From the NCBI GenBank assembly GCA_029860345.1, contig JAOUBJ010000004.1:1-64000 (forward strand): a stretch of 64,000 nucleotides of DNA. Direction: 5' to 3'. The notes under the pieces are model-generated. The model was not told the DNA's origin and did not search any database. It was given only the letters and a program-made list of their open reading frames with translations. Every line of letters starts with the position of its first letter. The first letter of the stretch is position 1. Position numbers and translations under genes: made by a program. Shown here piece after piece: positions 1 through 64,000 of the stretch. The DNA is from Candidatus Zixiibacteriota bacterium (GTDB taxonomy: Bacteria; Zixibacteria; MSB-5A5; GN15; FEB-12).

Positions 1-96
1 ATTGAACCGGTCATTATAGTCATACTTGGTGTGGTCATTGCATTCATACTGGTAGCTATGTACCTGCCTCTGTTCGACCTTGTCGGCGCACTCTAG
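1..96 (+). CDS. PilC/GspF-family inner-membrane protein, C-terminal end (partial)
   Basis: Reading frame 1 is open from the window edge to TAG at 94-96 and gives the last 31 residues, beginning IEPVIIVILG and ending MYLPLFDLVGAL. The pattern (EP, then a hydrophobic helix, then AMYLPLFDL near the end) is the characteristic last transmembrane helix and tail of PilC/GspF proteins, the polytopic inner-membrane platform of type IV pili and type II secretion. Only the tail is present, so pilus and secretion versions cannot be told apart. The rest of the gene, and probably a pil/gsp cluster, lies upstream of the window. Confidence 0.8.
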   Translation: MEPVIIVILGVVIAFILVAMYLPLFDLVGAL

Positions 97-116
97 ACGA
101 CGACTATCCAAAGACA

Positions 117-145
117 GGGGCAGCACCCTCAAAAGATCCTGCCCC
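117..145. terminator. weak hairpin between convergent genes
   Basis: A 7-bp inverted repeat (GGGGCAG at 117-123, CTGCCCC at 139-145) lies between the end of the PilC/GspF gene and the convergent end of the GIN-domain lipoprotein gene. It could terminate from either side. There is no clear T-run, so it is only a candidate. Confidence 0.3.
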
Positions 146-168
146 AGATAAATAACCAACCCACAAAC

Positions 169-909
169 TCAATTGGCGTCGATCACCCCGCCCAGGCCGG
201 TGTCGGTGCCGGTGATGGTCGGGTTACCACGATAATAGACGGAACCGAGACCGGATAGATTAGCATCCAAAGATTCGGATACATTGACCTCGGCGCTGCC
301 GACACCGCTGAGTGTCACGTCGGTTGTCCCGGTGGAAAGCTCAAATGCGTGCAGGTCGCCGGCCGATGACATCTCACAGGTGTGGGTGTCGGCTGTACCT
401 GTCAGTGTCAAGCTACCCGGTCCGCTAAACAGCGTACTGACTGTTGAGACTTCCACATCCAGGTCTATTGTGCCGGCTCCGGTAAGGGCCAGGTCAATGT
501 GCTCGGTTTGGAGAGTGTTGTGTCCACCCATGCTCCCGACACCTGCCAACTCCAGTGCCTTCAGGTCGGCCACGACAAGATCAACAACCAAATCGTAGTC
601 TCTCGCATCGATGCCGTCTTGAACTCGGATGTCCAGGTGACTTCCTGAGTGACCGGTCTGAAGGTACGGCATAATATTGTCGTCGACAGTAACAGTCACC
701 GACTGCGGAACGCCGAAAGTGATATTGACCTTACCGGCAGCACTCAATGTAAGTTCGTCGAAGTCGCCTACGGTGCGGCTTTCCGTTTCCAACACGCCGG
801 ACCCCTTGATCGTTGAAGAAGTTAGCGGGTTGCTTTGGTTATCCTCGCTGCAGGACACACACAGCATTGCTATGACGGCTACCATCAAGACAGCCTGCTT
901 GGTATACAT
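169..909 (-). CDS. GIN-domain (DUF2807) lipoprotein
   Basis: The product is a 246-residue predicted outer-envelope lipoprotein. The N-terminus MYTKQAVLMVAVIAMLCVSC is a short basic-hydrophobic signal with a Cys at a plausible lipobox, followed by an SEDN spacer. The rest is a right-handed beta-helix-like GIN domain (DUF2807): GSGVLETESRTVGDF near the start, then repeated L-x-G-x-G turns such as LELAGVGS, LALTGAG and VTLSGVGSAEV. I chose the ATG at 909 because AGGA lies 9 nt upstream; a TTG seven codons earlier lacks this. A clear paralogue lies at 43695-44435, sharing the TVTVDDNIMP core and the YYxGxPTI...GLG tail. Family members are surface proteins of unknown specific role. Confidence 0.85.
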   Translation of the reverse strand: MYTKQAVLMVAVIAMLCVSCSEDNQSNPLTSSTIKGSGVLETESRTVGDFDELTLSAAGKVNITFGVPQSVTVTVDDNIMPYLQTGHSGSHLDIRVQDGIDARDYDLVVDLVVADLKALELAGVGSMGGHNTLQTEHIDLALTGAGTIDLDVEVSTVSTLFSGPGSLTLTGTADTHTCEMSSAGDLHAFELSTGTTDVTLSGVGSAEVNVSESLDANLSGLGSVYYRGNPTITGTDTGLGGVIDAN

Positions 910-966
910 CGTTATGTTTCCTTTTGTCAAAAACGTTTTTTGTTACATCGTTACAGGGTTACTGGG

Positions 967-1629
967 TTACTGAGGGTCACGACCCTGTCCGAAAACATAG
1001 CTGACACCGAAGCTAAACTCCGGGCCGCTATAGTTTGAGCTGCCTCCGATAGGTTTATCGAAATCGGACATCAGATTGTATGAAACCGAGACCCCGGTCA
1101 TGAAATGGCGCCCAGTGATAAAATCAACACCGCCGCCTATCTGACCGCCCAGCACAGTTTCGGTCGTAGCTTTTTCTACCAAGGTCTGGCCTAAAAGCAA
1201 CTCGGCCTGGCTACCCACAAAAGGTCCAACCCCGGCGCTAAGGTACGGCCTCATCGATGACTTGCCGGTCACACTCGGTAAGTACCACTTGGCCTTGACC
1301 AGCAGGTGGGTAACGGAGGCCGCCGTTGAAGAACTCCGAAGGAATCCAAACTTGGCTTCCACTTTGGCGCGCATTACGCCAATGTCGATGTTCAAGGCCA
1401 GATGCTCCGAAAAGTTGTATCCATATTTCAGCCCACCGAGAAAGCCGGAGCTTCCCACCGAGCTGGTCATACCACCAATTCCAATTTCGGTTCGAACATC
1501 TGCTACCTGATTCCAGACACCTAACTGCAAACCGATCTGGTGCCGGTTCTCCAGTTGATTGGCATCGGCCACGGCTGCAAGAGTGAGAGTCAAGCAAGCC
1601 AGCAATACAATTGTCTTGAATACGTACAT
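967..1629 (-). CDS. outer-membrane beta-barrel protein
   Basis: The 220-residue protein begins with a Sec signal peptide (MYVFKTIVLLACLTLTLAAV, cleavage near ADA-NQ). Alternating hydrophobic/polar strands rich in Gly and aromatics follow, e.g. IGLQLGVWNQV, GGLKYGYNFSEHLALNID, YLSAGVGPFVG, FMTGVSVSYNLMSDF. It ends in a strand with a terminal aromatic (FGVSYVFG), then a short tail. Size and pattern fit the 8-stranded OmpW/OmpX/opacity-type barrel superfamily. AAGGAG lies 8 nt before the ATG. It is 57 bp upstream of the GIN lipoprotein gene on the same strand, so both may be co-transcribed. A specific function cannot be assigned. Confidence 0.75.
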   Translation of the reverse strand: MYVFKTIVLLACLTLTLAAVADANQLENRHQIGLQLGVWNQVADVRTEIGIGGMTSSVGSSGFLGGLKYGYNFSEHLALNIDIGVMRAKVEAKFGFLRSSSTAASVTHLLVKAKWYLPSVTGKSSMRPYLSAGVGPFVGSQAELLLGQTLVEKATTETVLGGQIGGGVDFITGRHFMTGVSVSYNLMSDFDKPIGGSSNYSGPEFSFGVSYVFGQGRDPQ

Positions 1630-2190
1630 GTTTCTTCTCCTTTATATATACCGGTGTATCAATCTATCAAATCTTGCATCGTCAGTTCGCTTCTCTGTTG
1701 AGGCCGTCGCGAAGCGGTCCTTTATTTGTTTTCCGGCCCGTTTACTTTTCAGTCAGCACTTTGTCTTCGTGCTTCATGCTGTGTGCAACTTCACCGACGC
1801 GTAACTTTGTCGGCCAGTCAGACTCGTTTTGGTGCGGTGGCAGCGGGCGATTAAACTCTGTCCGAATCCGTGGTCTTCGCAGTCGCAGATTCAACGAAGG
1901 GGATAGACGCAGAGTCCAGGTATGCTTTACGCGCCTTTCGTGGGGATGTTTCAGTCTTACGGAGTCTTTTTTGTATTGATTTGTCCACAAACCGAAGGTT
2001 CATGAGCCGGACATTCCGACATCAACTGTCTCAGTCCGACCAGCGACAGCCCACACAGATTCGGTGCCTTGGCGGCAAAGCAAATCGACGCCCCAGTTGT
2101 CTCACATCAGAAACCTTGCAATATGGATTCTATATCGCTATTATTTGTCCTTAGCGATAGCCCTGTGGCGAGTCCAGTTCTGAGGAGATT
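1630..2190. other. gene-free divergent region
   Basis: About 560 bp separate the barrel gene (minus) from the first kinase gene (plus), so both promoters should lie here. Short open frames exist on both strands, but none has a convincing ribosome-binding site, signal peptide or recognisable motif. I see no repeat or RNA gene. Confidence 0.5.
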
Positions 2191-4848
2191 GTGGCCGACC
2201 AAGAACCTGATGACAACACCCGCACCCACGTGGTCCTGACTCAGGGCACGATGGTTTCACACTACCGCATAGTCGAGAAGATCGGCGCCGGTGGCATGGG
2301 TGAAGTATATCTGGCTGAGGACAGCAAGCTGTCTCGTAATGTTGCACTTAAGTTTCTGCCAACACACTTGTGTCAGGATGAAGACAGTCGCACTCGGTTT
2401 ACTCGTGAAGCCAAAGCGGCGGCCAAACTCGATCATCCGAATATCGTCCCGGTCTACGAAGTTGGGGAGTTTCAGGGACGTCCGTTTTTTGCCATGGCCC
2501 ACATCGGAGGCGAGCCACTTCGCGAAATCACGAAAGCTGGTAAGCTCACGGTTGCTGAGGCTGTTGGCCTGACTATGCAAATCTGCGAAGGTCTCCACGA
2601 GGCCCACGATGCAGGGATCGTTCACCGGGATATCAAGCCGGGCAATATCATCATAGACACGAAGGGCAAACCCCGCCTGCTGGATTTTGGGTTGGCGACG
2701 GTTACAGGGGAGGAGAAACTGACCAAGACCGGCTCTACCCTTGGAACCGTTGGGTACATGGCGCCGGAACAGATATCCGGCGGGAAAATTGATAAACGGT
2801 CAGACCTATTTTCCCTCGGCGTGATTCTGTACGAGATGTTGACCGGTCGTCGTCCTTTCGAAGGGGACAACGATGCCGCCGTTATCAGCGCGATAACAAC
2901 GTCGACTCCGGAACCGATCGCCCGATTCAAATCCGGCGTGACTGGGGAGTTGCAACAGGTAATCAACAAGGCACTGGCCAAGGACCCATCGCTCAGATAC
3001 CAACATGCCGACGGAATGCTGGCCGACCTGAGGAGATTAACCGTTGAGACAGCCCCGCCCAGGAAAAACCGTTTTGCATTGTGGGCAGCCGCTGCACTTG
3101 TTTTGATCATTGGGGGATACTTCATTGCAGTCTTAATGAAGGAACCCAAAACTGTAGCCGTAACTGAGCTACCCGTTTTGATTGTGTTGCCATTTGAGAA
3201 TCTTGGTTCAGATACGGATGAGTATTTCTCCGATGGTATCCGGCATGAAATCTGGTCACGACTATCAACTGTTAACGGCATACGAGTGATTTCGCCAAGA
3301 AGTGCTGACCAATATAAAGAAACCGACAAGAGCGCAGAACAGATCGGCCAGGAAACGGGCGCCGACTATATCCTTGAAGCTGCCATTCGATGGGATAAAT
3401 CCGGCGAAGTTGACCTTATTCGCATGACGCCGAGGTTAACCAAGACCAGTGATAACTACCTAATGTGGTCGGATAACTATCAACAAGTGCTCCTACAGAT
3501 CTTTGAAGTTCAATCAAAGATAGCTGATCAAATCGTGATCGCCTTGGGATTGACACTGGTGGAAACCGGAAAGTTGGCCCCCGATGGGGCCCCGACAACC
3601 AATATGGCGGCCTACAATTTCTACCTGCGTGGTCTTGAGATTTCCAGTCATACCTTTACGTTGTCTGATTTTAATAGTGCTATCGAAATGTTTGACTCGG
3701 CCATAGCTTTGGATTCAAGTTTCGCTTTGGCCTGGGCACAAAAATCTATTAATCATTCCACGTTTAATTTCTTTTTCACGACCGTGGACGTTAAACATCA
3801 TAAAAGAGAAGCTCTAAGAGCCGCCGAGAAAGCCATGGAGCTTGACCCGATCCTGCCGTCAGCGAATATCGCGATGGGAACCTACCATAATTATGTTAAG
3901 AGAGATTATGATAATGCACTGGCATCATTATATGCAGCCAAATCCGAAGTTGTCAGCAATGCTGATCTTTCCGAGGCCATTGGAGTTGTTAAGATGCGCC
4001 AGGGAGAGTGGCAGGAAGCTCTATTGCTATTTGAAGAGGCGACTCGGATTGATCCTCTGAACCATCGAAGGTATTATTACCTGGCTAACGACCTGAGTAT
4101 GATACGTGATTACGAGTTGGCTGATAAGTATATAGCTCGAGCCCTTGTTCTGGATCCGAGTAATCCGGATGCCGCTTACATGAAGATCTTTGTAGATCTG
4201 CTCCATCATGGCACGGTTGATGTTGAGGGGAATTCATTCAAGAAACTGGTCACTGATGTCGGGTTGGCAGAGATATCAACCTATGAACTCACATCGGCGA
4301 CATCCCTCGGTTTGTGGCGCTTCATCATCGACCGCATTGATCCCCAAGAGGCACTGGAAAATGTTCGTCGGGTCGGGGATATCCGAGGTACCATCACCGA
4401 AAGAACACCACACCGCGTACAGTTGAACATTGCCCAGATATTTGACCTAACCGGACAGCATGATTCGGCCCAAATCCATTATGACTCATCACGGATTATT
4501 CTAAGTAGTATTATCGATCTGGGTGATTTTCAATTTCATGCTTACGCTGAGCTCGGGCTGACATACGCGCTGATGGGCAGTAAAGAGGAGGCGATTGAAG
4601 CCGGCAAAAAAGCCAAAGAGTTGATGTCCGTTGACGACTGCCATTGGTGAGGACCGGACGCGGTCATGGTCATGGCCCAGATTTACTCTATCGTCGGCGA
4701 GTACGACTTGGCTATCGATGAATTGGAATACGTGTTGTCGATTCCTTCGTGGTGTACACCCGCGCTGCTGAGAGCGGACCCCATTTTTGCCCCCATGCAA
4801 GAATTGCCCCGCTTTGTAGCCTTGCTTGAGAAGTATGATTCGAAATGA
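2191..4848 (+). CDS. transmembrane Ser/Thr kinase with TolB-like and TPR domains; candidate selenoprotein (in-frame TGA 4648-4650)
   Basis: Predicted sensor kinase of 885 residues if the TGA is decoded. The N-terminal PknB-type kinase shows GAGGMGEVYLA (32-42), Lys54 in VALK, HRDIKPGN (145-152), DFG at 165 and an APEQ segment. One transmembrane helix follows at about 292-313. Outside it come a TolB/FlgO-like segment (VLPFENLGSDTDEYFSDGI) and TPR repeats. I chose the GTG start because GAGGAG precedes it and the N-terminus aligns with the next gene. After DDCHW the frame meets TGA at 4648, then continues for 65 codons (GPDAVMVMAQIY..., SIPSW..., LEKYDSK), which is the usual last TPR and tail of this family. 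The final TGA overlaps the next gene's ATG as ATGA. If TGA stops, the product is 819 residues and lacks its tail. Confidence 0.8.
4662..4677 (+). promoter_or_regulatory. candidate bacterial SECIS hairpin of the first kinase gene
   Basis: Stem GGTCAT (4662-4667) pairs with ATGGCC (4672-4677), six pairs including one G-U wobble, closing a GGUC loop (4668-4671). Seventeen nucleotides separate the TGA from the loop, within the 16-37 nt range described for bacterial SECIS elements. The loop begins with G, as in E. coli fdhF, whose loop is GGUCU. The same hairpin recurs in the paralogue downstream. Confidence 0.6.
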
Positions 4849-7475
4849 CAGACCATAACGACGACAACACCCGCACCCATGTCGTGCTAACCAAAGGCGC
4901 GATGGTGTCGCACTACCGGATTGTCGAGAAGATCGGCGCCGGTGGCATGGGTGAGGTCTATCTGGCCGAAGATACTAAGCTCAAACGCAAAGTTGCCCTC
5001 AAGTTTCTCCCTTCCCATCTGATCTCGAATGCAGAGGTCCGCACCCGCTTTGTGCGGGAAGCCCAAACAGTAGCCAAACTAAACCATCCAAATGTTATCA
5101 GTATCTATGAAGTCAGCGAACTCAGTGGACGCCCCTACTACGTGATGGAACTGGTCGAAGGGGAGACTCTTGAGGAGATCGTTCAGGGAAAGACTCTTCC
5201 GTTTGATGTCATCACTGAGTACGCCATTCAGATCTGCCAGGGGCTGGGAGAGGCGCACCGAGCATCGATCGTGCATCGCGATATCAAAGCGGCCAATATC
5301 GCCGTTGATACACAGGGTCGTGTCCGAGTTCTTGATTTTGGCCTGGCCGCCACGGCAGGCGATGAAAAACTGACCAAGACCGGATCGACGCTCGGCACGG
5401 TCGCCTATATGTCGCCCGAACAGGTATCGGGACGTGACATCGATCATCGCTCCGATCTATTTTCACTCGGAGTCGTGCTTTACGAGTTAATAGCCGGACA
5501 GACTCCATTCAAACGGGACAACGAAGGTGCTACTCTCAAAGCGATCATCGAAGACAACCCGGAGCCGTTGACTCGGTACAAGTCGGACGTTCCGGAGAAG
5601 CTCCAAGAAATAGTATTCAAGCTGCTGGAAAAGGACAGAGAACTGAGGTACCAGTCAGCCGAAGGTGTCATCGCCGATCTCAAGCGTCTCATGTACGACT
5701 CGCAGCAGACCGGTTACACACGAATGGCCAGGCGATCAGGCAAAACACCGACCGTAGTCGGTGTCACGGCTGTTCTGATGGTAGTGGCGGCTGCGCTGCT
5801 TTACTTTCAGTTTAGACCAGTCGGTGACGGGTCGCATTCGGACGATGCGGTTCCAATGATCGCCGTGCTGCCGTTCGAGAACCTTGGTTCGCCCGAAGAT
5901 GACTATTTCGCAGATGGCATAACCGAAGAGATAACTTCACGCCTGGCCATGATCAAGGGGCTGGGAGTAATCTCGCGCATGAGTTCTGTGAAACTCAGAG
6001 AGAGCCATAAGACTCTTCAGGAAATCGGTCGCGACCATGGGATCGATTATGTGCTTGAGGGTACGGTTCGCTGGAGCAAGGTGGGCGACCAGTTGAAAGT
6101 TCGGATCACACCACAATTGATTCAGGTATCGGATGACCGGCATCTTTGGGCAAGCAACTACGAACGCACCTTGATGGAAGTGTTCGCGGTCCAGGCTGAT
6201 ATTGCAGAGAAGATAGTCGATCAACTCGGACTGACCCTGCTTGAATCCGATCGTCAGAATCTCGCCAGCATACCGACCGACAATCCTGAAGCATACAAGT
6301 TCTATCTCCAAGCACTACAACATGTGAGACGCAGTACCGGATATTCAGACTCTAAGGGCGCTCAGACTGCTCTCGATAGTGCCGTAATTCTTGACTCATC
6401 TTTCGCATTGGCTCACGCCCTGCGATCAGAGTCTTATACCAACGTTGCCGGCGGTCTACCTGAAACAGAGAATGGCAAAACGGCGCTCGAAGCGGCTGAA
6501 CGAGCACTGGAGCTTCAGCCCGGACTTTCGCAGGGTCACCTGGCCCTGGGCAGATACTACTACTTCGTTGCCGCCGATAACGAAAAGGCTCTTGAGCACT
6601 TTTCGAGGGCCAAATCTGAACTCTATAACGACCCCGAACTGCTCAATGCGATCTCAAACGTGCAGATAGAACAGAACTACCTCGAAGAGGCATTGGTTAA
6701 TCGTAGCAAAGCGGCTGACCTCGACCCTCTAAACCCCAGAAGACACTCCAATCTGGCTAGAGTACTGCGATCCCTGCGCAGATTCAGTGAAGCTGAACAG
6801 TCAATTAATCGCGCCATAGCTTTGAATCCGGAAGCTCAATACTATTACGAGTCAAAGATCGAAGGCCTGATAGCACAATACGGCGATATAGAGAGAATAA
6901 AGCCGGTTGTAAACGAAGCACTCGAGTATTGTGATACATCCAAGTTCGTCATCAAAAACTCAGCATGGACGAGATTCATCCCTGACCTTAAAACTGATTC
7001 GGTCATTGCAGGTTTCTTCCAGATGGAAGTTGAGGATACTTCCAAGGGAGGCATGTTTCCAGAACTATCCTCGTATGGTCTAGGTCATCTTGACATGCTT
7101 GAAAACAAGCCTGAAGAAGCAAGAAAACGAGCCGGAGGATTCGACGGTACGTTCGACGGGTGGCAAGGACTACTTCTCTCTTTCGCCGGAGATTGTGAAC
7201 AGGCGATTGAAGCCGGTTTAAGAGACAAGGAGTTGGTCGAAACCACCGACTGCTCCCCCTGACATTCGGTCGAGGGTACGGCCATGGTCATGGCCAGAAT
7301 ATACGCTAACTGCGAAAAGTACGACGAAGCAATCGATGAACTTGAATTAGTGCTTTCTCTGGAGACGTATATTACAGCGAACACCCTGAAACTCAAACAT
7401 TGGATCGACCCCCTCCGCGACCACCCGCGCTATCAAGAGCTTATCGCCAAGTATGCTCTCCCCGAAGCGATGTAG
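4845..7475 (+). CDS. transmembrane Ser/Thr kinase with TolB-like and TPR domains; second candidate selenoprotein (in-frame TGA 7260-7262)
   Basis: This is a tandem paralogue of the preceding gene (876 residues with readthrough). It has the same order: GAGGMGEVYLA loop, Lys53 in VALK, HRDIKAAN (144-151), DFG, a transmembrane helix (VVGVTAVLMVVAAALLYF), a TolB-like segment (IAVLPFENLGSPEDDYFADG) and TPRs. After TTDCSP the frame meets TGA at 7260, then reads HSVEGTAMVMARIYANCEKY and on to LRDHPRYQELIAKY, the conserved C-terminus of the family. Both paralogues therefore carry Cys-x-x-TGA (CHWU, CSPU) at the same TPR helix junction. The start is ATG in the ATGA overlap with the readthrough stop of the previous gene, which suggests translational coupling and a common operon. 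If TGA is a real stop, the product is 805 residues. Confidence 0.8.
7280..7295 (+). promoter_or_regulatory. candidate bacterial SECIS hairpin of the second kinase gene
   Basis: GGCCAT (7280-7285) pairs perfectly with ATGGCC (7290-7295) around a GGUC loop (7286-7289). Twenty-three nucleotides lie between the TGA and the loop. Compared with the upstream paralogue, one stem position changes from a G-U to a G-C pair, so pairing is kept. The loop is identical. Confidence 0.62.
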
Positions 7476-7671
7476 GGGAACTCCAAGCGACCGCAGCAGG
7501 TGAAGCTACCACCAAATCCCATCCATCTGTTGTCACAAACACTTGGTGAAAACAAAATGCTTGCCTTCAAAGATATTTGAGAAACACCTTACCCTACCGT
7601 GTGGTTTATACTAACTACACAAGCTCGTGTGAGCAGGTTTGTCAAACAGTCTAACAAACGAGGTGATATTC

Positions 7672-8235
7672 ATGGTAGAACTAACCGCTCTGTGGCTACC
7701 GATACTGCTGTCCGCAGTGGGAGTGTTCATTGTCAGTTCCATAATACACATGCTCATCCCCTACCATCGAAACGACTTCAAGAAAGTCCCGTCGGAAGAC
7801 GATGTGATGGAATCGTTGCGCCAGTTCAATATTCCACCCGGCGACTATGTTATCCCATGCGCCGATAGCATGAAAGTTATGGGCTCCGATGAGTTCAAAG
7901 ATAAGTGTACCAAAGGTCCTGTGGCTTTCATGACTGTATTGCAAAACGGTCCGATGAAAATGGGCGGGAGTCTAACGCTATGGTTTTTCTATAGCCTGCT
8001 TGTCGGAATCTTCGCTGCCTATATAAGCGGCCGAGCACTGGGACCGGATGCCTACTATCTGACCGTGTTTCGATTCGCCGGGGCCACCGCCTTTGTTGGC
8101 TACTCGCTGGCCCTCCTGCAAAACTCAATCTGGTACAAACGCAACTGGGGTACAACGCTCAAGACGATGTTCGACGGGTTTTTGTACGCCCTGGTAACGG
8201 CGGGTGTTTTCGGTTGGCTGTGGCCGCGCGTATGA
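7672..8235 (+). CDS. conserved small integral membrane protein, function unknown
   Basis: The 187-residue protein has an N-terminal membrane helix ([20 protein letters not shown]). A soluble stretch of about 65 residues follows, with [22 protein letters not shown] and two Cys. Three or four further helices ([50 protein letters not shown]) reach the C-terminus. GAGGTG lies 6 nt before the ATG at 7672; a TTG 11 codons earlier has no such site. It is followed after 27 bp by the glyoxalase-like gene on the same strand, so the two are probably co-transcribed. I do not recognise a named family. Confidence 0.8.
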
Positions 8236-8262
8236 GACAACCATCGTACAAAGGATATCGTT

Positions 8263-8745
8263 ATGCGAAGAATCGTGATAGCAACTTTCATCATTGCGCT
8301 GATGTGTGGATGGTCCGGACTTTGGGCGCAGGAAACTGAACAGGAGAAGGCAAAAAACGGTATGAAAATAAAACTCGCGGGCATTATCGTAGACGACCAG
8401 GACAAGGCGCAGAAGTTCTACACAGAGGTCCTGGGCTTTGTGGTAAAGGACAACATCCCGGTGGGGGAGTTCCGATGGCTCACGGTCGTCTCGCCGCTGG
8501 AGCCGGATGGCACTCAACTGGCGCTGGAACCGAACGATAACCCGGCTGCCAAAACCTTCCAGAGCGCTCTCTTCGCTCAGGGAATACCGGCGACGGCGCT
8601 GTTTGTCGACGACATTCAGGCGGAATTCGAGAGACTCAAGAAACTCGGCGTGAAGTTCACAGTAGAGCCGACGGAAACCGGCGGGGTGACAATCGCCGTC
8701 TTCGATGACACCTGCGGCAATCTCATCCAGATCGTGCAGGAGTGA
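8263..8745 (+). CDS. glyoxalase/VOC-fold protein with signal peptide
   Basis: The product has 160 residues. MRRIVIATFIIALMCGWSGL-WAQE looks like a Sec signal peptide, followed by a complete vicinal-oxygen-chelate domain: KLAGIIVDDQDKAQKFYTEV, then GEFRWLTVVSPLEPDG, LALEPNDNPAAKTFQ, ATALFVDDIQAEFERL and the closing FDDTCGNLIQIVQ. Cytoplasmic members of this DUF-type VOC group usually start at the MKIKL position (here residue 35), so the export signal is an addition. Start: ATG with AAAGGA 7 nt upstream. The VOC fold supports many activities (isomerase, dioxygenase, binding), so the substrate is unknown. An alternative internal start at Met35 would give the cytoplasmic form. Confidence 0.85.
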   Translation: MRRIVIATFIIALMCGWSGLWAQETEQEKAKNGMKIKLAGIIVDDQDKAQKFYTEVLGFVVKDNIPVGEFRWLTVVSPLEPDGTQLALEPNDNPAAKTFQSALFAQGIPATALFVDDIQAEFERLKKLGVKFTVEPTETGGVTIAVFDDTCGNLIQIVQE

Positions 8746-8754
8746 GAGGGTACG

Positions 8755-8905
8755 TTGTCAACCGCCCCAAACAAGGTTTGAGGCGGCCACCCGGTCGACA
8801 GGGCGTCGGTGCCGTCGGGCGACTCGCCTGACGGTTCTGAAGTAGGGCGTATACGCCCTCGAATCCGCCGCCCTGAAAGAAAAGGCAGGTTTGAAAACAA
8901 ACCTG
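8755..8905. repeat. dispersed GC-rich intergenic repeat (copy)
   Basis: CCGCCCCAAACAAGGTTTGAGG followed by CGGCCACCC is the reverse form of a motif (GGTGGCACCCTCAAAC...GTTTGGGG) seen near 20404, 22985, 23108 and 60709. Next to it, TCGGGCGACTCGCCTGACGG resembles the palindrome in the elements near 15655, 41514 and 63054. No gene is visible. Confidence 0.55.
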
Positions 8906-8941
8906 CCCCGCACCCTGAAAACACTGCGCTATGTGCTGCTT

Positions 8942-10072
8942 CTATTTCAGAAGGATCATCTTCCTGCCGGCCAGATCATCACCGGCCACAATCCGATAGA
9001 AGTATACACCCGATGCCACCGCAACTCCTTCAGAGTTGGTGCCGTCCCAACGGACAACCTTGTATCCGGCGGTCAGTTGCTCGTCCACGAGCGTCTTGGT
9101 TTTCCGGCCGGAGATGTTGTAGATGTCTATCGTAACATGACAAGCGCGCGGCAGGCCAAACTCGATAGTGGTATTCATGTTGAAAGGGTTGGGATGATTC
9201 TGCCCCAGCGCGAATTTTCTCGGGAGTTCAGGCGGTGGGACCTCGGTAACGCTTGTAGGCGAGGTCTCGGTGGTGAATTCCCGGTGGGTGCTCCAATTGC
9301 CGGCGCCACAAGTGCTGTTGTGGGCACTGACGCGCCAGAAATAGACGGCCCCCACATCAAGACCGGTAACATCGAAAGTGAGGTTGCCGGTCTGCTCATC
9401 CACTATGGTAGTGGCAAAAGTTTCCTCGTCATCAAGCTGAACCTGGTAGAAACTGGCATTGGTCCTGCCATTCCACTGAAGGGTGACCGGCTGGCTTTGT
9501 TCAACAGCTCCGTCAGCCGGTGAGACCACTTCCGGAGCCGTGGGAGTGAATATCAGGCTGACATCTTCTACCGGGCTGACAAGGGTGGAGGCCAGACAAG
9601 GACCTTTCACCTCGACATAAAACTCGCCCACCCAATCCCATTCGTTACACTCTTCAGCCAGATGGACATCCTCGAAGGTATGACTGTAGGGAACGCTCGA
9701 CGTGAGACCTCCGGTCTCGAATTCAATCCACAGTTCCTCAACCCGGTCGTCGGGGTTAAGCCAACCGGAATCCTCTTCCCAGACAGCGATACTGATCCAA
9801 ACATGAGTAGCTCCGTGGCAGGAAGATTCGAGATCACCGGTAAGACCGCTGATATGAATATCAAACGTCTGCCCCCAGCAAGTCTGGGCCGGGAACATAT
9901 CGCTCAAAGCCTTCGCTATCGTCAACTCAGTTTTCGGATTAAGGCCCTGATTGTGCCTGATCTGACCGTGTCCACCGTTTTCGTGGTCGGCAGCCCGATC
10001 GGCCGCAGGCGCTTTGTGTGGTATGGTCGCCAACAGAACCATGGGCACGAGCAGCTTGAAGAGTATACTCAT
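8942..10072 (-). CDS. secreted protein with FN3-like domain and T9SS/FlgD-like C-terminal sorting domain
   Basis: The 376-residue product begins with a signal peptide (MSILFKLLVPMVLLATIPHKAPAA). A Cys-containing N-terminal region of about 150 residues is unrecognised. An FN3-like module follows at about 185-275 (VVSPADGAVEQSQPVTLQWN ... AVYFWRVSAHN). The last 85 residues are the typical sorting/FlgD-Ig module: FALGQNHPNPFNMNTTIEF, VTIDIYNISGRKTKTL, VVRWDGTNSEGVAVASGVYF, RKMILLK. Such tails route proteins through the type IX secretion system in Bacteroidota and relatives; whether this organism has a T9SS cannot be seen here. Start: ATG with CCAGGAG upstream. Likely an exported surface or extracellular protein. 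Confidence 0.85.
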   Translation of the reverse strand: MSILFKLLVPMVLLATIPHKAPAADRAADHENGGHGQIRHNQGLNPKTELTIAKALSDMFPAQTCWGQTFDIHISGLTGDLESSCHGATHVWISIAVWEEDSGWLNPDDRVEELWIEFETGGLTSSVPYSHTFEDVHLAEECNEWDWVGEFYVEVKGPCLASTLVSPVEDVSLIFTPTAPEVVSPADGAVEQSQPVTLQWNGRTNASFYQVQLDDEETFATTIVDEQTGNLTFDVTGLDVGAVYFWRVSAHNSTCGAGNWSTHREFTTETSPTSVTEVPPPELPRKFALGQNHPNPFNMNTTIEFGLPRACHVTIDIYNISGRKTKTLVDEQLTAGYKVVRWDGTNSEGVAVASGVYFYRIVAGDDLAGRKMILLK

Positions 10073-10291
10073 CTTGGGCTCCTGGGTATCGAGTTACTCT
10101 GCGTTGACTCACGCTGTGGTGCAATACTCTGCTTATAACATAGATAAATAAGTCTATTAGTCAAGTGGTTTTCGGCGCGGGTCCGAGTGACAAAGAGTCA
10201 AACAACGTAGTTTGCCCAGCCGTATAAAAGGGATGTAACAAGTCTATGATATAACATAATTGTCGACCCCTCAAGGGGAAAGGAAACTGCC

Positions 10292-10564
10292 ATGCCAAAA
10301 TACGTCATCGAAAGAGAGCTGCCGGGAGCCGGTAAGCTGGGTTCTGATGAACTTCAGGCCATCTCAAAAAAATCCTGCGATGTCTTGAGAACCATGACGC
10401 CGGAAATCAACTGGGTGCAAAGTTATGTCACCGATGACATGATCTACTGTGTCTACATATCGCCCAATGAAGAGCTTCTGCGCGAGCACGCCTCAAAGGG
10501 TGAGTTCCCGATTACCAGCATAGCGAAAGTCGGTTCGATTATCGATCCCACCTCGGGTGAGTAG
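10292..10564 (+). CDS. DUF4242 family protein
   Basis: The 90-residue protein matches the DUF4242 (SCO4226-like) alpha/beta fold. It opens with the diagnostic YVIERELPGAGKL, has WVQSYVTDDMIYCVYISPNEE in the middle and ends with the I.DPTS motif (VGSIIDPTSGE). Length is typical. Members are small cytoplasmic proteins; one characterised homologue binds nickel, but the biological role is unclear. AAAGGA sits 7 nt before the ATG. It stands alone, divergent from the secreted protein gene upstream. Confidence 0.88.
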   Translation: MPKYVIERELPGAGKLGSDELQAISKKSCDVLRTMTPEINWVQSYVTDDMIYCVYISPNEELLREHASKGEFPITSIAKVGSIIDPTSGE

Positions 10565-10741
10565 GATTGCGATCCATCGGGGGCCTCGCCGCATCTGCCG
10601 TCAAATAGGAGCATCAGTCTGACTGTCTGGATGATGCACCTTTGTATTCGAGAATTCTTACTGGTGTCTGGAAGTGTCTCCGGATTACATTGGTAAACAA
10701 AGAGTACAGGCTGTAACACTCTGATTGCGGTGCGCGGTACC

Positions 10742-11671
10742 ATGGACAGTCAACTAACCGAGGAGTTTTCAGCCAGGATTGCCGGTGCTTTTGGGCAAGA
10801 CGGTGTTGAATGGTTGAATCAATTACCCCAAATTCTTGAGAAAGCTGCCAACCGATGGTCGCTTAGACTCCTGCCGCCGTTTCAACCGTTGTCATACAAC
10901 TATGTTGCGCCCGCCGTCGGACCGGATGGAGAGCCGGTTGTCCTGAAAACGGGCGTTCCCCGTCGCGAGCTCTCCACCGAGATCGATGCCCTGCGTCATT
11001 ACAACGGACAGGGTACGGTTCGACTGATCGAAGCCGACTCAGGTTCAGGCCTGATGTTATTGGAGCGTATACTGCCGGGCGTACCTCTCATGGATACGCC
11101 GGATGATGACCGGGCCACATCTGTCTTTGCGCATGTGATGCGTCAGCTAGATAAACCACCGCCGGACAATAACAGCTTCCCGAGCGTTTCCGATTGGGCC
11201 AGAGGGTTTGAACGATTGCGAAATCAATTTAACGGAAAAACAGGACCATTTCCAAAGCCGGTTTTTGATCGCGCGGAAGGAATGATGTCTGAGCTGCTCA
11301 GTTCAATGTCCGATTCGGTCGTTCTGCATGGCGACCTTCATCATTGGAACATCTTGTCGGCCGAGCCTGAACCGTGGCTGGCTTTGGACCCCAAAGGTGT
11401 CATGGGCGAACCAGCCTATGAGGTAGGGGCATGGCTGCGCAATCCGTTTCCTCAGATTCTGGACTGGCCGCACCTGACAAAGATCACTGCGCGACGAGTG
11501 GACATAATGGTTGAGACGCTCGGATTCGACCGGTCGCGAATAATCGGATGGGCATATTGCCAGGCTGTCTTGTCCGCGGTGTGGTCGTTCGAAGACGGCC
11601 TGGATGATTGGGATGGGTCGCTCGCGATTGCCGATCACATTTTCGCCCTAATGTCAGAAAGCCCGACGTGA
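10742..11671 (+). CDS. aminoglycoside/hydroxyurea phosphotransferase-family kinase (APH(6)-like)
   Basis: The protein has 309 residues from the ATG. The eukaryotic-kinase-like APH fold is visible. YNYVAPAVGPDGEPVVLKTG holds the ATP-binding Lys, and LMLLERILPGVPL is the hinge. VVLHGDLHHWNIL is the Brenner motif with catalytic Asp and Asn, and LALDPKGVMGEPAYEVGAWL carries the metal-binding DxKG. The DPKG..GEPAYE string is typical of the APH_6_hur group (streptomycin 6-kinase, hydroxyurea phosphotransferase). Many chromosomal members have unknown small-molecule substrates, so antibiotic resistance should not be assumed. The start is uncertain: neither the ATG at 10742 nor a GTG at 10730 has a good ribosome-binding site. 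Confidence 0.88.
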   Translation: MDSQLTEEFSARIAGAFGQDGVEWLNQLPQILEKAANRWSLRLLPPFQPLSYNYVAPAVGPDGEPVVLKTGVPRRELSTEIDALRHYNGQGTVRLIEADSGSGLMLLERILPGVPLMDTPDDDRATSVFAHVMRQLDKPPPDNNSFPSVSDWARGFERLRNQFNGKTGPFPKPVFDRAEGMMSELLSSMSDSVVLHGDLHHWNILSAEPEPWLALDPKGVMGEPAYEVGAWLRNPFPQILDWPHLTKITARRVDIMVETLGFDRSRIIGWAYCQAVLSAVWSFEDGLDDWDGSLAIADHIFALMSESPT

Positions 11672-11755
11672 CAAACGGTCACGACAGCCACAGCAATTTT
11701 GTGTCGTCGGCCCGATCAGCAGTTGTGAGCTTGTAAATCTCCAAGCATGCAGCCA

Positions 11756-12334
11756 TCAAGCAACTTGCGCTTCGGCCATCTTTGCTCCTTCGGGAATCTG
11801 GTCTTGAGGCAAGCCTGACGCTGCTTCCAATCGCCCGCTATAGTTGAAGAATGAAATCAAAGCGGTCATCTCCCAGATCGCTTTCGCAGACCAACCGGCA
11901 GCGGCCAGTTTCGTGGTATCTTCCTCGCTCACCAGGCTCGGCGTTTCAGTCAGTTTACCGGCGTAAGCCAGCAAAGCCCGGGTTTTGGTATCCAGTTCGT
12001 ATGTGGACCAGGTTGTTGCGAAATCATCACTGAGATGTTCATCACCGGTCAGACGGCGAACTGCCGCCACGTGGAGTCCCAGTCACGGCGCGCCGCCGAC
12101 TTTACCATTGACCACCGTGGCTACCATTTCGCGCTGAAGTCGGCTGAGAGGCGAGGCCCCTCTAAGGTGAAGATGGTTATAGATCGCCCCGGTCGGACGT
12201 GCCACCCGGAGGTCGACTGCAAGCACCTGAAAAATACCCGGCACAATTCCGCCATATTTTCCGCGGACCCAGCGGAAGAAAAGTTTGCGCAGTCCGCTCA
12301 CTTGCTCGGGTACGATTGTCATAATGTTCGCCAC
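11756..12334 (-). CDS. AhpD-like peroxidase-related protein; candidate selenoprotein (in-frame TGA 12083-12085)
   Basis: The frame starts at GTG 12334 (GAGGAG 5 nt upstream) and reads MANIMTIVPEQVSGLRKLFF ... PLSRLQREMVATVVNGKVGGAP. It then meets TGA at 12085-12083 and continues as LGLHVAAVRRLTGDEHL to EAASGLPQDQIPEG, 192 residues with Sec at 84. Both halves together match the carboxymuconolactone decarboxylase/AhpD-like 'peroxidase-related enzyme' family. There the active site is CxxC followed four residues later by His. The TGA falls exactly on the second Cys (U-L-G-L-H); the first Cys position is Gly. AhpD-like proteins are an established selenoprotein family. Read with TGA as stop, neither fragment (83 and about 104 residues) would be a working enzyme. 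Confidence 0.82.
12053..12070 (-). promoter_or_regulatory. candidate bacterial SECIS hairpin of the AhpD-like gene
   Basis: On the minus strand GUGGCG (12070-12065) pairs with CGCCGU (12058-12053), four G-C and two G-U pairs, closing loop GCAGUU (12064-12059). Eighteen nucleotides lie between the UGA and the loop, the same spacing as in E. coli fdhF. The loop begins with G, as bacterial SECIS elements require. Confidence 0.6.
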
Positions 12335-12815
12335 TTGTACTCCTCTTTTGATAGCAAGGCGCGAGCGCCCCGCTGCCTGTAACGATCTGTTTATAAGCGA
12401 TACGCAGACAGTCGCAAAAACGCAAAGAATAGGTCAATTTTGTCTATATTTTCCCGGCGGGATACTGGTGTTCGCACCTCCGCCTGATCACGGGTGGCCC
12501 ACCCCGCCTTAGGCGGGGCTGTGGGATTTGTCGATGATGTCGAAATCCGCCCTTCGACTGCGCTCAGGACGACACGGTCAAGCCGTGTTTCTCACCTCTC
12601 GGGTCACGGGTCTCGACCAACCATCGAATCTGCCAGAAGGTGACCCCCCTCTTGGTCACAATTACTGATTTGCAAGATGGACTAAATCGAACCATTTTTG
12701 TAAAAGTGTGTTGTAGAAATATGAACTGAAGACGGAGGAAATATGGCTGAGCGATTCTTGCAGGGCTGTGCGCTTTGTGTTTTGAAATGTGAAAGTGATC
12801 ATAAGGGGATTTTGG
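12335..12815. other. gene-free divergent region with GC hairpin
   Basis: This holds the promoters of the AhpD-like gene (minus) and the kinase at 12816 (plus). A perfect hairpin CCCCGCC-TTA-GGCGGGG lies at 12502-12518. CCTTCGACTGCGCTCAGGAC near 12553 is a copy of the CCTGAGCGcAGTCGAAGG motif also seen near 15758, 35864, 60526 and 63120. No coding signal is seen. Confidence 0.5.
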
Positions 12816-15494
12816 ATGAGTCTTGAAATTGGACAGAAACTGGGCCCTTACGAGATAATTGAACAGGCCGGCAAAGGTGGGATGGGCGAAGTATATCGGG
12901 CCAGGGACACTCGCCTTGAACGCACCGTAGCCATAAAAATCCTACCGGCCGGTATTGCCGCCAACCCGGAATTCAAAGAGCGATTCGACCGGGAAGCCAA
13001 GGCCATCTCCAGTATGAATCATGCCCATATCTGCACGCTCTATGATATCGGTCAGGAAAACGGTACCAACTATCTGGTTATGGAATTCCTCGAAGGGGAG
13101 ACGCTGGCCGAACGCTTGTCCAAAGGTCCCATACCATACGAGGAGATGCTCCAGATTGCGGTCCAAATAGCAAGCGGTTTGGATTCGGCCCATCAGCAAG
13201 GCTTGATCCATCGAGACCTCAAGCCGGGCAATATCATGCTTACTCAGGAAGGAGCCAAGCTGCTTGATTTCGGCCTGGCTAAGGCCCAGTTTGACAACGG
13301 CTCCCAAGGGATGGCGGCTGTTACCCGCACGACCCCTTTGACCGGAGCGAATACTATTCTTGGCACCATGCAATACATGGCCCCGGAACAGCTCGAAGGG
13401 AAGGAAGCGGATGCTCGCTCGGACATTTTCGCTTTCGGGGCGATCATGTATGAGATGTCAACGGGCAAGAAAGCCTTTGAAGGCAATTCAAGCGCCACAT
13501 TAATAGCTGCCATTATCGAACGGGACCCGGTCTCGATCTCGGTCATCATGCCCATGACTCCGCCCTTGTTTGAACGATTGGTGAAGAAGTGTCTTTCAAA
13601 AGACCCACGCAAGCGCTGGCAATCCGCTTCAGACCTCTCCGATGAACTTCACTGGATTTCCCAGGCCGGGTCACAGGTCGGACTGCCCGCTCACCTGGCC
13701 GCCCGTCGGAAGTTCAAATTTGATCTGGCTCGCGCTATTGGCTTGGGTGCTATAATAAGCACTCTTGTCCTGGCCTATCTGTTTTACGCTGAAAAAACAA
13801 AACCGGCCCCGGAGCTGCCGGTGGCCCGCTACACCGTGAATATCAAGCAGGGACTGACCAACATCTTCTGGCCACGCATTTCACCTGATGGTCAGTCGGT
13901 TGCCTTTCATGCCGATGATTCTACCGGCGCCAACCGTATTTGGATTAGACCGATCAACTCATTGGAAGCCTATCCACTCTTGAATACCGAGGACGCCAAG
14001 CGATTTTTCTGGTCACCTGATGGCAAACACGTCGCCTTTTTTGTCGGCAACCAGTTGAAGCGAATTCCAATTACCGGAGGCCAGGCCCAACTTGTCTGTC
14101 AGGGGCCGTCGGGAGCCGACGGTTGCTGGAGCAGTACTGACTTGATAATATTCGATGGAAGCAGTACTGACACTATGAAAATCGTAGCGGCCGGTGGCGG
14201 TCAGGCACGACCGGCCGCCCTGGCTGATACCGCCATTGGTGACTTTTACTACGCATGGCCCTGGTTTTTGCCCGATGGGGAGCATTTCATCTTTACAGCC
14301 AACGTTCGACGGGATGCTGACAACACCAGACCAAGGAATCGGATAAAACTCGGCTCTGTCGGCTCAACCAGTCCCATCACTCTCTTTGAAATGGATCACA
14401 ATCTCGACCGCATCGAGTACACCAACGAAGGATACATTCTTTTCGTATCCCAGGACAATCTGATGGGCCTGCCTTTCGATGCCGACAAGCTTGAAGTGAC
14501 CGGAGAGCCGAAACCGATTGCGATGAGCGTTGGCACCGCCGATAACACCTATGCCTTCTCAGTCTCCGATAACGGAACGCTCTTGTATCAAACCAACAAC
14601 CAGTCATCGCAGAGCGAACTTGCCTGGATCGACAGAGCCGGCGAGAAAATTGAATCCATCGGTCAATTGGGCAAGTACTTTGACATCGCGCTTTCGCCTG
14701 ATGAATCCAAGGTAGTCTATTCAGCGATCGATGAGGGGTCCAGCGCCACAGATTTATGGATTTATGATCTAAAGCGTAACGTGCCGACCAGATTGACCTT
14801 CGATGCTGCCGATGACGGCAGGCCGCGCTGGAATCCAGACGGAAACACTGTCTACTTTACCACTAACCGCCGTGGACAGTTTTACGAAATCCACCGCAAG
14901 GACGCCAATGGACTTGGCGATGCTGAACTGGTCTATGCCACAGACAGCAGCCATAGCGTTCCGAACGACTTCACGCCTGATGGGACCAGGCTCATTTTCC
15001 GTGAGGTGAACAATAGTTATGACATTGGAATCCTCTCTCTGGCCGACAGCAACCGGATCGGTATGGTGGCCAACAGCTCCTTCTTTGAAGCGATGGGTCG
15101 AGTTTCGCCTAACGGAAAGTACCTGACCTATGTCAGCACGGAGTCGGGCCGACGTGAAGTATATGTCAGGCAGCTTGACGGCACTGGCGGCAAGTGGCAG
15201 ATTTCCACCGACCACGCCATGAATCCCGAGTGGAACGGAGACGGTACCGAGCTGTTTTACCTGACCAATGATAATCAGATCATGGCGGTCAAAGTCGGTA
15301 CCAGTGGGGATTTCGAGGCTGAGAATCCGGTAAGACTGTTTGAACTCAATTTCCAGTATCCCGGCCGGGTTAACTTCCCTTATGATGTATCTGCCGACGG
15401 ACAGAGATTTCTGGTGAATGCCCGACTTTCAGATTCTGACCCCGGCGAAATTGTCGTCGTTCAGAACTGGGCCGAAGAGTTCCGCCAGCACTGA
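12816..15494 (+). CDS. transmembrane Ser/Thr kinase with C-terminal TolB/WD40-like beta-propeller
   Basis: The 892-residue protein starts at ATG 12816 (AAGGGG upstream), so the nine codons before it are excluded. Kinase features: GKGGMGEVYRA loop (19-29), Lys41 in VAIK, HRDLKPGN (132-139), DFG at 151, MAPEQLEGKEADARSD activation/substrate segment, and the RW at the end of the fold. A transmembrane helix follows (IGLGAIISTLVLAYLFYA). The exterior part carries PD40/TolB-type propeller repeats, e.g. PRISPDGQSVAFHADD, FFWSPDGKHVAFF, ALSPDESKVVYSA, RWNPDGNTVYFTT, RVSPNGKYLTYVS. It probably signals an envelope or extracellular cue to cytoplasmic substrates. Same architecture as the gene at 23432-26104. 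No partner gene is adjacent. Confidence 0.93.
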   Translation: MSLEIGQKLGPYEIIEQAGKGGMGEVYRARDTRLERTVAIKILPAGIAANPEFKERFDREAKAISSMNHAHICTLYDIGQENGTNYLVMEFLEGETLAERLSKGPIPYEEMLQIAVQIASGLDSAHQQGLIHRDLKPGNIMLTQEGAKLLDFGLAKAQFDNGSQGMAAVTRTTPLTGANTILGTMQYMAPEQLEGKEADARSDIFAFGAIMYEMSTGKKAFEGNSSATLIAAIIERDPVSISVIMPMTPPLFERLVKKCLSKDPRKRWQSASDLSDELHWISQAGSQVGLPAHLAARRKFKFDLARAIGLGAIISTLVLAYLFYAEKTKPAPELPVARYTVNIKQGLTNIFWPRISPDGQSVAFHADDSTGANRIWIRPINSLEAYPLLNTEDAKRFFWSPDGKHVAFFVGNQLKRIPITGGQAQLVCQGPSGADGCWSSTDLIIFDGSSTDTMKIVAAGGGQARPAALADTAIGDFYYAWPWFLPDGEHFIFTANVRRDADNTRPRNRIKLGSVGSTSPITLFEMDHNLDRIEYTNEGYILFVSQDNLMGLPFDADKLEVTGEPKPIAMSVGTADNTYAFSVSDNGTLLYQTNNQSSQSELAWIDRAGEKIESIGQLGKYFDIALSPDESKVVYSAIDEGSSATDLWIYDLKRNVPTRLTFDAADDGRPRWNPDGNTVYFTTNRRGQFYEIHRKDANGLGDAELVYATDSSHSVPNDFTPDGTRLIFREVNNSYDIGILSLADSNRIGMVANSSFFEAMGRVSPNGKYLTYVSTESGRREVYVRQLDGTGGKWQISTDHAMNPEWNGDGTELFYLTNDNQIMAVKVGTSGDFEAENPVRLFELNFQYPGRVNFPYDVSADGQRFLVNARLSDSDPGEIVVVQNWAEEFRQH

Positions 15495-15519
15495 GCCGGA
15501 CGGACAGCCCTTCCCCTTT

Positions 15520-15726
15520 GGGCTTGTTGAGAAAGGCCTGGCTTGCAGGTGGTGTTGGGCGACCCCGCCCGACACAGACAAGCCTGTTTTTCGCGCTTCG
15601 TGTTGACATTCAGGATCACGCTTTGCCGAACAACCCTCGGAACCAGTCTTGTGGCTGTCAGGCGAGTCACCTGACAGCACCTTCATCGCGAAGCACTTCA
15701 CTTTGTTAGTGGGTTTATCAACAAAC
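15520..15726. repeat. MITE-like element, copy A
   Basis: About 207 bp bounded by inverted ends, GGGCTTGTTGAGAAA (15520-15534) and TTTATCAACAAACC (15713-15726). Inside are GTGTTGGGCG...CGCCCGACAC (15552-15575) and a near-palindrome CTGTCAGGCGA...CACCTGACAG starting near 15655. Related copies lie at 41443-41592 and, with different interior, 30720-30897. It encodes no protein. Confidence 0.65.
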
Positions 15727-16045
15727 CATTCAGTCCGGGATTCAATAACCTCATACTGAGCGGAGTCGAAGGATGCGCATTGTCACCGTAGGGCGGGTCC
15801 GTCATCGCCGAAGGTCCGCCGTAGGAGGGAACCCACCATTTGTGTCAGGAGCGCAAGGCTCCTGACCTACGAGTCCCCGCCCATTCGATCCCCCACCTCC
15901 ACAATGATTATGGTCACGGGGAACCTTTTTCTTAACAAATCGTTTTTGTATTTAATTGCATAGGAGTAATAGGAGCTCCGGCTGAGCGGTGTGGATTGGG
16001 AACGACGCTGGACTGTATCTATCACCATCAACCCAGGAGGTTGAA
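15727..16045. repeat. gene-free stretch with dispersed repeat fragments
   Basis: It contains ACTGAGCGGAGTCGAAGGAT (about 15756-15775). It also contains GTAGGGCGGGTCCGTCATCG (about 15788), a fragment related to copies near 23337, 38637 and (reversed) 35690. CAGGAGCGCAAGGCTCCTGAC (about 15846) forms a short hairpin. The final part carries the AGGAGG ribosome-binding site of the lipoprotein gene. Confidence 0.5.
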
Positions 16046-17047
16046 ATGTTCATCAGAATTGGCCGGAACACGGCTCTTGGCTTCATGGCCATTGCACTCA
16101 CAGTGATGGCGATTGGATGTTCGAATGACAATCCGGTCGCGCCGACATCACCAAACAATGACGCGACTACTCAAACAGCTACGGGTGACAATCGCAGCGG
16201 TGACAACATCACGCTCGCCCTCGGCGACCCGGCTCCACCCGCCGAAGGTATCGTCGTTGAAGGGGTGAGCGTACCGGGCGTTGCCCTGGGATACACACGG
16301 GCCGAGGTCGAGGATGCCTACGGTGATGTTGTCCTATGGTGCCAGAGTACCGGTGTCCCCGGCAATAATGGTTTTTGTGCGTGGGCTGTGAGTGGCGGTG
16401 GACAGGTAGACGTGCACTTTGCGGGCGCTGATGGCGGCACAGCCGACGGCACACCCGATGACGTTGTGAGCAGCGTCAGCTGGTTCGAAGCTGTTTCCGG
16501 TTGGGTGACTACAGCCGGGGTCAACACCACGCTTGCTGATGAGAACCCTGAAGCAGCGGCTGCCGCGTACCCCGATGCCCGCGTCACCTACAACCAATGG
16601 GGAGGTATCTACAGCATCGTAGACTATGAGCAAGGCATCGCGATCTATAGACCCTGGATCCTCTACTCTTCAGGTGAAGTACATGTGCGCATGCAGATTT
16701 TTTACCCAAGTGAGGCGCCTCCGCTGCCCGAAAAAATCACCTATGTCTATAACATTGACTTGCTGGCGAATAAGGTCAAAGGCAAACGTCAAATCCGCGC
16801 CTGGGTAGGAGTGCGAAATCAAGCGCACCTTGCTGCGTCGGGAGCGACGGTGTACGCGCGCTGGACGTATCCCGATGGAAGCACTCAGACTGCCGAGAGT
16901 GTTACATTTGGCAGTGGCAATGCTTACTTTGAAATCAACAACGTACCCCGCGGCACCTACACCCTCACCGTCGAGGATATCGTGCTGGAGGACCATAGAT
17001 TCGATGACGAAAACAGCGTGTTGAGCGAGAGCGTCAAAGCGAAATAG
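16046..17047 (+). CDS. secreted lipoprotein with Thr/Asn-rich linker and C-terminal Ig-like domain
   Basis: The product has 333 residues. The start is ATG 16046, with AGGAGG 5 nt upstream. The N-terminus MFIRIGRNTALGFMAIALTV ends in lipobox MAIGC, followed by a disordered linker (SNDNPVAPTSPNNDATTQTA). A middle region of about 170 residues with GYTRAEVEDAYGDVVLWCQS and two visible Cys is not recognised. The C-terminal ~90 residues (KGKRQIRAWVGVRNQ ... VPRGTYTLTVEDIVLEDHRF) look like a beta-sandwich/CarboxypepD_reg-like Ig domain. Probably outer-membrane or surface anchored. It stands alone between repeat-rich gaps. The function is unknown. Confidence 0.75.
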   Translation: MFIRIGRNTALGFMAIALTVMAIGCSNDNPVAPTSPNNDATTQTATGDNRSGDNITLALGDPAPPAEGIVVEGVSVPGVALGYTRAEVEDAYGDVVLWCQSTGVPGNNGFCAWAVSGGGQVDVHFAGADGGTADGTPDDVVSSVSWFEAVSGWVTTAGVNTTLADENPEAAAAAYPDARVTYNQWGGIYSIVDYEQGIAIYRPWILYSSGEVHVRMQIFYPSEAPPLPEKITYVYNIDLLANKVKGKRQIRAWVGVRNQAHLAASGATVYARWTYPDGSTQTAESVTFGSGNAYFEINNVPRGTYTLTVEDIVLEDHRFDDENSVLSESVKAK

Positions 17048-17261
17048 CCCGGATTAGAAGTAGCAGGGTGGGTTCGTCTGCGCCGAAGGTCCGCCGCGGG
17101 CGGGAATCCGCCTGACCGCTGAATGTTGTGTCGGGTCTTGGACGCGCCGAAGGCGTGGGTGTGACCCGACACATAACCGCATACTGAACAAGGCCGTCAG
17201 GTCACACAAACCACGCTAGAGGCGTGGTTCGCAAGACCCGACGCAACTAAGAACCCACGAC
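17048..17261. repeat. dispersed repeat cluster (CGGGTCTTG / GTGTGACCCGACAC type)
   Basis: TTGTGTCGGGTCTTGGACGC (about 17126) and GTGTGACCCGACAC (about 17159) are followed by CAGGTCACACAAACCACGC and GCAAGACCCGACGCAAC. Together they form nested inverted repeats. The same combination occurs at 54245-54422 and in reverse at 26360-26545 and 23030-23075. No coding signal is seen. Confidence 0.6.
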
Positions 17262-17293
17262 AAAAAAAGGAGGACCGACTGTTCGGTCCTCCT
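17262..17293 (-). terminator. rho-independent terminator of the subtilisin gene
   Basis: A perfect 11-bp stem (AGGAGGACCGA, 17268-17278, with TCGGTCCTCCT, 17283-17293) has a 4-nt loop. On the minus strand it is followed by seven T (17268-17262). It lies 24 bp beyond the stop of the minus-strand protease gene, so its assignment is clear. Confidence 0.9.
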
Positions 17294-17317
17294 GTGTGAC
17301 AACTTGGTAACAAGAGT

Positions 17318-20005
17318 CTATTTCATCAATACCATCTTCCGGGTCTCGGCAAACTCGGAAGTGGTGAGACGATACAGATAAACGCCCGACGCATACGCAG
17401 AAGCATCCCACTCGATGGTATGTTGTCCGGCCGAATGGATACCATCGGCCAACGTTGCGATCTTCTGACCGCGGATGTTGAACACCGACAGTGTTACATG
17501 TTCCGCTTGCGGCAGAGTGTACGAAATACTGGTCGAGGGGTTGAACGGGTTGGGGTAGTTCTGGTTGAGAGTGTATCCTTCCGGCAAAGTGACTGCGGAT
17601 GGTTCGCTCTTGAACACCGGACCGCTTTCGCACGCCTTGGTGACGTGGTTGCTGCCGGAATCATAAGTGTCGGTGGCATGTGTTACATTGGTAACTTCAA
17701 AACACCATTCACCCGAGGGGTTCTTGATCTTGGAAGTCACAAAAGCCACGACACCACTACCGTTTGTGGCCGCTGTACCGGTACCGCCGGTGGGACCGGT
17801 CGCAACTACCGTAACGTTGGCGTTGGCCACCGGCTGCTCGTTTTGATCATAGATCGTGATCTCGCCGCGACCGTTCCAGTTGGGACCTTTGGACTCACGG
17901 GTAACGACAATGTCATGCACATGCATGTTGTTGCCGGGGGGCTGGGTTACCGTAATGTATCCAACTTTGGTTTCGCCATCGGACCCGGCGCAGTTGGATG
18001 CGGTCAGAGTAACGGTATATGTACCGGGCGATGTATACTCGTAACTCGGACTCTGCGCCGATGAGTTACCGCCATCGCCAAAGGTCCACGCCCAGGTGTC
18101 CGGGTTGTTGGTTGACAAGTCTGTGAAGTTCACTGTGAGGGGTGCATCACCGCTGGTTGGCGAGCCGCTGAAGTCGGCCACCGGAGTCGTCTCGGTACAC
18201 GGCGCTTCGTTGACCGTAATGTAGGCGACTTTGGTTTCGCCATCGGAACCGGCGCAGTTGGATGCGGTCAGTGTCACGGTATAGATGCCGGCCGACGTAT
18301 AGACGTAACTCGGATTCTGGGCGGATGAATTTCCGCCGTCACCAAAGGTCCACGCCCATGTGTCCGGATTGTTGGTTGACAGATCGGTAAAATCAACGCT
18401 CAGAGATACATCGCCACTGGTCGGCGATCCGCTGAACTCGGCCACCGGTGTGGTCTCGGTGCACGGTGCGATCGCATCCATCGCGGCGCGGGCGTTCACG
18501 ATACCGGCACCGACGTCTTTACCCGGATTGTAGGCGGTCGTGTTGTTGATCATCAGTGAAATCTTATCCGCTGCCGAAAGCGACGGGTCGAAAGACTCCA
18601 GCAGAGCGGCCACGCCCACTACGTGCGGACAAGACATCGAAGTACCGTCCAGCACAGCGATGTAGTCCGGCACCGGGTCGGACCCGACATGGTAGGTGCT
18701 GAGAATCTCGGTGCCGGGAGCGGCAATATCAACCCACGATCCATAGTTGGAGAAGTCCGACGGATCACCGAATTTGTCCGTGGAACCAACATCGAGGCAA
18801 TCACCACGGGCGTTAAGATAATCAGCCGACGAGGAATTACTGTTCCCGGCAGCCACACAGATGATTACGTCCTGGCTGAGCAGATAATCGGCGGCAGCGC
18901 CCAGGCCACCTGAGTTTGAGGTTCCGAATGAACAGTTGATGGCGGCCACGTTGACGCCCGATGCGGCCAGGTCGCCCATGTAATACATTGCTTCGGCGAT
19001 CGCCGACATGATAACAAAGCCGAGGCCGTCCTGCCCGCGGTACTTGCCGTTGTATCCGATTCGGCAGGGAACGATCTTGACACCATTGGCTGTTCCGGTC
19101 GGCGTGCCGTCGGCAAATCCACCGGCCACACCGGCAACTCGATTACCGTTATTGGTGATAGCCGCAACGGTTCCCGAAACATGAGTTCCGTGACCGTTAT
19201 AATCGGCCGGATCGTTGTCTCTGGTGCCGCAGTCGGCGTCCGTGCATGCGACACCAAAACCGCCGGTTGTCTCCACAAAGTCGTATCCGATAACGTCGTC
19301 GATGTAACCGTTCCCGTCGTTATCGATTCCATCACCCGGCGTCTCACCGGGATTGACCCAGATGTTACCGTTGGTCGAATTGTCCGCAGGCCCGGGCGGA
19401 TTGGAGCCGCCAATATCACTGTGATTGTATTTGGTACCGGAATCGAGAATACCGACTACGACAGTAGCATCGCCGGACTCGGTGTCCCAGGCCGTCTCGG
19501 CCATCACACTGTATGTATCAAAGTAGTGCCATTGATTAAATGGAAACTCGGGAGCAGGAAAGTTCTTGTAATAGGTATCATTGGCTTCAGCGTGAAGAGT
19601 ATGGATAGCATCTTTTTCGACTCGCTCCACCATCGGGTTGCGCGAATAGGCCGCGACAGCCTCATCGATGGTACCTTTACCGATCTTTACTTTGTAGTGG
19701 CGCGCCAACGATGAAGCGCCCACTTTCAGATCCGATCCAGGGAACTGGGGGCGAGAACTGACCACGTCAAAGCGTCGTGACAGGGGCGCGAAGTCGGGGT
19801 AATTGGAAAGCGCTTTCGGCGATTGTAGATCACGAGCGTGATCTACAGCCACATTCGGTTTTAGAACAACAATGATGTTCTCATTGTCCCAAGCGACGAA
19901 CGACGGAACGTTCAAGTCGCGTTCAACGCGCACGAGTTTCTCGCCTGCTGCACCCACCGACAAAGCCAGTGCGAGCACGAGAGCCGCAGTTACTACAAAA
20001 CGCAT
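17318..20005 (-). CDS. subtilisin-like S8 serine protease with two PKD domains and C-terminal sorting domain
   Basis: The 895-residue secreted protease starts with signal peptide MRFVVTAALVLALALSVGAA. An inhibitor-like propeptide (about 25-140) precedes the S8 catalytic domain. Its triad is Asp188 (VGILDSG), His272 (NGHGTHVSG) and Ser456 (GTSMSCPH), with oxyanion Asn388 (AAGNSN). GDGIDNDGNGYIDD at about 224-237 suggests a Ca-binding loop. Two PKD domains follow, almost identical to each other (FSGSPTSGD..., TWAWTFGDGGNSSAQ...), so the DNA carries a ~250-bp direct repeat. An Ig-like segment and a T9SS-type tail end the protein: LNQNYPNPFNPSTSISY, WDASAYASGVYLYRL, RKMVLMK. Start: ATG with AAGGAGG. 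Probably an exported protease acting on extracellular protein. Confidence 0.96.
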   Translation of the reverse strand: MRFVVTAALVLALALSVGAAGEKLVRVERDLNVPSFVAWDNENIIVVLKPNVAVDHARDLQSPKALSNYPDFAPLSRRFDVVSSRPQFPGSDLKVGASSLARHYKVKIGKGTIDEAVAAYSRNPMVERVEKDAIHTLHAEANDTYYKNFPAPEFPFNQWHYFDTYSVMAETAWDTESGDATVVVGILDSGTKYNHSDIGGSNPPGPADNSTNGNIWVNPGETPGDGIDNDGNGYIDDVIGYDFVETTGGFGVACTDADCGTRDNDPADYNGHGTHVSGTVAAITNNGNRVAGVAGGFADGTPTGTANGVKIVPCRIGYNGKYRGQDGLGFVIMSAIAEAMYYMGDLAASGVNVAAINCSFGTSNSGGLGAAADYLLSQDVIICVAAGNSNSSSADYLNARGDCLDVGSTDKFGDPSDFSNYGSWVDIAAPGTEILSTYHVGSDPVPDYIAVLDGTSMSCPHVVGVAALLESFDPSLSAADKISLMINNTTAYNPGKDVGAGIVNARAAMDAIAPCTETTPVAEFSGSPTSGDVSLSVDFTDLSTNNPDTWAWTFGDGGNSSAQNPSYVYTSAGIYTVTLTASNCAGSDGETKVAYITVNEAPCTETTPVADFSGSPTSGDAPLTVNFTDLSTNNPDTWAWTFGDGGNSSAQSPSYEYTSPGTYTVTLTASNCAGSDGETKVGYITVTQPPGNNMHVHDIVVTRESKGPNWNGRGEITIYDQNEQPVANANVTVVATGPTGGTGTAATNGSGVVAFVTSKIKNPSGEWCFEVTNVTHATDTYDSGSNHVTKACESGPVFKSEPSAVTLPEGYTLNQNYPNPFNPSTSISYTLPQAEHVTLSVFNIRGQKIATLADGIHSAGQHTIEWDASAYASGVYLYRLTTSEFAETRKMVLMK

Positions 20006-20554
20006 TGTGCCTCCTTGTACTTTTGGGAGATTAATGATTAAAAAGGTTATTGGTTTTCTTCAGTCTACATCTACTTCCTGGTCGTGAGGGATACCCACGA
20101 AGCCGTGCAGTGAATACTCGCTTGGCAAATCTCAGATAGTATCTAATCTACTGTTTCAGATGATACGCAATTGGAGTCCAAAAACGATAAAAAAATGGCC
20201 TTCATGGATATATTTATGCCATATTAATCAAGCATGCTGTTTAGCTACCCCCGCTCCACATCGGCAAGCCTGCCCGCCACCGGGACTCAAATCCTTCGCG
20301 CACAGGCGCTTCACTCAGGGAGAGCGCCGAAAAGGCCCCCATCCCCAGCCACTGCGAGGAAGGCCGCGCCAACGGCGGGGGATGACGCGGCAATCGCCCG
20401 CGGAGGGTGGCACCCTCAAACTCTGTTTGGGAGTGGTAGACCAGAATGCGAATAATAGCTCTGCCGCACTTCACTCTTTGTGACGATATCACGCCTAGTT
20501 AAGTGCAGTGCACGCGATGTAGCCAAGTGGCAGGGTATGGAGTTCTGAGATACC
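20006..20554. other. gene-free region with dispersed repeat fragments
   Basis: About 550 bp between two minus-strand genes; it must hold the promoter of the protease gene near 20010-20100. From about 20330 it holds repeat fragments: GATGACGCGGCAATCGCCCG and GGTGGCACCCTCAAACTCTG-TTTGGG, with copies near 22985, 23108, 23195, 26300 and 60709. Short open frames here consist of repeat sequence and are not credible genes. Confidence 0.5.
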
Positions 20555-22867
20555 CTACAACTGGAACAGGTACTGCAGCTTCATGAAAAACTGACGCGAG
20601 TCCAGTTTGTAATGGCCAAAACGAACACCATCGTCCGCCGCCAAACCGTCACCACTCTTGTTCAAGCCGTCGTACTGCTGCACATAGTAGGTAGTGCCAA
20701 TATAAAACAGCGAGAACGGCGTGATCTGGTAAGTGATCAGGGGATCTATATTCCAGGTCTTACCGAAATCATTGTATTGAGTCAGCAGCCTTAGCGACAA
20801 CCGGCGGTTGTACTGGAAACCGAGCCGCGAACCGGCTATGTATCCGTTGAACAGTTCCTCCTTGGTGTCAACCAGATGACTCTTTACATGGGTGTACCAG
20901 TTCTCAATAAAAATCCTGTCGACCAGACTCAAATCGGCCCAACCCCTGAGTCTGGTTTGCCTGCCCATATTCTGGTAGCTATATGCTATCTGGTTCCCAT
21001 AGCTAATAGTCCCGCCGAAGCTCAGGAGCTCGCTCGGTTGCGACGACATGGAAAAACTCCAGTTCCAGATGTCATCGTAGTAAGTCCCGCCGAAATCCTC
21101 GGTGCTGATCATATACTCAAGTTCCAGCCAGGTCTGGGCATACCGTAGCGGTACGCCTACCTCAGAAAAAATCGCTTCATCCTTCTTGTGACCATCGGTG
21201 TTCCAGATTCGCACGGCATCCATGTTGAGCACCAACCGCTCCACCAGACCCTCATCGAACCGAATCTGATACTGCGCATTGAGTGAACTGCTGCGTCGAC
21301 TATTGCGCGTAACCCATCCGTTGTCGGCGCGGAAGGTGGGACCGGTCTCGGTATAGCCACCGCCGATATAGAAGTTGTTGCTGTTATAACTCACCCGTCC
21401 GGTGGTCGCGTAGCCTGAGAAAGACTCGCCGTCGAAGGCCGCCGTGTGCTTGCCGTTATCAAATGTTACATCGGAAAGATGCTCGGTCAGCAGGCTGCTG
21501 TCCGGTTCCTCAGTGTGGCTGCCGGCTACCTGCGTTCTCAACGTGACCCGCTGGTGCAGCCGGATCACCGCATCCAATCCAAACGTCGTGCCGCTGCCGC
21601 CACCTTCCCAGTGACGGTCGGTCAGCAGGAACCCTACTTGCGATCCGGACCCGATGGTCTGTCGCACGCGCAAAATGTTGGAGTAGCTTTCACCACCGAT
21701 CATCAGTCCGGAACTGGTTTCTTCAAACGGAATAATAAACGGGCTGTTCTGATCATGCGCCCCCAAATAGCTAACACTGGTCCGTCCCAATCGGCCGGTG
21801 AATTTGGCCGCGAAGTCGGGCTCGTTGATTGACCGCGTGTAGACCATGCTCAGTTGCGTTCGGTATAGATCACTGCCTTCCTGAAAGAACGGTCGCTTTT
21901 CGGGATATGACAAGGCCGTTGGAGAGTTCACATCGATCTGAAAAGCATCGGATTCGACATTGCTGAAGTCCGGATTGTAAGTGGCATCGACGATCATGTT
22001 GGACGAGATGCTGTACTTACCCGAAAGCGACAGGTCACCATCGGCGTCATCGTTGTCAAAACTCAACGCCCCCGAGGTGTCGATATTGAGCGCCCCCGCT
22101 TGCGATGCGGTGATGGCCGGGATAATCTCGACTCCCTTACCGGGCGTCACGTTCTCAAGTCCGGTCATCGTGCCCCATGTGTTCGGCCAGATTGCTTCGT
22201 TGCGGTCAACAGCCGACCAGACACAACTATAGTGACTTTCGCGCAAATGATGGCGCCAAAACTGAACTCGCCAGGTTTGTTTTTCTTTGTCGGGAAACCG
22301 CAGACTGGCAAAAGGGATAGCTATCTCCACCTGGTATCCGGAGTCGGTCACCTGTCCGGCTGATTCAAATACCAGATCGAACATGCTGTCCTCGCCGAAT
22401 CCATTACTCCAAAGGGCATCGGCCTGGATACCGAACGGGTTGACATTGAGCGTGTAAGCCCAGGCGGCGTCGCCGTAAGTGTCGAAGAAAAATCCAATAT
22501 TGTCGCCCAAGTAACGGTCACGCCGGCTCAACGCCGCTCGCAGATCATCCGGATTGTCATAACAGACAGCCGACACAAACAAATGCGTTTCGTTATAGGT
22601 TATGAAAGCACGGGTATCCACGGGCGGACGAATCTGATCGCCGGGTCCGTTTTCGTGAAAGTGATCGGCTACCGCCGCACCCTGCCAGCCGGGATCGTTC
22701 AGGTAACCGTCGACTTTAATCTCACCGGGAGCAGTCTTGATATTGATAGTCGGATTGTATATCGGCGTCCAGTCATCGTCGGCCGCGACCGCTGTGGCCG
22801 AAAGAAGTAGAACAAAAACGAATAGCAGACTCCCCATCCCTGATCGGAACATTGATCGAGAAATCAT
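20555..22867 (-). CDS. DUF5916 outer-membrane protein with N-terminal CBM9-like domain
   Basis: About 770 residues. The start was set at ATG 22867 (AAGGG 8 nt upstream), giving signal peptide MISRSMFRSGMGSLLFVFVL...ATAVAA. Residues about 45-230 are a family-9 carbohydrate-binding-like fold (IKVDGYLNDPGWQGAAVADH, FITYNETHLFVSAVCYDNP, AIPFASLRFPD, WRVQFWRHHL). The remainder is the DUF5916 barrel-like part with YPEKRPFFQEGSDLYRTQL and YTRSI, then alternating beta strands to the final FFMKLQYLFQL, an OMP-type aromatic end. Family members are outer-membrane proteins of unresolved function, often near exported hydrolases. It lies downstream of no other gene in its own orientation. Confidence 0.88.
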   Translation of the reverse strand: MISRSMFRSGMGSLLFVFVLLLSATAVAADDDWTPIYNPTINIKTAPGEIKVDGYLNDPGWQGAAVADHFHENGPGDQIRPPVDTRAFITYNETHLFVSAVCYDNPDDLRAALSRRDRYLGDNIGFFFDTYGDAAWAYTLNVNPFGIQADALWSNGFGEDSMFDLVFESAGQVTDSGYQVEIAIPFASLRFPDKEKQTWRVQFWRHHLRESHYSCVWSAVDRNEAIWPNTWGTMTGLENVTPGKGVEIIPAITASQAGALNIDTSGALSFDNDDADGDLSLSGKYSISSNMIVDATYNPDFSNVESDAFQIDVNSPTALSYPEKRPFFQEGSDLYRTQLSMVYTRSINEPDFAAKFTGRLGRTSVSYLGAHDQNSPFIIPFEETSSGLMIGGESYSNILRVRQTIGSGSQVGFLLTDRHWEGGGSGTTFGLDAVIRLHQRVTLRTQVAGSHTEEPDSSLLTEHLSDVTFDNGKHTAAFDGESFSGYATTGRVSYNSNNFYIGGGYTETGPTFRADNGWVTRNSRRSSSLNAQYQIRFDEGLVERLVLNMDAVRIWNTDGHKKDEAIFSEVGVPLRYAQTWLELEYMISTEDFGGTYYDDIWNWSFSMSSQPSELLSFGGTISYGNQIAYSYQNMGRQTRLRGWADLSLVDRIFIENWYTHVKSHLVDTKEELFNGYIAGSRLGFQYNRRLSLRLLTQYNDFGKTWNIDPLITYQITPFSLFYIGTTYYVQQYDGLNKSGDGLAADDGVRFGHYKLDSRQFFMKLQYLFQL

Positions 22868-23431
22868 AGATAACACCCTTCTGAATAAAGCCTCTCGCAA
22901 CCGCACCACGACCACACCACAACGGCGTGGACCATACGATAGACTACGCGGACTGCATCGGATTAGTTGCGAAAGGTGATCGCGTGACGGGTGGCACCCT
23001 CAATGCCGCTTTGGGGCTGATCCTATAGCCTGTTGCGGTGGGTCCTGCGTAATCGCTCCAGCGAATTCGTGTGACCCGCCGCGACTGTCCAACCTGGCGT
23101 TAGGTGGGTGGCACCCTCAATGCCGCGTTGGGGCTGACCCTTCTCTGCGGGTACCGCCCTAAGCAAGGTTTGAGACGACCACCCAGTTGCGGGATGACGC
23201 GGCAATCTCATCCATAGAAGAACCTACCCGCGCTTTAGGTGGAGCACAGGGTGTCGGGCGAGGTCGCCCTACACCACCCAAACCGGATTCCGGGTCAAAG
23301 CCCGGTATGACAGAAGGTCCCCGAACCATGAATCCTGTAGGGCGGGTCCGTCTTCGCCTGCGCGCCTCGGCGTGAACCCGCCAATTGTGTCAGGACCACA
23401 GTCCGCCGCGACGGACTGACCTGCAATGCGA
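22868..23431. repeat. repeat-rich gene-free region
   Basis: From about 22980 this holds two copies of GGGTGGCACCCTCAATGCCG-(C/G)-TTGGGGCTGA (about 22988 and 23106). It also holds TTGCGGTGGGTCCTGCGTAA with TTCGTGTGACCCGCCGCGAC (23033-23085), GATGACGCGGCAATCTCATCC (about 23192) and GTAGGGCGGGTCCGTCTTCG (about 23337). All occur elsewhere in the window. The first ~110 bp should hold the promoter of the DUF5916 gene. Confidence 0.6.
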
Positions 23432-26104
23432 CTATCTGTCTTCCTCGATCAGGCTCGGCCAATTGAGAACGACGTTGAACTTTGGGCTGACTTTCTGATC
23501 CATGGCCGATACCAACAGAAATCTCTGGCCATCGGCACTGACGTCGAAAGGACGGAATCCAAACTTGAGCGTGGACAGCCGGTGCTGGAAAAGTTTGGTG
23601 GGACTGCCTATTTCAACAGAACCGTCGGTCTTAATCGGCACCGACATCATTTCCCACTCACGATTGAAATACAGAATTTCCCCTCCGGCTGGATTCCAAA
23701 CAGCCGACCTAACTCCCGATGTCGAGATCTGCCATTTGCCGCCGGCGCCGTCAAGTTTGAGCAGATACAACTCTGTGATATCGGTTTCTTCGGCTGCGTA
23801 AAGGAGGTATGTGCCATCGGGTGAGAATATCCCCCCATACTCATCCAACGGTGTCTTGATCAGCGGCACCGGTATGGAATCGGTCGCCAGATTCATCATT
23901 TTTATGTCCGGCTGACCCTCGGAGGCACCAGTGAAGCAGTACCTGTTTCCATCTCTTGAAATATCGGTCAGAACGTTGAAGGGTCCCGCCGCCGAGTCCA
24001 AAAGCAGAGATGCTTCCCCGGTACCATTGGCCGGTTTCCAAAAGGGTAGTATTGCCGGTATAGAGCCGTGATTATAGTATACAGTTGAGCCGTCCTGTGA
24101 CCAGAGGGGGGCAAACTCTTCACCCTCTTCAAACGTAAAGCGCGAGCTGACCCCACGCTTTATATCGTGCATCCAGAGGTCGATTGTCTCCGTCTGCGGA
24201 TCTTCAAGTCCAAAGACCAATCTTTGTCCGTCAGTTGCGAGGGCAACATCTCCGTATCTACCCGGTTCACCGATTTTGGCCAGTTCCTTGCCGGTCCGAT
24301 CCACCCAGACCAACTCATTCTTGATAGATGCATCGGAGGTCATATACACCAGGGTGCCTTCATCGGAAACATCGAACGATGAAACAGCCGACTGGGACAG
24401 GCTGGCAATGTTCTCGGCAACTGGAATAGGCTCACCGACAACTTTCAATCCACTGACATCAAACGCCTGAGCCAGCAGTATTTTGTCTTTGACATAGACA
24501 AGGTATCCGGGTTCGCAGTATACAACTCTGGATGTCGTTTTGAACAGATCAACTGTTTCATCTGAGTCTACACGGCCCAGTTTCAAATCGAACGTCGAAG
24601 AACCGAGCGTCGAGTCACTCGCAACGAGAAACAAAAAATGTTTACCGTCCGGCAAAAAGTCCGGCCAGGCGTGATAACGTTCACTTCTCGCCTGGTCCAA
24701 CTGTGAGACGACCACAGCGCTTCCACCTCCTGCTGCAACGGTGTGCAGACTGTCTCTGTCACTGCCGTCAAAGATAATGATTCCATCAGAACCCCAACTT
24801 CCGTCGGCCACCCTTTCAAACTCCCCGACTAACTGAGCGGGTCCACCGTTGATAGGTACTTTCTTGAGCTGATTGCGACCGACCGAGAAAGCAAGGTAGC
24901 GGCTGTCCGGCGACCAGAAAGGCCTCAGCGCCGCCTCGGTACCGTTTAACAGAAAAGACTCGTTGGAGTTTAGCGGTCTGACCCAAACGCCGGACTTTCG
25001 GGCGGCATCGGTCGCCTTAAAGGCGAGATACTTACCATTGGGAGATATCTGTGGCCAGTATATCGATTGGAAATCCTCGCCCGGTGTGATTTCGAACCGG
25101 ATGACGTTTTTGACCGGTTCCGGTTGTGTGTGCCATTTGAAACCATAGAATGCAGCAGTGACAAAAGTCAGCGATGCTACCAGCCAACCGAGTCTGAGCT
25201 TGAACTTTCTACGGGCCGCAACTGGGGCTGGGATACCTGCCTGCGATCCCGATTGAGCCAGCCACCTGAGTTCATCGGCTAAGTCCCGCGCCGACTGCCA
25301 GCGTTTGTCAGGATCCTTCTCCAGGCACTTTCGCACCAGACGGTCAAGCCCGGGAGGAGTCATCGGCACAACCGAAGAAATCGGCGTCGGCGTGCGTTCA
25401 AGAATAGCGGCTATCAGATTGGCCTGACTCTTGCCGTCGAAAGGTCGTGCCCCGGTGACCATTTGGTACAGCACCGCACCAAAAGCAAACACGTCACTGC
25501 GGGCGTCAGCCTCGCTTCCCTCAAGTTGCTCCGGCGCCATGTACTGGATGGTGCCGACTATGGTCCCGGTGCCGGTAAGCGGCGTGGTCTGGGTGATACC
25601 GCTGATACCCTCCACCACGCCACCCGATATCTTCAGCTTGGCCAAACCAAAATCCAGAAGCTTGGCCCCTTCGCGGGTGAGTATAATATTGGCTGGTTTC
25701 AAGTCGCGATGGATCAATCCCTGACCGTGCGCTTTGTCCAGAGCATCGGCGATCTCGGTACCGATTTCGATTGCCTCATTGGTCGGCAGCGGACCTTTCT
25801 TGATCCGCTCGGACAACGTCTCACCTTCGAGGTATTCCATGACCAGATAGTCAAGACCGTTTTCTGAGCCGATGTCGTGGAGGGTACAAATATTGGGATG
25901 GTTCAAGCTGGAGATAGTCTTAGCCTCGCGCTCAAACCGTGCCCGCATGTCTTCGTTCTGAGCCGTGCGCTCCGGCAAAACTTTGATTGCGACAACTCGG
26001 TCCAGGCGCGTGTCTTTGGCTTTGTACACCTCGCCCATCCCGCCGCTGCCGGCCGGCGAGTCGATTTCATACGGACCGAGCTTCTGTCCCGGACTGAGCG
26101 TCAT
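23432..26104 (-). CDS. transmembrane Ser/Thr kinase with C-terminal TolB/WD40-like beta-propeller
   Basis: The 890-residue protein shares the architecture and N-terminus of the kinase at 12816 (both read GQKLGPYEI). Kinase motifs: GSGGMGEVYKA (19-29), Lys41 in VAIK, HRDLKPANI, LLDFGLAK, MAPEQLEGSEADARSD. A transmembrane helix (LGWLVASLTFVTAAFYGF) links to an exterior propeller with PD40/TolB repeats: PQISPNGKYLAFKATD, PFWSPDSRYLAFSVG, LWSQDGSTVYYNHG, IFSPDGTYLLYAAEE, FDVSADGQRFLLVSA. GGAG lies 5 nt before the ATG. It probably couples envelope sensing to phosphorylation. No cognate phosphatase or target is encoded nearby. Confidence 0.93.
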   Translation of the reverse strand: MTLSPGQKLGPYEIDSPAGSGGMGEVYKAKDTRLDRVVAIKVLPERTAQNEDMRARFEREAKTISSLNHPNICTLHDIGSENGLDYLVMEYLEGETLSERIKKGPLPTNEAIEIGTEIADALDKAHGQGLIHRDLKPANIILTREGAKLLDFGLAKLKISGGVVEGISGITQTTPLTGTGTIVGTIQYMAPEQLEGSEADARSDVFAFGAVLYQMVTGARPFDGKSQANLIAAILERTPTPISSVVPMTPPGLDRLVRKCLEKDPDKRWQSARDLADELRWLAQSGSQAGIPAPVAARRKFKLRLGWLVASLTFVTAAFYGFKWHTQPEPVKNVIRFEITPGEDFQSIYWPQISPNGKYLAFKATDAARKSGVWVRPLNSNESFLLNGTEAALRPFWSPDSRYLAFSVGRNQLKKVPINGGPAQLVGEFERVADGSWGSDGIIIFDGSDRDSLHTVAAGGGSAVVVSQLDQARSERYHAWPDFLPDGKHFLFLVASDSTLGSSTFDLKLGRVDSDETVDLFKTTSRVVYCEPGYLVYVKDKILLAQAFDVSGLKVVGEPIPVAENIASLSQSAVSSFDVSDEGTLVYMTSDASIKNELVWVDRTGKELAKIGEPGRYGDVALATDGQRLVFGLEDPQTETIDLWMHDIKRGVSSRFTFEEGEEFAPLWSQDGSTVYYNHGSIPAILPFWKPANGTGEASLLLDSAAGPFNVLTDISRDGNRYCFTGASEGQPDIKMMNLATDSIPVPLIKTPLDEYGGIFSPDGTYLLYAAEETDITELYLLKLDGAGGKWQISTSGVRSAVWNPAGGEILYFNREWEMMSVPIKTDGSVEIGSPTKLFQHRLSTLKFGFRPFDVSADGQRFLLVSAMDQKVSPKFNVVLNWPSLIEEDR

Positions 26105-26586
26105 TTTAACTCCTGGAGATTTGTGCGTTACTTATGTTGTCCAACATTGTAACCGGCCCCGGGTTCCCACGATATGGTGGGCCGAGGCTTCAGTAGGCAG
26201 GCAGAGTTTAATACCAGTATTCCACTCTTCGGACTGGTTGATAGGCCCAGATCGTGTCATTGCGGGCGACCGAAGACACTCCGGTCGTTAGGAGCGCGGC
26301 AATCTCATCCTCTGTCACCCTGAGCGCCGTTGAAGGGTGGCCCTCCAACTACGTATCGAGATTCCATGTTGCGGTGGGTCCTGTCCGCCGCGGCGGACGC
26401 CGGCGGATTCGTGTGACCCGCCGGTCGGTCAAGCCGACTCGCTCGTGTCTCTGTACATGGGGCGCAAGAGCGCGAAGCGCAAAAAGCCGATTTATCGGTG
26501 TCGGGTCACAATCACGCCTTCGGCGCGCTCAGGACCCGACACAACATAAACGGCGTTTGTCACCATGCCTCATCGAGTGAGTCGAA
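26105..26586. repeat. repeat-rich gene-free region
   Basis: It contains GTCATTGCGGGCGACC... and GCGCGGCAATCTCATCC (26257-26311), halves of the element at 30720-30897. It also contains GTTGCGGTGGGTCCTGTCCG ... TTCGTGTGACCCGCCGGTCG ... TCGGTGTCGGGTCACAATCA ... AGGACCCGACACAAC (26368-26544), the reverse of the element at 54245-54422. GCGCGAAGCGCAAAAAGCCG (about 26470) resembles the unit of the 62.7-63.3 kb array. Confidence 0.6.
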
Positions 26587-27435
26587 CTATTTCGAATCCA
26601 CGTCATTGCCACCACAAGGCGCCAACGGCTCCGGTCCACCGCTGAACATGTAGTCGACCAAATAGACTAGATCAGCGATATCGACAGTGCACGAACCATC
26701 CAGATCGGCCGCAAGATCAAACGGTGGCGGGGGACCGCCGGTAAACAGGAAACTCACCATGTAAACCAGATCGGCGATGTCCACGAGTCCGTCGCTGTTC
26801 ACGTCGCCGGAGACATGCCCGAACAGGAGAACCTCGGCCACCGCGGCACAGGGAGCACCGGACAAAGTGTTTCCCGACACATAGACCTGTTGCACGCTCT
26901 CATCGTACAACCATCCGAAACTCAGCACCAGATCGCAGGTGGGAACTTCCAGCCGCAATACGCGACCGGCATACCCTACCGCGGGCGGACACTCTTCTTC
27001 ATCCAGAACCTCGATCGTTGACGGCACGATGGATTCATTGACTCGAATGGTCGACGTGTCGATATCGTCCGCGGAGCAGAGCCCGAAATTGCCGCAATAC
27101 ACGGTGTCCAGTGCGAAATCGAGGGCATGGGCCTCGAATACCCAATGTGTGTCGGGGTAACAAACAGCCGACCCGGCGCAGGTCATCGAAGGCTCTGCTC
27201 GCCAAAAGCCGGAATATAGCTGATAAGAACCGTCAGTTGAGTGACCAATGGCTCCTTGTCCGACCACCGACTTCATTGTTGCCTGGCCGTCACTGCACGT
27301 TCCACCCCCGGCGCCGATAACGTTGCGCGTAATAGTCTCGTCCGTCAACACTCCTGCCGACACTATCGCCAGAAGACAGATTATCAGCAGGGCACTCAGC
27401 GCGGGTGACCGCAATCTCAAAATCATCTTAATCAT
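26587..27435 (-). CDS. secreted protein with C-terminal dockerin-type repeats
   Basis: The 282-residue product has a signal peptide (MIKMILRLRSPALSALLIICLLAIVSAG) and a Cys-rich beta region of about 180 residues that I do not recognise. GGGTCSDGQATMKSVVGQGA resembles a motif of many exported FCB proteins. It ends with two dockerin/EF-hand-like repeats: GDVNSDGLVDIADLVYMVSF and ADLDGSCTVDIADLVYLVDY, each followed by a FxGGP loop. The Asp/Asn ladder predicts Ca binding. Dockerins bind cohesins in cellulosomes, but in these lineages the repeat often closes secreted proteins without known cohesins. AAAGGAG lies 7 nt before the ATG. It may be co-transcribed with the gene at 27529, 93 bp upstream. 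Confidence 0.85.
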   Translation of the reverse strand: MIKMILRLRSPALSALLIICLLAIVSAGVLTDETITRNVIGAGGGTCSDGQATMKSVVGQGAIGHSTDGSYQLYSGFWRAEPSMTCAGSAVCYPDTHWVFEAHALDFALDTVYCGNFGLCSADDIDTSTIRVNESIVPSTIEVLDEEECPPAVGYAGRVLRLEVPTCDLVLSFGWLYDESVQQVYVSGNTLSGAPCAAVAEVLLFGHVSGDVNSDGLVDIADLVYMVSFLFTGGPPPPFDLAADLDGSCTVDIADLVYLVDYMFSGGPEPLAPCGGNDVDSK

Positions 27436-27528
27436 GATATTACTCCTTTACTCTCTATCTTTCTGTCACGTGCGCGCACACAAGGTCCCAAACTGCGCAC
27501 TATTGTCATCTGTCTCTTGACGTATCCC

Positions 27529-28641
27529 TTAGTCATTGTAGATAACATGCCCATGGAGCGCTCCTTGGTGTTTGACCCCGGAAAGCGTCAAGAGGTGCGT
27601 ATCACTGACGATTCTTATGTCAACTACTCCTCCGTTAATCGGGAAAGTGCCCACATCTCCTGGTAGCGCGTTCTGCCCGACGGCACCACCGAAATTCTCG
27701 GAGTGGAAAATAGTTGCTACGCTCCCGCTTCCACTTGGGTTTTCGATCTTCAGGAAGTCGGAAGCTCCAAAGGTAGATATTTTGATCCAGGAAGTATTGA
27801 CGATGTACTGGGTGCTGCTGAAATCAACTTGCGTGTATTCCACATGATTGTCTTCGAGGGTTCCATGGATAGTACCGGTGGCTCGGATATCTCCGTCCAC
27901 GTCCAGAGTGTACTGAGGGTTCTCCGTCCCGATGCCGACCATAGTGGGCCCTAGCGTCATCGTTGGCGGGTACCCTCCAGGTTGGCTATATTGCTGGCCA
28001 TAATTGAGTTTTAACGCGCCATAGTCATTCAGGATGTACCAGTCCTTCCAACCCGTAATATCCGTGACGTCATACTGCAACCGGATCCCACAGGTCTGGT
28101 CAAGGCTTGCAATGTGCAGATCCCACGATGGGTATCTCGTCCCGATGCCGATGCGACCGTTGAGTGTAAAATCGGAGTGGAGGGCGACATCGCCGTAGAT
28201 ATCCCCACCGGTAGCCCCGTCCACCGTGGCCACCCTGTAGGCATACGGCACCGAGGTGAGCTGGATGCGCGGAGTCAGGGGAACACCGCTATTGTCGAGC
28301 TCTATCTCCAGCCAGCGTTCGGGACCATTGAGATCGTCCGCTTCAAGCGGCGCTATGCTACCAAGCATGACACTGAAATGCCCGCCGGTAAATGTAACCT
28401 GATTATGGTCTTCCTTACCCCATTTCAAGTTAACGGCTGAGGAAAGAACCGGGTCGTCATAAATCCTGAAGGTCATATCTGTCTTCTGGGTAACCGGATC
28501 ACCATTGGCATCCTCCAGGTATCCCTGGTAGTTGATCATTTCGGGAACATTGGCTCCCTGGGCTGAGGCGATGAGTACGCCGCAGGCCATCATGACAGCC
28601 AACATCGCCGCCATGTTTTTGATTCGATGTGTTCCTAACAT
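27529..28641 (-). CDS. secreted fibre-like protein related to the N-terminus of the S74 fibre at 31106
   Basis: The product has 370 residues. Signal peptide MLGTHRIKNMAAMLAVMMACGVLIASAQG is followed by NVPEMINYQGYLEDANGDPVTQKTDMTFRIYDD. The same opening module (VPQLINYQGRLTDAGGNPVDT) is in the 1500-residue fibre gene at 31106. The middle contains fibre-type IGIGT...P.....L phrases (RIGIGTRYPSWDLHI, MVGIGTENPQYTLDV), which are tail-fibre beta-helix turns typical of surface and phage-fibre-like proteins. The C-terminal 100 residues show no S74 chaperone. Probably a secreted or surface structural protein. AGAGGT precedes the ATG. The function is unknown. Confidence 0.75.
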   Translation of the reverse strand: MLGTHRIKNMAAMLAVMMACGVLIASAQGANVPEMINYQGYLEDANGDPVTQKTDMTFRIYDDPVLSSAVNLKWGKEDHNQVTFTGGHFSVMLGSIAPLEADDLNGPERWLEIELDNSGVPLTPRIQLTSVPYAYRVATVDGATGGDIYGDVALHSDFTLNGRIGIGTRYPSWDLHIASLDQTCGIRLQYDVTDITGWKDWYILNDYGALKLNYGQQYSQPGGYPPTMTLGPTMVGIGTENPQYTLDVDGDIRATGTIHGTLEDNHVEYTQVDFSSTQYIVNTSWIKISTFGASDFLKIENPSGSGSVATIFHSENFGGAVGQNALPGDVGTFPINGGVVDIRIVSDTHLLTLSGVKHQGALHGHVIYND

Positions 28642-28895
28642 TCTTCTACCTCTCTTCTGTTCGCGATTCAGACCCAGAGCTCACACCGGCAAGGCGCTCC
28701 TCGCCTGATCGCAGGCCTTTTTCTTTGTCACATTCGGTTAGTCCGAGTTTTTCTGACTCGGTTCGCTTAGATGGAGAAAAAAGTCGTGGATAGCCCCTTG
28801 CTCCCCAATGTCGTTATGAGACTCACCACCCTGTGGCGCACGACATTGTGCGTTCAAGAACTCTTACGAAAGAACCAGAACGCTCACCGATCCGA

Positions 28896-29402
28896 TCAAA
28901 GTCTCCGCGAAGGAAACTTCTCAGCCAACATCTTGGACTGGCTTTTCCGTTCCATCCGACGCTTGAACCTGTCGGGGGCCGTCTTGTGTAGCTCTTTCTC
29001 AAACTCGGTGTCCGGGACCACCGGTGGCACCTCTTGAGTTTTGCCGTGCTCGTCAATCGCTACAAACGTCAAGAACGAAGAAGCGCACGTCCGACGCTCC
29101 CCGGTCTTAAGGTCTTCACTGATTACGTTGACGTAAATTTCCATCGACGTCTTATGCGTCCAGGTAACGAACGATTCCAGGCAAATCATCTGACCGATAT
29201 TGATCGGGTAGAGAAAATCAACCGAATCGGTCGAGGCTGTCACTACTTGTTGTCGGGCGTGCCGAAAAGCCGAGATCGATGCGATGTCGTCGATATAGTT
29301 CATCACCATACCACCGAACATAGTACCCAGAGCGTTGGAGTCCGGCGGCAGAACCAGCATTGCCTTCACCGTCCGTGATTGAGATACTTGCTTTGCTTGC
29401 AT
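28896..29402 (-). CDS. hotdog-fold acyl-CoA thioesterase
   Basis: The 168-residue protein matches the YciA/BACH type. SRTVKAMLVLPPDSNALGTM is followed by FGGMVMNYIDDIASISAFRH, which contains the catalytic Asp helix. ASTDSVDFLYPINIGQMICL and TSMEIYVNVISEDLKTGERR are conserved hotdog strands. These enzymes hydrolyse acyl-CoA to free acid and CoA in the cytoplasm; chain-length preference cannot be read. The C-terminal basic tail (KRRMERKSQSK) is longer than usual. Start ATG 29402 has AGGA about 11 nt upstream. It stands downstream of the SRPBCC and MarR genes on the same strand, 167 bp away. Confidence 0.88.
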   Translation of the reverse strand: MQAKQVSQSRTVKAMLVLPPDSNALGTMFGGMVMNYIDDIASISAFRHARQQVVTASTDSVDFLYPINIGQMICLESFVTWTHKTSMEIYVNVISEDLKTGERRTCASSFLTFVAIDEHGKTQEVPPVVPDTEFEKELHKTAPDRFKRRMERKSQSKMLAEKFPSRRL

Positions 29403-29569
29403 TGAGATTCCTATCCTACTCTCGGTTATTGCTTTCTATGTTAAGTAAGACAGGCCATGGCCTGTGTCAAGTTGGTTGTCTATCAGCTTAACACTGGCAA
29501 CTCTTGCATCAGTGCCGGGCGTTGATGCAAACGCCCGGCACTTTCGATTCATTCCGGCTACCGATTGCC

Positions 29570-30070
29570 CTATGAGACCATTTCGCCAGTCGTTAGGTAG
29601 TGATCGAGCACACCGAGAATCTCGTCAATCTGCTTCCCGGCTGAGGCCAACTCATCGACAGCCTCATTTCCGTCCTCGTTAAGGGCCGACGCCGTCAGGA
29701 CCCACCGCCCTGTCACCGTGCCATCGCCGTGGTCGACAAGACTTATTTCCATCTTGCCGCATTGGTTTTCGGAGGTTCTGGCATACTCTATGGCCTTGTT
29801 AGGCTCATAGCGTGTGCATACCCAGATCTCCTCGGCGCCGAAGAAACTGGTCCTGATGACTACATTATACTCCGCATAACCGGAGTCCGAATGCAGCAGT
29901 TCGCACGACCAGCCGGGCAGCCAGTCGTATTCGGTTGTCGGACAAAGCAGTGCGAAAAGTGATTCCGCCGATGTCATGAAGGTCCTCTGACAGACAGCCG
30001 TTGCTCTTTTCAACGGATTGATTGTCCGGGACCACTCTTTTTGGACTTGGTCCGATCTTTGCGTGTTCAT
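29570..30070 (-). CDS. SRPBCC-family protein (START-like lipid-binding fold)
   Basis: The 166-residue protein matches the Bet v1/SRPBCC cavity fold: AVCQRTFMTSAESLFALLCP at the first helix, TTEYDWLPGWSCELLHSDSG, then EEIWVCTRYEPNKAIEYART, and a long C-terminal helix (DELASAGKQIDEILGVLDHY). Members bind hydrophobic ligands or act in ring chemistry; no ligand is predictable. AAAGGAG lies 7 nt before the ATG. The gene is 120 bp downstream of the MarR gene, and both upstream regions share the nonamer GTTTAGTAT, so MarR regulation is likely. Confidence 0.75.
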   Translation of the reverse strand: MNTQRSDQVQKEWSRTINPLKRATAVCQRTFMTSAESLFALLCPTTEYDWLPGWSCELLHSDSGYAEYNVVIRTSFFGAEEIWVCTRYEPNKAIEYARTSENQCGKMEISLVDHGDGTVTGRWVLTASALNEDGNEAVDELASAGKQIDEILGVLDHYLTTGEMVS

Positions 30071-30159
30071 CTTGTTTCTCCTTTCATCTTTCAGTTTGGT
30101 GGACCCAGCGCTTGATGTTGCTGGTCACCTTTGTAATCAACCTCTCGTACTAATCAGTG

Positions 30160-30174
30160 TGTACATACTAAACA
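30160..30174. promoter_or_regulatory. putative MarR operator upstream of the SRPBCC gene
   Basis: ATACTAAAC (30165-30173) is the reverse complement of GTTTAGTAT found upstream of the marR-like gene. It sits inside the dyad AGTGT(gtacatact)AACACT in the 120-bp gap between the two genes. Confidence 0.4.
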
Positions 30175-30190
30175 CTGAAAGCAAAAAAAA

Positions 30191-30640
30191 CTACTCAACC
30201 TCGTCGAATGTGTTCCCAAGACGAACCAGGAACCTTTGGATGATTGCTCGCTCCTTAAGAGTGAAGCTCTTAATAATGCGTTCATGTTGCCTCAGAAGAT
30301 CCGCCGTGGAGCGCCGGTAGTGCTCCAATGCCTTGGTGCCGGCCGGGGTGAAGGTCAGGGTCAACTCGTTTTTGTTGTATGGGTCTTTTGACTTAAGCAG
30401 AACTCCTTTCTTTTCCAGACGCGATAACGTCTGAGATACGGCGCCTTTGGTGACACCGAGCTGTTCCGCGATTCGGGTGGCATTGGTGGCCGTCTTGTCT
30501 CGAATTACCAGCATCAGATGGATCTCCGAGGGGAAAAACCTGACACCCCGGTATTGAAAGAGACTCTTCTTCTTCAAAAAGAGAATCTTGTTAATGACTT
30601 TGTGAAGTTCTTCTATGACCATTTCCTGTTTCCTTGCCAT
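30191..30640 (-). CDS. MarR-family transcriptional regulator
   Basis: The 149-residue protein has the MarR winged-helix layout: an N-terminal dimerisation helix, then FPSEIHLMLVIRDKTATNAT, RIAEQLGVTKGAVSQTLSRLEKKG as the recognition helix-turn-helix, and the wing LLKSKDPYNKNELTLTFTPAG. A long C-terminal helix follows. MarR repressors release DNA on binding small phenolic or oxidised ligands. The first ATG (30640) has no ribosome-binding site; Met7 (30622) has AAGGA 8 nt upstream and may be the true start. A dyad TTTAGTATCTAAA lies directly before it, suggesting autoregulation. The SRPBCC gene downstream is the likely target. Confidence 0.9.
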   Translation of the reverse strand: MARKQEMVIEELHKVINKILFLKKKSLFQYRGVRFFPSEIHLMLVIRDKTATNATRIAEQLGVTKGAVSQTLSRLEKKGVLLKSKDPYNKNELTLTFTPAGTKALEHYRRSTADLLRQHERIIKSFTLKERAIIQRFLVRLGNTFDEVE

Positions 30641-30646
30641 ATTCGA

Positions 30647-30660
30647 GTTTAGTATCTAAA
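30647..30660. promoter_or_regulatory. putative MarR operator (autoregulatory)
   Basis: GTTTAGTATCTAAA contains a 5+5 dyad (TTTAG-tat-CTAAA) 7 bp from the first ATG of the MarR gene. A TTGACA-like box lies about 15 bp further upstream on the minus strand. The nonamer GTTTAGTAT is repeated before the SRPBCC gene. Confidence 0.45.
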
Positions 30661-30719
30661 TACGCAATTGTCAACAGATTGTTTTGTTTTTCTCGAAGTT
30701 TTTCAAGTGGCCCATATTT

Positions 30720-30897
30720 CGGGGCTTGTTGAAAAACCCCATCAGCCGTCATTGCGGGCACGGCCACAAGTGGCTTACACTTGCGTGCCGCGGCAATCTC
30801 AATTCGTTGTACAGCATGTAGTATGAGATTGCCGCGCTCTCCCGCGAAACGCGGCATCGCTCGCAATGACGAGAATCTGGACCTGATCAACAGGCCC
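30720..30897. repeat. MITE-like element, copy C, with internal inverted repeat
   Basis: It is bounded by GGGGCTTGTTGAAAAACCCC (about 30720) and CCTGATCAACAGGCCC (ending 30897). Its interior is a large inverted repeat: GTCATTGCGGGCA...CCGCGGCAATCTCA (30750-30800) against TGAGATTGCCGCGCTC...CGCAATGAC (30826-30870). It could fold into a long stem. Half-copies occur near 23192 and 26257. It has no coding capacity. Confidence 0.65.
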
Positions 30898-31105
30898 TCG
30901 GGGGATATCTGCCGACAGGTTGACGTGCTTTTTATACCGACTTGCTCCTGTCTGATCTGTCAGCCACTTCATTTGAGTTGATGCGAATCGGCTAAGGCGT
31001 TGACTATCATGGCAAAGAAGCTATATTAGTCTGGTATTGAACGAATGTACTTACATCGCCGATATCAGTAAAAAGCAAAACCTCGTCCATCTCTGGAGGA
31101 TTTTC

Positions 31106-34100
31106 ATGAAACGGCTCATACATATCTCGTCAATAACCCTTGTCATAGTTCTGGCTGCCTCAAGACTGGCCATTGCCGATGTCCCTCAGCTTATCAACTA
31201 CCAGGGTCGACTCACCGACGCAGGCGGTAACCCGGTCGACACAACCGTCGATGTGACTTTCTATCTTTATGCCATGCCGGGCGGCGGGCCGGAAATATGG
31301 AGCGAGACACACCCTGATGTCGACGTGATCGGCGGACTCTTTGATGTCCAGCTGGGGTCCTTCGTCTCATTCGACGATTCCGTCTTTAACGGCGTCGGAC
31401 GTTTTCTGGGTGTCCAGGTCGGCGACGGGCCGGTGGGAGCGCCGTTTATACCGATCGCCAGCGTTGCTTATTCGATTCGCGCCGGAAAATCTGATACGGC
31501 CGACTATGCCCACACTGCACCGGGCGGCAGCGGCCACTGGACACTCAGTGGTTCGATCCTGTCCACCAACGACGCCTGGGGACTTACGCGTGGAAACGCC
31601 GGGAACGCTATCCTCGGTACGGTCGTCGAGTCACATGTGAACTTCGGTACCGAATGTACAACGGGAGTAGACGAAGCTCCTATAAACCATGCGACTATTT
31701 CCGGCGGTCACTGGAACAAGGCGACTGCCTTCGGCACTACTGTAAGCGGCGGCGTTCGCAACGATGCTTCCGCATCGTCAAGCACCATAAGTGGTGGCGA
31801 GTTCAATCAAACCTCCGGCCAATACAGCACTGTGGGTGGCGGGAACCTGAATGCAGCCGGCGGAACCTTCGCAACCATCGCCGGAGGTGGACCCTCGGAT
31901 ATCGGCAATCCCCTCGGCAGCAATAACCGCGTTTTCGACGACTACAGCACGATCGCCGGTGGCGGCGGAAATAGTGTCGGTTCAGATGACGGCGACAGTG
32001 AGAGCAACAAGTTCGGCACTATCGGCGGTGGCAAAGATAACGTTGTCGGTGGCGAGTTCGCGAGTATCGTCGGTGGATCGGGCAACACGGCCGGTGGATA
32101 TGCTGGTACTATCTCCGGCGGTACGTACAATTCAACCTTCGGCAACTATGCCCATATCGCCGGTGGCAACGGCAACACCGCCGACGGCAACAACTCCTCA
32201 ATCGGCGGCGGCAGCTCGAACAGTTCCGACGGTACCAGTTCCCACATCGGTGGCGGCCAGAGTAATACTGCAAGCGGTCCCTTCACAGTGATAGCCGGTG
32301 GCATAGGCAACACAAGCATCGGACAAATGGCGTCCGTCGCAGGTGGCCAGGGCAACGTGGCGTTTGGCAATCATTCGAGTGTCGATGGTGGAAAGGACAA
32401 CTCCACCATGGCGCAGTTTGCAACAGTCGGCGGTGGTGAAAGCGACACAGCCGGTGGATCGCACGCAACCGTTGGAGGTGGATGGATCAATAGGGCGATG
32501 GGGGACTGGTCCGTTGTTTCCGGCGGAGAGAGTAACACCGGTTCCGGAAATCATTCGGTCATTGGGGGTGGTCTGAGCAATCAAGCCATCCATCCTTTCA
32601 ACACAATAGCAGGTGGCGACAGTAACTCCACAGCCAACACCGCGACTACAATTGGAGGCGGAACAAGTAATACCGTGCAGGGCTCCTGGAGTGTTATCGC
32701 TGGCGGCAAAGACAACAACGCTTACGCTTCCTATAGCGTGATCTCAGGTGGCCGCGACAACTACACCATGGGACCCCGACACTACTCTGCCGTTGGCGGC
32801 GGAAACAGGAATGCCGCCATGGGACAAGCTAGCGCAATCGCGGGAGGTGACGCCGACAGTGTCAAGTCGCACTACGGCGCCATTGGCGGCGGCCAACTGA
32901 ATCTGGCCGGTGATGAAGAAGCCGACACCGCAGTCGTGATCGGTGGCGGCATCAGCAACTCAGGTACAGCTCCGTTTGCTGTCGTCAGTGGCGGTGCGCG
33001 CAACATGGCGGCGGGTGACTACTCTGTCGTTGTTGGAGGTTATCAAAACAGTATTACCAGCACTGGAGATTTTGGTTATCTTTTTGGGATTGCTTCCAAC
33101 CTCACTCAAGACTCCACCTTCATGGTCGACATGCCGCACATCCATTTCGGCGATGAATCCACCGGCTACGAATTCCCCACCGACGACGGCACGGCTGGAC
33201 AGGTGATGACGACCAACGGCAGCGGTCAACTGGGTTGGTCCACGACCGGCGGTGACGGCGGTGTTTGGGTAGTTACCGATTCAATCGCTTACACGCGCAG
33301 CCAACTCGGCATTTCGCGCGGCGGGTCCTTCAACCAAAACTACGGTGTCGACAAACACACCTTTGTAAATCTCGGGTTGTACGGCCAGATTGGCGATGAA
33401 CTGTTTGACATCTCCCACGGCACTATCGGGGGCGGCAGCCACAACAAAATCTTCGGGCACCTGGGGACTATCTCCGGCGGCGCTCAGAACGAGGTAGGCG
33501 GCACTGCGAGTGCAATCGGCGGCGGTCAGTACAATATTGGTGGCTGGGACTTTTCGACAGTCGGGGGCGGCTACACCAACTACGCCGGTTCAGGGTACAG
33601 TACGATAGGCGGCGGCTACCACAATCGCGCCGACGGTCACGCCACTACCATCGGCGGCGGCGAACGAGACTCGGTCGAAGGCCCATGGAGCGGCGTCGCA
33701 GCCGGATACCACAACCGCGCCGGCGATTGGAACCAGGACACGGCCGCCTTCGTCGGAGGAGGCTATGAAAACGCGGCCGAAGGCAGATACGCCTCGGTGT
33801 TAGGCGGCCAATACGACACTGCCTTAGCCGCTTACAGTACAATCGGAGGCGGCCTGGACAACTTCACCTCAGGCGGAATGTACTCCGCCATCGGCGGCGG
33901 GAAACTTAACATCGCCCAGGGAACCAGCGCGACCGTAGCCGGCGGCTTTACCAATCATGCTCTATTTGCCGGTGCCGCCATTGGCGGCGGCGAGAACAAC
34001 GTGGTCCTCGAACGGGCATCAACAATTGCCGGAGGTGCAGCCAACTACGTCGGCAGCAAATTCTCCGCTATACTGGGTGGCCTTGGGGATACAATCCAAG

Positions 34101-35608
34101 CCGGTGCAGACTACTCTTACCTGTTCGGCATCGAAAGCGTGCTATCCCAGGATTCAACTTTCATGGTCGACCTGCCGCACATCCGATTCGGCGATGAAAC
34201 TAACGGCTACGAATTCCCACCGCTTGACGGAACCATTGGTCAGGTCATGACCACCGACGGCAGTGGCCAGTTGAGTTGGTCCGGGTCCGGCGGTGGTATC
34301 GGCGGATGGGTCGACGACGGCAATTACGTCCATCTGGCTACGAACTCTGACAGCGTTGGCATTGGCACTGCTGTGCCCCAAGCAAATCTGCATATTGAAA
34401 GCGGTTTATGGCCGCGATTGAAAATCGAATGCAACGGCACGGGGAGCCCCATCCTGGAGCTGACCAAATATGGAGCCACCACCGAAATGACCCAATACTC
34501 CGGCGGTGAATTTGCCATTGAATCCAATTCTGGAGAACGGATGTCATTTATCACCCAGCCCGGTGGTTCGTTCGTAATGCGGTCCGGATCGGACTACGGA
34601 CTGTTCATCGACAGTGCTCAACGTGTGAGCATCGGTGGCGCCTCGGCCAAAAGCCATCTGGATGTAGAGGGCGGCGTTTCCGTCGGCTGGCAGTATGCCG
34701 GCTTGTATGCGGCTCCGGATGACGGCCTGATAGTACAGGGGAGAGTCGGCATAGGCACGCACGATCCCAAAATGAAACTGGACATCGACGGTGGCACCAG
34801 GATTACAAATGTCAACTGGCCGGGTACTGGAGAAGGATTGGAGATGAACTACGATCCCGACATCAATCAGGGTATCATCCAGACCTACGACCGTGACGCG
34901 GGCACTTTTGGGACCTTATACCTGGGTGACGGAAATGTCGGCATCGGCACGACAAGTCCTCAAGACGCTCTCGAAGTTGCCGGGTTCGTTCGACTCGATG
35001 GTGGAGCTGGTAGCGGCAGCAATCTTCGATATGCCGACGGCGGAACCTTGCGATGGGCGCTGTTGTATAGGCCCTGGGCTTCTCATAAGCTGGGCTTCTT
35101 CGATGAGCAAGCTGCTCGTTGGACTTTGGCCATGGAACAGGGTACCGGCGAGGTTGGTATCGGGACCGACAGCCCCAACTACACGCTGGACGTCCGTGGC
35201 ACTATAGGCAGCAACACTACACTGTATCATAGTGATCGCAGGTGGAAACAGAATATAGCAACTATCGACGATGCGTTGAACAAGATATCACAACTTCGTG
35301 GAGTGTCGTACGAATGGCGTGGGAACGAGTACCAAGAGATGCTATTCCCGGAAGGGACCCAACTTGGCTTGGTTGCTCAGGAAGTAGAGACAATTCTCCC
35401 GGAGGTTGTGAATACCAACAGCGCCGGTTACAAGGCCATTGAATATGCAAAACTGACAGCGGTGCTAATCGAGGCAGTGAAAGAACTTCAGGCTGAAAAC
35501 GAACAGCTCAAAGAGGACGTGAACCGACTGAGCGATCTTGAATCTAAAGTGAACGATTTGCAGAAAGCCATCGGAAAACTATCGGCTACATCGGACGCGA
35601 CGTTGTAA
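31106..35608 (+). CDS. giant secreted fibre: head-type GG repeats and C-terminal S74 intramolecular chaperone
   Basis: The product has about 1500 residues. The start is ATG 31106 (GGAGG 6 nt upstream), giving signal peptide MKRLIHISSITLVIVLAASRLAIA. A short N-terminal module (VPQLINYQGRLTDAGGNPVD) is shared with the gene at 27529. More than 40 repeats of the form (s/t)-x-I/V-x-GG-x-x-N-x-A follow, e.g. SAIGGGQYNIGG, STIGGGYHNRADG. They resemble Hep_Hag/YadA-type trimeric heads and come in two blocks, each closed by YLFGI...QDSTFMVD.PHI.FGDE. Tail-fibre turns (VGIGT..P) lead to the S74-type domain: SDRRWKQNIATIDDALNKIS, LGLVAQEVETILPEVV, then a terminal coiled coil. Such domains trimerise the fibre and cut themselves off. 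No phage genes surround it. Confidence 0.9.
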   Translation: MKRLIHISSITLVIVLAASRLAIADVPQLINYQGRLTDAGGNPVDTTVDVTFYLYAMPGGGPEIWSETHPDVDVIGGLFDVQLGSFVSFDDSVFNGVGRFLGVQVGDGPVGAPFIPIASVAYSIRAGKSDTADYAHTAPGGSGHWTLSGSILSTNDAWGLTRGNAGNAILGTVVESHVNFGTECTTGVDEAPINHATISGGHWNKATAFGTTVSGGVRNDASASSSTISGGEFNQTSGQYSTVGGGNLNAAGGTFATIAGGGPSDIGNPLGSNNRVFDDYSTIAGGGGNSVGSDDGDSESNKFGTIGGGKDNVVGGEFASIVGGSGNTAGGYAGTISGGTYNSTFGNYAHIAGGNGNTADGNNSSIGGGSSNSSDGTSSHIGGGQSNTASGPFTVIAGGIGNTSIGQMASVAGGQGNVAFGNHSSVDGGKDNSTMAQFATVGGGESDTAGGSHATVGGGWINRAMGDWSVVSGGESNTGSGNHSVIGGGLSNQAIHPFNTIAGGDSNSTANTATTIGGGTSNTVQGSWSVIAGGKDNNAYASYSVISGGRDNYTMGPRHYSAVGGGNRNAAMGQASAIAGGDADSVKSHYGAIGGGQLNLAGDEEADTAVVIGGGISNSGTAPFAVVSGGARNMAAGDYSVVVGGYQNSITSTGDFGYLFGIASNLTQDSTFMVDMPHIHFGDESTGYEFPTDDGTAGQVMTTNGSGQLGWSTTGGDGGVWVVTDSIAYTRSQLGISRGGSFNQNYGVDKHTFVNLGLYGQIGDELFDISHGTIGGGSHNKIFGHLGTISGGAQNEVGGTASAIGGGQYNIGGWDFSTVGGGYTNYAGSGYSTIGGGYHNRADGHATTIGGGERDSVEGPWSGVAAGYHNRAGDWNQDTAAFVGGGYENAAEGRYASVLGGQYDTALAAYSTIGGGLDNFTSGGMYSAIGGGKLNIAQGTSATVAGGFTNHALFAGAAIGGGENNVVLERASTIAGGAANYVGSKFSAILGGLGDTIQAGADYSYLFGIESVLSQDSTFMVDLPHIRFGDETNGYEFPPLDGTIGQVMTTDGSGQLSWSGSGGGIGGWVDDGNYVHLATNSDSVGIGTAVPQANLHIESGLWPRLKIECNGTGSPILELTKYGATTEMTQYSGGEFAIESNSGERMSFITQPGGSFVMRSGSDYGLFIDSAQRVSIGGASAKSHLDVEGGVSVGWQYAGLYAAPDDGLIVQGRVGIGTHDPKMKLDIDGGTRITNVNWPGTGEGLEMNYDPDINQGIIQTYDRDAGTFGTLYLGDGNVGIGTTSPQDALEVAGFVRLDGGAGSGSNLRYADGGTLRWALLYRPWASHKLGFFDEQAARWTLAMEQGTGEVGIGTDSPNYTLDVRGTIGSNTTLYHSDRRWKQNIATIDDALNKISQLRGVSYEWRGNEYQEMLFPEGTQLGLVAQEVETILPEVVNTNSAGYKAIEYAKLTAVLIEAVKELQAENEQLKEDVNRLSDLESKVNDLQKAIGKLSATSDATL

Positions 35609-35739
35609 CGGTGGTTCGCGCGTTACTCAGTCATACTGGCAAAGGCCGGATAAAAGTAGGTCAGGAGCCCTGTGCTCCTGACATCTTGGCGGGTCCGAAG
35701 ACGGACCCACCCTACATTTGTCGACAACCTCACCCCGTG

Positions 35740-35871
35740 CACCCCTCAACCTCATCTTGAGCGCCCCTCAACTTCATCCTGAGCACCCCTCAACTTCATC
35801 TTGAGCGCCCCTCAACTTCATCCTGAGCACCCCTCAACTTCATCCTGAGCACCCCTCAACTTCATCCTGAG
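35740..35871. repeat. 22-bp tandem repeat, six copies
   Basis: Six head-to-tail copies of CACCCCTCAACTTCATCCTG+AG occur at 35740, 35762, 35784, 35806, 35828 and 35850. The first two differ at single bases (CCTCATCTTG, CGCCCC). The last runs into CGGAGTCGAAGGATGA, so the array seems to be an expansion of the dispersed CATCCTGAGCGGAGTCGAAG motif. Around it (35609-36192) I see no gene. GGCGGGTCCGAAGACGGACC (about 35689) is another dispersed repeat. Confidence 0.9.
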
Positions 35872-36192
35872 CGGAGTCGAAGGATGAGCGGAGTCGCTGC
35901 ATGAGACTTTGTCACCCCACGAAAAAACTCACCCGACGCTTCGCTCTGTGTGTGGTATCGAGGTGTTTCCTGAGTCGTTTCTGTACGCCAGCGAACACCA
36001 ACTGCCATACATGCGGACAGTCGACAACCAACTCCATCACACTAAACCATTGAAAAACAACCGGCTGCGCACGCGGCATTCTTCTTGCTTTTAACACCTT
36101 CAGTGGCAACATCGTAGCCCGTAGAAATGCGATCTCGAAGTTGACCGTATGATGACTGAAGACGTAAGATACCAAAATACAGGAATGTCAAT

Positions 36193-38529
36193 ATGTTTTG
36201 GAACCTTATCAAGATCGCCCTTAGAAGCTTCAACAAGCGAAAAGGCTATACCTTCATCAATGTAACCGGTCTGGCTATTAGCTTAGCCTGCTGTACGCTG
36301 ATTGGTCTCTGGATCGCGAACGAAATGAGTTACGACCGGCATGTTCCGGATGTCGACCGCATCTTTGCCGTTCAAGTGGACGGCGAGTCCCTCATTACGC
36401 CGAACGCCCTGGGCCCTCATCTGACCGAACACCTTCCGGAGGCTCAGCATGTCGCTCGTGTGGAGAGCCAAAGTGAAATCCTGATATCCAGCGCTTCGCT
36501 GAATTCATTCGAAGAGGTTCTACCAGCTGATCCGGCCATTATTGATCTGTTGTCACTTGAATTTGTTGCCGGTGATCCGTCAACGGCACTGAACGAACCG
36601 AACTCGATTATTATCTCCCGGGCGATAGCCGAGAAATTCTATCCCGAGTCAAACGCCATCGGCAAAACCCTGTCGTTTAACAACCAGACGGACTACACCA
36701 TCACCGGGTTGTTCGAGGATATAGAACCCAACTCGACCCTCAGGTTTGATCTGCTGGTTTCGATCGACTACAAAAAACAGATATTCAAAAACGACGGCAT
36801 TGAGTTCGACTTATGGAATCTTGCGACTACCCGGACCTTCGTAAAAGTTCAACCCGGAGTTACAGCCGGCGTTCTGACGAACAAGATTACCAACGTCCTG
36901 GAGGATCGCATTGAAGAGGATGAACTGATTCTTGGTGTCATCAATCTGAGCGATCTGTATTTCACTTTTTCCGACGCCAAAAAAGGTATTAAGATTTTTT
37001 CGGCGATAGCGCTCGCGATACTACTAATGGCCTGTTTCAATTTCATCAATCTATCCACGGCCCGGTTCAAGACAGCGGGCAAAGAAACCGCCGTGCGAAA
37101 AGTGGTCGGCGCCAACCGAGGCAGCCTAATTGTCAGGTTCCTGGGTGAATCTGTCATGCTTATGGCGGTTGGGTTGGCCCTTGCACTGGGCTTGCTGGAG
37201 ATAGCTCTCCCCATGTTCAACGCTCATTTTCAACTTCAGTTATCTTTGGACTTGTTCAATAGGGTATCGACAGTGCTGATCGGTGCCGGCATTGCGGCAG
37301 TCGTGGCCCTGGTGTCCGGGATCTACCCGGCCCTCTTTCTGTCGCGCTACAATCCGGTGCAAGCGCTCAAAAACGATTTCGTTTCCTCCGGACGAAATGT
37401 CAACCTGAGAAGAATTCTGGTGGTGGTACAGTTTTCGGTAACGGCCGTTCTGATAATCGGAACGGCGTTGGTGTATGCGCAACTCAATCACATGAAGTCT
37501 ATGGACGTCGGATACAACAAGGAACACGTGGTCAATATCCCGCTCAGAGGAGACAGCAGAAATCACTTCGCCACCATGAAAAACGAACTGCTGAAGAATC
37601 CGGATATCCAGGCCGTGACCGGCGCCATGGGAGGTTTGCCGAACTGGGGCGCCTACACCAGTGCCACCTGGGAGGGAATGGATTCCGAAGAGGGGCAAAG
37701 CGTTCAGATGAATTTCGTCGACTATGACTATACCAAGACGTTTGGAATCGAACTAAGCAACGGCCGCGACTTCGACCCCAACCATAAAACCGATGTCCAG
37801 CAAGCCTGCCTGATCAACGAAAGCCTGGCCCGTATGATAAACCGAAGCGACATCGTGGGCAGCGAAATAGACTGCTGGAATCAACACCAAATCATCGGTG
37901 TCATGAAGGACTTCAACGCCCGTCCGCTCAATTATGAAATCGATCCGATGGTGGTAATGATGGTGCAAGAGGGCGGCTTCGGATTCATGAGAGTCAACAC
38001 TATGTCGGTACGGATTGATCGGAACCAAGTCGAATCTGCGCTGGGTTACATCGAGGATACATGGAAACAGGTTCTGCCCAACCATCCGTTTGAATACTCG
38101 TTTCTCGATGAACAGTTCGATGCCAATTATAAGTCTTTGGATCAATTGTCCAACCTGGCTGCATGTTTTGGACTATTGGCTGTCCTGGTGGCCGGGCTCG
38201 GCCTGTTTGGTCTGGCTTCGTTCACGGTCGAACAACGGACCAAGGAGATAGGTATCAGAAAAGTGCTGGGGGCATCGGTAGGGAGAATCGTGCACTTGCT
38301 TTCCAAAGAGTACCTTCTCCTGGTGTTTATTTCCAATCTGGTGGCCTGGCCGCTGGCCTGGTATGCGATGGATCGCTGGCTTTCGGAATTCGCTTATCAT
38401 ATTGATATGAGCTTTGGCACTTTTGCCCTGGTCGCATTTCTGACCCTGGTCGTGGCCATGCTGGCCGTTGGTTATCAAGCCTTGCGGGCCGGTGCCTCAA
38501 ATCTGGTCGAGGCCATCGGGTACGAATAA
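36193..38529 (+). CDS. ABC transporter permease, MacB/FtsX family
   Basis: The 778-residue protein has a duplicated MacB-type organisation. The N-terminus (LIKIALRSFNKRKGYTFINV) carries the first helix. A periplasmic core domain (about 45-270) precedes an FtsX unit with three helices (IFSAIALAILLMACFNFINL; RFKTAGKETAVRKVVGA coupling loop). A second half has VQFSVTAVLIIGTALVYAQL, another periplasmic domain, and a final FtsX unit (LFGLASFTVEQRTKEIGIRKVLGA). ERT.EIGIRKVLGA is the conserved loop that contacts the ATPase. Family members mechanotransmit for export of lipoproteins, peptides or antibiotics. No ATPase gene is adjacent, so the partner must be encoded elsewhere. The ribosome-binding site is weak. 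Confidence 0.92.
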   Translation: MFWNLIKIALRSFNKRKGYTFINVTGLAISLACCTLIGLWIANEMSYDRHVPDVDRIFAVQVDGESLITPNALGPHLTEHLPEAQHVARVESQSEILISSASLNSFEEVLPADPAIIDLLSLEFVAGDPSTALNEPNSIIISRAIAEKFYPESNAIGKTLSFNNQTDYTITGLFEDIEPNSTLRFDLLVSIDYKKQIFKNDGIEFDLWNLATTRTFVKVQPGVTAGVLTNKITNVLEDRIEEDELILGVINLSDLYFTFSDAKKGIKIFSAIALAILLMACFNFINLSTARFKTAGKETAVRKVVGANRGSLIVRFLGESVMLMAVGLALALGLLEIALPMFNAHFQLQLSLDLFNRVSTVLIGAGIAAVVALVSGIYPALFLSRYNPVQALKNDFVSSGRNVNLRRILVVVQFSVTAVLIIGTALVYAQLNHMKSMDVGYNKEHVVNIPLRGDSRNHFATMKNELLKNPDIQAVTGAMGGLPNWGAYTSATWEGMDSEEGQSVQMNFVDYDYTKTFGIELSNGRDFDPNHKTDVQQACLINESLARMINRSDIVGSEIDCWNQHQIIGVMKDFNARPLNYEIDPMVVMMVQEGGFGFMRVNTMSVRIDRNQVESALGYIEDTWKQVLPNHPFEYSFLDEQFDANYKSLDQLSNLAACFGLLAVLVAGLGLFGLASFTVEQRTKEIGIRKVLGASVGRIVHLLSKEYLLLVFISNLVAWPLAWYAMDRWLSEFAYHIDMSFGTFALVAFLTLVVAMLAVGYQALRAGASNLVEAIGYE

Positions 38530-38750
38530 ACAGTCGAGGGTCTATGGGCCGACGAGGACGTCTGCCGCCCACGGAGTGTAGGTCGGTATCACACCCTGTC
38601 ATTCCCGCGAAGGCGGGAATCCATCGTCTCGTAGTAGGGCCGGTCCGTCTTCGCCTGCGCGCCGCGGCGTGGACCCGCCGAATCTGGAAAAACACGACTC
38701 TACCGTGTCGTCCTGAACGCGATCGAACGACGAGGTTTCGACACGCACAC
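38530..38750. repeat. dispersed repeat fragments
   Basis: GTAGGGCCGGTCCGTCTTCG-CCTGCGCGCC...GTGGACCCGCC (about 38634-38680) closely matches 23337-23384. CATTCCCGCGAAGGCGGGAATCC (about 38602) is a short perfect palindrome. No gene is visible between the permease and the convergent DinB gene. Confidence 0.55.
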
Positions 38751-39341
38751 TCACGCCCCCCCGCCCTGCTTACGTCCGCGAGCGCCCACCCACCTGAGCT
38801 CGATGTCCGACGACGTGCGCAGCCTTTCTCCAAGCTGAGCCGCATGGTGCTGCATGTGACGAATGGTCACAAACTGAAACTCTATCTTGGTTATCTTGTA
38901 CCAAACAAACCCGCTCTCCGGACTCAAGAGATCAAGCACATCGACAGCGTCGTCGATCATCTCTTCACAAAAGTCGGCATACGCAAGCAGTTCGGCCCTG
39001 CTGTAAACTTTGTCGACATACTTCGGTCGGTCATGCGGCGTAAACAGAGCCTCAATCTCAGGCGGCGACGGATAGTCGTCCATGTCCTGGACGCCCTCCT
39101 GATGATGTTCCCAGGGACAGAAATCAGAAACGTGCGGTTGGATGTACAGATGCAAAAAGTACAACGAGTGGTAAGCAATCCGCCAAAACGGATTGAGGTA
39201 GTCGTCGGATGCCCAAAGTTCGTCGGGGCACTTTTCAATCGCCTGACGCAGCGTGGCCAGCGAGGCGTGATATTGACTCTTCAGCGCCTGTCTAACCAGG
39301 TCGATTCCCTTTTCGCCGACCGGTGGTTCTTGTGGGGTCAT
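38751..39341 (-). CDS. DinB-family protein
   Basis: The 196-residue protein has the four-helix DinB/YfiT bundle pattern. LVRQALKSQYHASLATLRQA and WRIAYHSLYFLHLYIQPHV give metal-ligand His. QFVTIRHMQHHAAQLGERLR gives the C-terminal HxxHH motif. Members are nickel- or zinc-binding thiol-transferase-like proteins (bacillithiol or glutathione dependent in some cases), but most have no known reaction. Length is slightly above the usual 150-170, because of an acidic insert (DDYPSPPEIEALFTPHDRPK). The C-terminal tail GARGRKQGGGA is unusually basic and Gly-rich. It stands alone. Confidence 0.85.
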   Translation of the reverse strand: MTPQEPPVGEKGIDLVRQALKSQYHASLATLRQAIEKCPDELWASDDYLNPFWRIAYHSLYFLHLYIQPHVSDFCPWEHHQEGVQDMDDYPSPPEIEALFTPHDRPKYVDKVYSRAELLAYADFCEEMIDDAVDVLDLLSPESGFVWYKITKIEFQFVTIRHMQHHAAQLGERLRTSSDIELRWVGARGRKQGGGA

Positions 39342-39710
39342 GGCAGAATTCCTTGATAGAGCTTGATACTACTGTTCATTCAGAGGCGCGCAAATTAGTC
39401 TGGACAAAAACGAATGTCAATCACACACTCGGCGATTTCTCACGCTCCGGCAAAATACGGCAAAATACAGCATGGGTGGACCAATGCGCCCAGCGATGTG
39501 AACCGCTCCTAATGTGGAAAAATGATCCTAATAAAAGCGAAGCCCCGAGCCGGGGGAGGGGAACGACACGGGACTTCTTGGGCAACTCTGATGTAACCAC
39601 ATGATGTCTAATCTGGTTGCCTCTATTATAGGCCTATCGACGCAAGATAGTCCTGTCATAATAATTAGTCAATGATGATTTAATGGGTACTTAATGAGTA
39701 TAGAACGGCT
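39342..39710. other. gene-free region
   Basis: About 370 bp between the DinB gene and the PAS-LuxR gene, both on the minus strand. It holds a G/C-rich stretch AGCCCCGAGCCGGGGGAGGGG (about 39540) with weak hairpin potential and a T-rich end. It probably includes the promoter of the DinB gene. No coding evidence. Confidence 0.4.
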
Positions 39711-41333
39711 CTAATACATCCGCAGCCAAGTGCTTAGGTTTATCCCCTTGTTGTTAATCCCCAGCTTTTTTCTTATCCGCTGGCGATGAGTATTTACCGT
39801 CACCAAGGCCATGTTCAGGCCGGCGGCGATCTCTTTCGAGCTCTTCCCCTTTTTCAGTAAGTCACAGATTTCCAGTTCTCTGGGGGTCAGCTTGGAAAGG
39901 TAATCTTTGAACAGGTCAATGTCTCTGTTTAGTAGTTCCTTGACATTCTCTTCAAGGGCATCAAGCGCTTTACCGGCTAATGGTCGGGCTCCATGGCGCG
40001 CCCTTTTCAAAACCGGCAGCAGGGCCTGCTCGATCTCGCGGCAAATCCGATGTCTGTAGTCTTGTCTTTGCTCTTCAATGTGGTCAAGGATTTCGGTGAG
40101 GGCTGTATTCTTGTCCAGAAGCTCCTTCTGCTTGTTTTGGAGTTCATCGGTCGTTTTCCTCAGTTTGTCCTCAGCTTGTCTTCGTTCGGTAATGTCCCGT
40201 TGGCTGCCGGAATAAGCGAAGATACTCCCGTTTTCGTCAAGGAGCGGAAACACCATCAATTCGCAAGGGAACTTGGTGCCATCCTTCTTCCGGTTCATCA
40301 CCTCACCCGTCCAGGCCCGACCGGAAGTCACCGTCTGATAAATGTCGTTTTGAATCTCCTTGGCCATCGGTTCGGCGTTTAGAAGGTCAGGCGATCTACC
40401 CAACACTTCGGCCATAGTGTATCCATACAGTTTGGTGAAGGCGCGGTTGGTGTAGGTAACCGCGAAGTCCGGACCGGTTGTAAGGACCGAATTGGTTACC
40501 TGCTCGGTGATCTGGCCCAGAAGCTGCAACCGCGCCTCAGCCTGTTTACGGCTGGTGATGTCCACGGCTGTTCCGACCAGAGAATCGGGATTACCGTCTG
40601 AGTCTCTGATCAATTCGGCCAGGGAGTACACCCACACCAGCTCGCCATCGGGACGCACAATGCGGTGATCGAAGTCGACTTGCTCGGACCCCTGGGCCGC
40701 CGCCTCCAGTTTCTCTCGGACGAAATCAACATCTTCGGGGTGTACGGCTTTTTCGATAAGCTCGGGAGCGGTCAGGTTTTCACCCGGCTCCAAACCGAAC
40801 AGATGATATATCCCGTCTGATAAGTAGATCTGATCGGTTTTCAGATTCCAATCCAGAAAGCCCATTCTTGCCACCCGCTCCGCTTTCACCAGCCGCTGCG
40901 TACTCTCCTTGAGCTTCTCCTCGGCTTCCTTTTGCTCCGTGATGTCCCGCATCGTACCCAACATCCCAACCGGCGTACCGTCGGAATCATGGAGGACTGT
41001 ATTGCGCATGTATGTCAGAAAAACCTCACCATCACGGCGCAGATGCCAGACCTCTCCTTCAAATCGTCCTGAATCCTTGAGTTGCTCATTAGCTTCGACA
41101 ACAGCCTCCATCTGCTGGGGCGAATGGAAGATCGACAAGTGCTTATCCCGGAGTTCTTCCGGTGTATAGCCATGCATTCCGGCAAAGGCTGGGTTCACGT
41201 ACAACAAGTTGCCCTCCAGGTCGACCACCGCTATACCCTCGCTGGTTTGCTCGACGGCCATCGAGAGAAGGTGCAAACGATCTTGCAACGACTCTTTTGC
41301 CGTTCGCTTACTCTTGGGATCACGCTCAGACAT
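39711..41333 (-). CDS. multi-PAS sensor with C-terminal LuxR-type DNA-binding domain
   Basis: The 540-residue cytoplasmic protein contains three PAS/PAC modules: about 25-140 (SEGIAVVDLEGNLLYVNPAF ... GTMRDITEQKEAEE), about 150-265 (RMGFLDWNLKTDQIYLSDGI ... GTAVDITSRKQAEA) and about 275-395 (FAVTYTNRAFTKLYGYTMAE ... SGSQRDITERRQAED). A coiled-coil segment follows, then a LuxR/FixJ helix-turn-helix (LTPRELEICDLLKKGKSSKE, VTVNTHRQRIRKKLG). It has no histidine kinase or receiver, so it looks like a one-component, ligand- or redox-sensing transcription factor. The ATG at 41333 follows GGTGGG; a GTG three codons earlier is possible. No transmembrane segment was seen. Confidence 0.92.
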   Translation of the reverse strand: MSERDPKSKRTAKESLQDRLHLLSMAVEQTSEGIAVVDLEGNLLYVNPAFAGMHGYTPEELRDKHLSIFHSPQQMEAVVEANEQLKDSGRFEGEVWHLRRDGEVFLTYMRNTVLHDSDGTPVGMLGTMRDITEQKEAEEKLKESTQRLVKAERVARMGFLDWNLKTDQIYLSDGIYHLFGLEPGENLTAPELIEKAVHPEDVDFVREKLEAAAQGSEQVDFDHRIVRPDGELVWVYSLAELIRDSDGNPDSLVGTAVDITSRKQAEARLQLLGQITEQVTNSVLTTGPDFAVTYTNRAFTKLYGYTMAEVLGRSPDLLNAEPMAKEIQNDIYQTVTSGRAWTGEVMNRKKDGTKFPCELMVFPLLDENGSIFAYSGSQRDITERRQAEDKLRKTTDELQNKQKELLDKNTALTEILDHIEEQRQDYRHRICREIEQALLPVLKRARHGARPLAGKALDALEENVKELLNRDIDLFKDYLSKLTPRELEICDLLKKGKSSKEIAAGLNMALVTVNTHRQRIRKKLGINNKGINLSTWLRMY

Positions 41334-41442
41334 CTGACCCACCAGTTTTCGGGTTCAATGGTCGCCAAACTTGAAACTACAAGCATGATATGACCACTCC
41401 CAGCCTCATGCAATATGAAACATGCCGCCCAACATCGGGGGA

Positions 41443-41592
41443 GTGTTGATAAAGGTCCAAAACGTGGGTGGTGTTGGGCGACCCCGCCCGACACCTTCCG
41501 TCCAATCCACTGGCTGTCAGGCGAGTCGCCTTACAGCACCGGTGCCGCAAGGCGCGTCACTTGGCGGCGCAGAGGGTTTGTCAACAAGCCCC
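41443..41592. repeat. MITE-like element, copy B
   Basis: It is bounded by TGTTGATAAAGGTCC (41444-41458) and GGGTTTGTCAACAAGCCCC (ending 41592). Its interior GTGTTGGGCG...CGCCCGACACC (41471-41495) and CTGTCAGGCGAGTCGCCTTA (from 41514) match copy A at 15520-15726. It lies upstream of the small regulator gene at 41716 and encodes nothing. Confidence 0.65.
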
Positions 41593-41715
41593 AGGCTGGC
41601 TTACCCACATTACTCCTTGACAATCTAAGAAACTGCATTATATAAAACATAATGGTTTTTACGTGAAACATAAAAGAACCAGACCCGTACTGATCAATGA
41701 CATGGAAATCAAACG

Positions 41716-41928
41716 ATGGTGATAAGGATAAACTTAGATATGATGTTGGTCAGAAACAAGATGTCCCTGACCGAGTTGTCGCACCGTGTCGGTGTCTCGG
41801 TCACCAATCTATCCCTGTTGAAGACGGGTAAGGTCAAAGGCATTCGGTTCGCGACTCTGGGCGCAATCTGCCGTGAGTTGAACTGTCAACCGGGGGACAT
41901 ACTTGAATACCAGCCGGAGAGCGTATAG
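41716..41928 (+). CDS. small XRE-family HTH regulator (YozG-like)
   Basis: The 70-residue protein is almost entirely a Cro/CI helix-turn-helix: MVIRINLDMMLVRNKMSLTE, LSHRVGVSVTNLSLLKTGKV as helix 2-3, and the typical end LGAICRELNCQPGDILEY. The pattern is that of YozG-like regulators, which are usually encoded next to a small membrane protein of unknown role (often DUF2975). Here too a membrane-protein gene follows after 56 bp. ATG 41716 was chosen by the family's usual N-terminus, although its ribosome-binding site is poor. Confidence 0.92.
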   Translation: MVIRINLDMMLVRNKMSLTELSHRVGVSVTNLSLLKTGKVKGIRFATLGAICRELNCQPGDILEYQPESV

Positions 41929-41984
41929 GCGGATTGCCCGCCATGTCGAGGCAGGGTTTGATAGTCAAAGATGGAGATAGAAAA

Positions 41985-42587
41985 ATGAATGAAAACCGTT
42001 TTACAGCAGCCGGGTGGGCAGCGATTGCCAGCGTGGCAGTTTTCACCTCGGCGTGGATAGTTGCAGGTATACAGGAAGCAGTCTTTGAACTGGGAGCATG
42101 GGAGCGACCCGTCGGTGTCGGTCCGGCAGATTTCCTCTTCCTCGTTCTCGCAGCGCTGTCGATCTACGTGTATCTATCGTTTAAGAAACTGATGTATGAG
42201 TACTATAGCTTCAAAGAGATCGGGCTCATCATAAACATAACCATCGTGTGGCATATACTGTTCTTCAGCGGTAATTTCTTGCTCGAATGGTCGCTTGACG
42301 GCTTATGGTCACCGAACGACATCGGACCTGATTTGATTATGACAGGCTTCTGGATCATCGGCATGGCGGTGTTCGGCATCATCGATATCATCTTTGGGAT
42401 CGTACTTCTTCGACGCTGGGGAGAGTTCAGTTCATCTATCAAGACGGTGGCTATTCTGACTCTGATCATTGGAGCTTGTGAGGTATCTATCATTCTTCTA
42501 CCGGCAACGCTTTTGTTGGTCCCTGCCTGGTTTATCGGGCTGGCATTCGTCTTCCTGCGCCGGGTGGACGAAGTGGAGTTTGTGTAG
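41985..42587 (+). CDS. integral membrane protein with about six helices, paired with small HTH regulator
   Basis: The 200-residue protein starts at ATG 41985 (GGAG 8 nt upstream). Helices: AAIASVAVFTSAWIVAGIQ, FLFLVLAALSIYVYLSF, IGLIINITIVWHILFFSGNF, LIMTGFWIIGMAVFGIIDII, VAILTLIIGACEVSIILL, LLLVPAWFIGLAFVFL, with short polar loops. The layout is reminiscent of DUF2975 membrane proteins that accompany YozG-like regulators, but I cannot confirm the family. The regulator gene is 56 bp upstream and the methyltransferase gene 31 bp downstream, so an operon is likely. Role unknown. Confidence 0.75.
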   Translation: MNENRFTAAGWAAIASVAVFTSAWIVAGIQEAVFELGAWERPVGVGPADFLFLVLAALSIYVYLSFKKLMYEYYSFKEIGLIINITIVWHILFFSGNFLLEWSLDGLWSPNDIGPDLIMTGFWIIGMAVFGIIDIIFGIVLLRRWGEFSSSIKTVAILTLIIGACEVSIILLPATLLLVPAWFIGLAFVFLRRVDEVEFV

Positions 42588-42618
42588 ATAGCTATCCAGA
42601 ACTGCTTGAGGACGTAAT

Positions 42619-43461
42619 ATGTATGAACTTTTGAAGCGAATAAACACGCGACCTGAAGTGTGGGGGGCGTACACGGCTGAAACTCTCTGGAATGATAAAC
42701 ACATATCAGGGAAAATGCTCGAATTCCACTTGAATGAAAAAGTCGAACCAGCCTCGCGAAACAAGGCCTTCCTGGATAAGTCGGTTGCCTGGATGATCAA
42801 TCGGTTTGATATCGGACACGGCACGAAGGTATGCGACTTTGGATGCGGTCCCGGTTTGTATACGACGCCGTTGGCCGAACAAGGGGCCAAAGTCACCGGT
42901 GTCGACTTCTCTGAGAGATCGATTCAATATGCACAGGATATAGCCAGGCGGAAGAAACTTGACATAGACTATGTCCTTCAGAACTACTTGGATTTCACAA
43001 CGGAACACAGGTTTGACCTCATCAGTTTGATTTACTGCGACTACTGTGCCCTGAGTCCAGCCCAAAGAAGAACGTTGCTGGGCAGGTTCCGCGACTGTCT
43101 GAATGACGACGGGCGTATTGTCCTCGATGTCTTCTCGCTGCATGCGTTCAACCAACGAGATGAGGTGGCGACTTGGGAGCATCAGTTGCTGGACGGATTC
43201 TGGTCGGCCGACGATTACTTCGGCTTCATGAACACCTTCAAATATGACAACGACAAAGTCCTTTTGGACAAGTACACGATTGTCGAGAAGTCGCGCACCC
43301 GGGAAGTATACAACTGGCTCCAGTACTTCAGCCTCGAATCTCTGAAGAACGAATTCGAAGAAAACGGCCTTCGCGTTGTTGAGGAGTATTCCGATATTGC
43401 CGGGACTCCATACCAACCGGATGCCACGGAAATCGCTGTTGTTGCAAGTAAGTTTGTCTGA
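42619..43461 (+). CDS. class I SAM-dependent methyltransferase
   Basis: The 280-residue protein has motif I VCDFGCGPGLYTTPLAEQGA at about 72-91, then VTGVDFSERSIQYAQDIARR (acidic motif II), FDLISLIYCDYCALSPAQRR (post-I/IV region) and GRIVLDVFSLHAF. This is a Rossmann-fold methyltransferase of the Methyltransf_11/25 type. N-terminal residues 1-65 form a substrate-cap region. The substrate cannot be predicted. ATG 42619 has GAGGA 6 nt upstream. It follows the regulator and membrane-protein genes closely and probably shares their transcript. Confidence 0.9.
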   Translation: MYELLKRINTRPEVWGAYTAETLWNDKHISGKMLEFHLNEKVEPASRNKAFLDKSVAWMINRFDIGHGTKVCDFGCGPGLYTTPLAEQGAKVTGVDFSERSIQYAQDIARRKKLDIDYVLQNYLDFTTEHRFDLISLIYCDYCALSPAQRRTLLGRFRDCLNDDGRIVLDVFSLHAFNQRDEVATWEHQLLDGFWSADDYFGFMNTFKYDNDKVLLDKYTIVEKSRTREVYNWLQYFSLESLKNEFEENGLRVVEEYSDIAGTPYQPDATEIAVVASKFV

Positions 43462-43694
43462 CGGCCTGGCCGGTCGAGGCGATTCAGGTACATCCGACAG
43501 TTTCGTATCGTATAATCTGGAGCCATCGGTTATTCCGTGTATGGATTTCCAGTAGCTATTATAGGTACAATTGTATATAGTAAAGCAGATAGAAGACACA
43601 GATTCTAACTCCGGCAATGCGCAGATCGTCACCCGGAATTGATAGCTCACCCAAACGAAGATGTGCGCTTTCCGGCAAAAGAGGGAGTGAAAAA
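43462..43694. other. short gene-free gap
   Basis: About 230 bp upstream of the second GIN-domain lipoprotein gene. It includes an AT-rich stretch (TAGCTATTATAGGTACAATTG near 43552) that may be its promoter. No gene or repeat recognised. Confidence 0.4.
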
Positions 43695-44435
43695 ATGTTC
43701 AACAGAGTCATCCGACCAGCCTTGTCCATCGCCATCTTGCTGTTGGCCTCCTGCTCAAGTGACGACAACCCGCTCTCCGGCGGTAAACCAACAGTCACCG
43801 GCTCCGGCAATCTCATTACCGAGTCGAGAACGCTGGAGGCGTTCACATCTGTAGTCATGAACACAGTCGGCGACGTTGATCTCGATTATGGCACTCAGAC
43901 AGCATCAATAACGGTCGACGACAACATTATGCCGTTTATCATCATGAGTGTTTCGCAGGACGTTCTAACTATCGATTCCGATCGATCGAAAAACCTCAGA
44001 GAATTCGACCTGACCGTCAACCTCACTATGGCCGGGCTGGAGGGTCTGACTTTGGCCGGCGTGGGAAACATTCGGGCCACCCATGGGATTGTTGTTTCGA
44101 ACACAGTTGACCTCTTGGTGTCGGGTGTCGGAGAAATCGATATCAAGCTGGTGGCGCCGGATGTCACGGCAACTATGTCGGGCGTTGGCGGCATTGAGTT
44201 GACCGGCAACGCACTGAGGTACACAGCTATAATGTCCGGGACCGGGAGCCTGAAGACGTTTAACTTCGGGGCCGACACGGCCACCGTTACTTTGTCAGGT
44301 GTTGGAGATGCCGAGGTTTGGGTGAATCAGGTGCTGACCGCCGTGCTCACCGGGCAAGGATCGATATATTACCATGGTCACCCCACCATACATCAAACGG
44401 TAACCGGCCTGGGGCAGCTTGTCGACGCCAACTAA
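43695..44435 (+). CDS. GIN-domain (DUF2807) lipoprotein, paralogue of 169-909
   Basis: The product has 246 residues. The start was set at ATG 43695 (GGGAG 7 nt upstream). MFNRVIRPALSIAILLLASC ends in a clear lipobox (LLASC), then SSDDNPLSGG as spacer. The GIN domain follows, with TGSGNLITESRTLEAF, ASITVDDNIMPFIIM and repeated turns GLTLAGVGNI, DLLVSGVGEI, TMSGVGGIELTG, IMSGTGSL and VTLSGVGDAEV. It ends IYYHGHPTIHQTVTGLGQLV. The order and turns match the lipoprotein at 169-909 along the full length, so the two are paralogues. Probably outer-membrane anchored. The role is unknown. Confidence 0.88.
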   Translation: MFNRVIRPALSIAILLLASCSSDDNPLSGGKPTVTGSGNLITESRTLEAFTSVVMNTVGDVDLDYGTQTASITVDDNIMPFIIMSVSQDVLTIDSDRSKNLREFDLTVNLTMAGLEGLTLAGVGNIRATHGIVVSNTVDLLVSGVGEIDIKLVAPDVTATMSGVGGIELTGNALRYTAIMSGTGSLKTFNFGADTATVTLSGVGDAEVWVNQVLTAVLTGQGSIYYHGHPTIHQTVTGLGQLVDAN

Positions 44436-44477
44436 AGCCGGCTCCGGCGGGTTGTTAACCATGACATCGAGGTTGGC

Positions 44478-44678
44478 ATGACATACGTTCAATTCAAAGA
44501 TCGCATTGCGAATGAACTTCGCAAGAACCCCGCAGGCTTCACCTGGAACGAACTGAAAGTCCGGCTCAAATTGCCCTATGACCGCCCCTGCCCGACCTGG
44601 GTAAACCGAATGGAAACTGACATCGGACTTTCAAGAGAGAAGGGACCCGGCCGCGCCTACATCTGGACCCTGGGCTGA
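44478..44678 (+). CDS. small winged-helix-like protein, unknown function
   Basis: The 66-residue product MTYVQFKDRIANELRKNPAG, FTWNELKVRLKLPYDRPCPT, WVNRMETDIGLSREKGPGRA, YIWTLG looks like a compact winged helix (three helices plus a GRAYIW strand). It resembles small DNA-binding or regulatory proteins seen widely in bacteria. GAGG lies 5 nt before the ATG. It sits 42 bp after the GIN lipoprotein gene and converges with the radical SAM gene. No partner is indicated. Confidence 0.75.
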   Translation: MTYVQFKDRIANELRKNPAGFTWNELKVRLKLPYDRPCPTWVNRMETDIGLSREKGPGRAYIWTLG

Positions 44679-44722
44679 ACGCAGGTCGGTCCGAGACCAA
44701 CACCGTGGAATCTTCCTATGTC

Positions 44723-45811
44723 TTACGATTCTCGGTTATCCGGAGCCGAGGTTGTTCCTGGAGACTGGTTTCGTGTCTCCAATCTCTGGGGAGCCCAATC
44801 ATCACTCATCCAATCCAAAACACCCCTCATCAAGCCCACCATACTGCCTCGTTCCGCTGCGTGTTCGTGCAGTACTTCCCGAACGTCTGGCCGGGTAAAA
44901 AGCTCGTTACATAAGTGACAGCGATTAACATATTGGGTGGGAAGATCGATTTCCGGCGCCTTCTCGCGAACGAATTCGAGAACGGAAGAGGGGCCCGACA
45001 AAGCTAACCAGTTGGCGATCAAGTCTTCGTTTCCACGTTGAATTATGGTCAGCAGATTGTCGTCTTTCAGGGAGCCTATGTAAAGCTCCTCCACACTATT
45101 TGAGATTATCCCGCAGCAAATCTGAACGCGCAAGTCCGACGAAACAATAATCGATTTGAGAACCGAGGCGCAAGGTCCACGCCAAGTGAGGTCGCCCGTT
45201 TCAGAGGTATCTGAGTATGACTCGATCTGAGTCGTAATGGGTACGTTCGGTCCACAGTTGATCACGTTATGGTCAGGGTTTTTCTTGCCACGTTCGAATT
45301 TGTGCAACTCGACTCCGAGATATTTGGAGAGCGACTGCTTGGTGATCTTCCCACCCTGCTTAATCCGGTGTCCTATCAAGGCAGGAATCCCCAACTTGGT
45401 CGCAGCTATGTTTGCATTCCTCACATATTCCAACGGGACAAACTCCTGGTGATAATCATCGCAACTTATATTTATCTCCGTTAGCCCGGCATCCTTCAAC
45501 CTCTCAAGCGTTTGCCTTGCTGCCGCTTCGGAATGGGCCCAATAGGCGTTCGTAACGATCCGCGTGGAAATGTCGTGTTTGCTGACATAGGCCACAGTCT
45601 TGACCAGTTCGTCACCAAGAAGGAGAGGCTCCCCCCCCGTAAACACAACTAAGCTCAAGGTACCCCAAGGAAGCACCTCTTCCACGATGTCAATCATCTG
45701 CTGGGAAGTCAGTGTGTTGCTGGATGCCCCATCGGTGACAATCGGACAGTCCTGACACCGAGCCGTACATCGATTTGTAGTGCTGAACACTAACTCACGC
45801 AGCCCTCTCAT
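44723..45811 (-). CDS. radical SAM enzyme with SPASM-like Cys-rich C-terminus, possible peptide maturase
   Basis: The 362-residue protein has its 4Fe-4S SAM cluster motif CTARCQDC (Cys15, Cys19, Cys22) near the N-terminus. VVFTGGEPLLLGDELVKTVA follows (the GGEP SAM-binding segment), then INISCDDYHQEFV. The second half is Cys-rich: NCGPNV, GPCASVL, VQICCGI and RCHLCNELF, suggesting a SPASM/Twitch-type auxiliary cluster as in peptide-modifying enzymes. The upstream minus-strand gene (105 bp away) encodes a leader-like protein with a downstream Cys region, a layout typical of RiPP precursor plus maturase. Start ATG 45811 has no strong ribosome-binding site. Substrate assignment is inference; an anaerobic-maturase-type activity on another protein is also possible. 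Confidence 0.9.
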   Translation of the reverse strand: MRGLRELVFSTTNRCTARCQDCPIVTDGASSNTLTSQQMIDIVEEVLPWGTLSLVVFTGGEPLLLGDELVKTVAYVSKHDISTRIVTNAYWAHSEAAARQTLERLKDAGLTEINISCDDYHQEFVPLEYVRNANIAATKLGIPALIGHRIKQGGKITKQSLSKYLGVELHKFERGKKNPDHNVINCGPNVPITTQIESYSDTSETGDLTWRGPCASVLKSIIVSSDLRVQICCGIISNSVEELYIGSLKDDNLLTIIQRGNEDLIANWLALSGPSSVLEFVREKAPEIDLPTQYVNRCHLCNELFTRPDVREVLHEHAAERGSMVGLMRGVLDWMSDDWAPQRLETRNQSPGTTSAPDNRES

Positions 45812-45916
45812 GGCACACTCCGTAGTCTGTCGCTCTTGGCGGAATTGTCCAATCTATTACCAAGCCGGCACACCGGCTCCAATACTGTCATCACGGTTTG
45901 CGAATGCTCAGACCTA

Positions 45917-46453
45917 TCATCTCGGTGGAATCTTGAGTGCCCGAATTCCCTCGTGCATATAAGTAACCAGGCTGGCCAAATCACCCGGACTGTATAGTGG
46001 TCCCATTAGTATCCCGTCGATGATTTCCCACTGAGGGCGTATCCCACCCCAAGTGGTTGAAACACTATTGTTGGTACTGGAGTGCGTTTCACAATCATCA
46101 TCAAAACTGGTGTTGCAACCGATTTCCTGCTCGGTCTCTCTGTTCTGATAGGGGTCACAGTTTTCAGGAGTCAGGACGTCAAACACATCCTCGAAAACAA
46201 ACGGTCCCGTCCACACATCGCCATAGGTCAGTCTGCGAAGGTTTGCCATGACGTCGATGAGCCGGTCCAGGTCATGCTTTGTGAGGTCTTCCGGCCGAAT
46301 CGGCACACCGCCCGCGACCAAAGCTGTGACCGGTGATTCCACGAATTTACGGAAGGCCATATCGCTCCGCATAGCCTCCTGGATTACCGATCGCAGTGAG
46401 AACGGGACTTCCACCGGGATGGACATCTTGATGCGTTTCTTTTTCTTCTTCAT
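45917..46453 (-). CDS. leader-like protein upstream of radical SAM gene, possible RiPP precursor
   Basis: About 178 residues. ATG 46453 was chosen because AGGGAG precedes it; ATG 46471 or TTG 46483 would add six or ten codons. A basic start (MKKKKKRIKM) is followed by a leader-like helix block (VIQEAMRSDMAFRKFVESPV, TALVAGGVPIRPEDLTKHDL). It resembles the 'xDPxxALxxxGIxLxxEEL' style of Nif11/NHLP-type leaders. The C-terminal half is low in helix and has Cys in ENCDPYQN, EIGCNTS and DDDCETH, with Ser/Thr/Asn-rich SSTNNSVSTTWGG. The core, if any, is unusually long. I do not recognise a named family. It may be co-transcribed with the radical SAM gene downstream. Confidence 0.6.
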   Translation of the reverse strand: MKKKKKRIKMSIPVEVPFSLRSVIQEAMRSDMAFRKFVESPVTALVAGGVPIRPEDLTKHDLDRLIDVMANLRRLTYGDVWTGPFVFEDVFDVLTPENCDPYQNRETEQEIGCNTSFDDDCETHSSTNNSVSTTWGGIRPQWEIIDGILMGPLYSPGDLASLVTYMHEGIRALKIPPR

Positions 46454-46683
46454 CTTCTCCCTCGCTTTCATAAAGTCGCACAAGGTTTACCGTCGAAACA
46501 ACAAGCAAGCAAAGACCCATTTAAGACATTTTAGAGACTCACGTCTGTCACACAAAGTTCGACCTCTTTGCAGCCTGAGAGCATTGTGTTAGGTTTTGAT
46601 TATCTTCAGGTCCAAATAAGCTTCTTCCCCGATAGGTTGTCAAGTGAATAATTCGACTGGGTGGCCCACCGGATCAGCGGAGA
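46454..46683. other. short gene-free gap
   Basis: About 230 bp between the leader-like gene and the end of ettA. No terminator with T-run and no repeat recognised. Confidence 0.35.
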
Positions 46684-48363
46684 TCACGCCTTGACGATTG
46701 TACGATAGCGGTTGCGGCGGTTCTCGAACATCCGGCCACCCAGTTCTTTGCTGCGCCATTCCTGATAGGCCGAAAAATTGCCGTCGAACCAACGGACTTT
46801 CCCCTCACCTTCGAACACCAATAGATGCGTACAGATACGATCCAGAAAAAACCGGTCGTGGCTGATGACCAACACGCAGCCGGAGTAATCCATGATCGCT
46901 TCTTCGAGCAGGCGCAGGGTATTGACGTCGAGATCGTTGGTCGGCTCATCCAGCAACAGCAGATTACCACCCACCTTGAGAACCTTGGCCAGGTGACAAC
47001 GGTTGCGCTCACCGCCCGACAACTCCACCGCCTTTTTCTGCTGCGATGCGCCTTTGAATCCAAACTGGGAGAGATACTGGCGGATAGGTATCTTTCGATC
47101 TCCGAGAGTGATGTCGGCCAGTCCGCCGCCCACTTCGTCGATCAAACTCCCTTCGCCGTCGAGAGACTCCCGCTCCTGATCCACGTAGGCCAATTGCACC
47201 GTCGACCCGCTCACGATCTTGCCGTTGCCCGGTTGAAGGTCGCCGGTGACCAGTTTCAACAGTGTGGTCTTACCGGTCCCGTTCGGTCCCACCAGCCCAA
47301 CCACGGCCGAACGTGGAAGCATGAAAGACAGGTCCTCGAACAATTGTTGATCGTCGAAGCCCATTGCAACATCGTGGAACTCGACCACCTGGCTGCCCAG
47401 GTCCGGTCCCGGTGCAATCTGTATCACCGTACCGGCGGATTTACCCCGCGCTGTTTCGCGCGCCACCAGTTGTTCGTATTCGCGAATCCGGGAGCGCGCC
47501 ATCTCATTGCGATCACCACGACTCATGCGAATCCAGGCCAGTTCCCGTTCCAACGCCTTGGATCGCGGGGAGTCTTTTTTCTCTCCTCCGGCCAGCTTTG
47601 TGAGCTTTTGCTCAAGCCACGATGTGTAGTTGCCTTCCCAGGGCACACCATGACCTGAATCCAGTTCCAGAATCCACTGGGTGACATTGTCCAAGAAGTA
47701 GCGGTCGTGCGTTACGACGATAACCGTGCCGGGATACTCGCGAAGCTGTTCCTCCAGCCAGTTGACCGTCTCGGGATCAAGATGGTTGGTCGGCTCGTCC
47801 AACAAAAGCAGATCGGGACGTTCCAAAAGAATCTTGCACAAAGCCACCCGCCGACGTTCACCACCCGACAGCGTACCGACGATACGGTCGTCATCGGGCA
47901 GGCAAAGAGCATCACCGGCGATGTTCATGCTTTGATCCAGATTCCAACCGTCGACAGTGTCGATCTTATCCTGCAGCACACCCATCCGATCCATGGTTTT
48001 TTGCATCTCGTCATCATCCATCGGCTGGGCCATAGCGTCGGCCAGACTGTTGTATTCGTCAAGCAACGCCTTGGTTTCACCGAAAGCGGATTCTATTGTC
48101 TGGCGCACGGTCAGCTTGGGATCGAGCTTGGGTTCCTGCTCGACCATACCGGCGCGGAATCCGGGCGTGATGAAAGCGTCCCCCTGAAATTCTTTGTCCA
48201 CACCGGCCATGATGCGCAGCACGGTGGTTTTACCGGAGCCGTTCTCACCGACGATACCTATCTTGGCGCCGGGGAAGAAACTGAGGTTTATTTCTTTGAG
48301 GACTTGTTGTTGACCGTAGAATTTGTTTACGCGGTACATGTTGAAGATAAACTTCTCCGCCAT
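46684..48363 (-). CDS. ettA: energy-dependent translational throttle ATPase EttA (ABC-F)
   Basis: About 559 residues. The start was set at MAEKFIFNMY (ATG 48363, GGAG 9 nt upstream). Two ABC domains: Walker A IGIVGENGSGKTT and VGLVGPNGTGKTT; signatures LSGGERRRVALC and LSGGERNRCHLA; Walker B DLLLLDEPTNHLDPE and LLLLDEPTNDLD. Between them lies the ABC-F linker with the EttA-type arm insertion in domain 1 and the PWEGNYTSWLEQK segment. There is no transmembrane part. EttA binds the ribosomal E site and gates the first peptide bond according to ADP/ATP ratio. Length (about 555) matches the family. Long open frames on the opposite strand are shadows. Confidence 0.95.
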   Translation of the reverse strand: MAEKFIFNMYRVNKFYGQQQVLKEINLSFFPGAKIGIVGENGSGKTTVLRIMAGVDKEFQGDAFITPGFRAGMVEQEPKLDPKLTVRQTIESAFGETKALLDEYNSLADAMAQPMDDDEMQKTMDRMGVLQDKIDTVDGWNLDQSMNIAGDALCLPDDDRIVGTLSGGERRRVALCKILLERPDLLLLDEPTNHLDPETVNWLEEQLREYPGTVIVVTHDRYFLDNVTQWILELDSGHGVPWEGNYTSWLEQKLTKLAGGEKKDSPRSKALERELAWIRMSRGDRNEMARSRIREYEQLVARETARGKSAGTVIQIAPGPDLGSQVVEFHDVAMGFDDQQLFEDLSFMLPRSAVVGLVGPNGTGKTTLLKLVTGDLQPGNGKIVSGSTVQLAYVDQERESLDGEGSLIDEVGGGLADITLGDRKIPIRQYLSQFGFKGASQQKKAVELSGGERNRCHLAKVLKVGGNLLLLDEPTNDLDVNTLRLLEEAIMDYSGCVLVISHDRFFLDRICTHLLVFEGEGKVRWFDGNFSAYQEWRSKELGGRMFENRRNRYRTIVKA

Positions 48364-48665
48364 GTCAGGACTCTCCATTCGGGGTTGGCGTTACCGGCCC
48401 ATAGTAACACACACTCGCCGCACAGGCAAGCGGTGATAAATCACTTTCTGGCGCTTCGCGCCCGTCGTCAAGTAGGGTTTTTATTCTCGGTCATTCCGTG
48501 CTTGACACGGAATCCAGCCTTCAGCCTCTTTACAGTAGGCCAACAGCCCGCGTGCCCCTGACAAAAAAAGTCGGGACCACAAGGGGTCCCGACCTACAGA
48601 GCTTCAACTATGACAGATACTGGACGCGCGAAGCGCCTGAGGCCCATTTATGGGTGATTTATCAC
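48364..48665. other. gene-free gap with repeat fragment
   Basis: GCGCGAAGCGCCTGAGGCCC-ATTTATGGGTGATTTATCACC (about 48624-48664) resembles the unit of the 62.7-63.3 kb array. The region also has GTCGGGACCACAAGGGGTCCCGAC (about 48569), a good palindrome of 10 bp arms. No gene visible. Confidence 0.5.
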
Positions 48666-49100
48666 CTACGCACAGTAGATGCGGACTTTCTCCTGCTCCT
48701 CGTCAACCTCAATCGAAGTCTCCGCCAACGCCTGGATCAGCGTATCGATGTCCTTCGACTCCAACTGTTTCAAGTCGATATTCAACCCCTTGTCCGACAG
48801 CTTCGATGCAAACACGCCGTGCGCTTTGTCAGGCATTACAGAACCCAGCTTCACGCCGGCTTTCAAAAGTATCAGCGGTATCTTGATATCGACGTTTTCG
48901 CCGCGACGGTTGCTGCCCGGCTTTGCTTCCACTTTGACATGCAGAAACTTCGGTTTCTTCTTGGGGCCGTTGTCGTCTGCATGTTCCGGCTCCTGGGCTT
49001 TCTCCGCATTCTCAAGAGCCGCCAACAACCGTTCGGCTTCGTCGACTTTGATCTTTCCCTCGGCCAGCATTTGCAGGATTCGCGTTCTGTTTTCACTCAT
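48666..49100 (-). CDS. SHOCT-like/YvlB-type protein
   Basis: The 144-residue protein starts with a SHOCT-like helical hairpin (RILQMLAEGKIKVDEAERLL), a short dimerisation module, then a charged linker (EHADDNGPKKKPK). A beta-rich C-terminal domain follows (FLHVKVEAKPGSNRRGENVD, IKIPLILLKAGVKLGSVMPD). It resembles the N-terminal part of YvlB/LiaX-type envelope-stress proteins. ATG 49100 has AAGGAG 6 nt upstream. It lies downstream of the DUF2089 gene and the small hairpin ORF, with which it forms a probable operon. Function unknown. Confidence 0.8.
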   Translation of the reverse strand: MSENRTRILQMLAEGKIKVDEAERLLAALENAEKAQEPEHADDNGPKKKPKFLHVKVEAKPGSNRRGENVDIKIPLILLKAGVKLGSVMPDKAHGVFASKLSDKGLNIDLKQLESKDIDTLIQALAETSIEVDEEQEKVRIYCA

Positions 49101-49231
49101 GGTTTACTCCTTATGTTTCTTTTTCTAATTGCATTCTTCCTGTTGTATGTCAGTCCGCCGCGGCGGATTGTGCTCCTGTCGCTCTGTCGAAACCACAGGG
49201 GTTTCGACCTACGTTTCTCTCATTGTTCTGT

Positions 49232-49402
49232 TTACATCCAAAGGACCGACGACTCGCTGGTGAACATCGTTGGCAGAGTCATTGCGAAGGGTGTGGGAAT
49301 CTCGGTCCTTGGCTGCCCCGCAAGTAACAACCGCTCCGCAATGTCGACACTGATCAGTCCCCGATCGAGTTCCTGTAGTACATGCATGGCCATGCTACTC
49401 AT
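49232..49402 (-). CDS. small SHOCT-like hairpin protein, too short for routine calling
   Basis: A 56-residue frame begins MSSMAMHVLQELDRGLISVD. GGAGG lies 5 nt before the ATG, and the ATG overlaps the stop of the DUF2089 gene by 8 nt, so translational coupling is likely. Its hairpin VLQELDRGLISVDIAERLLL matches the SHOCT-like hairpin of both neighbours (VLEQLERGEIAVEDAIEQLS at the end of DUF2089; ILQMLAEGKIKVDEAERLLA in the next gene). The remaining 25 residues are unstructured. The coupled signal and shared motif support a real gene. Confidence 0.6.
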   Translation of the reverse strand: MSSMAMHVLQELDRGLISVDIAERLLLAGQPRTEIPTPFAMTLPTMFTSESSVLWM

Positions 49403-49781
49403 CTGTACCTCCGCCGCTCAACTGTTCAATCGCATCCTCCACCGCTATCTCCCCGCGCTCAAGCTGCTCCAGCACACTTGAGGACCCAGCCGGTTCATCC
49501 ACCGTTTCCACTTCGACAAAATCCAGTCGCTCGGAGATTCGGTTGAGACGCCCTTTGACCGTTGGGTAGCTGATGCCAAAATGCTTCTCCATCTGTTTGA
49601 TCGATCCATGGCATTTGACGAACACAGCCACAAACACCTGATCATCAGCCTTCAGCCTGGCCAGCGGCGGCAAATCAAACTGGCCCTCGACCGCGACATT
49701 CTCACCGTCAATCGCTACCCTTTGAACTGTCAGCGGCCGGTTACCGGTAATCCTGGTTAGATATTCCCAGTCTTTTTTCAT
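49395..49781 (-). CDS. DUF2089-family regulator
   Basis: The 128-residue protein has an N-terminal region with beta-strand LTVQRVAIDGENVAVEGQF, then a helix-turn-helix-like block KQMEKHFGISYPTVKGRLNR typical of DUF2089 proteins. It ends with a SHOCT-like hairpin (VLEQLERGEIAVEDAIEQLS). The Zn-ribbon often found in DUF2089 is not visible here. ATG 49781 has GGAG 5 nt upstream. It heads a three-gene set with 49232-49402 and 48666-49100, all carrying the same hairpin, which suggests they interact. The upstream region (49800-49900) is AT-rich, a likely promoter. Confidence 0.85.
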   Translation of the reverse strand: MKKDWEYLTRITGNRPLTVQRVAIDGENVAVEGQFDLPPLARLKADDQVFVAVFVKCHGSIKQMEKHFGISYPTVKGRLNRISERLDFVEVETVDEPAGSSSVLEQLERGEIAVEDAIEQLSGGGTDE

Positions 49782-49933
49782 TCTGTCTCCATATTGATTA
49801 TTTTAAGTATTATAACGCAAAATCTTAATATTTGTTACATATTTATCATATGATATTGATATATTTATCAGGGAAACGCAATAATCAGCCGTACTCCACC
49901 TGAAAACCACTATAATATAGGCTGTTTCGAGCA

Positions 49934-49980
49934 CAAAAAGGCCGGGCTCGCAACCCTGTGTCAGGACTGCGGACCCGGCT
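49934..49980 (-). terminator. rho-independent terminator of the DUF4139 gene
   Basis: Stem GCCGGG (49941-49946) with CCCGGC (49974-49979), extended after one mismatch by TCGCA/TGCGG pairs, is followed on the minus strand by five T (49939-49935). It lies 23 bp beyond the stop of the minus-strand DUF4139 gene. Confidence 0.75.
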
Positions 49981-50002
49981 AGATTAATTACAGTTTTGGG
50001 TG

Positions 50003-51727
50003 CTACAACCCGACGATTGTCAAACCGGGCGCGTGCTCGATACGATAACGGAAAGTCACGATTTGCTCGGCCCCCGGCTCAAGCCGCAGCTTCCAACTCA
50101 CTATTTCTTTGTTGTCGGAAATCACGGCGTCGGGTGCTACGCCATCCACCTTGACTTTAACCCGTTCGTCCTGACTGACCGGCAGCGCTTCCTCCAGGTC
50201 GATCAGGGCGGGTTGACGGCCGTTGTTGGTCAGTTTGATTTCTATTTCGGTTTCATGGCGAACCTTGGTATCACCGCTGAGCCAATGATCGTTCTGACTC
50301 TGGTTCTCACTATATACTTCTCTGTCAACCTCGATGAAGTTGTTCAGACCAAACGGCAGTTCGAACTCCTGACCGGGTACAACCGGATCAATTAAGGCCG
50401 TGGTGCCGAGGTAATTTGATTCGGCAAAAACCGATACCCGACCCGGCATCAGAACAGTCTCTTCGTTATTGGTGATGGCTGCAAACCGATACACCCCTTC
50501 CATCAAGGTCGGACGACAGACAAGGTCCGGCCGGCCGGGCAGGGACAGGCTGGCAATCGTCGTGCGCACCCCCTGACTACTGGATGGAATCGTCTCTGGG
50601 CGAGGCACCCGGTACTCCGTGGCGTAGGTGCTGATCATTCCGGTAACCAGTGACAACTTGGCGCCCGCTGAACCCAGCTCGCTAAGAGGCTCCTCTGCCG
50701 ATACACCGTCGACAATAAAGGCAACCTCTCCCGCACGACCGCCTCGGATGTATACCTCTCCCTTTTTTCCGACAGTGATTCCGTTTGCTCCATAAGTCAG
50801 TTCGTCCATTACCGGTACGGGTGGGGGTGCTGCCAGAGTCAGATACCAGGGGTCCAACTCGGCCGGTCCGGTGCCGTGCGATGGTTCGACTGTCGACAGG
50901 GTCAACTCCACATCGTACCAATCCTCACCGGTGCGCTGCTTCACTTCGGCAAAGTAGTCCAGCCGGACATTGGTGTCTTCCTCCGACAGCCGGGCATCAT
51001 ACAACGGTGTCCAACCGGCGCCGGGGATCATGTATTCGAGCGTCACCACAACGGAACCGGCTGTTTCGAGATTGAGATCGATTTGGGCGGTGCGCGTTGT
51101 CCGGCGTTGAGGTGAGCGAATTGAACTGAGTTGAGCATTAAGTTTCTGTAAGTGGTTCGTTTTCACACCCAGCTCCGCCTTCGCCAATCTGATTGAATCG
51201 TTGACTTCAAGCTGACGGTCGCCCACAAAACGAAAAGCGGCTTGCCATTGATCGACATCGAGTCCGCCACGCTCGACTCCTTCGGATGCCTGCTCGCCGG
51301 CGCCTTTTGTTATCAACGCCAGTAACTTCTTCTGCTCCTCGAAGGATGCTATCCTGTCTTTGATCCGTTGCAAATCGTTCTCGTCGAACAAGCGTATCTT
51401 CGTTTCGAGTTCCGCGACGTTTTGCTGAGAAGATTGTATGTGGTATTCCTCTCGATGGTTGAACCCCAGCAAGGTGATGCCCTTCACACCATAGGCGGAG
51501 GCGCGCAACGAGGTTACATCGACCGACAGCGGCAGGTCCTTGATGATACAGGATTGTTCACCTGCCCCGAAGTCCATCGAGACAATGCGCGATACTTTGG
51601 CTCGTCCGGGGTAGACAGTGACTTTCTTTATCGGAGCTTGGACTTCCTGCACCGATGCGTGGACACTCATTCCTAACAGCGCTACGAAACAAGTGACTTT
51701 GATGGTTAACATCATTGGTTTGTACAT
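50003..51727 (-). CDS. DUF4139 (MuiA-type) secreted protein with TonB-receptor-plug-like insert
   Basis: The 574-residue product has signal peptide MYKPMMLTIKVTCFVALLGM...HA, then the N-terminal DUF4140 (IKKVTVYPGRAKVSRIVSMD, SLRASAYGVKGITLLGFNHR) and a coiled coil (about 110-200). DUF4139 follows: VVTLEYMIPGAGWTPLYDAR, GEDWYDVELTLSTVEPSHGT, FELPFGLNNFIEVDREVYSE and the closing beta domain. Unusually, about residues 319-346 read ITVGKKGEVYIRGGRAGEVA-FIVDGVSAEEPLS, very like the plug signature of TonB-dependent receptors. MuiA homologues are poorly characterised. ATG 51727 follows GAGGAGG. It is divergent from the TonB-domain genes. Confidence 0.88.
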   Translation of the reverse strand: MYKPMMLTIKVTCFVALLGMSVHASVQEVQAPIKKVTVYPGRAKVSRIVSMDFGAGEQSCIIKDLPLSVDVTSLRASAYGVKGITLLGFNHREEYHIQSSQQNVAELETKIRLFDENDLQRIKDRIASFEEQKKLLALITKGAGEQASEGVERGGLDVDQWQAAFRFVGDRQLEVNDSIRLAKAELGVKTNHLQKLNAQLSSIRSPQRRTTRTAQIDLNLETAGSVVVTLEYMIPGAGWTPLYDARLSEEDTNVRLDYFAEVKQRTGEDWYDVELTLSTVEPSHGTGPAELDPWYLTLAAPPPVPVMDELTYGANGITVGKKGEVYIRGGRAGEVAFIVDGVSAEEPLSELGSAGAKLSLVTGMISTYATEYRVPRPETIPSSSQGVRTTIASLSLPGRPDLVCRPTLMEGVYRFAAITNNEETVLMPGRVSVFAESNYLGTTALIDPVVPGQEFELPFGLNNFIEVDREVYSENQSQNDHWLSGDTKVRHETEIEIKLTNNGRQPALIDLEEALPVSQDERVKVKVDGVAPDAVISDNKEIVSWKLRLEPGAEQIVTFRYRIEHAPGLTIVGL

Positions 51728-51915
51728 GACTGACCTCCTCGTCTTTCGGACAGAGTTGTTTGGTTCTGTTCTTGCATCTGAGTGGGGTACAACTTGGAGA
51801 CGGTTTTCTTCCCAAGACTGTTGAATAATGAGGACTGCGGGGGGTACGTTTTAGCGATTGCCAAGTACCAGAACAGTTGTTAAATTGCCTATGGACAACG
51901 ACGAGGAGGTCTCTG

Positions 51916-52002
51916 ATGTTTAATTCACCGTTACGACTATATGACTCTCCAGACAACACGGTCACAGCAGACCCGACCTGTACCAGACCAACCGGGAGGT
52001 GA
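51916..52002 (+). other. 28-codon open frame before the TonB-domain gene
   Basis: AGGAGG and six nucleotides precede ATG 51916. The frame reads MFNSPLRLYDSPDNTVTADP and stops at TGA 52000-52002. It is in the same frame as the following gene, and its stop overlaps that gene's Shine-Dalgarno-like GGGAGGT. It may be a leader peptide or an old N-terminus; no hairpin suggests Sec. Confidence 0.35.
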
Positions 52003-52005
52003 GCC

Positions 52006-53025
52006 ATCGCTACACTACTATGTTTCCTGATTGCGATTAGTCTACAGCTGGATATGACGCCGGTCCAGCCGCTAACGGCCGACGAGTTTGAGATTATTCT
52101 CTTGCTCAAACCGGAAAAGGAATACACCGGCCCGGCCACCCTGGCTCTGGTAGAATGCGGCTACAAGAATGGGCTGGAAGAGGGCATGGTTGGCGTTTTG
52201 ATAAAGCCTACCGACACCTCGGAGACGGTTATCCCGGCATTCGATATGCTGGATGTCGAGGTCCAGGACGTTACCGCTTATGAGTCGGCTTGTCTGATTC
52301 GAGGGGCGGAACGTGAGGAAATCGAATCCGGGTCCATCGTGACTTTCGACATTCCCCAATTGGCCTCACAGGAGCTTCGCGAACGAGCTGGTGAGGCATT
52401 GGCAGTGGAGAAGTATCGAAGAGCCGCGCATTACTTTGAAGAACTGACCAGAGTAGACAGTCTGGATGCGGACTCGTCCGTTCAACAACTGCTGGCACAC
52501 TGCCGCCAAGAGGTTGAACGGGAGGACAACCGCAAATTAACCAGGAAAGAGAAGAAAGTCGAGAAGAAACGAGCTGGGATATACCACAAGCTCGGCGCAT
52601 ACTTCTTCAACAACGATAATTACGATGCCGCTCGCCACTACCTCGAGCGGGCTGTACGGGCCGACGAGCGTCGAAAGCACGCCAAGCACCTGCTGTGCAT
52701 CATAGAAGATGGGGTCCCCTGCGACTTTCCCGAACCCGCAGGGTTCGCCGCTGTTGAGACACCTCCAGAAATGATCTACCTGCATCCTTTGGAGTATCCG
52801 GAGGAAGCCAAGCGAGCCGGAGTCACTGGCTTGGTTTGGGTCAAAGCCCTGGTTGACAAATCGGGTATTGTCCTGAAAACCAGTGTAGCGGAATCGTCCG
52901 GCTGGATGGCTCTCGATCGAGCCGCTACCGAGGCTGCTTACTTCAACCGCTTCCAGCCGGGCATGCAAAAGGGTAAACCTGTCTTCTGTTGGGTTATGTA
53001 CAAAGTGGATTTCGTTCTGGATTAG
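52006..53025 (+). CDS. exported protein with TPR-like region and C-terminal TonB domain; ATC start suspected
   Basis: About 339 residues. The first ATG in frame (52054) lacks a ribosome-binding site and cuts off a signal peptide. Sixteen codons upstream, in frame, the sequence IATLLCFLIAISLQL aligns with the signal peptide of the next gene (STLLFSALFAAVI). GGGAGGT lies 5 nt before ATC 52006. ATC is therefore the likely start codon (as AUU/AUC in infC), or an ATG-to-ATC change. Domains: ALVECGYKNGLEEGMVGVLI beta region, helical TPR-like segment (about 125-220), then TonB C-terminal fold YPEEAKRAGVTGLVWVKALV ... FNRFQPGMQKGKPVFCWVMY. Periplasmic energy-coupling or binding role is inferred. Confidence 0.8.
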   Translation: MATLLCFLIAISLQLDMTPVQPLTADEFEIILLLKPEKEYTGPATLALVECGYKNGLEEGMVGVLIKPTDTSETVIPAFDMLDVEVQDVTAYESACLIRGAEREEIESGSIVTFDIPQLASQELRERAGEALAVEKYRRAAHYFEELTRVDSLDADSSVQQLLAHCRQEVEREDNRKLTRKEKKVEKKRAGIYHKLGAYFFNNDNYDAARHYLERAVRADERRKHAKHLLCIIEDGVPCDFPEPAGFAAVETPPEMIYLHPLEYPEEAKRAGVTGLVWVKALVDKSGIVLKTSVAESSGWMALDRAATEAAYFNRFQPGMQKGKPVFCWVMYKVDFVLD

Positions 53026-53135
53026 TTTCTTTCAAATAGCCCAGGTTTGGTTCAGACAGCTCTGGTGCTACAATCAGTTGCATCGGTTCGGATAAGGCAT
53101 TAGCTTATTGGCCAACAACGACGAGGAGAGGTGAT

Positions 53136-54170
53136 ATGCAAAAATCAACATTGCTGTTTTCCGCCCTCTTTGCGGCGGTGATTTGTCCGTTAATCACTCC
53201 CGCGATGACCTGGGCTGAATCATTTGAAATCCTGTTTGTGTTTGAAGACTCAAAACAACTCGAAGGGTCCGGCTATGTGGCGCTTGTCGAAGGTGGCTAC
53301 TCAGCCGGTCACGAACCAGGCATGACGGGCCAAATTCTTATCCAAAAGTCCGGAAGCAGGCAACGTAAAAGAGATGCGAAAGTGGCCCAGGCTCATGTTC
53401 AGGACGTCTCGGAGTTCGAATCATCGGTGCTGATCGAGGGCCTTGAATCACATCGCATCGAATCAAAACATACCGTTGATCTGGATATCCCGCATTATAC
53501 CGCCCCGGAACTTCGTCAGCGTGCGGACAACTATTTTGTCGCCGGCCGGTATGGTATCGCACTCTCCTTCTACGAAAGGGTGCTGCAAGATGACCCTGAG
53601 GCGGACTCCCTGGAGTTAAACGAGCGCACCCGTGACTGCCGGAATAGACTGGCACAAGTTTTGGATTCACCCAAAGCCTGGCGGGCTGAAAATGAACGCC
53701 TGCCCGCCTATCGGGCGCTCGCCTGGCTGTATGTCGGACGTGGGAATAAGGATCGGGCGGCAGTGTATTTCAATCGGATGCTAAAGCTGGATATTCGCAC
53801 AAAGGAGGCCGAGCACTTTCGAGGCGTGATCAACGGGCTGACCGAAGAAGGCAGGAGCGGCGGCGACTATCTGCCTACGATGACGGAGTTTGTCCCCGTT
53901 GATGTTTTCCCGCAGATGATCAAACAAGCAACTCCGGACTATCCACCCCTGGCGAAACTGGCTGGAATAACCGGGACCGTGTGGGTGAAAAGCCTTGTGA
54001 GCGATGAAGGTTCGGTGATTGGCGCCTGCATCGGCACTTCGTCGGGACATTTGGTTCTGGACATAGCGGCTGCCGAAGCGGCGTATGAATGCAAATACAA
54101 ACCAGCCATGCAGGCCGGCAAACCGGTCTCCGTCTGGGTGGTTTACAGCGTGGATTTCGTTCTGGACTGA
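53136..54170 (+). CDS. exported protein with TPR-like region and C-terminal TonB domain (paralogue)
   Basis: The 344-residue protein is a tandem paralogue of the preceding gene. It has a clear signal peptide (MQKSTLLFSALFAAVICPLI), the same N-terminal beta region (YVALVEGGYSAGHEPGMTGQ), a TPR-like helical middle (PELRQRADNYFVAGRYGIAL) and a TonB C-terminal domain (YPPLAKLAGITGTVWVKSLV, YKPAMQAGKPVSVWVVYSVD). TonB C-terminal folds contact outer-membrane receptors, but the usual N-terminal membrane anchor and Pro-rich rod are absent, so these are likely soluble periplasmic or secreted proteins. GAGGAGAGGTGAT precedes ATG 53136. The spacing to the previous stop is 110 bp. Confidence 0.88.
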   Translation: MQKSTLLFSALFAAVICPLITPAMTWAESFEILFVFEDSKQLEGSGYVALVEGGYSAGHEPGMTGQILIQKSGSRQRKRDAKVAQAHVQDVSEFESSVLIEGLESHRIESKHTVDLDIPHYTAPELRQRADNYFVAGRYGIALSFYERVLQDDPEADSLELNERTRDCRNRLAQVLDSPKAWRAENERLPAYRALAWLYVGRGNKDRAAVYFNRMLKLDIRTKEAEHFRGVINGLTEEGRSGGDYLPTMTEFVPVDVFPQMIKQATPDYPPLAKLAGITGTVWVKSLVSDEGSVIGACIGTSSGHLVLDIAAAEAAYECKYKPAMQAGKPVSVWVVYSVDFVLD

Positions 54171-54225
54171 TCAGAACCGCACCATCAGTGCTTTCGATCA
54201 GATCAAGAAAAACCACCGCAAAGGA

Positions 54226-54422
54226 TTTGTTGAAAAACCCAGGTTCCATTGTGTCGGGTCTTGCCGTCGATGAAATCGGCGGTGTGACCCGACACCGATA
54301 AACCGGCTTCTTGCGCTGAACACACTTTGGCGCCAGGTGGCATTGCGCACAATAGCCGGCTTGACTGGCCGGCGGGTCACACGAAATCGCTGACGCGAAT
54401 ACGCAAGACCCACCGCAACGAA
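54226..54422. repeat. dispersed repeat with inverted arms
   Basis: TTTGTTGAAAAACCCAGG (about 54228) resembles the MITE end. GTGTCGGGTCTTGCCGTCGA ... GTGTGACCCGACACCGATAA ... GCGGGTCACACGAAATCGC ... GCAAGACCCACCGCAACGAA forms nested inverted repeats. It is the reverse of 26368-26544. No coding capacity. Confidence 0.6.
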
Positions 54423-54452
54423 CTCTTAGGTTGAAGTAACCGTGCAACGTAC

Positions 54453-54480
54453 AAAAAGCCCACCCCAAAAAGGGGTGGGC
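54453..54480 (-). terminator. rho-independent terminator of the PGI/PMI gene
   Basis: A perfect 9-bp stem GCCCACCCC (54458-54466) and GGGGTGGGC (54472-54480) has a loop of five A. On the minus strand it is followed by five T (54457-54453). It lies 29 bp past the stop of the minus-strand isomerase gene. Readout from the plus side is weaker. Confidence 0.85.
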
Positions 54481-54509
54481 TTATAGTTTGCGTTGAACGA
54501 ACGCTCATC

Positions 54510-55595
54510 TTAAGTCGTCATCACCTTGTCCATCTCCAGGGCGTTCTTGAGGTCCTGAATCACCTCCACCGGCGTCGGATCGACCTCGTTGAGGACGGCC
54601 AGGTAGTACGATGTAAAATCACCGATCTGAATCAGACTGAACATCCGCTCCAGCCGCACCGCTCCCTTGGAATGAACCTCAACCAGTTCCACATCCAGAC
54701 TCTGGATATGTTCCTTTACGATGTTCATCCGTTTGCGAATCTGCGGATGATCGCCCGCATCGCGCAGCATAATCACCAACAGTTTGTCCTTAAACGGCTC
54801 GATCGTCTTGGACCAGCCGACCAATTCGTTATGATTGAACTCGGCGAAATGGTTGGCGAAGGCAAGGTTCTTCCCGTTCTCGCACAACTGTCCTTTGAAC
54901 CTTACGGCGACCGCATCCATCAAGGTCGGGCCGCTGTAAACAATAGGAATGCGACCATGCGCTTTTTGCGCCAATTTCTTGGCCGGGTTCTGTTCGACTG
55001 GTTGATCCTCAATGTAACCATCACGGAACTTCTGCAGGCTGTCAACTACCGTCTCAAGTTCCTTGGCCACGTCCTTGGCCAGTCCGATTTTTTCAAGGAA
55101 CATCACCAGCGGTATGAACGAGTAGCCAATGGCCGCCCGCGGCTGCAATCCCTCCGGCAGTGTGGCCAAAGGTATCTGATTGAGCTCGCAGATTTCCCCC
55201 AGCAATCCGCCGGTAGAGATGGCCACCATCATGGCTTTGCGTGACAGCGCATCCTCGACGGCCGACATGGTCTCTTCGGTATTGCCGGAATACGAGGATG
55301 CGATCACCAGGGTCTCATCGTCAACATATTCCGGCAGGACATAGTGCCGACATATCTCGAACGGTACCAGCAGCTTTGAAGAAAGATAGGTGCGCGTCAG
55401 ATCACCACCGATAGCCGAGCCACCCATGCCGATCACCACGATGTTCTTGATGCCGCTAAAATCGTCAGGATCAATTTGCCATCGCTGGGCCAGGGTCAGG
55501 GCATCGGCCATCTGTTCCGGCAAGTCGAAGATCCGATTGTACATATTGCTCGGGTCGGCTTTGCGGATGCTTTCAACGTCGTCAAGTATCGTCAA
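54510..55595 (-). CDS. bifunctional phosphoglucose/phosphomannose isomerase
   Basis: The 361-residue protein has two SIS domains: NIVVIGMGGSAIGGDLTRTY and ETLVIASSYSGNTEETMSAV (the SIS nucleotide/sugar-phosphate-binding loops). The C-terminal half carries GQLCENGKNLAFANHFAEFN HNELVGW, the family's catalytic EFNHNE motif. Archaeal/bacterial PGI/PMI interconverts glucose-6-phosphate, fructose-6-phosphate and mannose-6-phosphate in the cytoplasm. TTG 55595 is the start, with AAGGA about 9 nt upstream. It follows the enzyme I gene with 11 bp spacing, so the two probably form one transcript linking sugar uptake and glycolysis. Confidence 0.92.
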   Translation of the reverse strand: MTILDDVESIRKADPSNMYNRIFDLPEQMADALTLAQRWQIDPDDFSGIKNIVVIGMGGSAIGGDLTRTYLSSKLLVPFEICRHYVLPEYVDDETLVIASSYSGNTEETMSAVEDALSRKAMMVAISTGGLLGEICELNQIPLATLPEGLQPRAAIGYSFIPLVMFLEKIGLAKDVAKELETVVDSLQKFRDGYIEDQPVEQNPAKKLAQKAHGRIPIVYSGPTLMDAVAVRFKGQLCENGKNLAFANHFAEFNHNELVGWSKTIEPFKDKLLVIMLRDAGDHPQIRKRMNIVKEHIQSLDVELVEVHSKGAVRLERMFSLIQIGDFTSYYLAVLNEVDPTPVEVIQDLKNALEMDKVMTT

Positions 55596-55606
55596 TTTTG
55601 TGGTCC

Positions 55607-57361
55607 TTATGCTTGAAGTTTTGTTTTTTGCGATTCCGATTTGAAATTCTCAAGTATCTGTTTTACGGCAGGCTCCGAACCGGCCGCGAGTACCGGCGCC
55701 ACCAGGTGACGCACCAGTCGCGAGTCAATTCTTTTTACCAATCTACAGATATCAAAGATCCTGTTTGGGTTCATCGAAAGTTGATCCACACCCATGCCGA
55801 TAAAAAGCGGCAGGGCCAACTGATCTCCGGCCACCTCGCCACAAATCGAGACCGGTTTGCCGCATGCTTTGCCCGCCTCGACGGTCTTGTGGATCAGGTT
55901 CAGAACGGCCGGATGATAAGGTGTGTAGAGGTCAGCCACTCGGTTGTTCATACGGTCGGTGGCCATTGTGTATTGGGTCAGGTCGTTTGAGCCTATCGAC
56001 ATGAAGTCGACTTTGGCGGCCAGAGCATGGGCTGTCAGAGCGGCGGCCGGAACTTCCACCATGATGCCGACTTGAACAGTCTCATCAAAAGCAACGCCCT
56101 TACGGCGCAGACCCAGCTTGACCTGCGAGATCAGTTTACGGGCTCGCTCCACTTCCGACAACACGGTCACCATCGGCAACATGATCTTGACTTTACCGAA
56201 GGCCGAGGCCCGCAAAATCGCTCTGACCTGTGTTTTGAAAATGGCCGTGCGATCCAGCATCACTCGGATACCGCGCCAGCCCAGCGCCGGGTTCATTTCC
56301 ACCGGCCAGGCTGCGTCCTGTCTTATTTTATCGTAACCCAAGTCGAACATTCGTAACACCACCGGTTGACCGGCGAATTTCTGGACAATCTGTTTATAAG
56401 GCTCAAACTGTGCCTCCTCATCGGGGAAGCGGTTGTCATCCAAAAAGAGAAACTCGGTCCGGTAAAGCCCGATCGGAAAAGCTCTTTCCGCCAGTATGTC
56501 ATCAACAGGTCCGCTTAGGGATAGGTTTCCCGCAATTGAAACCTCGACACCATCACGTGTGATCGGGGGTACTTGGGTCAGCCTTCTGATGCGAGTGACC
56601 AGCGCCGGTCCATGGCGCTTCTTGAGTTTTTGGTACTCAACCCAATCTTCATCGGTCGGGTTGATAATCACTTCGCCGGCCGTTCCGTTGAGTATGAGCC
56701 GGCTATTGTTGGCCACTTCAAGGAAAGAGCCCTCGACCAAAACCACCGGCAACATGAGTGAGCGGGCAATCAAGGCCATGTGCGAGTCAGGCCCGCCTTT
56801 ACTGATCAAAAAACCGGTTGCCTTGCGCTGACGGAATAGCAACACATCGCCGGGGGTGAATGTCTTGCCGACCAGAATGGTGCCGGGTGGTAGTTTCGAC
56901 TCGCTTTTCTCAAAACCACTAAGATAGGACAGCACCCGGGCCGCCACGCTTTTGATATCCTCTCCCATCTGGCGCATATAGAAGTCACTGGATTTCGTCA
57001 ACGGTGCCATGGTCAGCTTGACCAGCTGATCATAGACATAGGCGGCGTTGCGTTTTTGAAGGTGAATCTCTTCCTTGACTTTTTTGAGAAACTCATAGTC
57101 ACCGGCGATCAGCAGTTGGGCGTCGAACACCTTAGCCACCGGCCCTTCCATCTTGGTACCGGCTGATGTACGCAACTGCCTGAGTTCGCGGAGGGCCTGT
57201 TCGACGGCCCGGTCCAGCGACTCGGTCTCATGCTTGAGCCGAGAGGTCGGCACCGCGATTTCGGCCACTTGAACCTCACCCGGCAGGATCACTCTCGCCT
57301 GTCCGAGAACGATGCCGCCGGAGATCGACAAGCCGCTCAGTATTCTTCTTTTGGCGGTCAT
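55607..57361 (-). CDS. ptsI: PTS enzyme I (phosphoenolpyruvate-protein phosphotransferase)
   Basis: The 584-residue protein shows GISGGIVLGQARV (start), the phosphohistidine loop KGGPDSHMALIARSLMLPVV (active His in the usual GG..SH position), PEP-binding YRTEFLFLDDNRFPDEEAQF and LRMFDLGYDK, metal site IGSNDLTQYTMATDR, and the catalytic Cys in SICGEVAGDQLALPLF. Enzyme I transfers phosphate from PEP to HPr. No HPr or EII gene is in the window; it may serve a distant PTS or a regulatory branch. Length is near the usual 570-590. ATG 57361. It is followed 11 bp later by the PGI/PMI gene. Confidence 0.94.
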   Translation of the reverse strand: MTAKRRILSGLSISGGIVLGQARVILPGEVQVAEIAVPTSRLKHETESLDRAVEQALRELRQLRTSAGTKMEGPVAKVFDAQLLIAGDYEFLKKVKEEIHLQKRNAAYVYDQLVKLTMAPLTKSSDFYMRQMGEDIKSVAARVLSYLSGFEKSESKLPPGTILVGKTFTPGDVLLFRQRKATGFLISKGGPDSHMALIARSLMLPVVLVEGSFLEVANNSRLILNGTAGEVIINPTDEDWVEYQKLKKRHGPALVTRIRRLTQVPPITRDGVEVSIAGNLSLSGPVDDILAERAFPIGLYRTEFLFLDDNRFPDEEAQFEPYKQIVQKFAGQPVVLRMFDLGYDKIRQDAAWPVEMNPALGWRGIRVMLDRTAIFKTQVRAILRASAFGKVKIMLPMVTVLSEVERARKLISQVKLGLRRKGVAFDETVQVGIMVEVPAAALTAHALAAKVDFMSIGSNDLTQYTMATDRMNNRVADLYTPYHPAVLNLIHKTVEAGKACGKPVSICGEVAGDQLALPLFIGMGVDQLSMNPNRIFDICRLVKRIDSRLVRHLVAPVLAAGSEPAVKQILENFKSESQKTKLQA

Positions 57362-57627
57362 AACAGCAAACCCAGCGCCTTTTTATGGCCAAAAACAGCT
57401 ACACTTTACCAATTCAAATTACCCGCAGCCATCGTCGATAGCAAGGATAAAGTGTGTCGGACCCCCGCTAATGTGACCTTTGCCGACAGGGTCGGAGAAC
57501 GATGCACAGTTGCCCGGCCAGGTTTGTGTTCTGCCGTGGTTCCAGACAAACATTGAACCCTCGGTGGGTCATTGCCGGGTCTTTACTCGGTTCCGGACAC
57601 TGGGTGATTTGGGAGAGAGCGTCTGAC
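57362..57627. other. gene-free gap
   Basis: About 265 bp upstream of ptsI. It should contain the ptsI promoter. No repeat or gene is recognised. Confidence 0.4.
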
Positions 57628-58164
57628 TCAGCCGCCGACTTTCTTAGTCTGACTCTTCAGTTCCCGGGCGAAGTCCTTGGCGATCCGTTTATAAATCTGG
57701 TCGCCCGATTCCATCCAGTCGGTTACTTGATATGTGAAGTGTCCGGCGAAAACAATCGAATCGGAAGTGAGGTCTACGAGGTAAAGGTGCACCTTCAGCC
57801 TGGCCGCGCCGCCAAGCAGTCCAAAGAGAAAACGCATCAGACCGCTGCCCCGGCTGAAATCAAGGACACCGGCGCGCAATTCATACTGTACGCCGACCGT
57901 CTCGTCGCTGGTTATGGTGTTGAACTGCTTCTTTTCCAGTTCAGTTATAATGTACTCTTTGAATTTGGCGATCTCTTCGGCCGTAGGCTTGTCCTCAGGC
58001 TTCATATCGGGCGGAAGTTGATCTACGAAATTCCCCATACTCATGGCCGCCGGAGGATTGAGCGACTCCTCCATAGGGACGGTAACCATGTAGTTCTTCA
58101 GACACCCGGTCAAAAGAAGGACTGAACCCAGTATCAAGACCAGCCCGGCCAGTGCTTTGTTCAT
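57628..58164 (-). CDS. DUF4410-like lipoprotein
   Basis: The 178-residue product starts at ATG 58164, with GAGGAGAGG just upstream. Signal MNKALAGLVLILGSVLLLTGC ends in lipobox LLTGC. The mature part includes FKEYIITELEKKQFNTITSD, VQYELRAGVLDFSRGSGLMR and FLFGLLGGAARLKVHLYLVD LTSDSIVFAGHFTYQVTDWM, a pattern typical of DUF4410 lipoproteins (GlpA-type fold with an internal glycine-rich strand). Role unknown; envelope location is predicted. It is 37 bp downstream of the barrel gene on the same strand, probably one transcript. Confidence 0.8.
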   Translation of the reverse strand: MNKALAGLVLILGSVLLLTGCLKNYMVTVPMEESLNPPAAMSMGNFVDQLPPDMKPEDKPTAEEIAKFKEYIITELEKKQFNTITSDETVGVQYELRAGVLDFSRGSGLMRFLFGLLGGAARLKVHLYLVDLTSDSIVFAGHFTYQVTDWMESGDQIYKRIAKDFARELKSQTKKVGG

Positions 58165-58201
58165 TACCTCTCCTCGTTGTTTGTCGAACCAGAGCGTCCT
58201 A

Positions 58202-59194
58202 TCAGAAGACAGCGAAAGCTGCAAGCCTCAGATCAAATACCAACGCATACTGGATGTTGGCGCCGTAATAGGTGTAACCGGGAGTGTCTTTCGTTCCCAC
58301 GAATATCAGATCAGCATGCGCGCCCAGATCGACGCCCCAATTGGAGGCGAGCATTTGACACCAACCCAAACCGGTACTGGCCAAAAACTTGGTCTCGGAC
58401 CAGTCCAGCGGAACGATAAACTCCTCACTGGTAACAATATCCCGCACCAGCAAGTCTCCGGATACACTGTGGCTGATAGCGCCCGCGCCGGAATAGAAGT
58501 AGAACATGCTGTTGTCAGGTCCGTCTCGATCTGGATGATAGTAATACTGAACGGCCAGTTCGTACCGCCAGGCTTTCATCCGAGCCGTCTGGTCTACGAC
58601 TCGTAAGTCCGGAAAAGGTGTGTGGAACACCTGATCAGGATCAACGTCGATACCGGATTTTGACAGACTGAGTCTCACCCCGAACCTGTAGGAAGCAGCT
58701 ATCACCATGTGACCGCCAAAACCGACACCACGCTGGATACCGTCGTAGTAGCTACCGACCGGGAAACTGTAATTCGATCCCGCCGACAATGCGAATTGCC
58801 AGCGCTTGATCCGAGTCTGTGTTATCAGCGGGTCGGTTTCAGACAGCCAGGTCTCTTCGGTAGGCGGTGGTGCTCGATTGGGAAGGGTAAGCCTTGGTTC
58901 GTTACGGATGCGTTTGGGTTCACCAAGAAAGTCCTTTGTGACATCCTCGCCCCTGGAATTGAGAATCGACTCGATATTCTGGAAACCGATGATCCTCTCA
59001 TCACCTTCATAGAAAAACCGGATGACCCGGAACCGCTGTTTGACCTCTATCCGGACGCGCTCAAACCGTTCCCCGGACACCAGGACCACAGTGCCTCTTC
59101 TGGCGCGAATGGCCGCGGATAAATCTGTCGCCGGTGATAATATGGAAAGTAGGCAGATCAGGGCTGCAAAAACATGATGTCGGTACCAAGCCAC
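58202..59194 (-). CDS. outer-membrane beta-barrel protein
   Basis: The 330-residue product starts at GTG 59194 (GGAG 6 nt upstream). Signal peptide MAWYRHHVFAALICLLSILS...LSA. The first ~110 residues contain an Arg-rich SH3-like/LSm-like segment (GTVVLVSGERFERVRIEVKQ, RVIRFFYEGDERIIGFQNIE). The rest is strand-rich with FALSAGSNYSFPVGSYYDGI, GHMVIAASYRFGVRLSLSKS, YELAVQYYYHPD and ends YALVFDLRLAAFAVF, a typical barrel terminus with final Phe. Predicted 8-10 stranded OMP. Function unknown. It is followed after 37 bp by the DUF4410-like lipoprotein gene. Confidence 0.8.
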   Translation of the reverse strand: MAWYRHHVFAALICLLSILSPATDLSAAIRARRGTVVLVSGERFERVRIEVKQRFRVIRFFYEGDERIIGFQNIESILNSRGEDVTKDFLGEPKRIRNEPRLTLPNRAPPPTEETWLSETDPLITQTRIKRWQFALSAGSNYSFPVGSYYDGIQRGVGFGGHMVIAASYRFGVRLSLSKSGIDVDPDQVFHTPFPDLRVVDQTARMKAWRYELAVQYYYHPDRDGPDNSMFYFYSGAGAISHSVSGDLLVRDIVTSEEFIVPLDWSETKFLASTGLGWCQMLASNWGVDLGAHADLIFVGTKDTPGYTYYGANIQYALVFDLRLAAFAVF

Positions 59195-59449
59195 TGTTGG
59201 CTCCAGTTGTCTTCGTTAATGTTTACACCAAGATACATGTTCGGGTCCGGCTGCGCAAGCATGTCGACAAAGTACTGTTGAAAAATGTCCCGTCCCGTGG
59301 CTTGGGAAATCCGATAATAGCCCGGGAAGAAACTCTCCATCGAGTTGTATCCAAGGTGAAATCAGATTCCCGTGCCGGCCTGTTCCACTTTACGACTTGG
59401 AGGACCGCACCGGAATGACCCGAAACCACAAACCCGACGGAGGTGGATG
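59195..59449. other. gene-free divergent gap
   Basis: About 255 bp between the barrel gene (minus) and the ARPP-1 gene (plus). A minus-strand 60-codon frame (59158-59340) without a ribosome-binding site overlaps the barrel start; I do not accept it as a gene. Confidence 0.4.
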
Positions 59450-60457
59450 ATGATCCGATTCTTCGCAACGATTATCGTAACGGCAGCTATTCTAACCTCG
59501 GCGCCGCCGGTAGAATCGAACGATGCAGCAAAAGACGGCCACCGCATTACCGGTCCGTATGTTTGCAAAAATCTATCGGTGTTTCTCTTTCACGGAGGTG
59601 ATCTAACGGTAGGTGACAACATTCTAACGCTCGAAGAAGCGCTTGCAAGTGGAGCCGTAATCGTGCACGAAACCGGCAGTGTCGGCCAATTGCAGATCGA
59701 AAACTTGTCGGAATGGGATGTCTTCATCCAGGCCGGTGATATCGTCAAAGGAGGTCGACAGGACCGCTTTCTCCGCTACGATCTGATCATCAAGGCGCAT
59801 TCGGGCAAGATGCCGTTGCCTTCGTTCTGCGTGGAGCAGGGTCGCTGGTCCCAGCGTGACGGAGAGGAAGCCACTCGTTTTGGTAGCTCCAACAATATGG
59901 CTGCATCCAGAGAATTGAAACTGGCCGCCAAGCTTGCCGGATCGCAGAAAGAGGTTTGGTCTGAAGTAAGCCAGTTGCAGGACATGCTCACCGATGCAGC
60001 CGAGGTCTCGGTCCGAAGCGGCCGGTCGGCATCCAGCCTCCAATTGACCCTCGAAAATCAGGCCGTCCACTCTCGGGCCGGGCTGTATGTCGACGCAATT
60101 ACCTCAGAAGTCGAACGCTATGATAACGTCACCGGTTTTGCTTTCGCTATCAACGGCCGAATCAACAGCGCGGACTTGTATCATAGCCCGGTGCTCTTTG
60201 CCAAGTTGTGGCCGAAGTTGATCGAGGCGGCGGCCATCGAAGCGATTTCGAAGTCTTCTGATGTTGAAAACGACAACTCTCTCACCGTCGCCGACCTCAT
60301 CACCTGGCTGAATGAAACAGACAACGCCGACGCGACCAGCCAGTCGGTCAACGATGCCACCCGACTATTGATTAAACAGCGGGATTCCGATGTTTGCTTC
60401 GAGACGATAGATTCAGAACGTGGCACGGTTGTCCACAAAAATGTTATCAGGAAGTAG
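59450..60457 (+). CDS. ARPP-1 (DUF6569-type) exported protein
   Basis: The 335-residue product starts at ATG 59450 (GGAGG 6 nt upstream; ATG 59447 is also possible). Signal MIRFFATIIVTAAILTSAPP. The ARPP-1/DUF6569 domain follows: GPYVCKNLSVFLFHGGDLTV, LTLEEALASGAVIVHETGSV, LQIENLSEWDVFIQAGDIVK GGRQDRFLRYDLIIKAHSGK and LPSFCVEQGRWSQRDGEEAT. The last conserved part is VTGFAFAINGRINSADLYHS. ARPP-1 proteins are associated with rhodanese/phosphatase families; their biochemical role is unknown. The presence of a signal peptide places it in the periplasm or outside. It stands alone on the plus strand. Confidence 0.87.
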   Translation: MIRFFATIIVTAAILTSAPPVESNDAAKDGHRITGPYVCKNLSVFLFHGGDLTVGDNILTLEEALASGAVIVHETGSVGQLQIENLSEWDVFIQAGDIVKGGRQDRFLRYDLIIKAHSGKMPLPSFCVEQGRWSQRDGEEATRFGSSNNMAASRELKLAAKLAGSQKEVWSEVSQLQDMLTDAAEVSVRSGRSASSLQLTLENQAVHSRAGLYVDAITSEVERYDNVTGFAFAINGRINSADLYHSPVLFAKLWPKLIEAAAIEAISKSSDVENDNSLTVADLITWLNETDNADATSQSVNDATRLLIKQRDSDVCFETIDSERGTVVHKNVIRK

Positions 60458-60883
60458 TGGCAACCCTGCAAGCCGGGTTGTTTGCGCTTCGCGGCGATGA
60501 ATCGCTCTCCAGATTGTAACCTAACCCTGAGCACAGTCGAAGGGTGAGGTTCCACAAGACGACACACGGTCATGCCGGACCTTGATCCGGCATCCCTGCG
60601 CCGAAGCATCGCTTGTAGGTCGAGACCCCTGGCCCGGAGGGATACCGAAGGCAGGTTTCGACAACAGCAATGGCAAGCGAAAATGTCGTGGGAGCCGAGA
60701 AAGAGTCGGGTGGCACTCTCAAACTCGGTTTGGGGAGGTCTTTTTTCTTATCCCCCAAACGAGGCTTGGACCGGCCACCCGACGACAACCGTAGGGCGTC
60801 CGGCAGATGTCCGCATCTGCCGCTTGAACAACGGCCACCAATAGCATAGATTGACCTCGAACACCGAAACCCGAGGCCACTGC
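60458..60883. repeat. gene-free region with dispersed repeats
   Basis: ACCCTGAGCACAGTCGAAGG (about 60525) and the pair GGTGGCACTCTCAAACTCGG-TTTGGGG ... CCCCCAAACGAGGCTTGGACC-GGCCACCC (60709-60782) form a long inverted repeat with motifs seen elsewhere in the window. No gene recognised. Confidence 0.55.
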
Positions 60884-61882
60884 ATGAAACAGCATGTTCA
60901 CGTTCTTTCCGATTTCGACGATCTATGGATACAACAACTTGCATCCGAGCTCGACAACAACACAACGTTGAGCCACGGCAAGGAGATACCTATCCCGGAC
61001 GATTGTCATGTTTTGGTGGCCGGGCTACCCACACGTGAGCAGATCACGTCCTGCCACAACCTGCACAGCCTGATTATCCCCTGGTCCGGACTTCCGAAAG
61101 CGACCCGCGAACTGATGCTCGACTTGCCTCACATTGCGATTTACAACCTGCACCACAATGCCGCCGCGGTCGCCGAACATGCTGTGGCTCTGATGTTGGC
61201 TGCGTCCAAGAGTATCGTGCCTATCGATCGCCGTCTCAGGCAGAATGATTGGACACCACGGTATGAACCGAGTTCATCACCGTTGTTGGAAAAAAAGACG
61301 GCGCTGATTCTGGGATACGGCGCTATCGGACGACGCATCGCCAGAGCCTGTGCCGGGTTGGGCATGGAAGTCCACGCTGTGAAACGAAACTTCAAAGGCA
61401 TAGACGATCCTACAACCAGCCTTGCACCCCTGGGTATCCCTCAGCTTCACGATTCACGTTCCATGAATGATTACCTGCCGCAGGCGGCGGCCCTGTTTGT
61501 TTGTCTGCCGCTGTCGCCGGCGACCGAAGGACTTATCGGTGAACACGAACTGTCCCTGCTTCCGGATGATTCGATTGTCATCAATATCGCGCGCGGACGG
61601 GTGATCGACGAAGCGGCGTTGTACCGCGCCTTGAAGAGCGGTCGTATCAGAGCCGGTCTGGATACCTGGTATCTCTATCCACAGGATGAGTCTTCGCGCT
61701 CCGACCAGCCACCGTCGGAATTTGCTTTCCATGAACTTGAAAATGTTGTCATGACCCCTCATCTGGCCGGACATTGCAGCGACATTGAGACGCACCGCAT
61801 CCAAGCCTTGGCCAGGCTCCTGAACCGCCTCGCAGACGGTCACCCTTTGCCAGATCGGGTGGACCCCGAGCGGGGGTATTGA
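60884..61882 (+). CDS. D-isomer-specific 2-hydroxyacid dehydrogenase family protein
   Basis: The 332-residue protein starts at ATG 60884 (GAGG 7 nt upstream). The NAD-binding domain is clear: ALILGYGAIGRRIARACAGL GMEVHAVKR (GxGxxG), PLSPATEGLIGEHELSLLPD, VINIARGRVIDEAALYRALK (catalytic Arg). The C-terminal TPHLAGHCSD supplies the catalytic His. The usual catalytic Glu segment (DVFE) reads DTWY here, so Tyr replaces Glu. Many relatives with DxWxxYP are annotated without a tested activity. Cytoplasmic, NAD(P)-dependent; the substrate is unknown. It stands alone. Confidence 0.88.
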   Translation: MKQHVHVLSDFDDLWIQQLASELDNNTTLSHGKEIPIPDDCHVLVAGLPTREQITSCHNLHSLIIPWSGLPKATRELMLDLPHIAIYNLHHNAAAVAEHAVALMLAASKSIVPIDRRLRQNDWTPRYEPSSSPLLEKKTALILGYGAIGRRIARACAGLGMEVHAVKRNFKGIDDPTTSLAPLGIPQLHDSRSMNDYLPQAAALFVCLPLSPATEGLIGEHELSLLPDDSIVINIARGRVIDEAALYRALKSGRIRAGLDTWYLYPQDESSRSDQPPSEFAFHELENVVMTPHLAGHCSDIETHRIQALARLLNRLADGHPLPDRVDPERGY

Positions 61883-62114
61883 CTTTCTATCGGTGGTCAA
61901 CCGTAGGCCGGAACACTCTTAGTGGTTCCGACTAGCAGTAGTAGGTCAGGGCCCCTGGCCCGAAGGGCATGAATGCCATTTATGGCCGCAGGCGGGTCCT
62001 GACATCGACGAAGTCGATTTCTCTGACTGTCGGGACCCCTGTTCTGTAGCGCGAGAACCACGGCTTAGCCGTGTCGTCCCCTAGCGCATCCGAAGGCGAA
62101 CCTATCCTGCCAGA
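61883..62114. other. gene-free gap
   Basis: About 230 bp between convergent genes. It contains a short GTAGGTCAGGGCCCCTGGCC stretch (about 61941), similar to GTCGAGACCCCTGGCCC at 60617 and GACCTACGA-type fragments elsewhere. No gene. Confidence 0.4.
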
Positions 62115-62549
62115 TTACACCAACGCTACCAGCTTGGCATCCAGTTTGATCTCCACAGCACTTAGTGCCTGCGATATCGGACAACCTGTTTTGGCGTTGT
62201 TGGCGAATTTCATAAATGTACTTTCGCTGATATCCGGCACCACCGCTTCACAAATCAACTCGATCGAAGTGATCTTAAACCCATCTTCAACTTTGTCCAG
62301 ATGAACCTTGGCGTCGGTTTTCACGCTAGTCGGTTTGTGTCCGCCGACGGCCAGTTCGTGCGATAGGGCCATGGAAAAACAGCCGGCGTGCGCGGCCGCA
62401 ACCAGCTCTTCCGGGTTGGTGCCGGAGGCACCTTCAAATCGCGATCCAAACGAGTAGGCACCTTCGAAGGCGCCGCTTCCGAACGCGATGGTTCCTTTTC
62501 CACTTGGCAGATTCCCCTCCCACACAGCATGAGCTTTTCTTACCGGCAT
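62115..62549 (-). CDS. OsmC-family peroxiredoxin
   Basis: The 144-residue protein starts at ATG 62549 (AGGAG 7 nt upstream). Conserved OsmC motifs: FGSRFEGASGTNPEELVAAA, HAGCFSMALSHELA with the peroxidatic Cys, and NAKTGCPISQALSAVEI with the resolving Cys. OsmC enzymes reduce organic hydroperoxides in the cytoplasm. Both catalytic residues are Cys, so this gene, unlike the AhpD-like one, is not a Sec candidate. It stands alone. Confidence 0.92.
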   Translation of the reverse strand: MPVRKAHAVWEGNLPSGKGTIAFGSGAFEGAYSFGSRFEGASGTNPEELVAAAHAGCFSMALSHELAVGGHKPTSVKTDAKVHLDKVEDGFKITSIELICEAVVPDISESTFMKFANNAKTGCPISQALSAVEIKLDAKLVALV

Positions 62550-62703
62550 CTTGATACTCCTTTTTAGGATCGACTTCATTCTCTTAGGTCAAGAGCCCTG
62601 TGCTCCTGACACAATCGATTTCAACTTCTGCTTAGACACAGTGATTAACCATCCAACGGTGCCTGGAGTTCCAAAAGCAAGTGGCAAAGCTACAGAAACA
62701 CAA

Positions 62704-63290
62704 CGGAATCGCACCCGCCGCGAAACGCTCTGGGTGCGGTGCCGTGCAGCCGCGCACGAAGCGCATGAGACCCATTTATGGGCAGGTGGTTCTCTCGATC
62801 AGCGGAATCCCACCCGCCGCGAAACGCTCTGGGTGCAGTGCCGTGTTGAAAGACAGCCGCGCACGAAGCGCATGAGACCCATTTATGGGCAGGTGGTTCT
62901 CTCGATCAGCGGAATCCCACCCGCCGCGAAACGCTCTGGGTGCGGTGCCGTGCAGCCGCGCACGAAGCGCATGAGACCCATTTATGGGCGTCTTGACCCT
63001 GTTCAGGTGGCGTTGGGCGACTCCGCCCGACGCCTGCCTACCATCCCGTTGGCTGTCAGGCGAGTCGCCTGACAGCACCCGCGTTGTGGTGGCCGAGTCT
63101 TCACACTCGGCACAACCTCATCCTGAGCGCAGTCGAAGGATGAACCCATGCACGAAGCGCATGAAACCCATTTATGGGCAGGTGGTTCTCTCGATCAACG
63201 GAATCCCACCCGCCGCGAAACGCTCTGGGTGCAGTGCCGTGCAGCCGCGCACGAAGCGCATGAAACCCATTTATGGGCCGCCGCTTGGAC
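62704..63290. repeat. about 100-bp tandem repeat array interrupted by a dispersed element
   Basis: Copies start with CGGAATC(G/C)CACCCGCCGC at 62704, 62803 and 62910 (units 99 and 107 bp) and contain GAAACGCTCTGGGTGC, CACGAAGCGCATGAGACCCA and TTTATGGGCAGGTGG. The third copy is cut at 62989 by a copy of the MITE-interior motif (GTTGGGCGA..., CTGTCAGGCGAGTCGCCTGA, 63009-63077) and CCTCATCCTGAGCGCAGTCG. Partial repeats follow at about 63145 and 63241. No open frame looks like a gene. Confidence 0.85.
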
Positions 63291-63362
63291 ACAAATACAT
63301 TGACGAATCGTCGTTCGACCGTATCTTGAAATCAGTACTCTTCACCGCCAGTGGAGACACCT

Positions 63363-64000
63363 ATGCGCCAACTACCAACTGTCTGCATTATTGCAGTCTT
63401 GATGTTGTTACCAACCGAGGGTAACACGCAAACAACTCGGATCGACTGGCCCTCATCGCCCGCAAACACGCCCTTCTGGCGTCCGACCTCGACAGAGCAG
63501 TTAGACCAACTTCCAGCCTGGTTGCAGGCGCAGTACAAGCCAAAGCAACCGCCACCAAACCACATGAGCAAAACACCCGGTCATTACACGAGAGACGACT
63601 GGGCCGCTGCCATCGACTACACCTGGGGAAGTGGCGAACCAGCAGAGATCAAGGAGTTCGTCTGGGCCGAGTACTGGGGCATCACCGACAGCCTGTACGC
63701 TTGTTGGCAGGACATCGACGACGATTGGGACTCGATCCAGGTTTCCGCATTGAACGAACTCGCTTCGGGCGTTAGTCGGGGTCGCTTTGCCGCCATGTTA
63801 ACTTATGCCAGTATGGCTCTCATGGAGAGTCATTCTCGTTGCTTTGATTACAATCTGGCCCTGACTCAGCCGTTACCGGGGGTACCGATCATGACGATTG
63901 GTGACTGGGGTTCCAGCACTCATTTCGGCGCCTCTTTGACACCGCTTGAGGACAGTACTCTTCTCGTATATCAAACAACGCCGGCCCACGTACTGACGTT
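63363..64000 (+). CDS. secreted S41-peptidase-like protein, N-terminal part (runs off window)
   Basis: The frame starts at ATG 63363 (GGAG 6 nt upstream) and stays open to the edge, 212 complete codons so far. Signal peptide MRQLPTVCIIAVLMLLPTEG is followed by the N-terminal region with PFWRPTSTEQLDQLPAWLQA and a tail YASMALMESHSRCFDYNLAL ... PGVPIMTIGDWGSSTHFGAS LTPLEDSTLLVYQTT. The segment MALMESHSR resembles the helical region preceding the PDZ/peptidase part in S41-family (C-terminal processing) proteases, but the catalytic part lies outside. The assignment is tentative. Confidence 0.55.
   Translation, partial: MRQLPTVCIIAVLMLLPTEGNTQTTRIDWPSSPANTPFWRPTSTEQLDQLPAWLQAQYKPKQPPPNHMSKTPGHYTRDDWAAAIDYTWGSGEPAEIKEFVWAEYWGITDSLYACWQDIDDDWDSIQVSALNELASGVSRGRFAAMLTYASMALMESHSRCFDYNLALTQPLPGVPIMTIGDWGSSTHFGASLTPLEDSTLLVYQTTPAHVLT

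Follow-up and report, generated by a model that had tools for sequence, protein, structure and literature searches.

Selenocysteine very probably encoded by in-frame UGA codons in the sensor half of tandem receptor-like kinases from a Zixibacterial genome

Whether an in-frame TGA codon towards the 3' end of a Ser/Thr kinase gene terminates the protein or is read as selenocysteine (Sec) is the question raised by the beginning of the window, the whole analysed stretch of 64,000 nucleotides from a Candidatus Zixiibacteriota bacterium. Kinase gene 1 (2191–4848, on the forward strand as are the features of genes 1 and 2 described below), when read through this codon, encodes a protein of 885 amino acids with a PknB-like Ser/Thr kinase, a transmembrane (TM) helix, a candidate TolB-like domain and a TPR array, its frame running ...MSVDDCHW-TGA(4648–4650)-GPDAVMVMAQIYSIVGEYDLAIDELEYVLSIPSW...LEKYDSK-TGA(4846–4848). 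Re-reading of the frame 2191–4848 bears out what a preliminary description had noticed, namely the in-frame TGA at 4648–4650, the 65 codons which separate it from the TGA at 4846–4848 and the ATGA overlap, in which the closing TGA shares bases with the ATG (4845–4847) of the following gene. The codon completes a C-H-W-U motif (4639–4650). That following gene, kinase gene 2 (4845–7475), is a tandem paralogue with 42% identity and carries a second in-frame TGA (7260–7262), absent from the preliminary description, at the position homologous to that of gene 1; its frame, DCSP-TGA-HSVEGTAMVMA followed by 70 codons up to the TAG at 7473–7475, yields a C-S-P-U motif (7251–7262) and, upon read-through, a protein of 876 amino acids.

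The 65 codons 3' of the TGA of gene 1 (4651–4845) had been taken for the family's normal last TPR and tail, and they indeed match the NCBIfam model TPR_END_plus (NF047558) with 42.6 bits versus a cut-off of 32, so that read-through gives the protein its normal end; the continuation of gene 2 reaches 31.0 bits against the same cut-off. The open frame on its own was discarded as proof, as unrelated frames of the window are equally long: in 6 of the 34 long frames, kinase genes 1 and 2 included, the stop is followed by an open stretch of at least 60 codons. What goes beyond chance is conservation, as judged from the sequences of 29 family members which have the C-x-x-TGA and the homologous continuation in common. 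After the TGA, dN is well below dS in unsaturated pairs of members (0.06/0.49, 0.10/0.37, 0.17/0.93 and 0.19/0.92), similar to the stretch before the TGA, a pattern by which the codons 3' of the TGA are seen to be under purifying selection.

Those members were retrieved with a search profile built from the C-terminal ends of genes 1 and 2, in which U was read as C. The source genome (4.76 Mb, 99.3% complete) harbours five TGA-bearing kinase genes and one sense paralogue with NAVV at the four motif positions, while among 132 genomes of the Zixibacteria phylum and 245 genomes of a second phylum 29 distinct TGA-bearing members were found in 22 genomes of Zixibacteria and Neomarinimicrobiota. The comparison of homologues which the preliminary description had proposed thus finds many homologues with TGA at the same codon, with C at position −3 and TGA at position 0 in 29/29 members; the commonest form is CHW-TGA-GP, while some members have Phe, Tyr or Ser in place of the motif His. 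Two candidates were rejected, as the sole TGA of one (L040) is its terminal stop and the other (L068) has no TGA at the motif site. Distribution in a third phylum, Calditrichaeota, was equally discarded, since the sequence in question (L054) is that of L061, from a genome of the source organism's own family; the public record, QQUK01000155.1, is titled Calditrichaeota, a label which looks wrong.

The 42 sense homologues, from two phyla, mostly read S-x-D-A-x-x-G. Cys occupies the Sec position in none of the 42 and the partner Cys of the motif is equally absent from all of them, from which it follows that Cys and Sec come together; as the profile read U as C, a Cys replacement would have been favoured by the search, yet none was seen. 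In an unrooted tree of 69 relatives, calculated from 589 columns with exclusion of the motif and the hairpin-coding columns, a single branch with SH-aLRT support of 98 separates all 27 Sec rows from the sense homologues.

Downstream of each TGA of the window, as in all members, a hairpin can be formed that resembles a bacterial SECIS element, GGTCAT-GGTC-ATGGCC in gene 1 (4662–4677), 11 nt 3' of the TGA, and GGCCAT-GGTC-ATGGCC in gene 2 (7280–7295), 17 nt 3' of the TGA. The position just 3' of the UGA and the G-bearing apical loop are those of bacterial SECIS elements, and in Escherichia coli fdhF, taken for comparison, the hairpin likewise starts 11 nt after the TGA and has GGTC in its loop; the pattern common to the family is not followed by gene 2, either in its CSPU motif or in its TGA-hairpin spacing. 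Among 23 distinct sequences, with gene 2 aligned after removal of six spacer bases, the stem positions pair in 98.6% of cells, the outer pair appearing as G-C, A-U, G-U or U-A and the third pair as U-G, U-A or C-G, and pairing drops to at most 63% once the partner is slid by one to three columns as a control on the alignment. Codon choice follows the hairpin, with GTC for Val +5 in 23/23 and for Val +7 in 19/20 sequences, compared with 26% GTC among the upstream Val codons of the same genes. An Rfam scan of the TGA region returned no family at its cut-off. Variation around this pattern was seen in L088 (TGA at 10151), in which VQVLA instead of VMVMA follows the TGA and which has different bases, a hairpin with a GG loop being still possible when paired by eye. 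The Gly codon directly after the TGA is GGA in 20/22 cases, and in the window (4651–4665) the GACC within the GGACC that follows the TGA can pair with the GGTC of the 5' arm of the hairpin, which suggests a possible structure competing with the hairpin.

A search for selA, selB, selC and selD had been recommended, and all four were found in the source genome: selB and selA adjoin on contig C6, a tRNA-Sec with anticodon UCA is present, and selD (C24:6940–7866, L096) itself contains one in-frame TGA. SelD of this organism is thus probably a selenoprotein in its own right, and with its own in-frame TGA the gene serves as a built-in positive control. A selA match was obtained in 16/16 Zixibacterial genomes with a TGA-bearing member, and it lies below the cut-off in G020 alone, where the gene is a fragment cut by the edge of its contig; among the Neomarinimicrobial genomes that were checked, selB exceeds the cut-off in G133 and is matched in part in G132. 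The tRNA-Sec was detected in 18/22 member genomes and not found in the remaining four, all draft assemblies with selA or selB. Because most relatives possess Sec machinery, its presence is necessary but not discriminating, and it was set aside as a discriminator; G033, for instance, has selA with no Sec member found. UGA otherwise acts as an ordinary stop, as 17 of the 34 long frames of the window end in TGA, gene 1 among them.

With TGA at the same codon in homologues, a covarying hairpin of the bacterial SECIS type, a full set of Sec machinery, constraint after the TGA and UGA not reassigned, the CxxU selenoprotein proposed at the outset is well supported, and the TGA is very probably decoded as Sec in the sensor half of both window kinases. 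The combination named beforehand as speaking against it, sense codons other than Cys or Sec in homologues together with a genome devoid of Sec machinery, is not what was encountered: the machinery is present, and such sense homologues occur only across the well supported branch, where the partner Cys is absent too.

What kind of protein carries the motif? Pfam recognizes a protein kinase domain in both products, with PF00069 at E 5e-51 in gene 1 (residues 25–271, 2263–3003) and at E 4e-53 in gene 2, in addition to TPRs, and the predicted kinase domain is nearest to PknB. The Gly-rich loop, catalytic Lys, HRD and DFG elements of Hanks-type kinases are all recognizable, the Gly loop, Lys54, Asp147 and DFG165 being invariant among 18 full-length members; judged by these motifs, the kinase domain appears catalytically intact. 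An AlphaFold2 model of the gene 1 product based on 18 sequences (mean pLDDT 82.6, pTM 0.63) places a helix at residues 296–315, where the protein has its one strongly hydrophobic segment, and this helix is predicted to be the single TM helix (residues about 296–315, 3076–3135). As in receptor-like kinases, this single helix lies between kinase and sensor. It is followed in the model by a mixed α/β domain, TolB-like on our own reading of the model as no Pfam match names it, and then by a TPR solenoid. CxxU (residues 817–820) forms the loop directly before helix 821–835, with which the last repeat begins, in a block with a pLDDT of 92. C-terminal to the TM helix, the only Cys or Sec residues of kinase 1 are Cys817, Sec820 and Cys855, of which Cys855 is not conserved, so that no thiol/selenol pair other than CxxU is conserved outside the membrane. 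As there is a single TM helix and the kinase is taken to be cytoplasmic, the side of CxxU should be extracytoplasmic.

The preliminary description had assigned the Sec to a kinase, which holds for genes 1 and 2; however, the label is too narrow, as the module is found behind a class III cyclase domain or a hydrophobic N-terminus without kinase as well. Two Neomarinimicrobial members were read at full length. In L057, the place of the kinase is taken by an adenylate/guanylate cyclase domain (PF00211, E 5e-16), whereas L058 starts with a hydrophobic region and lacks a kinase; both retain the CxxU-TPR part. Conserved across different outputs, this part is best read as input, and on the basis of its sequence context it looks like a portable input module.

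The following sequence of events can be envisaged. UGA would be read by SelB and tRNA-Sec, aided by the hairpin that starts 11 nt downstream, to give a receptor-like kinase with a PknB-like kinase in the cytoplasm, one TM helix and the TolB-like domain and TPR array presumably outside. Upon encounter with extracytoplasmic oxidants or thiols, the Cys-x-x-Sec pair may form or break a selenylsulfide, which would shift the end of the TPR array, and this shift could be relayed via the TM helix to the kinase or, in the relative, the cyclase. The occurrence of the same module before other outputs, including the class III cyclase, would make it an exchangeable input device. We regard this full redox-sensor mechanism of the Cys-x-x-Sec module as rather probable; that it is a sensory module with Sec and no Cys alternative, an extracytoplasmic CxxU switch in a TPR array restricted to one branch of the family, with active protein kinases and a class III cyclase as interchangeable outputs in two phyla, we hold to have a slightly better than even chance.

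Alternatively, Sec is inserted, but Cys-His-Trp-Sec binds a soft metal or metalloid such as Hg, Cu, As or Se species, and the protein would be a metal sensor and not a redox sensor. The strict co-occurrence of C and U with a His or aromatic residue in between agrees with such a site, as does the known presence of Sec in metal-related proteins, among them mercuric transport proteins, the MerB-like SaoL and metal-binding entries (PMC13188914). Nevertheless, the motif His, replaced as it is in some members, is not an invariant ligand and no metal-handling genes stood out among the neighbours, which leaves the metal site unlikely. Still less probable is a switch that reports selenium supply through the kinase output, with the full-length protein made when selenium is present and a protein cut before the last TPR when it is absent: termination would take off precisely the last TPR and the tail, but such a switch has no need for the Cys at −3, which is conserved with Sec in every member. 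That CxxU is the active site of an enzyme, a thiol oxidoreductase or peroxidase tethered to the kinase and not its sensor, is quite improbable, although CxxU is typical of redox-active selenoproteins (PMC13188914), as the motif is embedded in a TPR solenoid and not in a thioredoxin-like fold in the AlphaFold2 model and travels with signalling output domains.

Far less room is left for readings that dispense with Sec. A plain stop with termination and reinitiation at the ATG at 4666 to produce a separate peptide of 60 amino acids could draw on the ATG codons within the hairpin, 15 nt 3' of the TGA, and on a GAGGA overlapping the stop, by its sequence a possible weak ribosome site. A plain stop would, however, permit TAA or TAG at this codon, seen in 0/29 members, and would account neither for the C-x-W before the stop, (near-)invariant in TGA members only, nor for the conservation of the hairpin at synonymous sites; together with the single continuous frame of the sense homologues and the Sec machinery of the genome this makes reinitiation highly improbable. 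For a code in which UGA stands for Trp or Gly throughout the genome nothing was found in favour, and it is ruled out for practical purposes by the ordinary UGA stops, that of gene 1 included, and by the UGA-reading tRNA found being tRNA-Sec.

Selenoprotein O (SelO) is a pseudokinase that AMPylates proteins. It resembles the Sec-containing kinases described here in its kinase-like fold and in having its Sec close to the C-terminal end (PMC13188914, PMC12409994), but lacks the catalytic Asp that the present kinases have, whose Sec is located in a TPR sensor across the membrane helix, far from the kinase domain; a Pfam scan of the kinases gave no match to the SelO domain PF02696. Receptor kinases of the PknB/Stk1 type share the PknB-like kinase domain, the one TM helix and an outside sensor, which consists of PASTA domains there and of the predicted TolB-like domain and TPRs with CxxU here; the PASTA kinase model NF033483 scores 328 bits versus a cut-off of 450 and no PASTA domain was found in the Pfam scan. 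In actinobacterial PknG, too, a Ser/Thr kinase is combined with a redox-type domain and with C-terminal TPRs through which detection of the signal is coupled to output (PMC8546545), but PknG is soluble, and a metal-binding rubredoxin-like domain at the N-terminus serves as its redox element, no Sec being present there or in the TPR part. With a TM helix and without a rubredoxin-like domain in the Pfam scan, the present proteins do not have the PknG architecture.

UGA-encoded Sec in CxxU and a bacterial SECIS are shared with the CxxU redox selenoproteins such as SelW-like, AhpD-like and GrdA proteins, most of them redox enzymes or else small proteins with a redox role, whereas here the motif is part of a signalling sensor and surrounded in the model by a helical TPR solenoid in place of a thioredoxin-like fold. 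Those proteins usually have Cys homologues (PMC12013277), while no Cys form of the kinase module was found. The TPR end-of-group proteins (NF047558) possess the same C-terminal domain, starting right after the UGA; most of these relatives have S-x-D-A-x-x-G in sense codons, and Sec is confined to one branch.

Almost all prokaryotic selenoproteins known to date serve, to our knowledge, in redox chemistry or in the handling of metals. The preliminary description knew of no selenoprotein kinase, and the latest inventory found, of 2026 and with 119 prokaryotic selenoprotein families and subfamilies agrees, as it lists no Ser/Thr kinase, cyclase or TPR protein and, as sole kinase-like entry, the SelO-like pseudokinase (PMC13188914, Table 1). 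The open-access literature yielded nothing relevant on selenoprotein kinases with TPRs or in Zixibacteria, although mention elsewhere is possible, and none of the matched models of NCBIfam release 20 names such a selenoprotein. Selenoproteins, Hanks kinases and TPR sensors all have precedents when taken singly; their combination, in which a receptor-like kinase carries Sec in its sensor, appears to be new. Discovery by Sec/Cys pairs presupposes a Cys homologue for nearly every selenoprotein (PMC12013277) and would miss this kinase family, for which no Cys relatives were found; standard gene calling stops each such gene at the UGA. If receptor-like kinases, and a relative fused to a cyclase, have Sec in their sensors, a signalling pathway would start with selenium chemistry, and no transmembrane receptor would have been known as a selenoprotein before these; the use of Sec by bacteria as a reversible signalling switch becomes directly testable.

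No relatives were found on viral contigs, and no conserved gene neighbourhood beyond arrays of paralogous kinases was detected. Two further kinase genes of the window (12789–15494 and 23432–26104) have C-terminal repeats resembling a TolB-type propeller and no in-frame TGA. On contig C4 of the source genome (197000–216500; L093:2262–18734), at least seven kinase genes of the type of genes 1 and 2 are arranged on one strand, two of which carry a Sec codon, and the junction of these two shares one base, as in the window.
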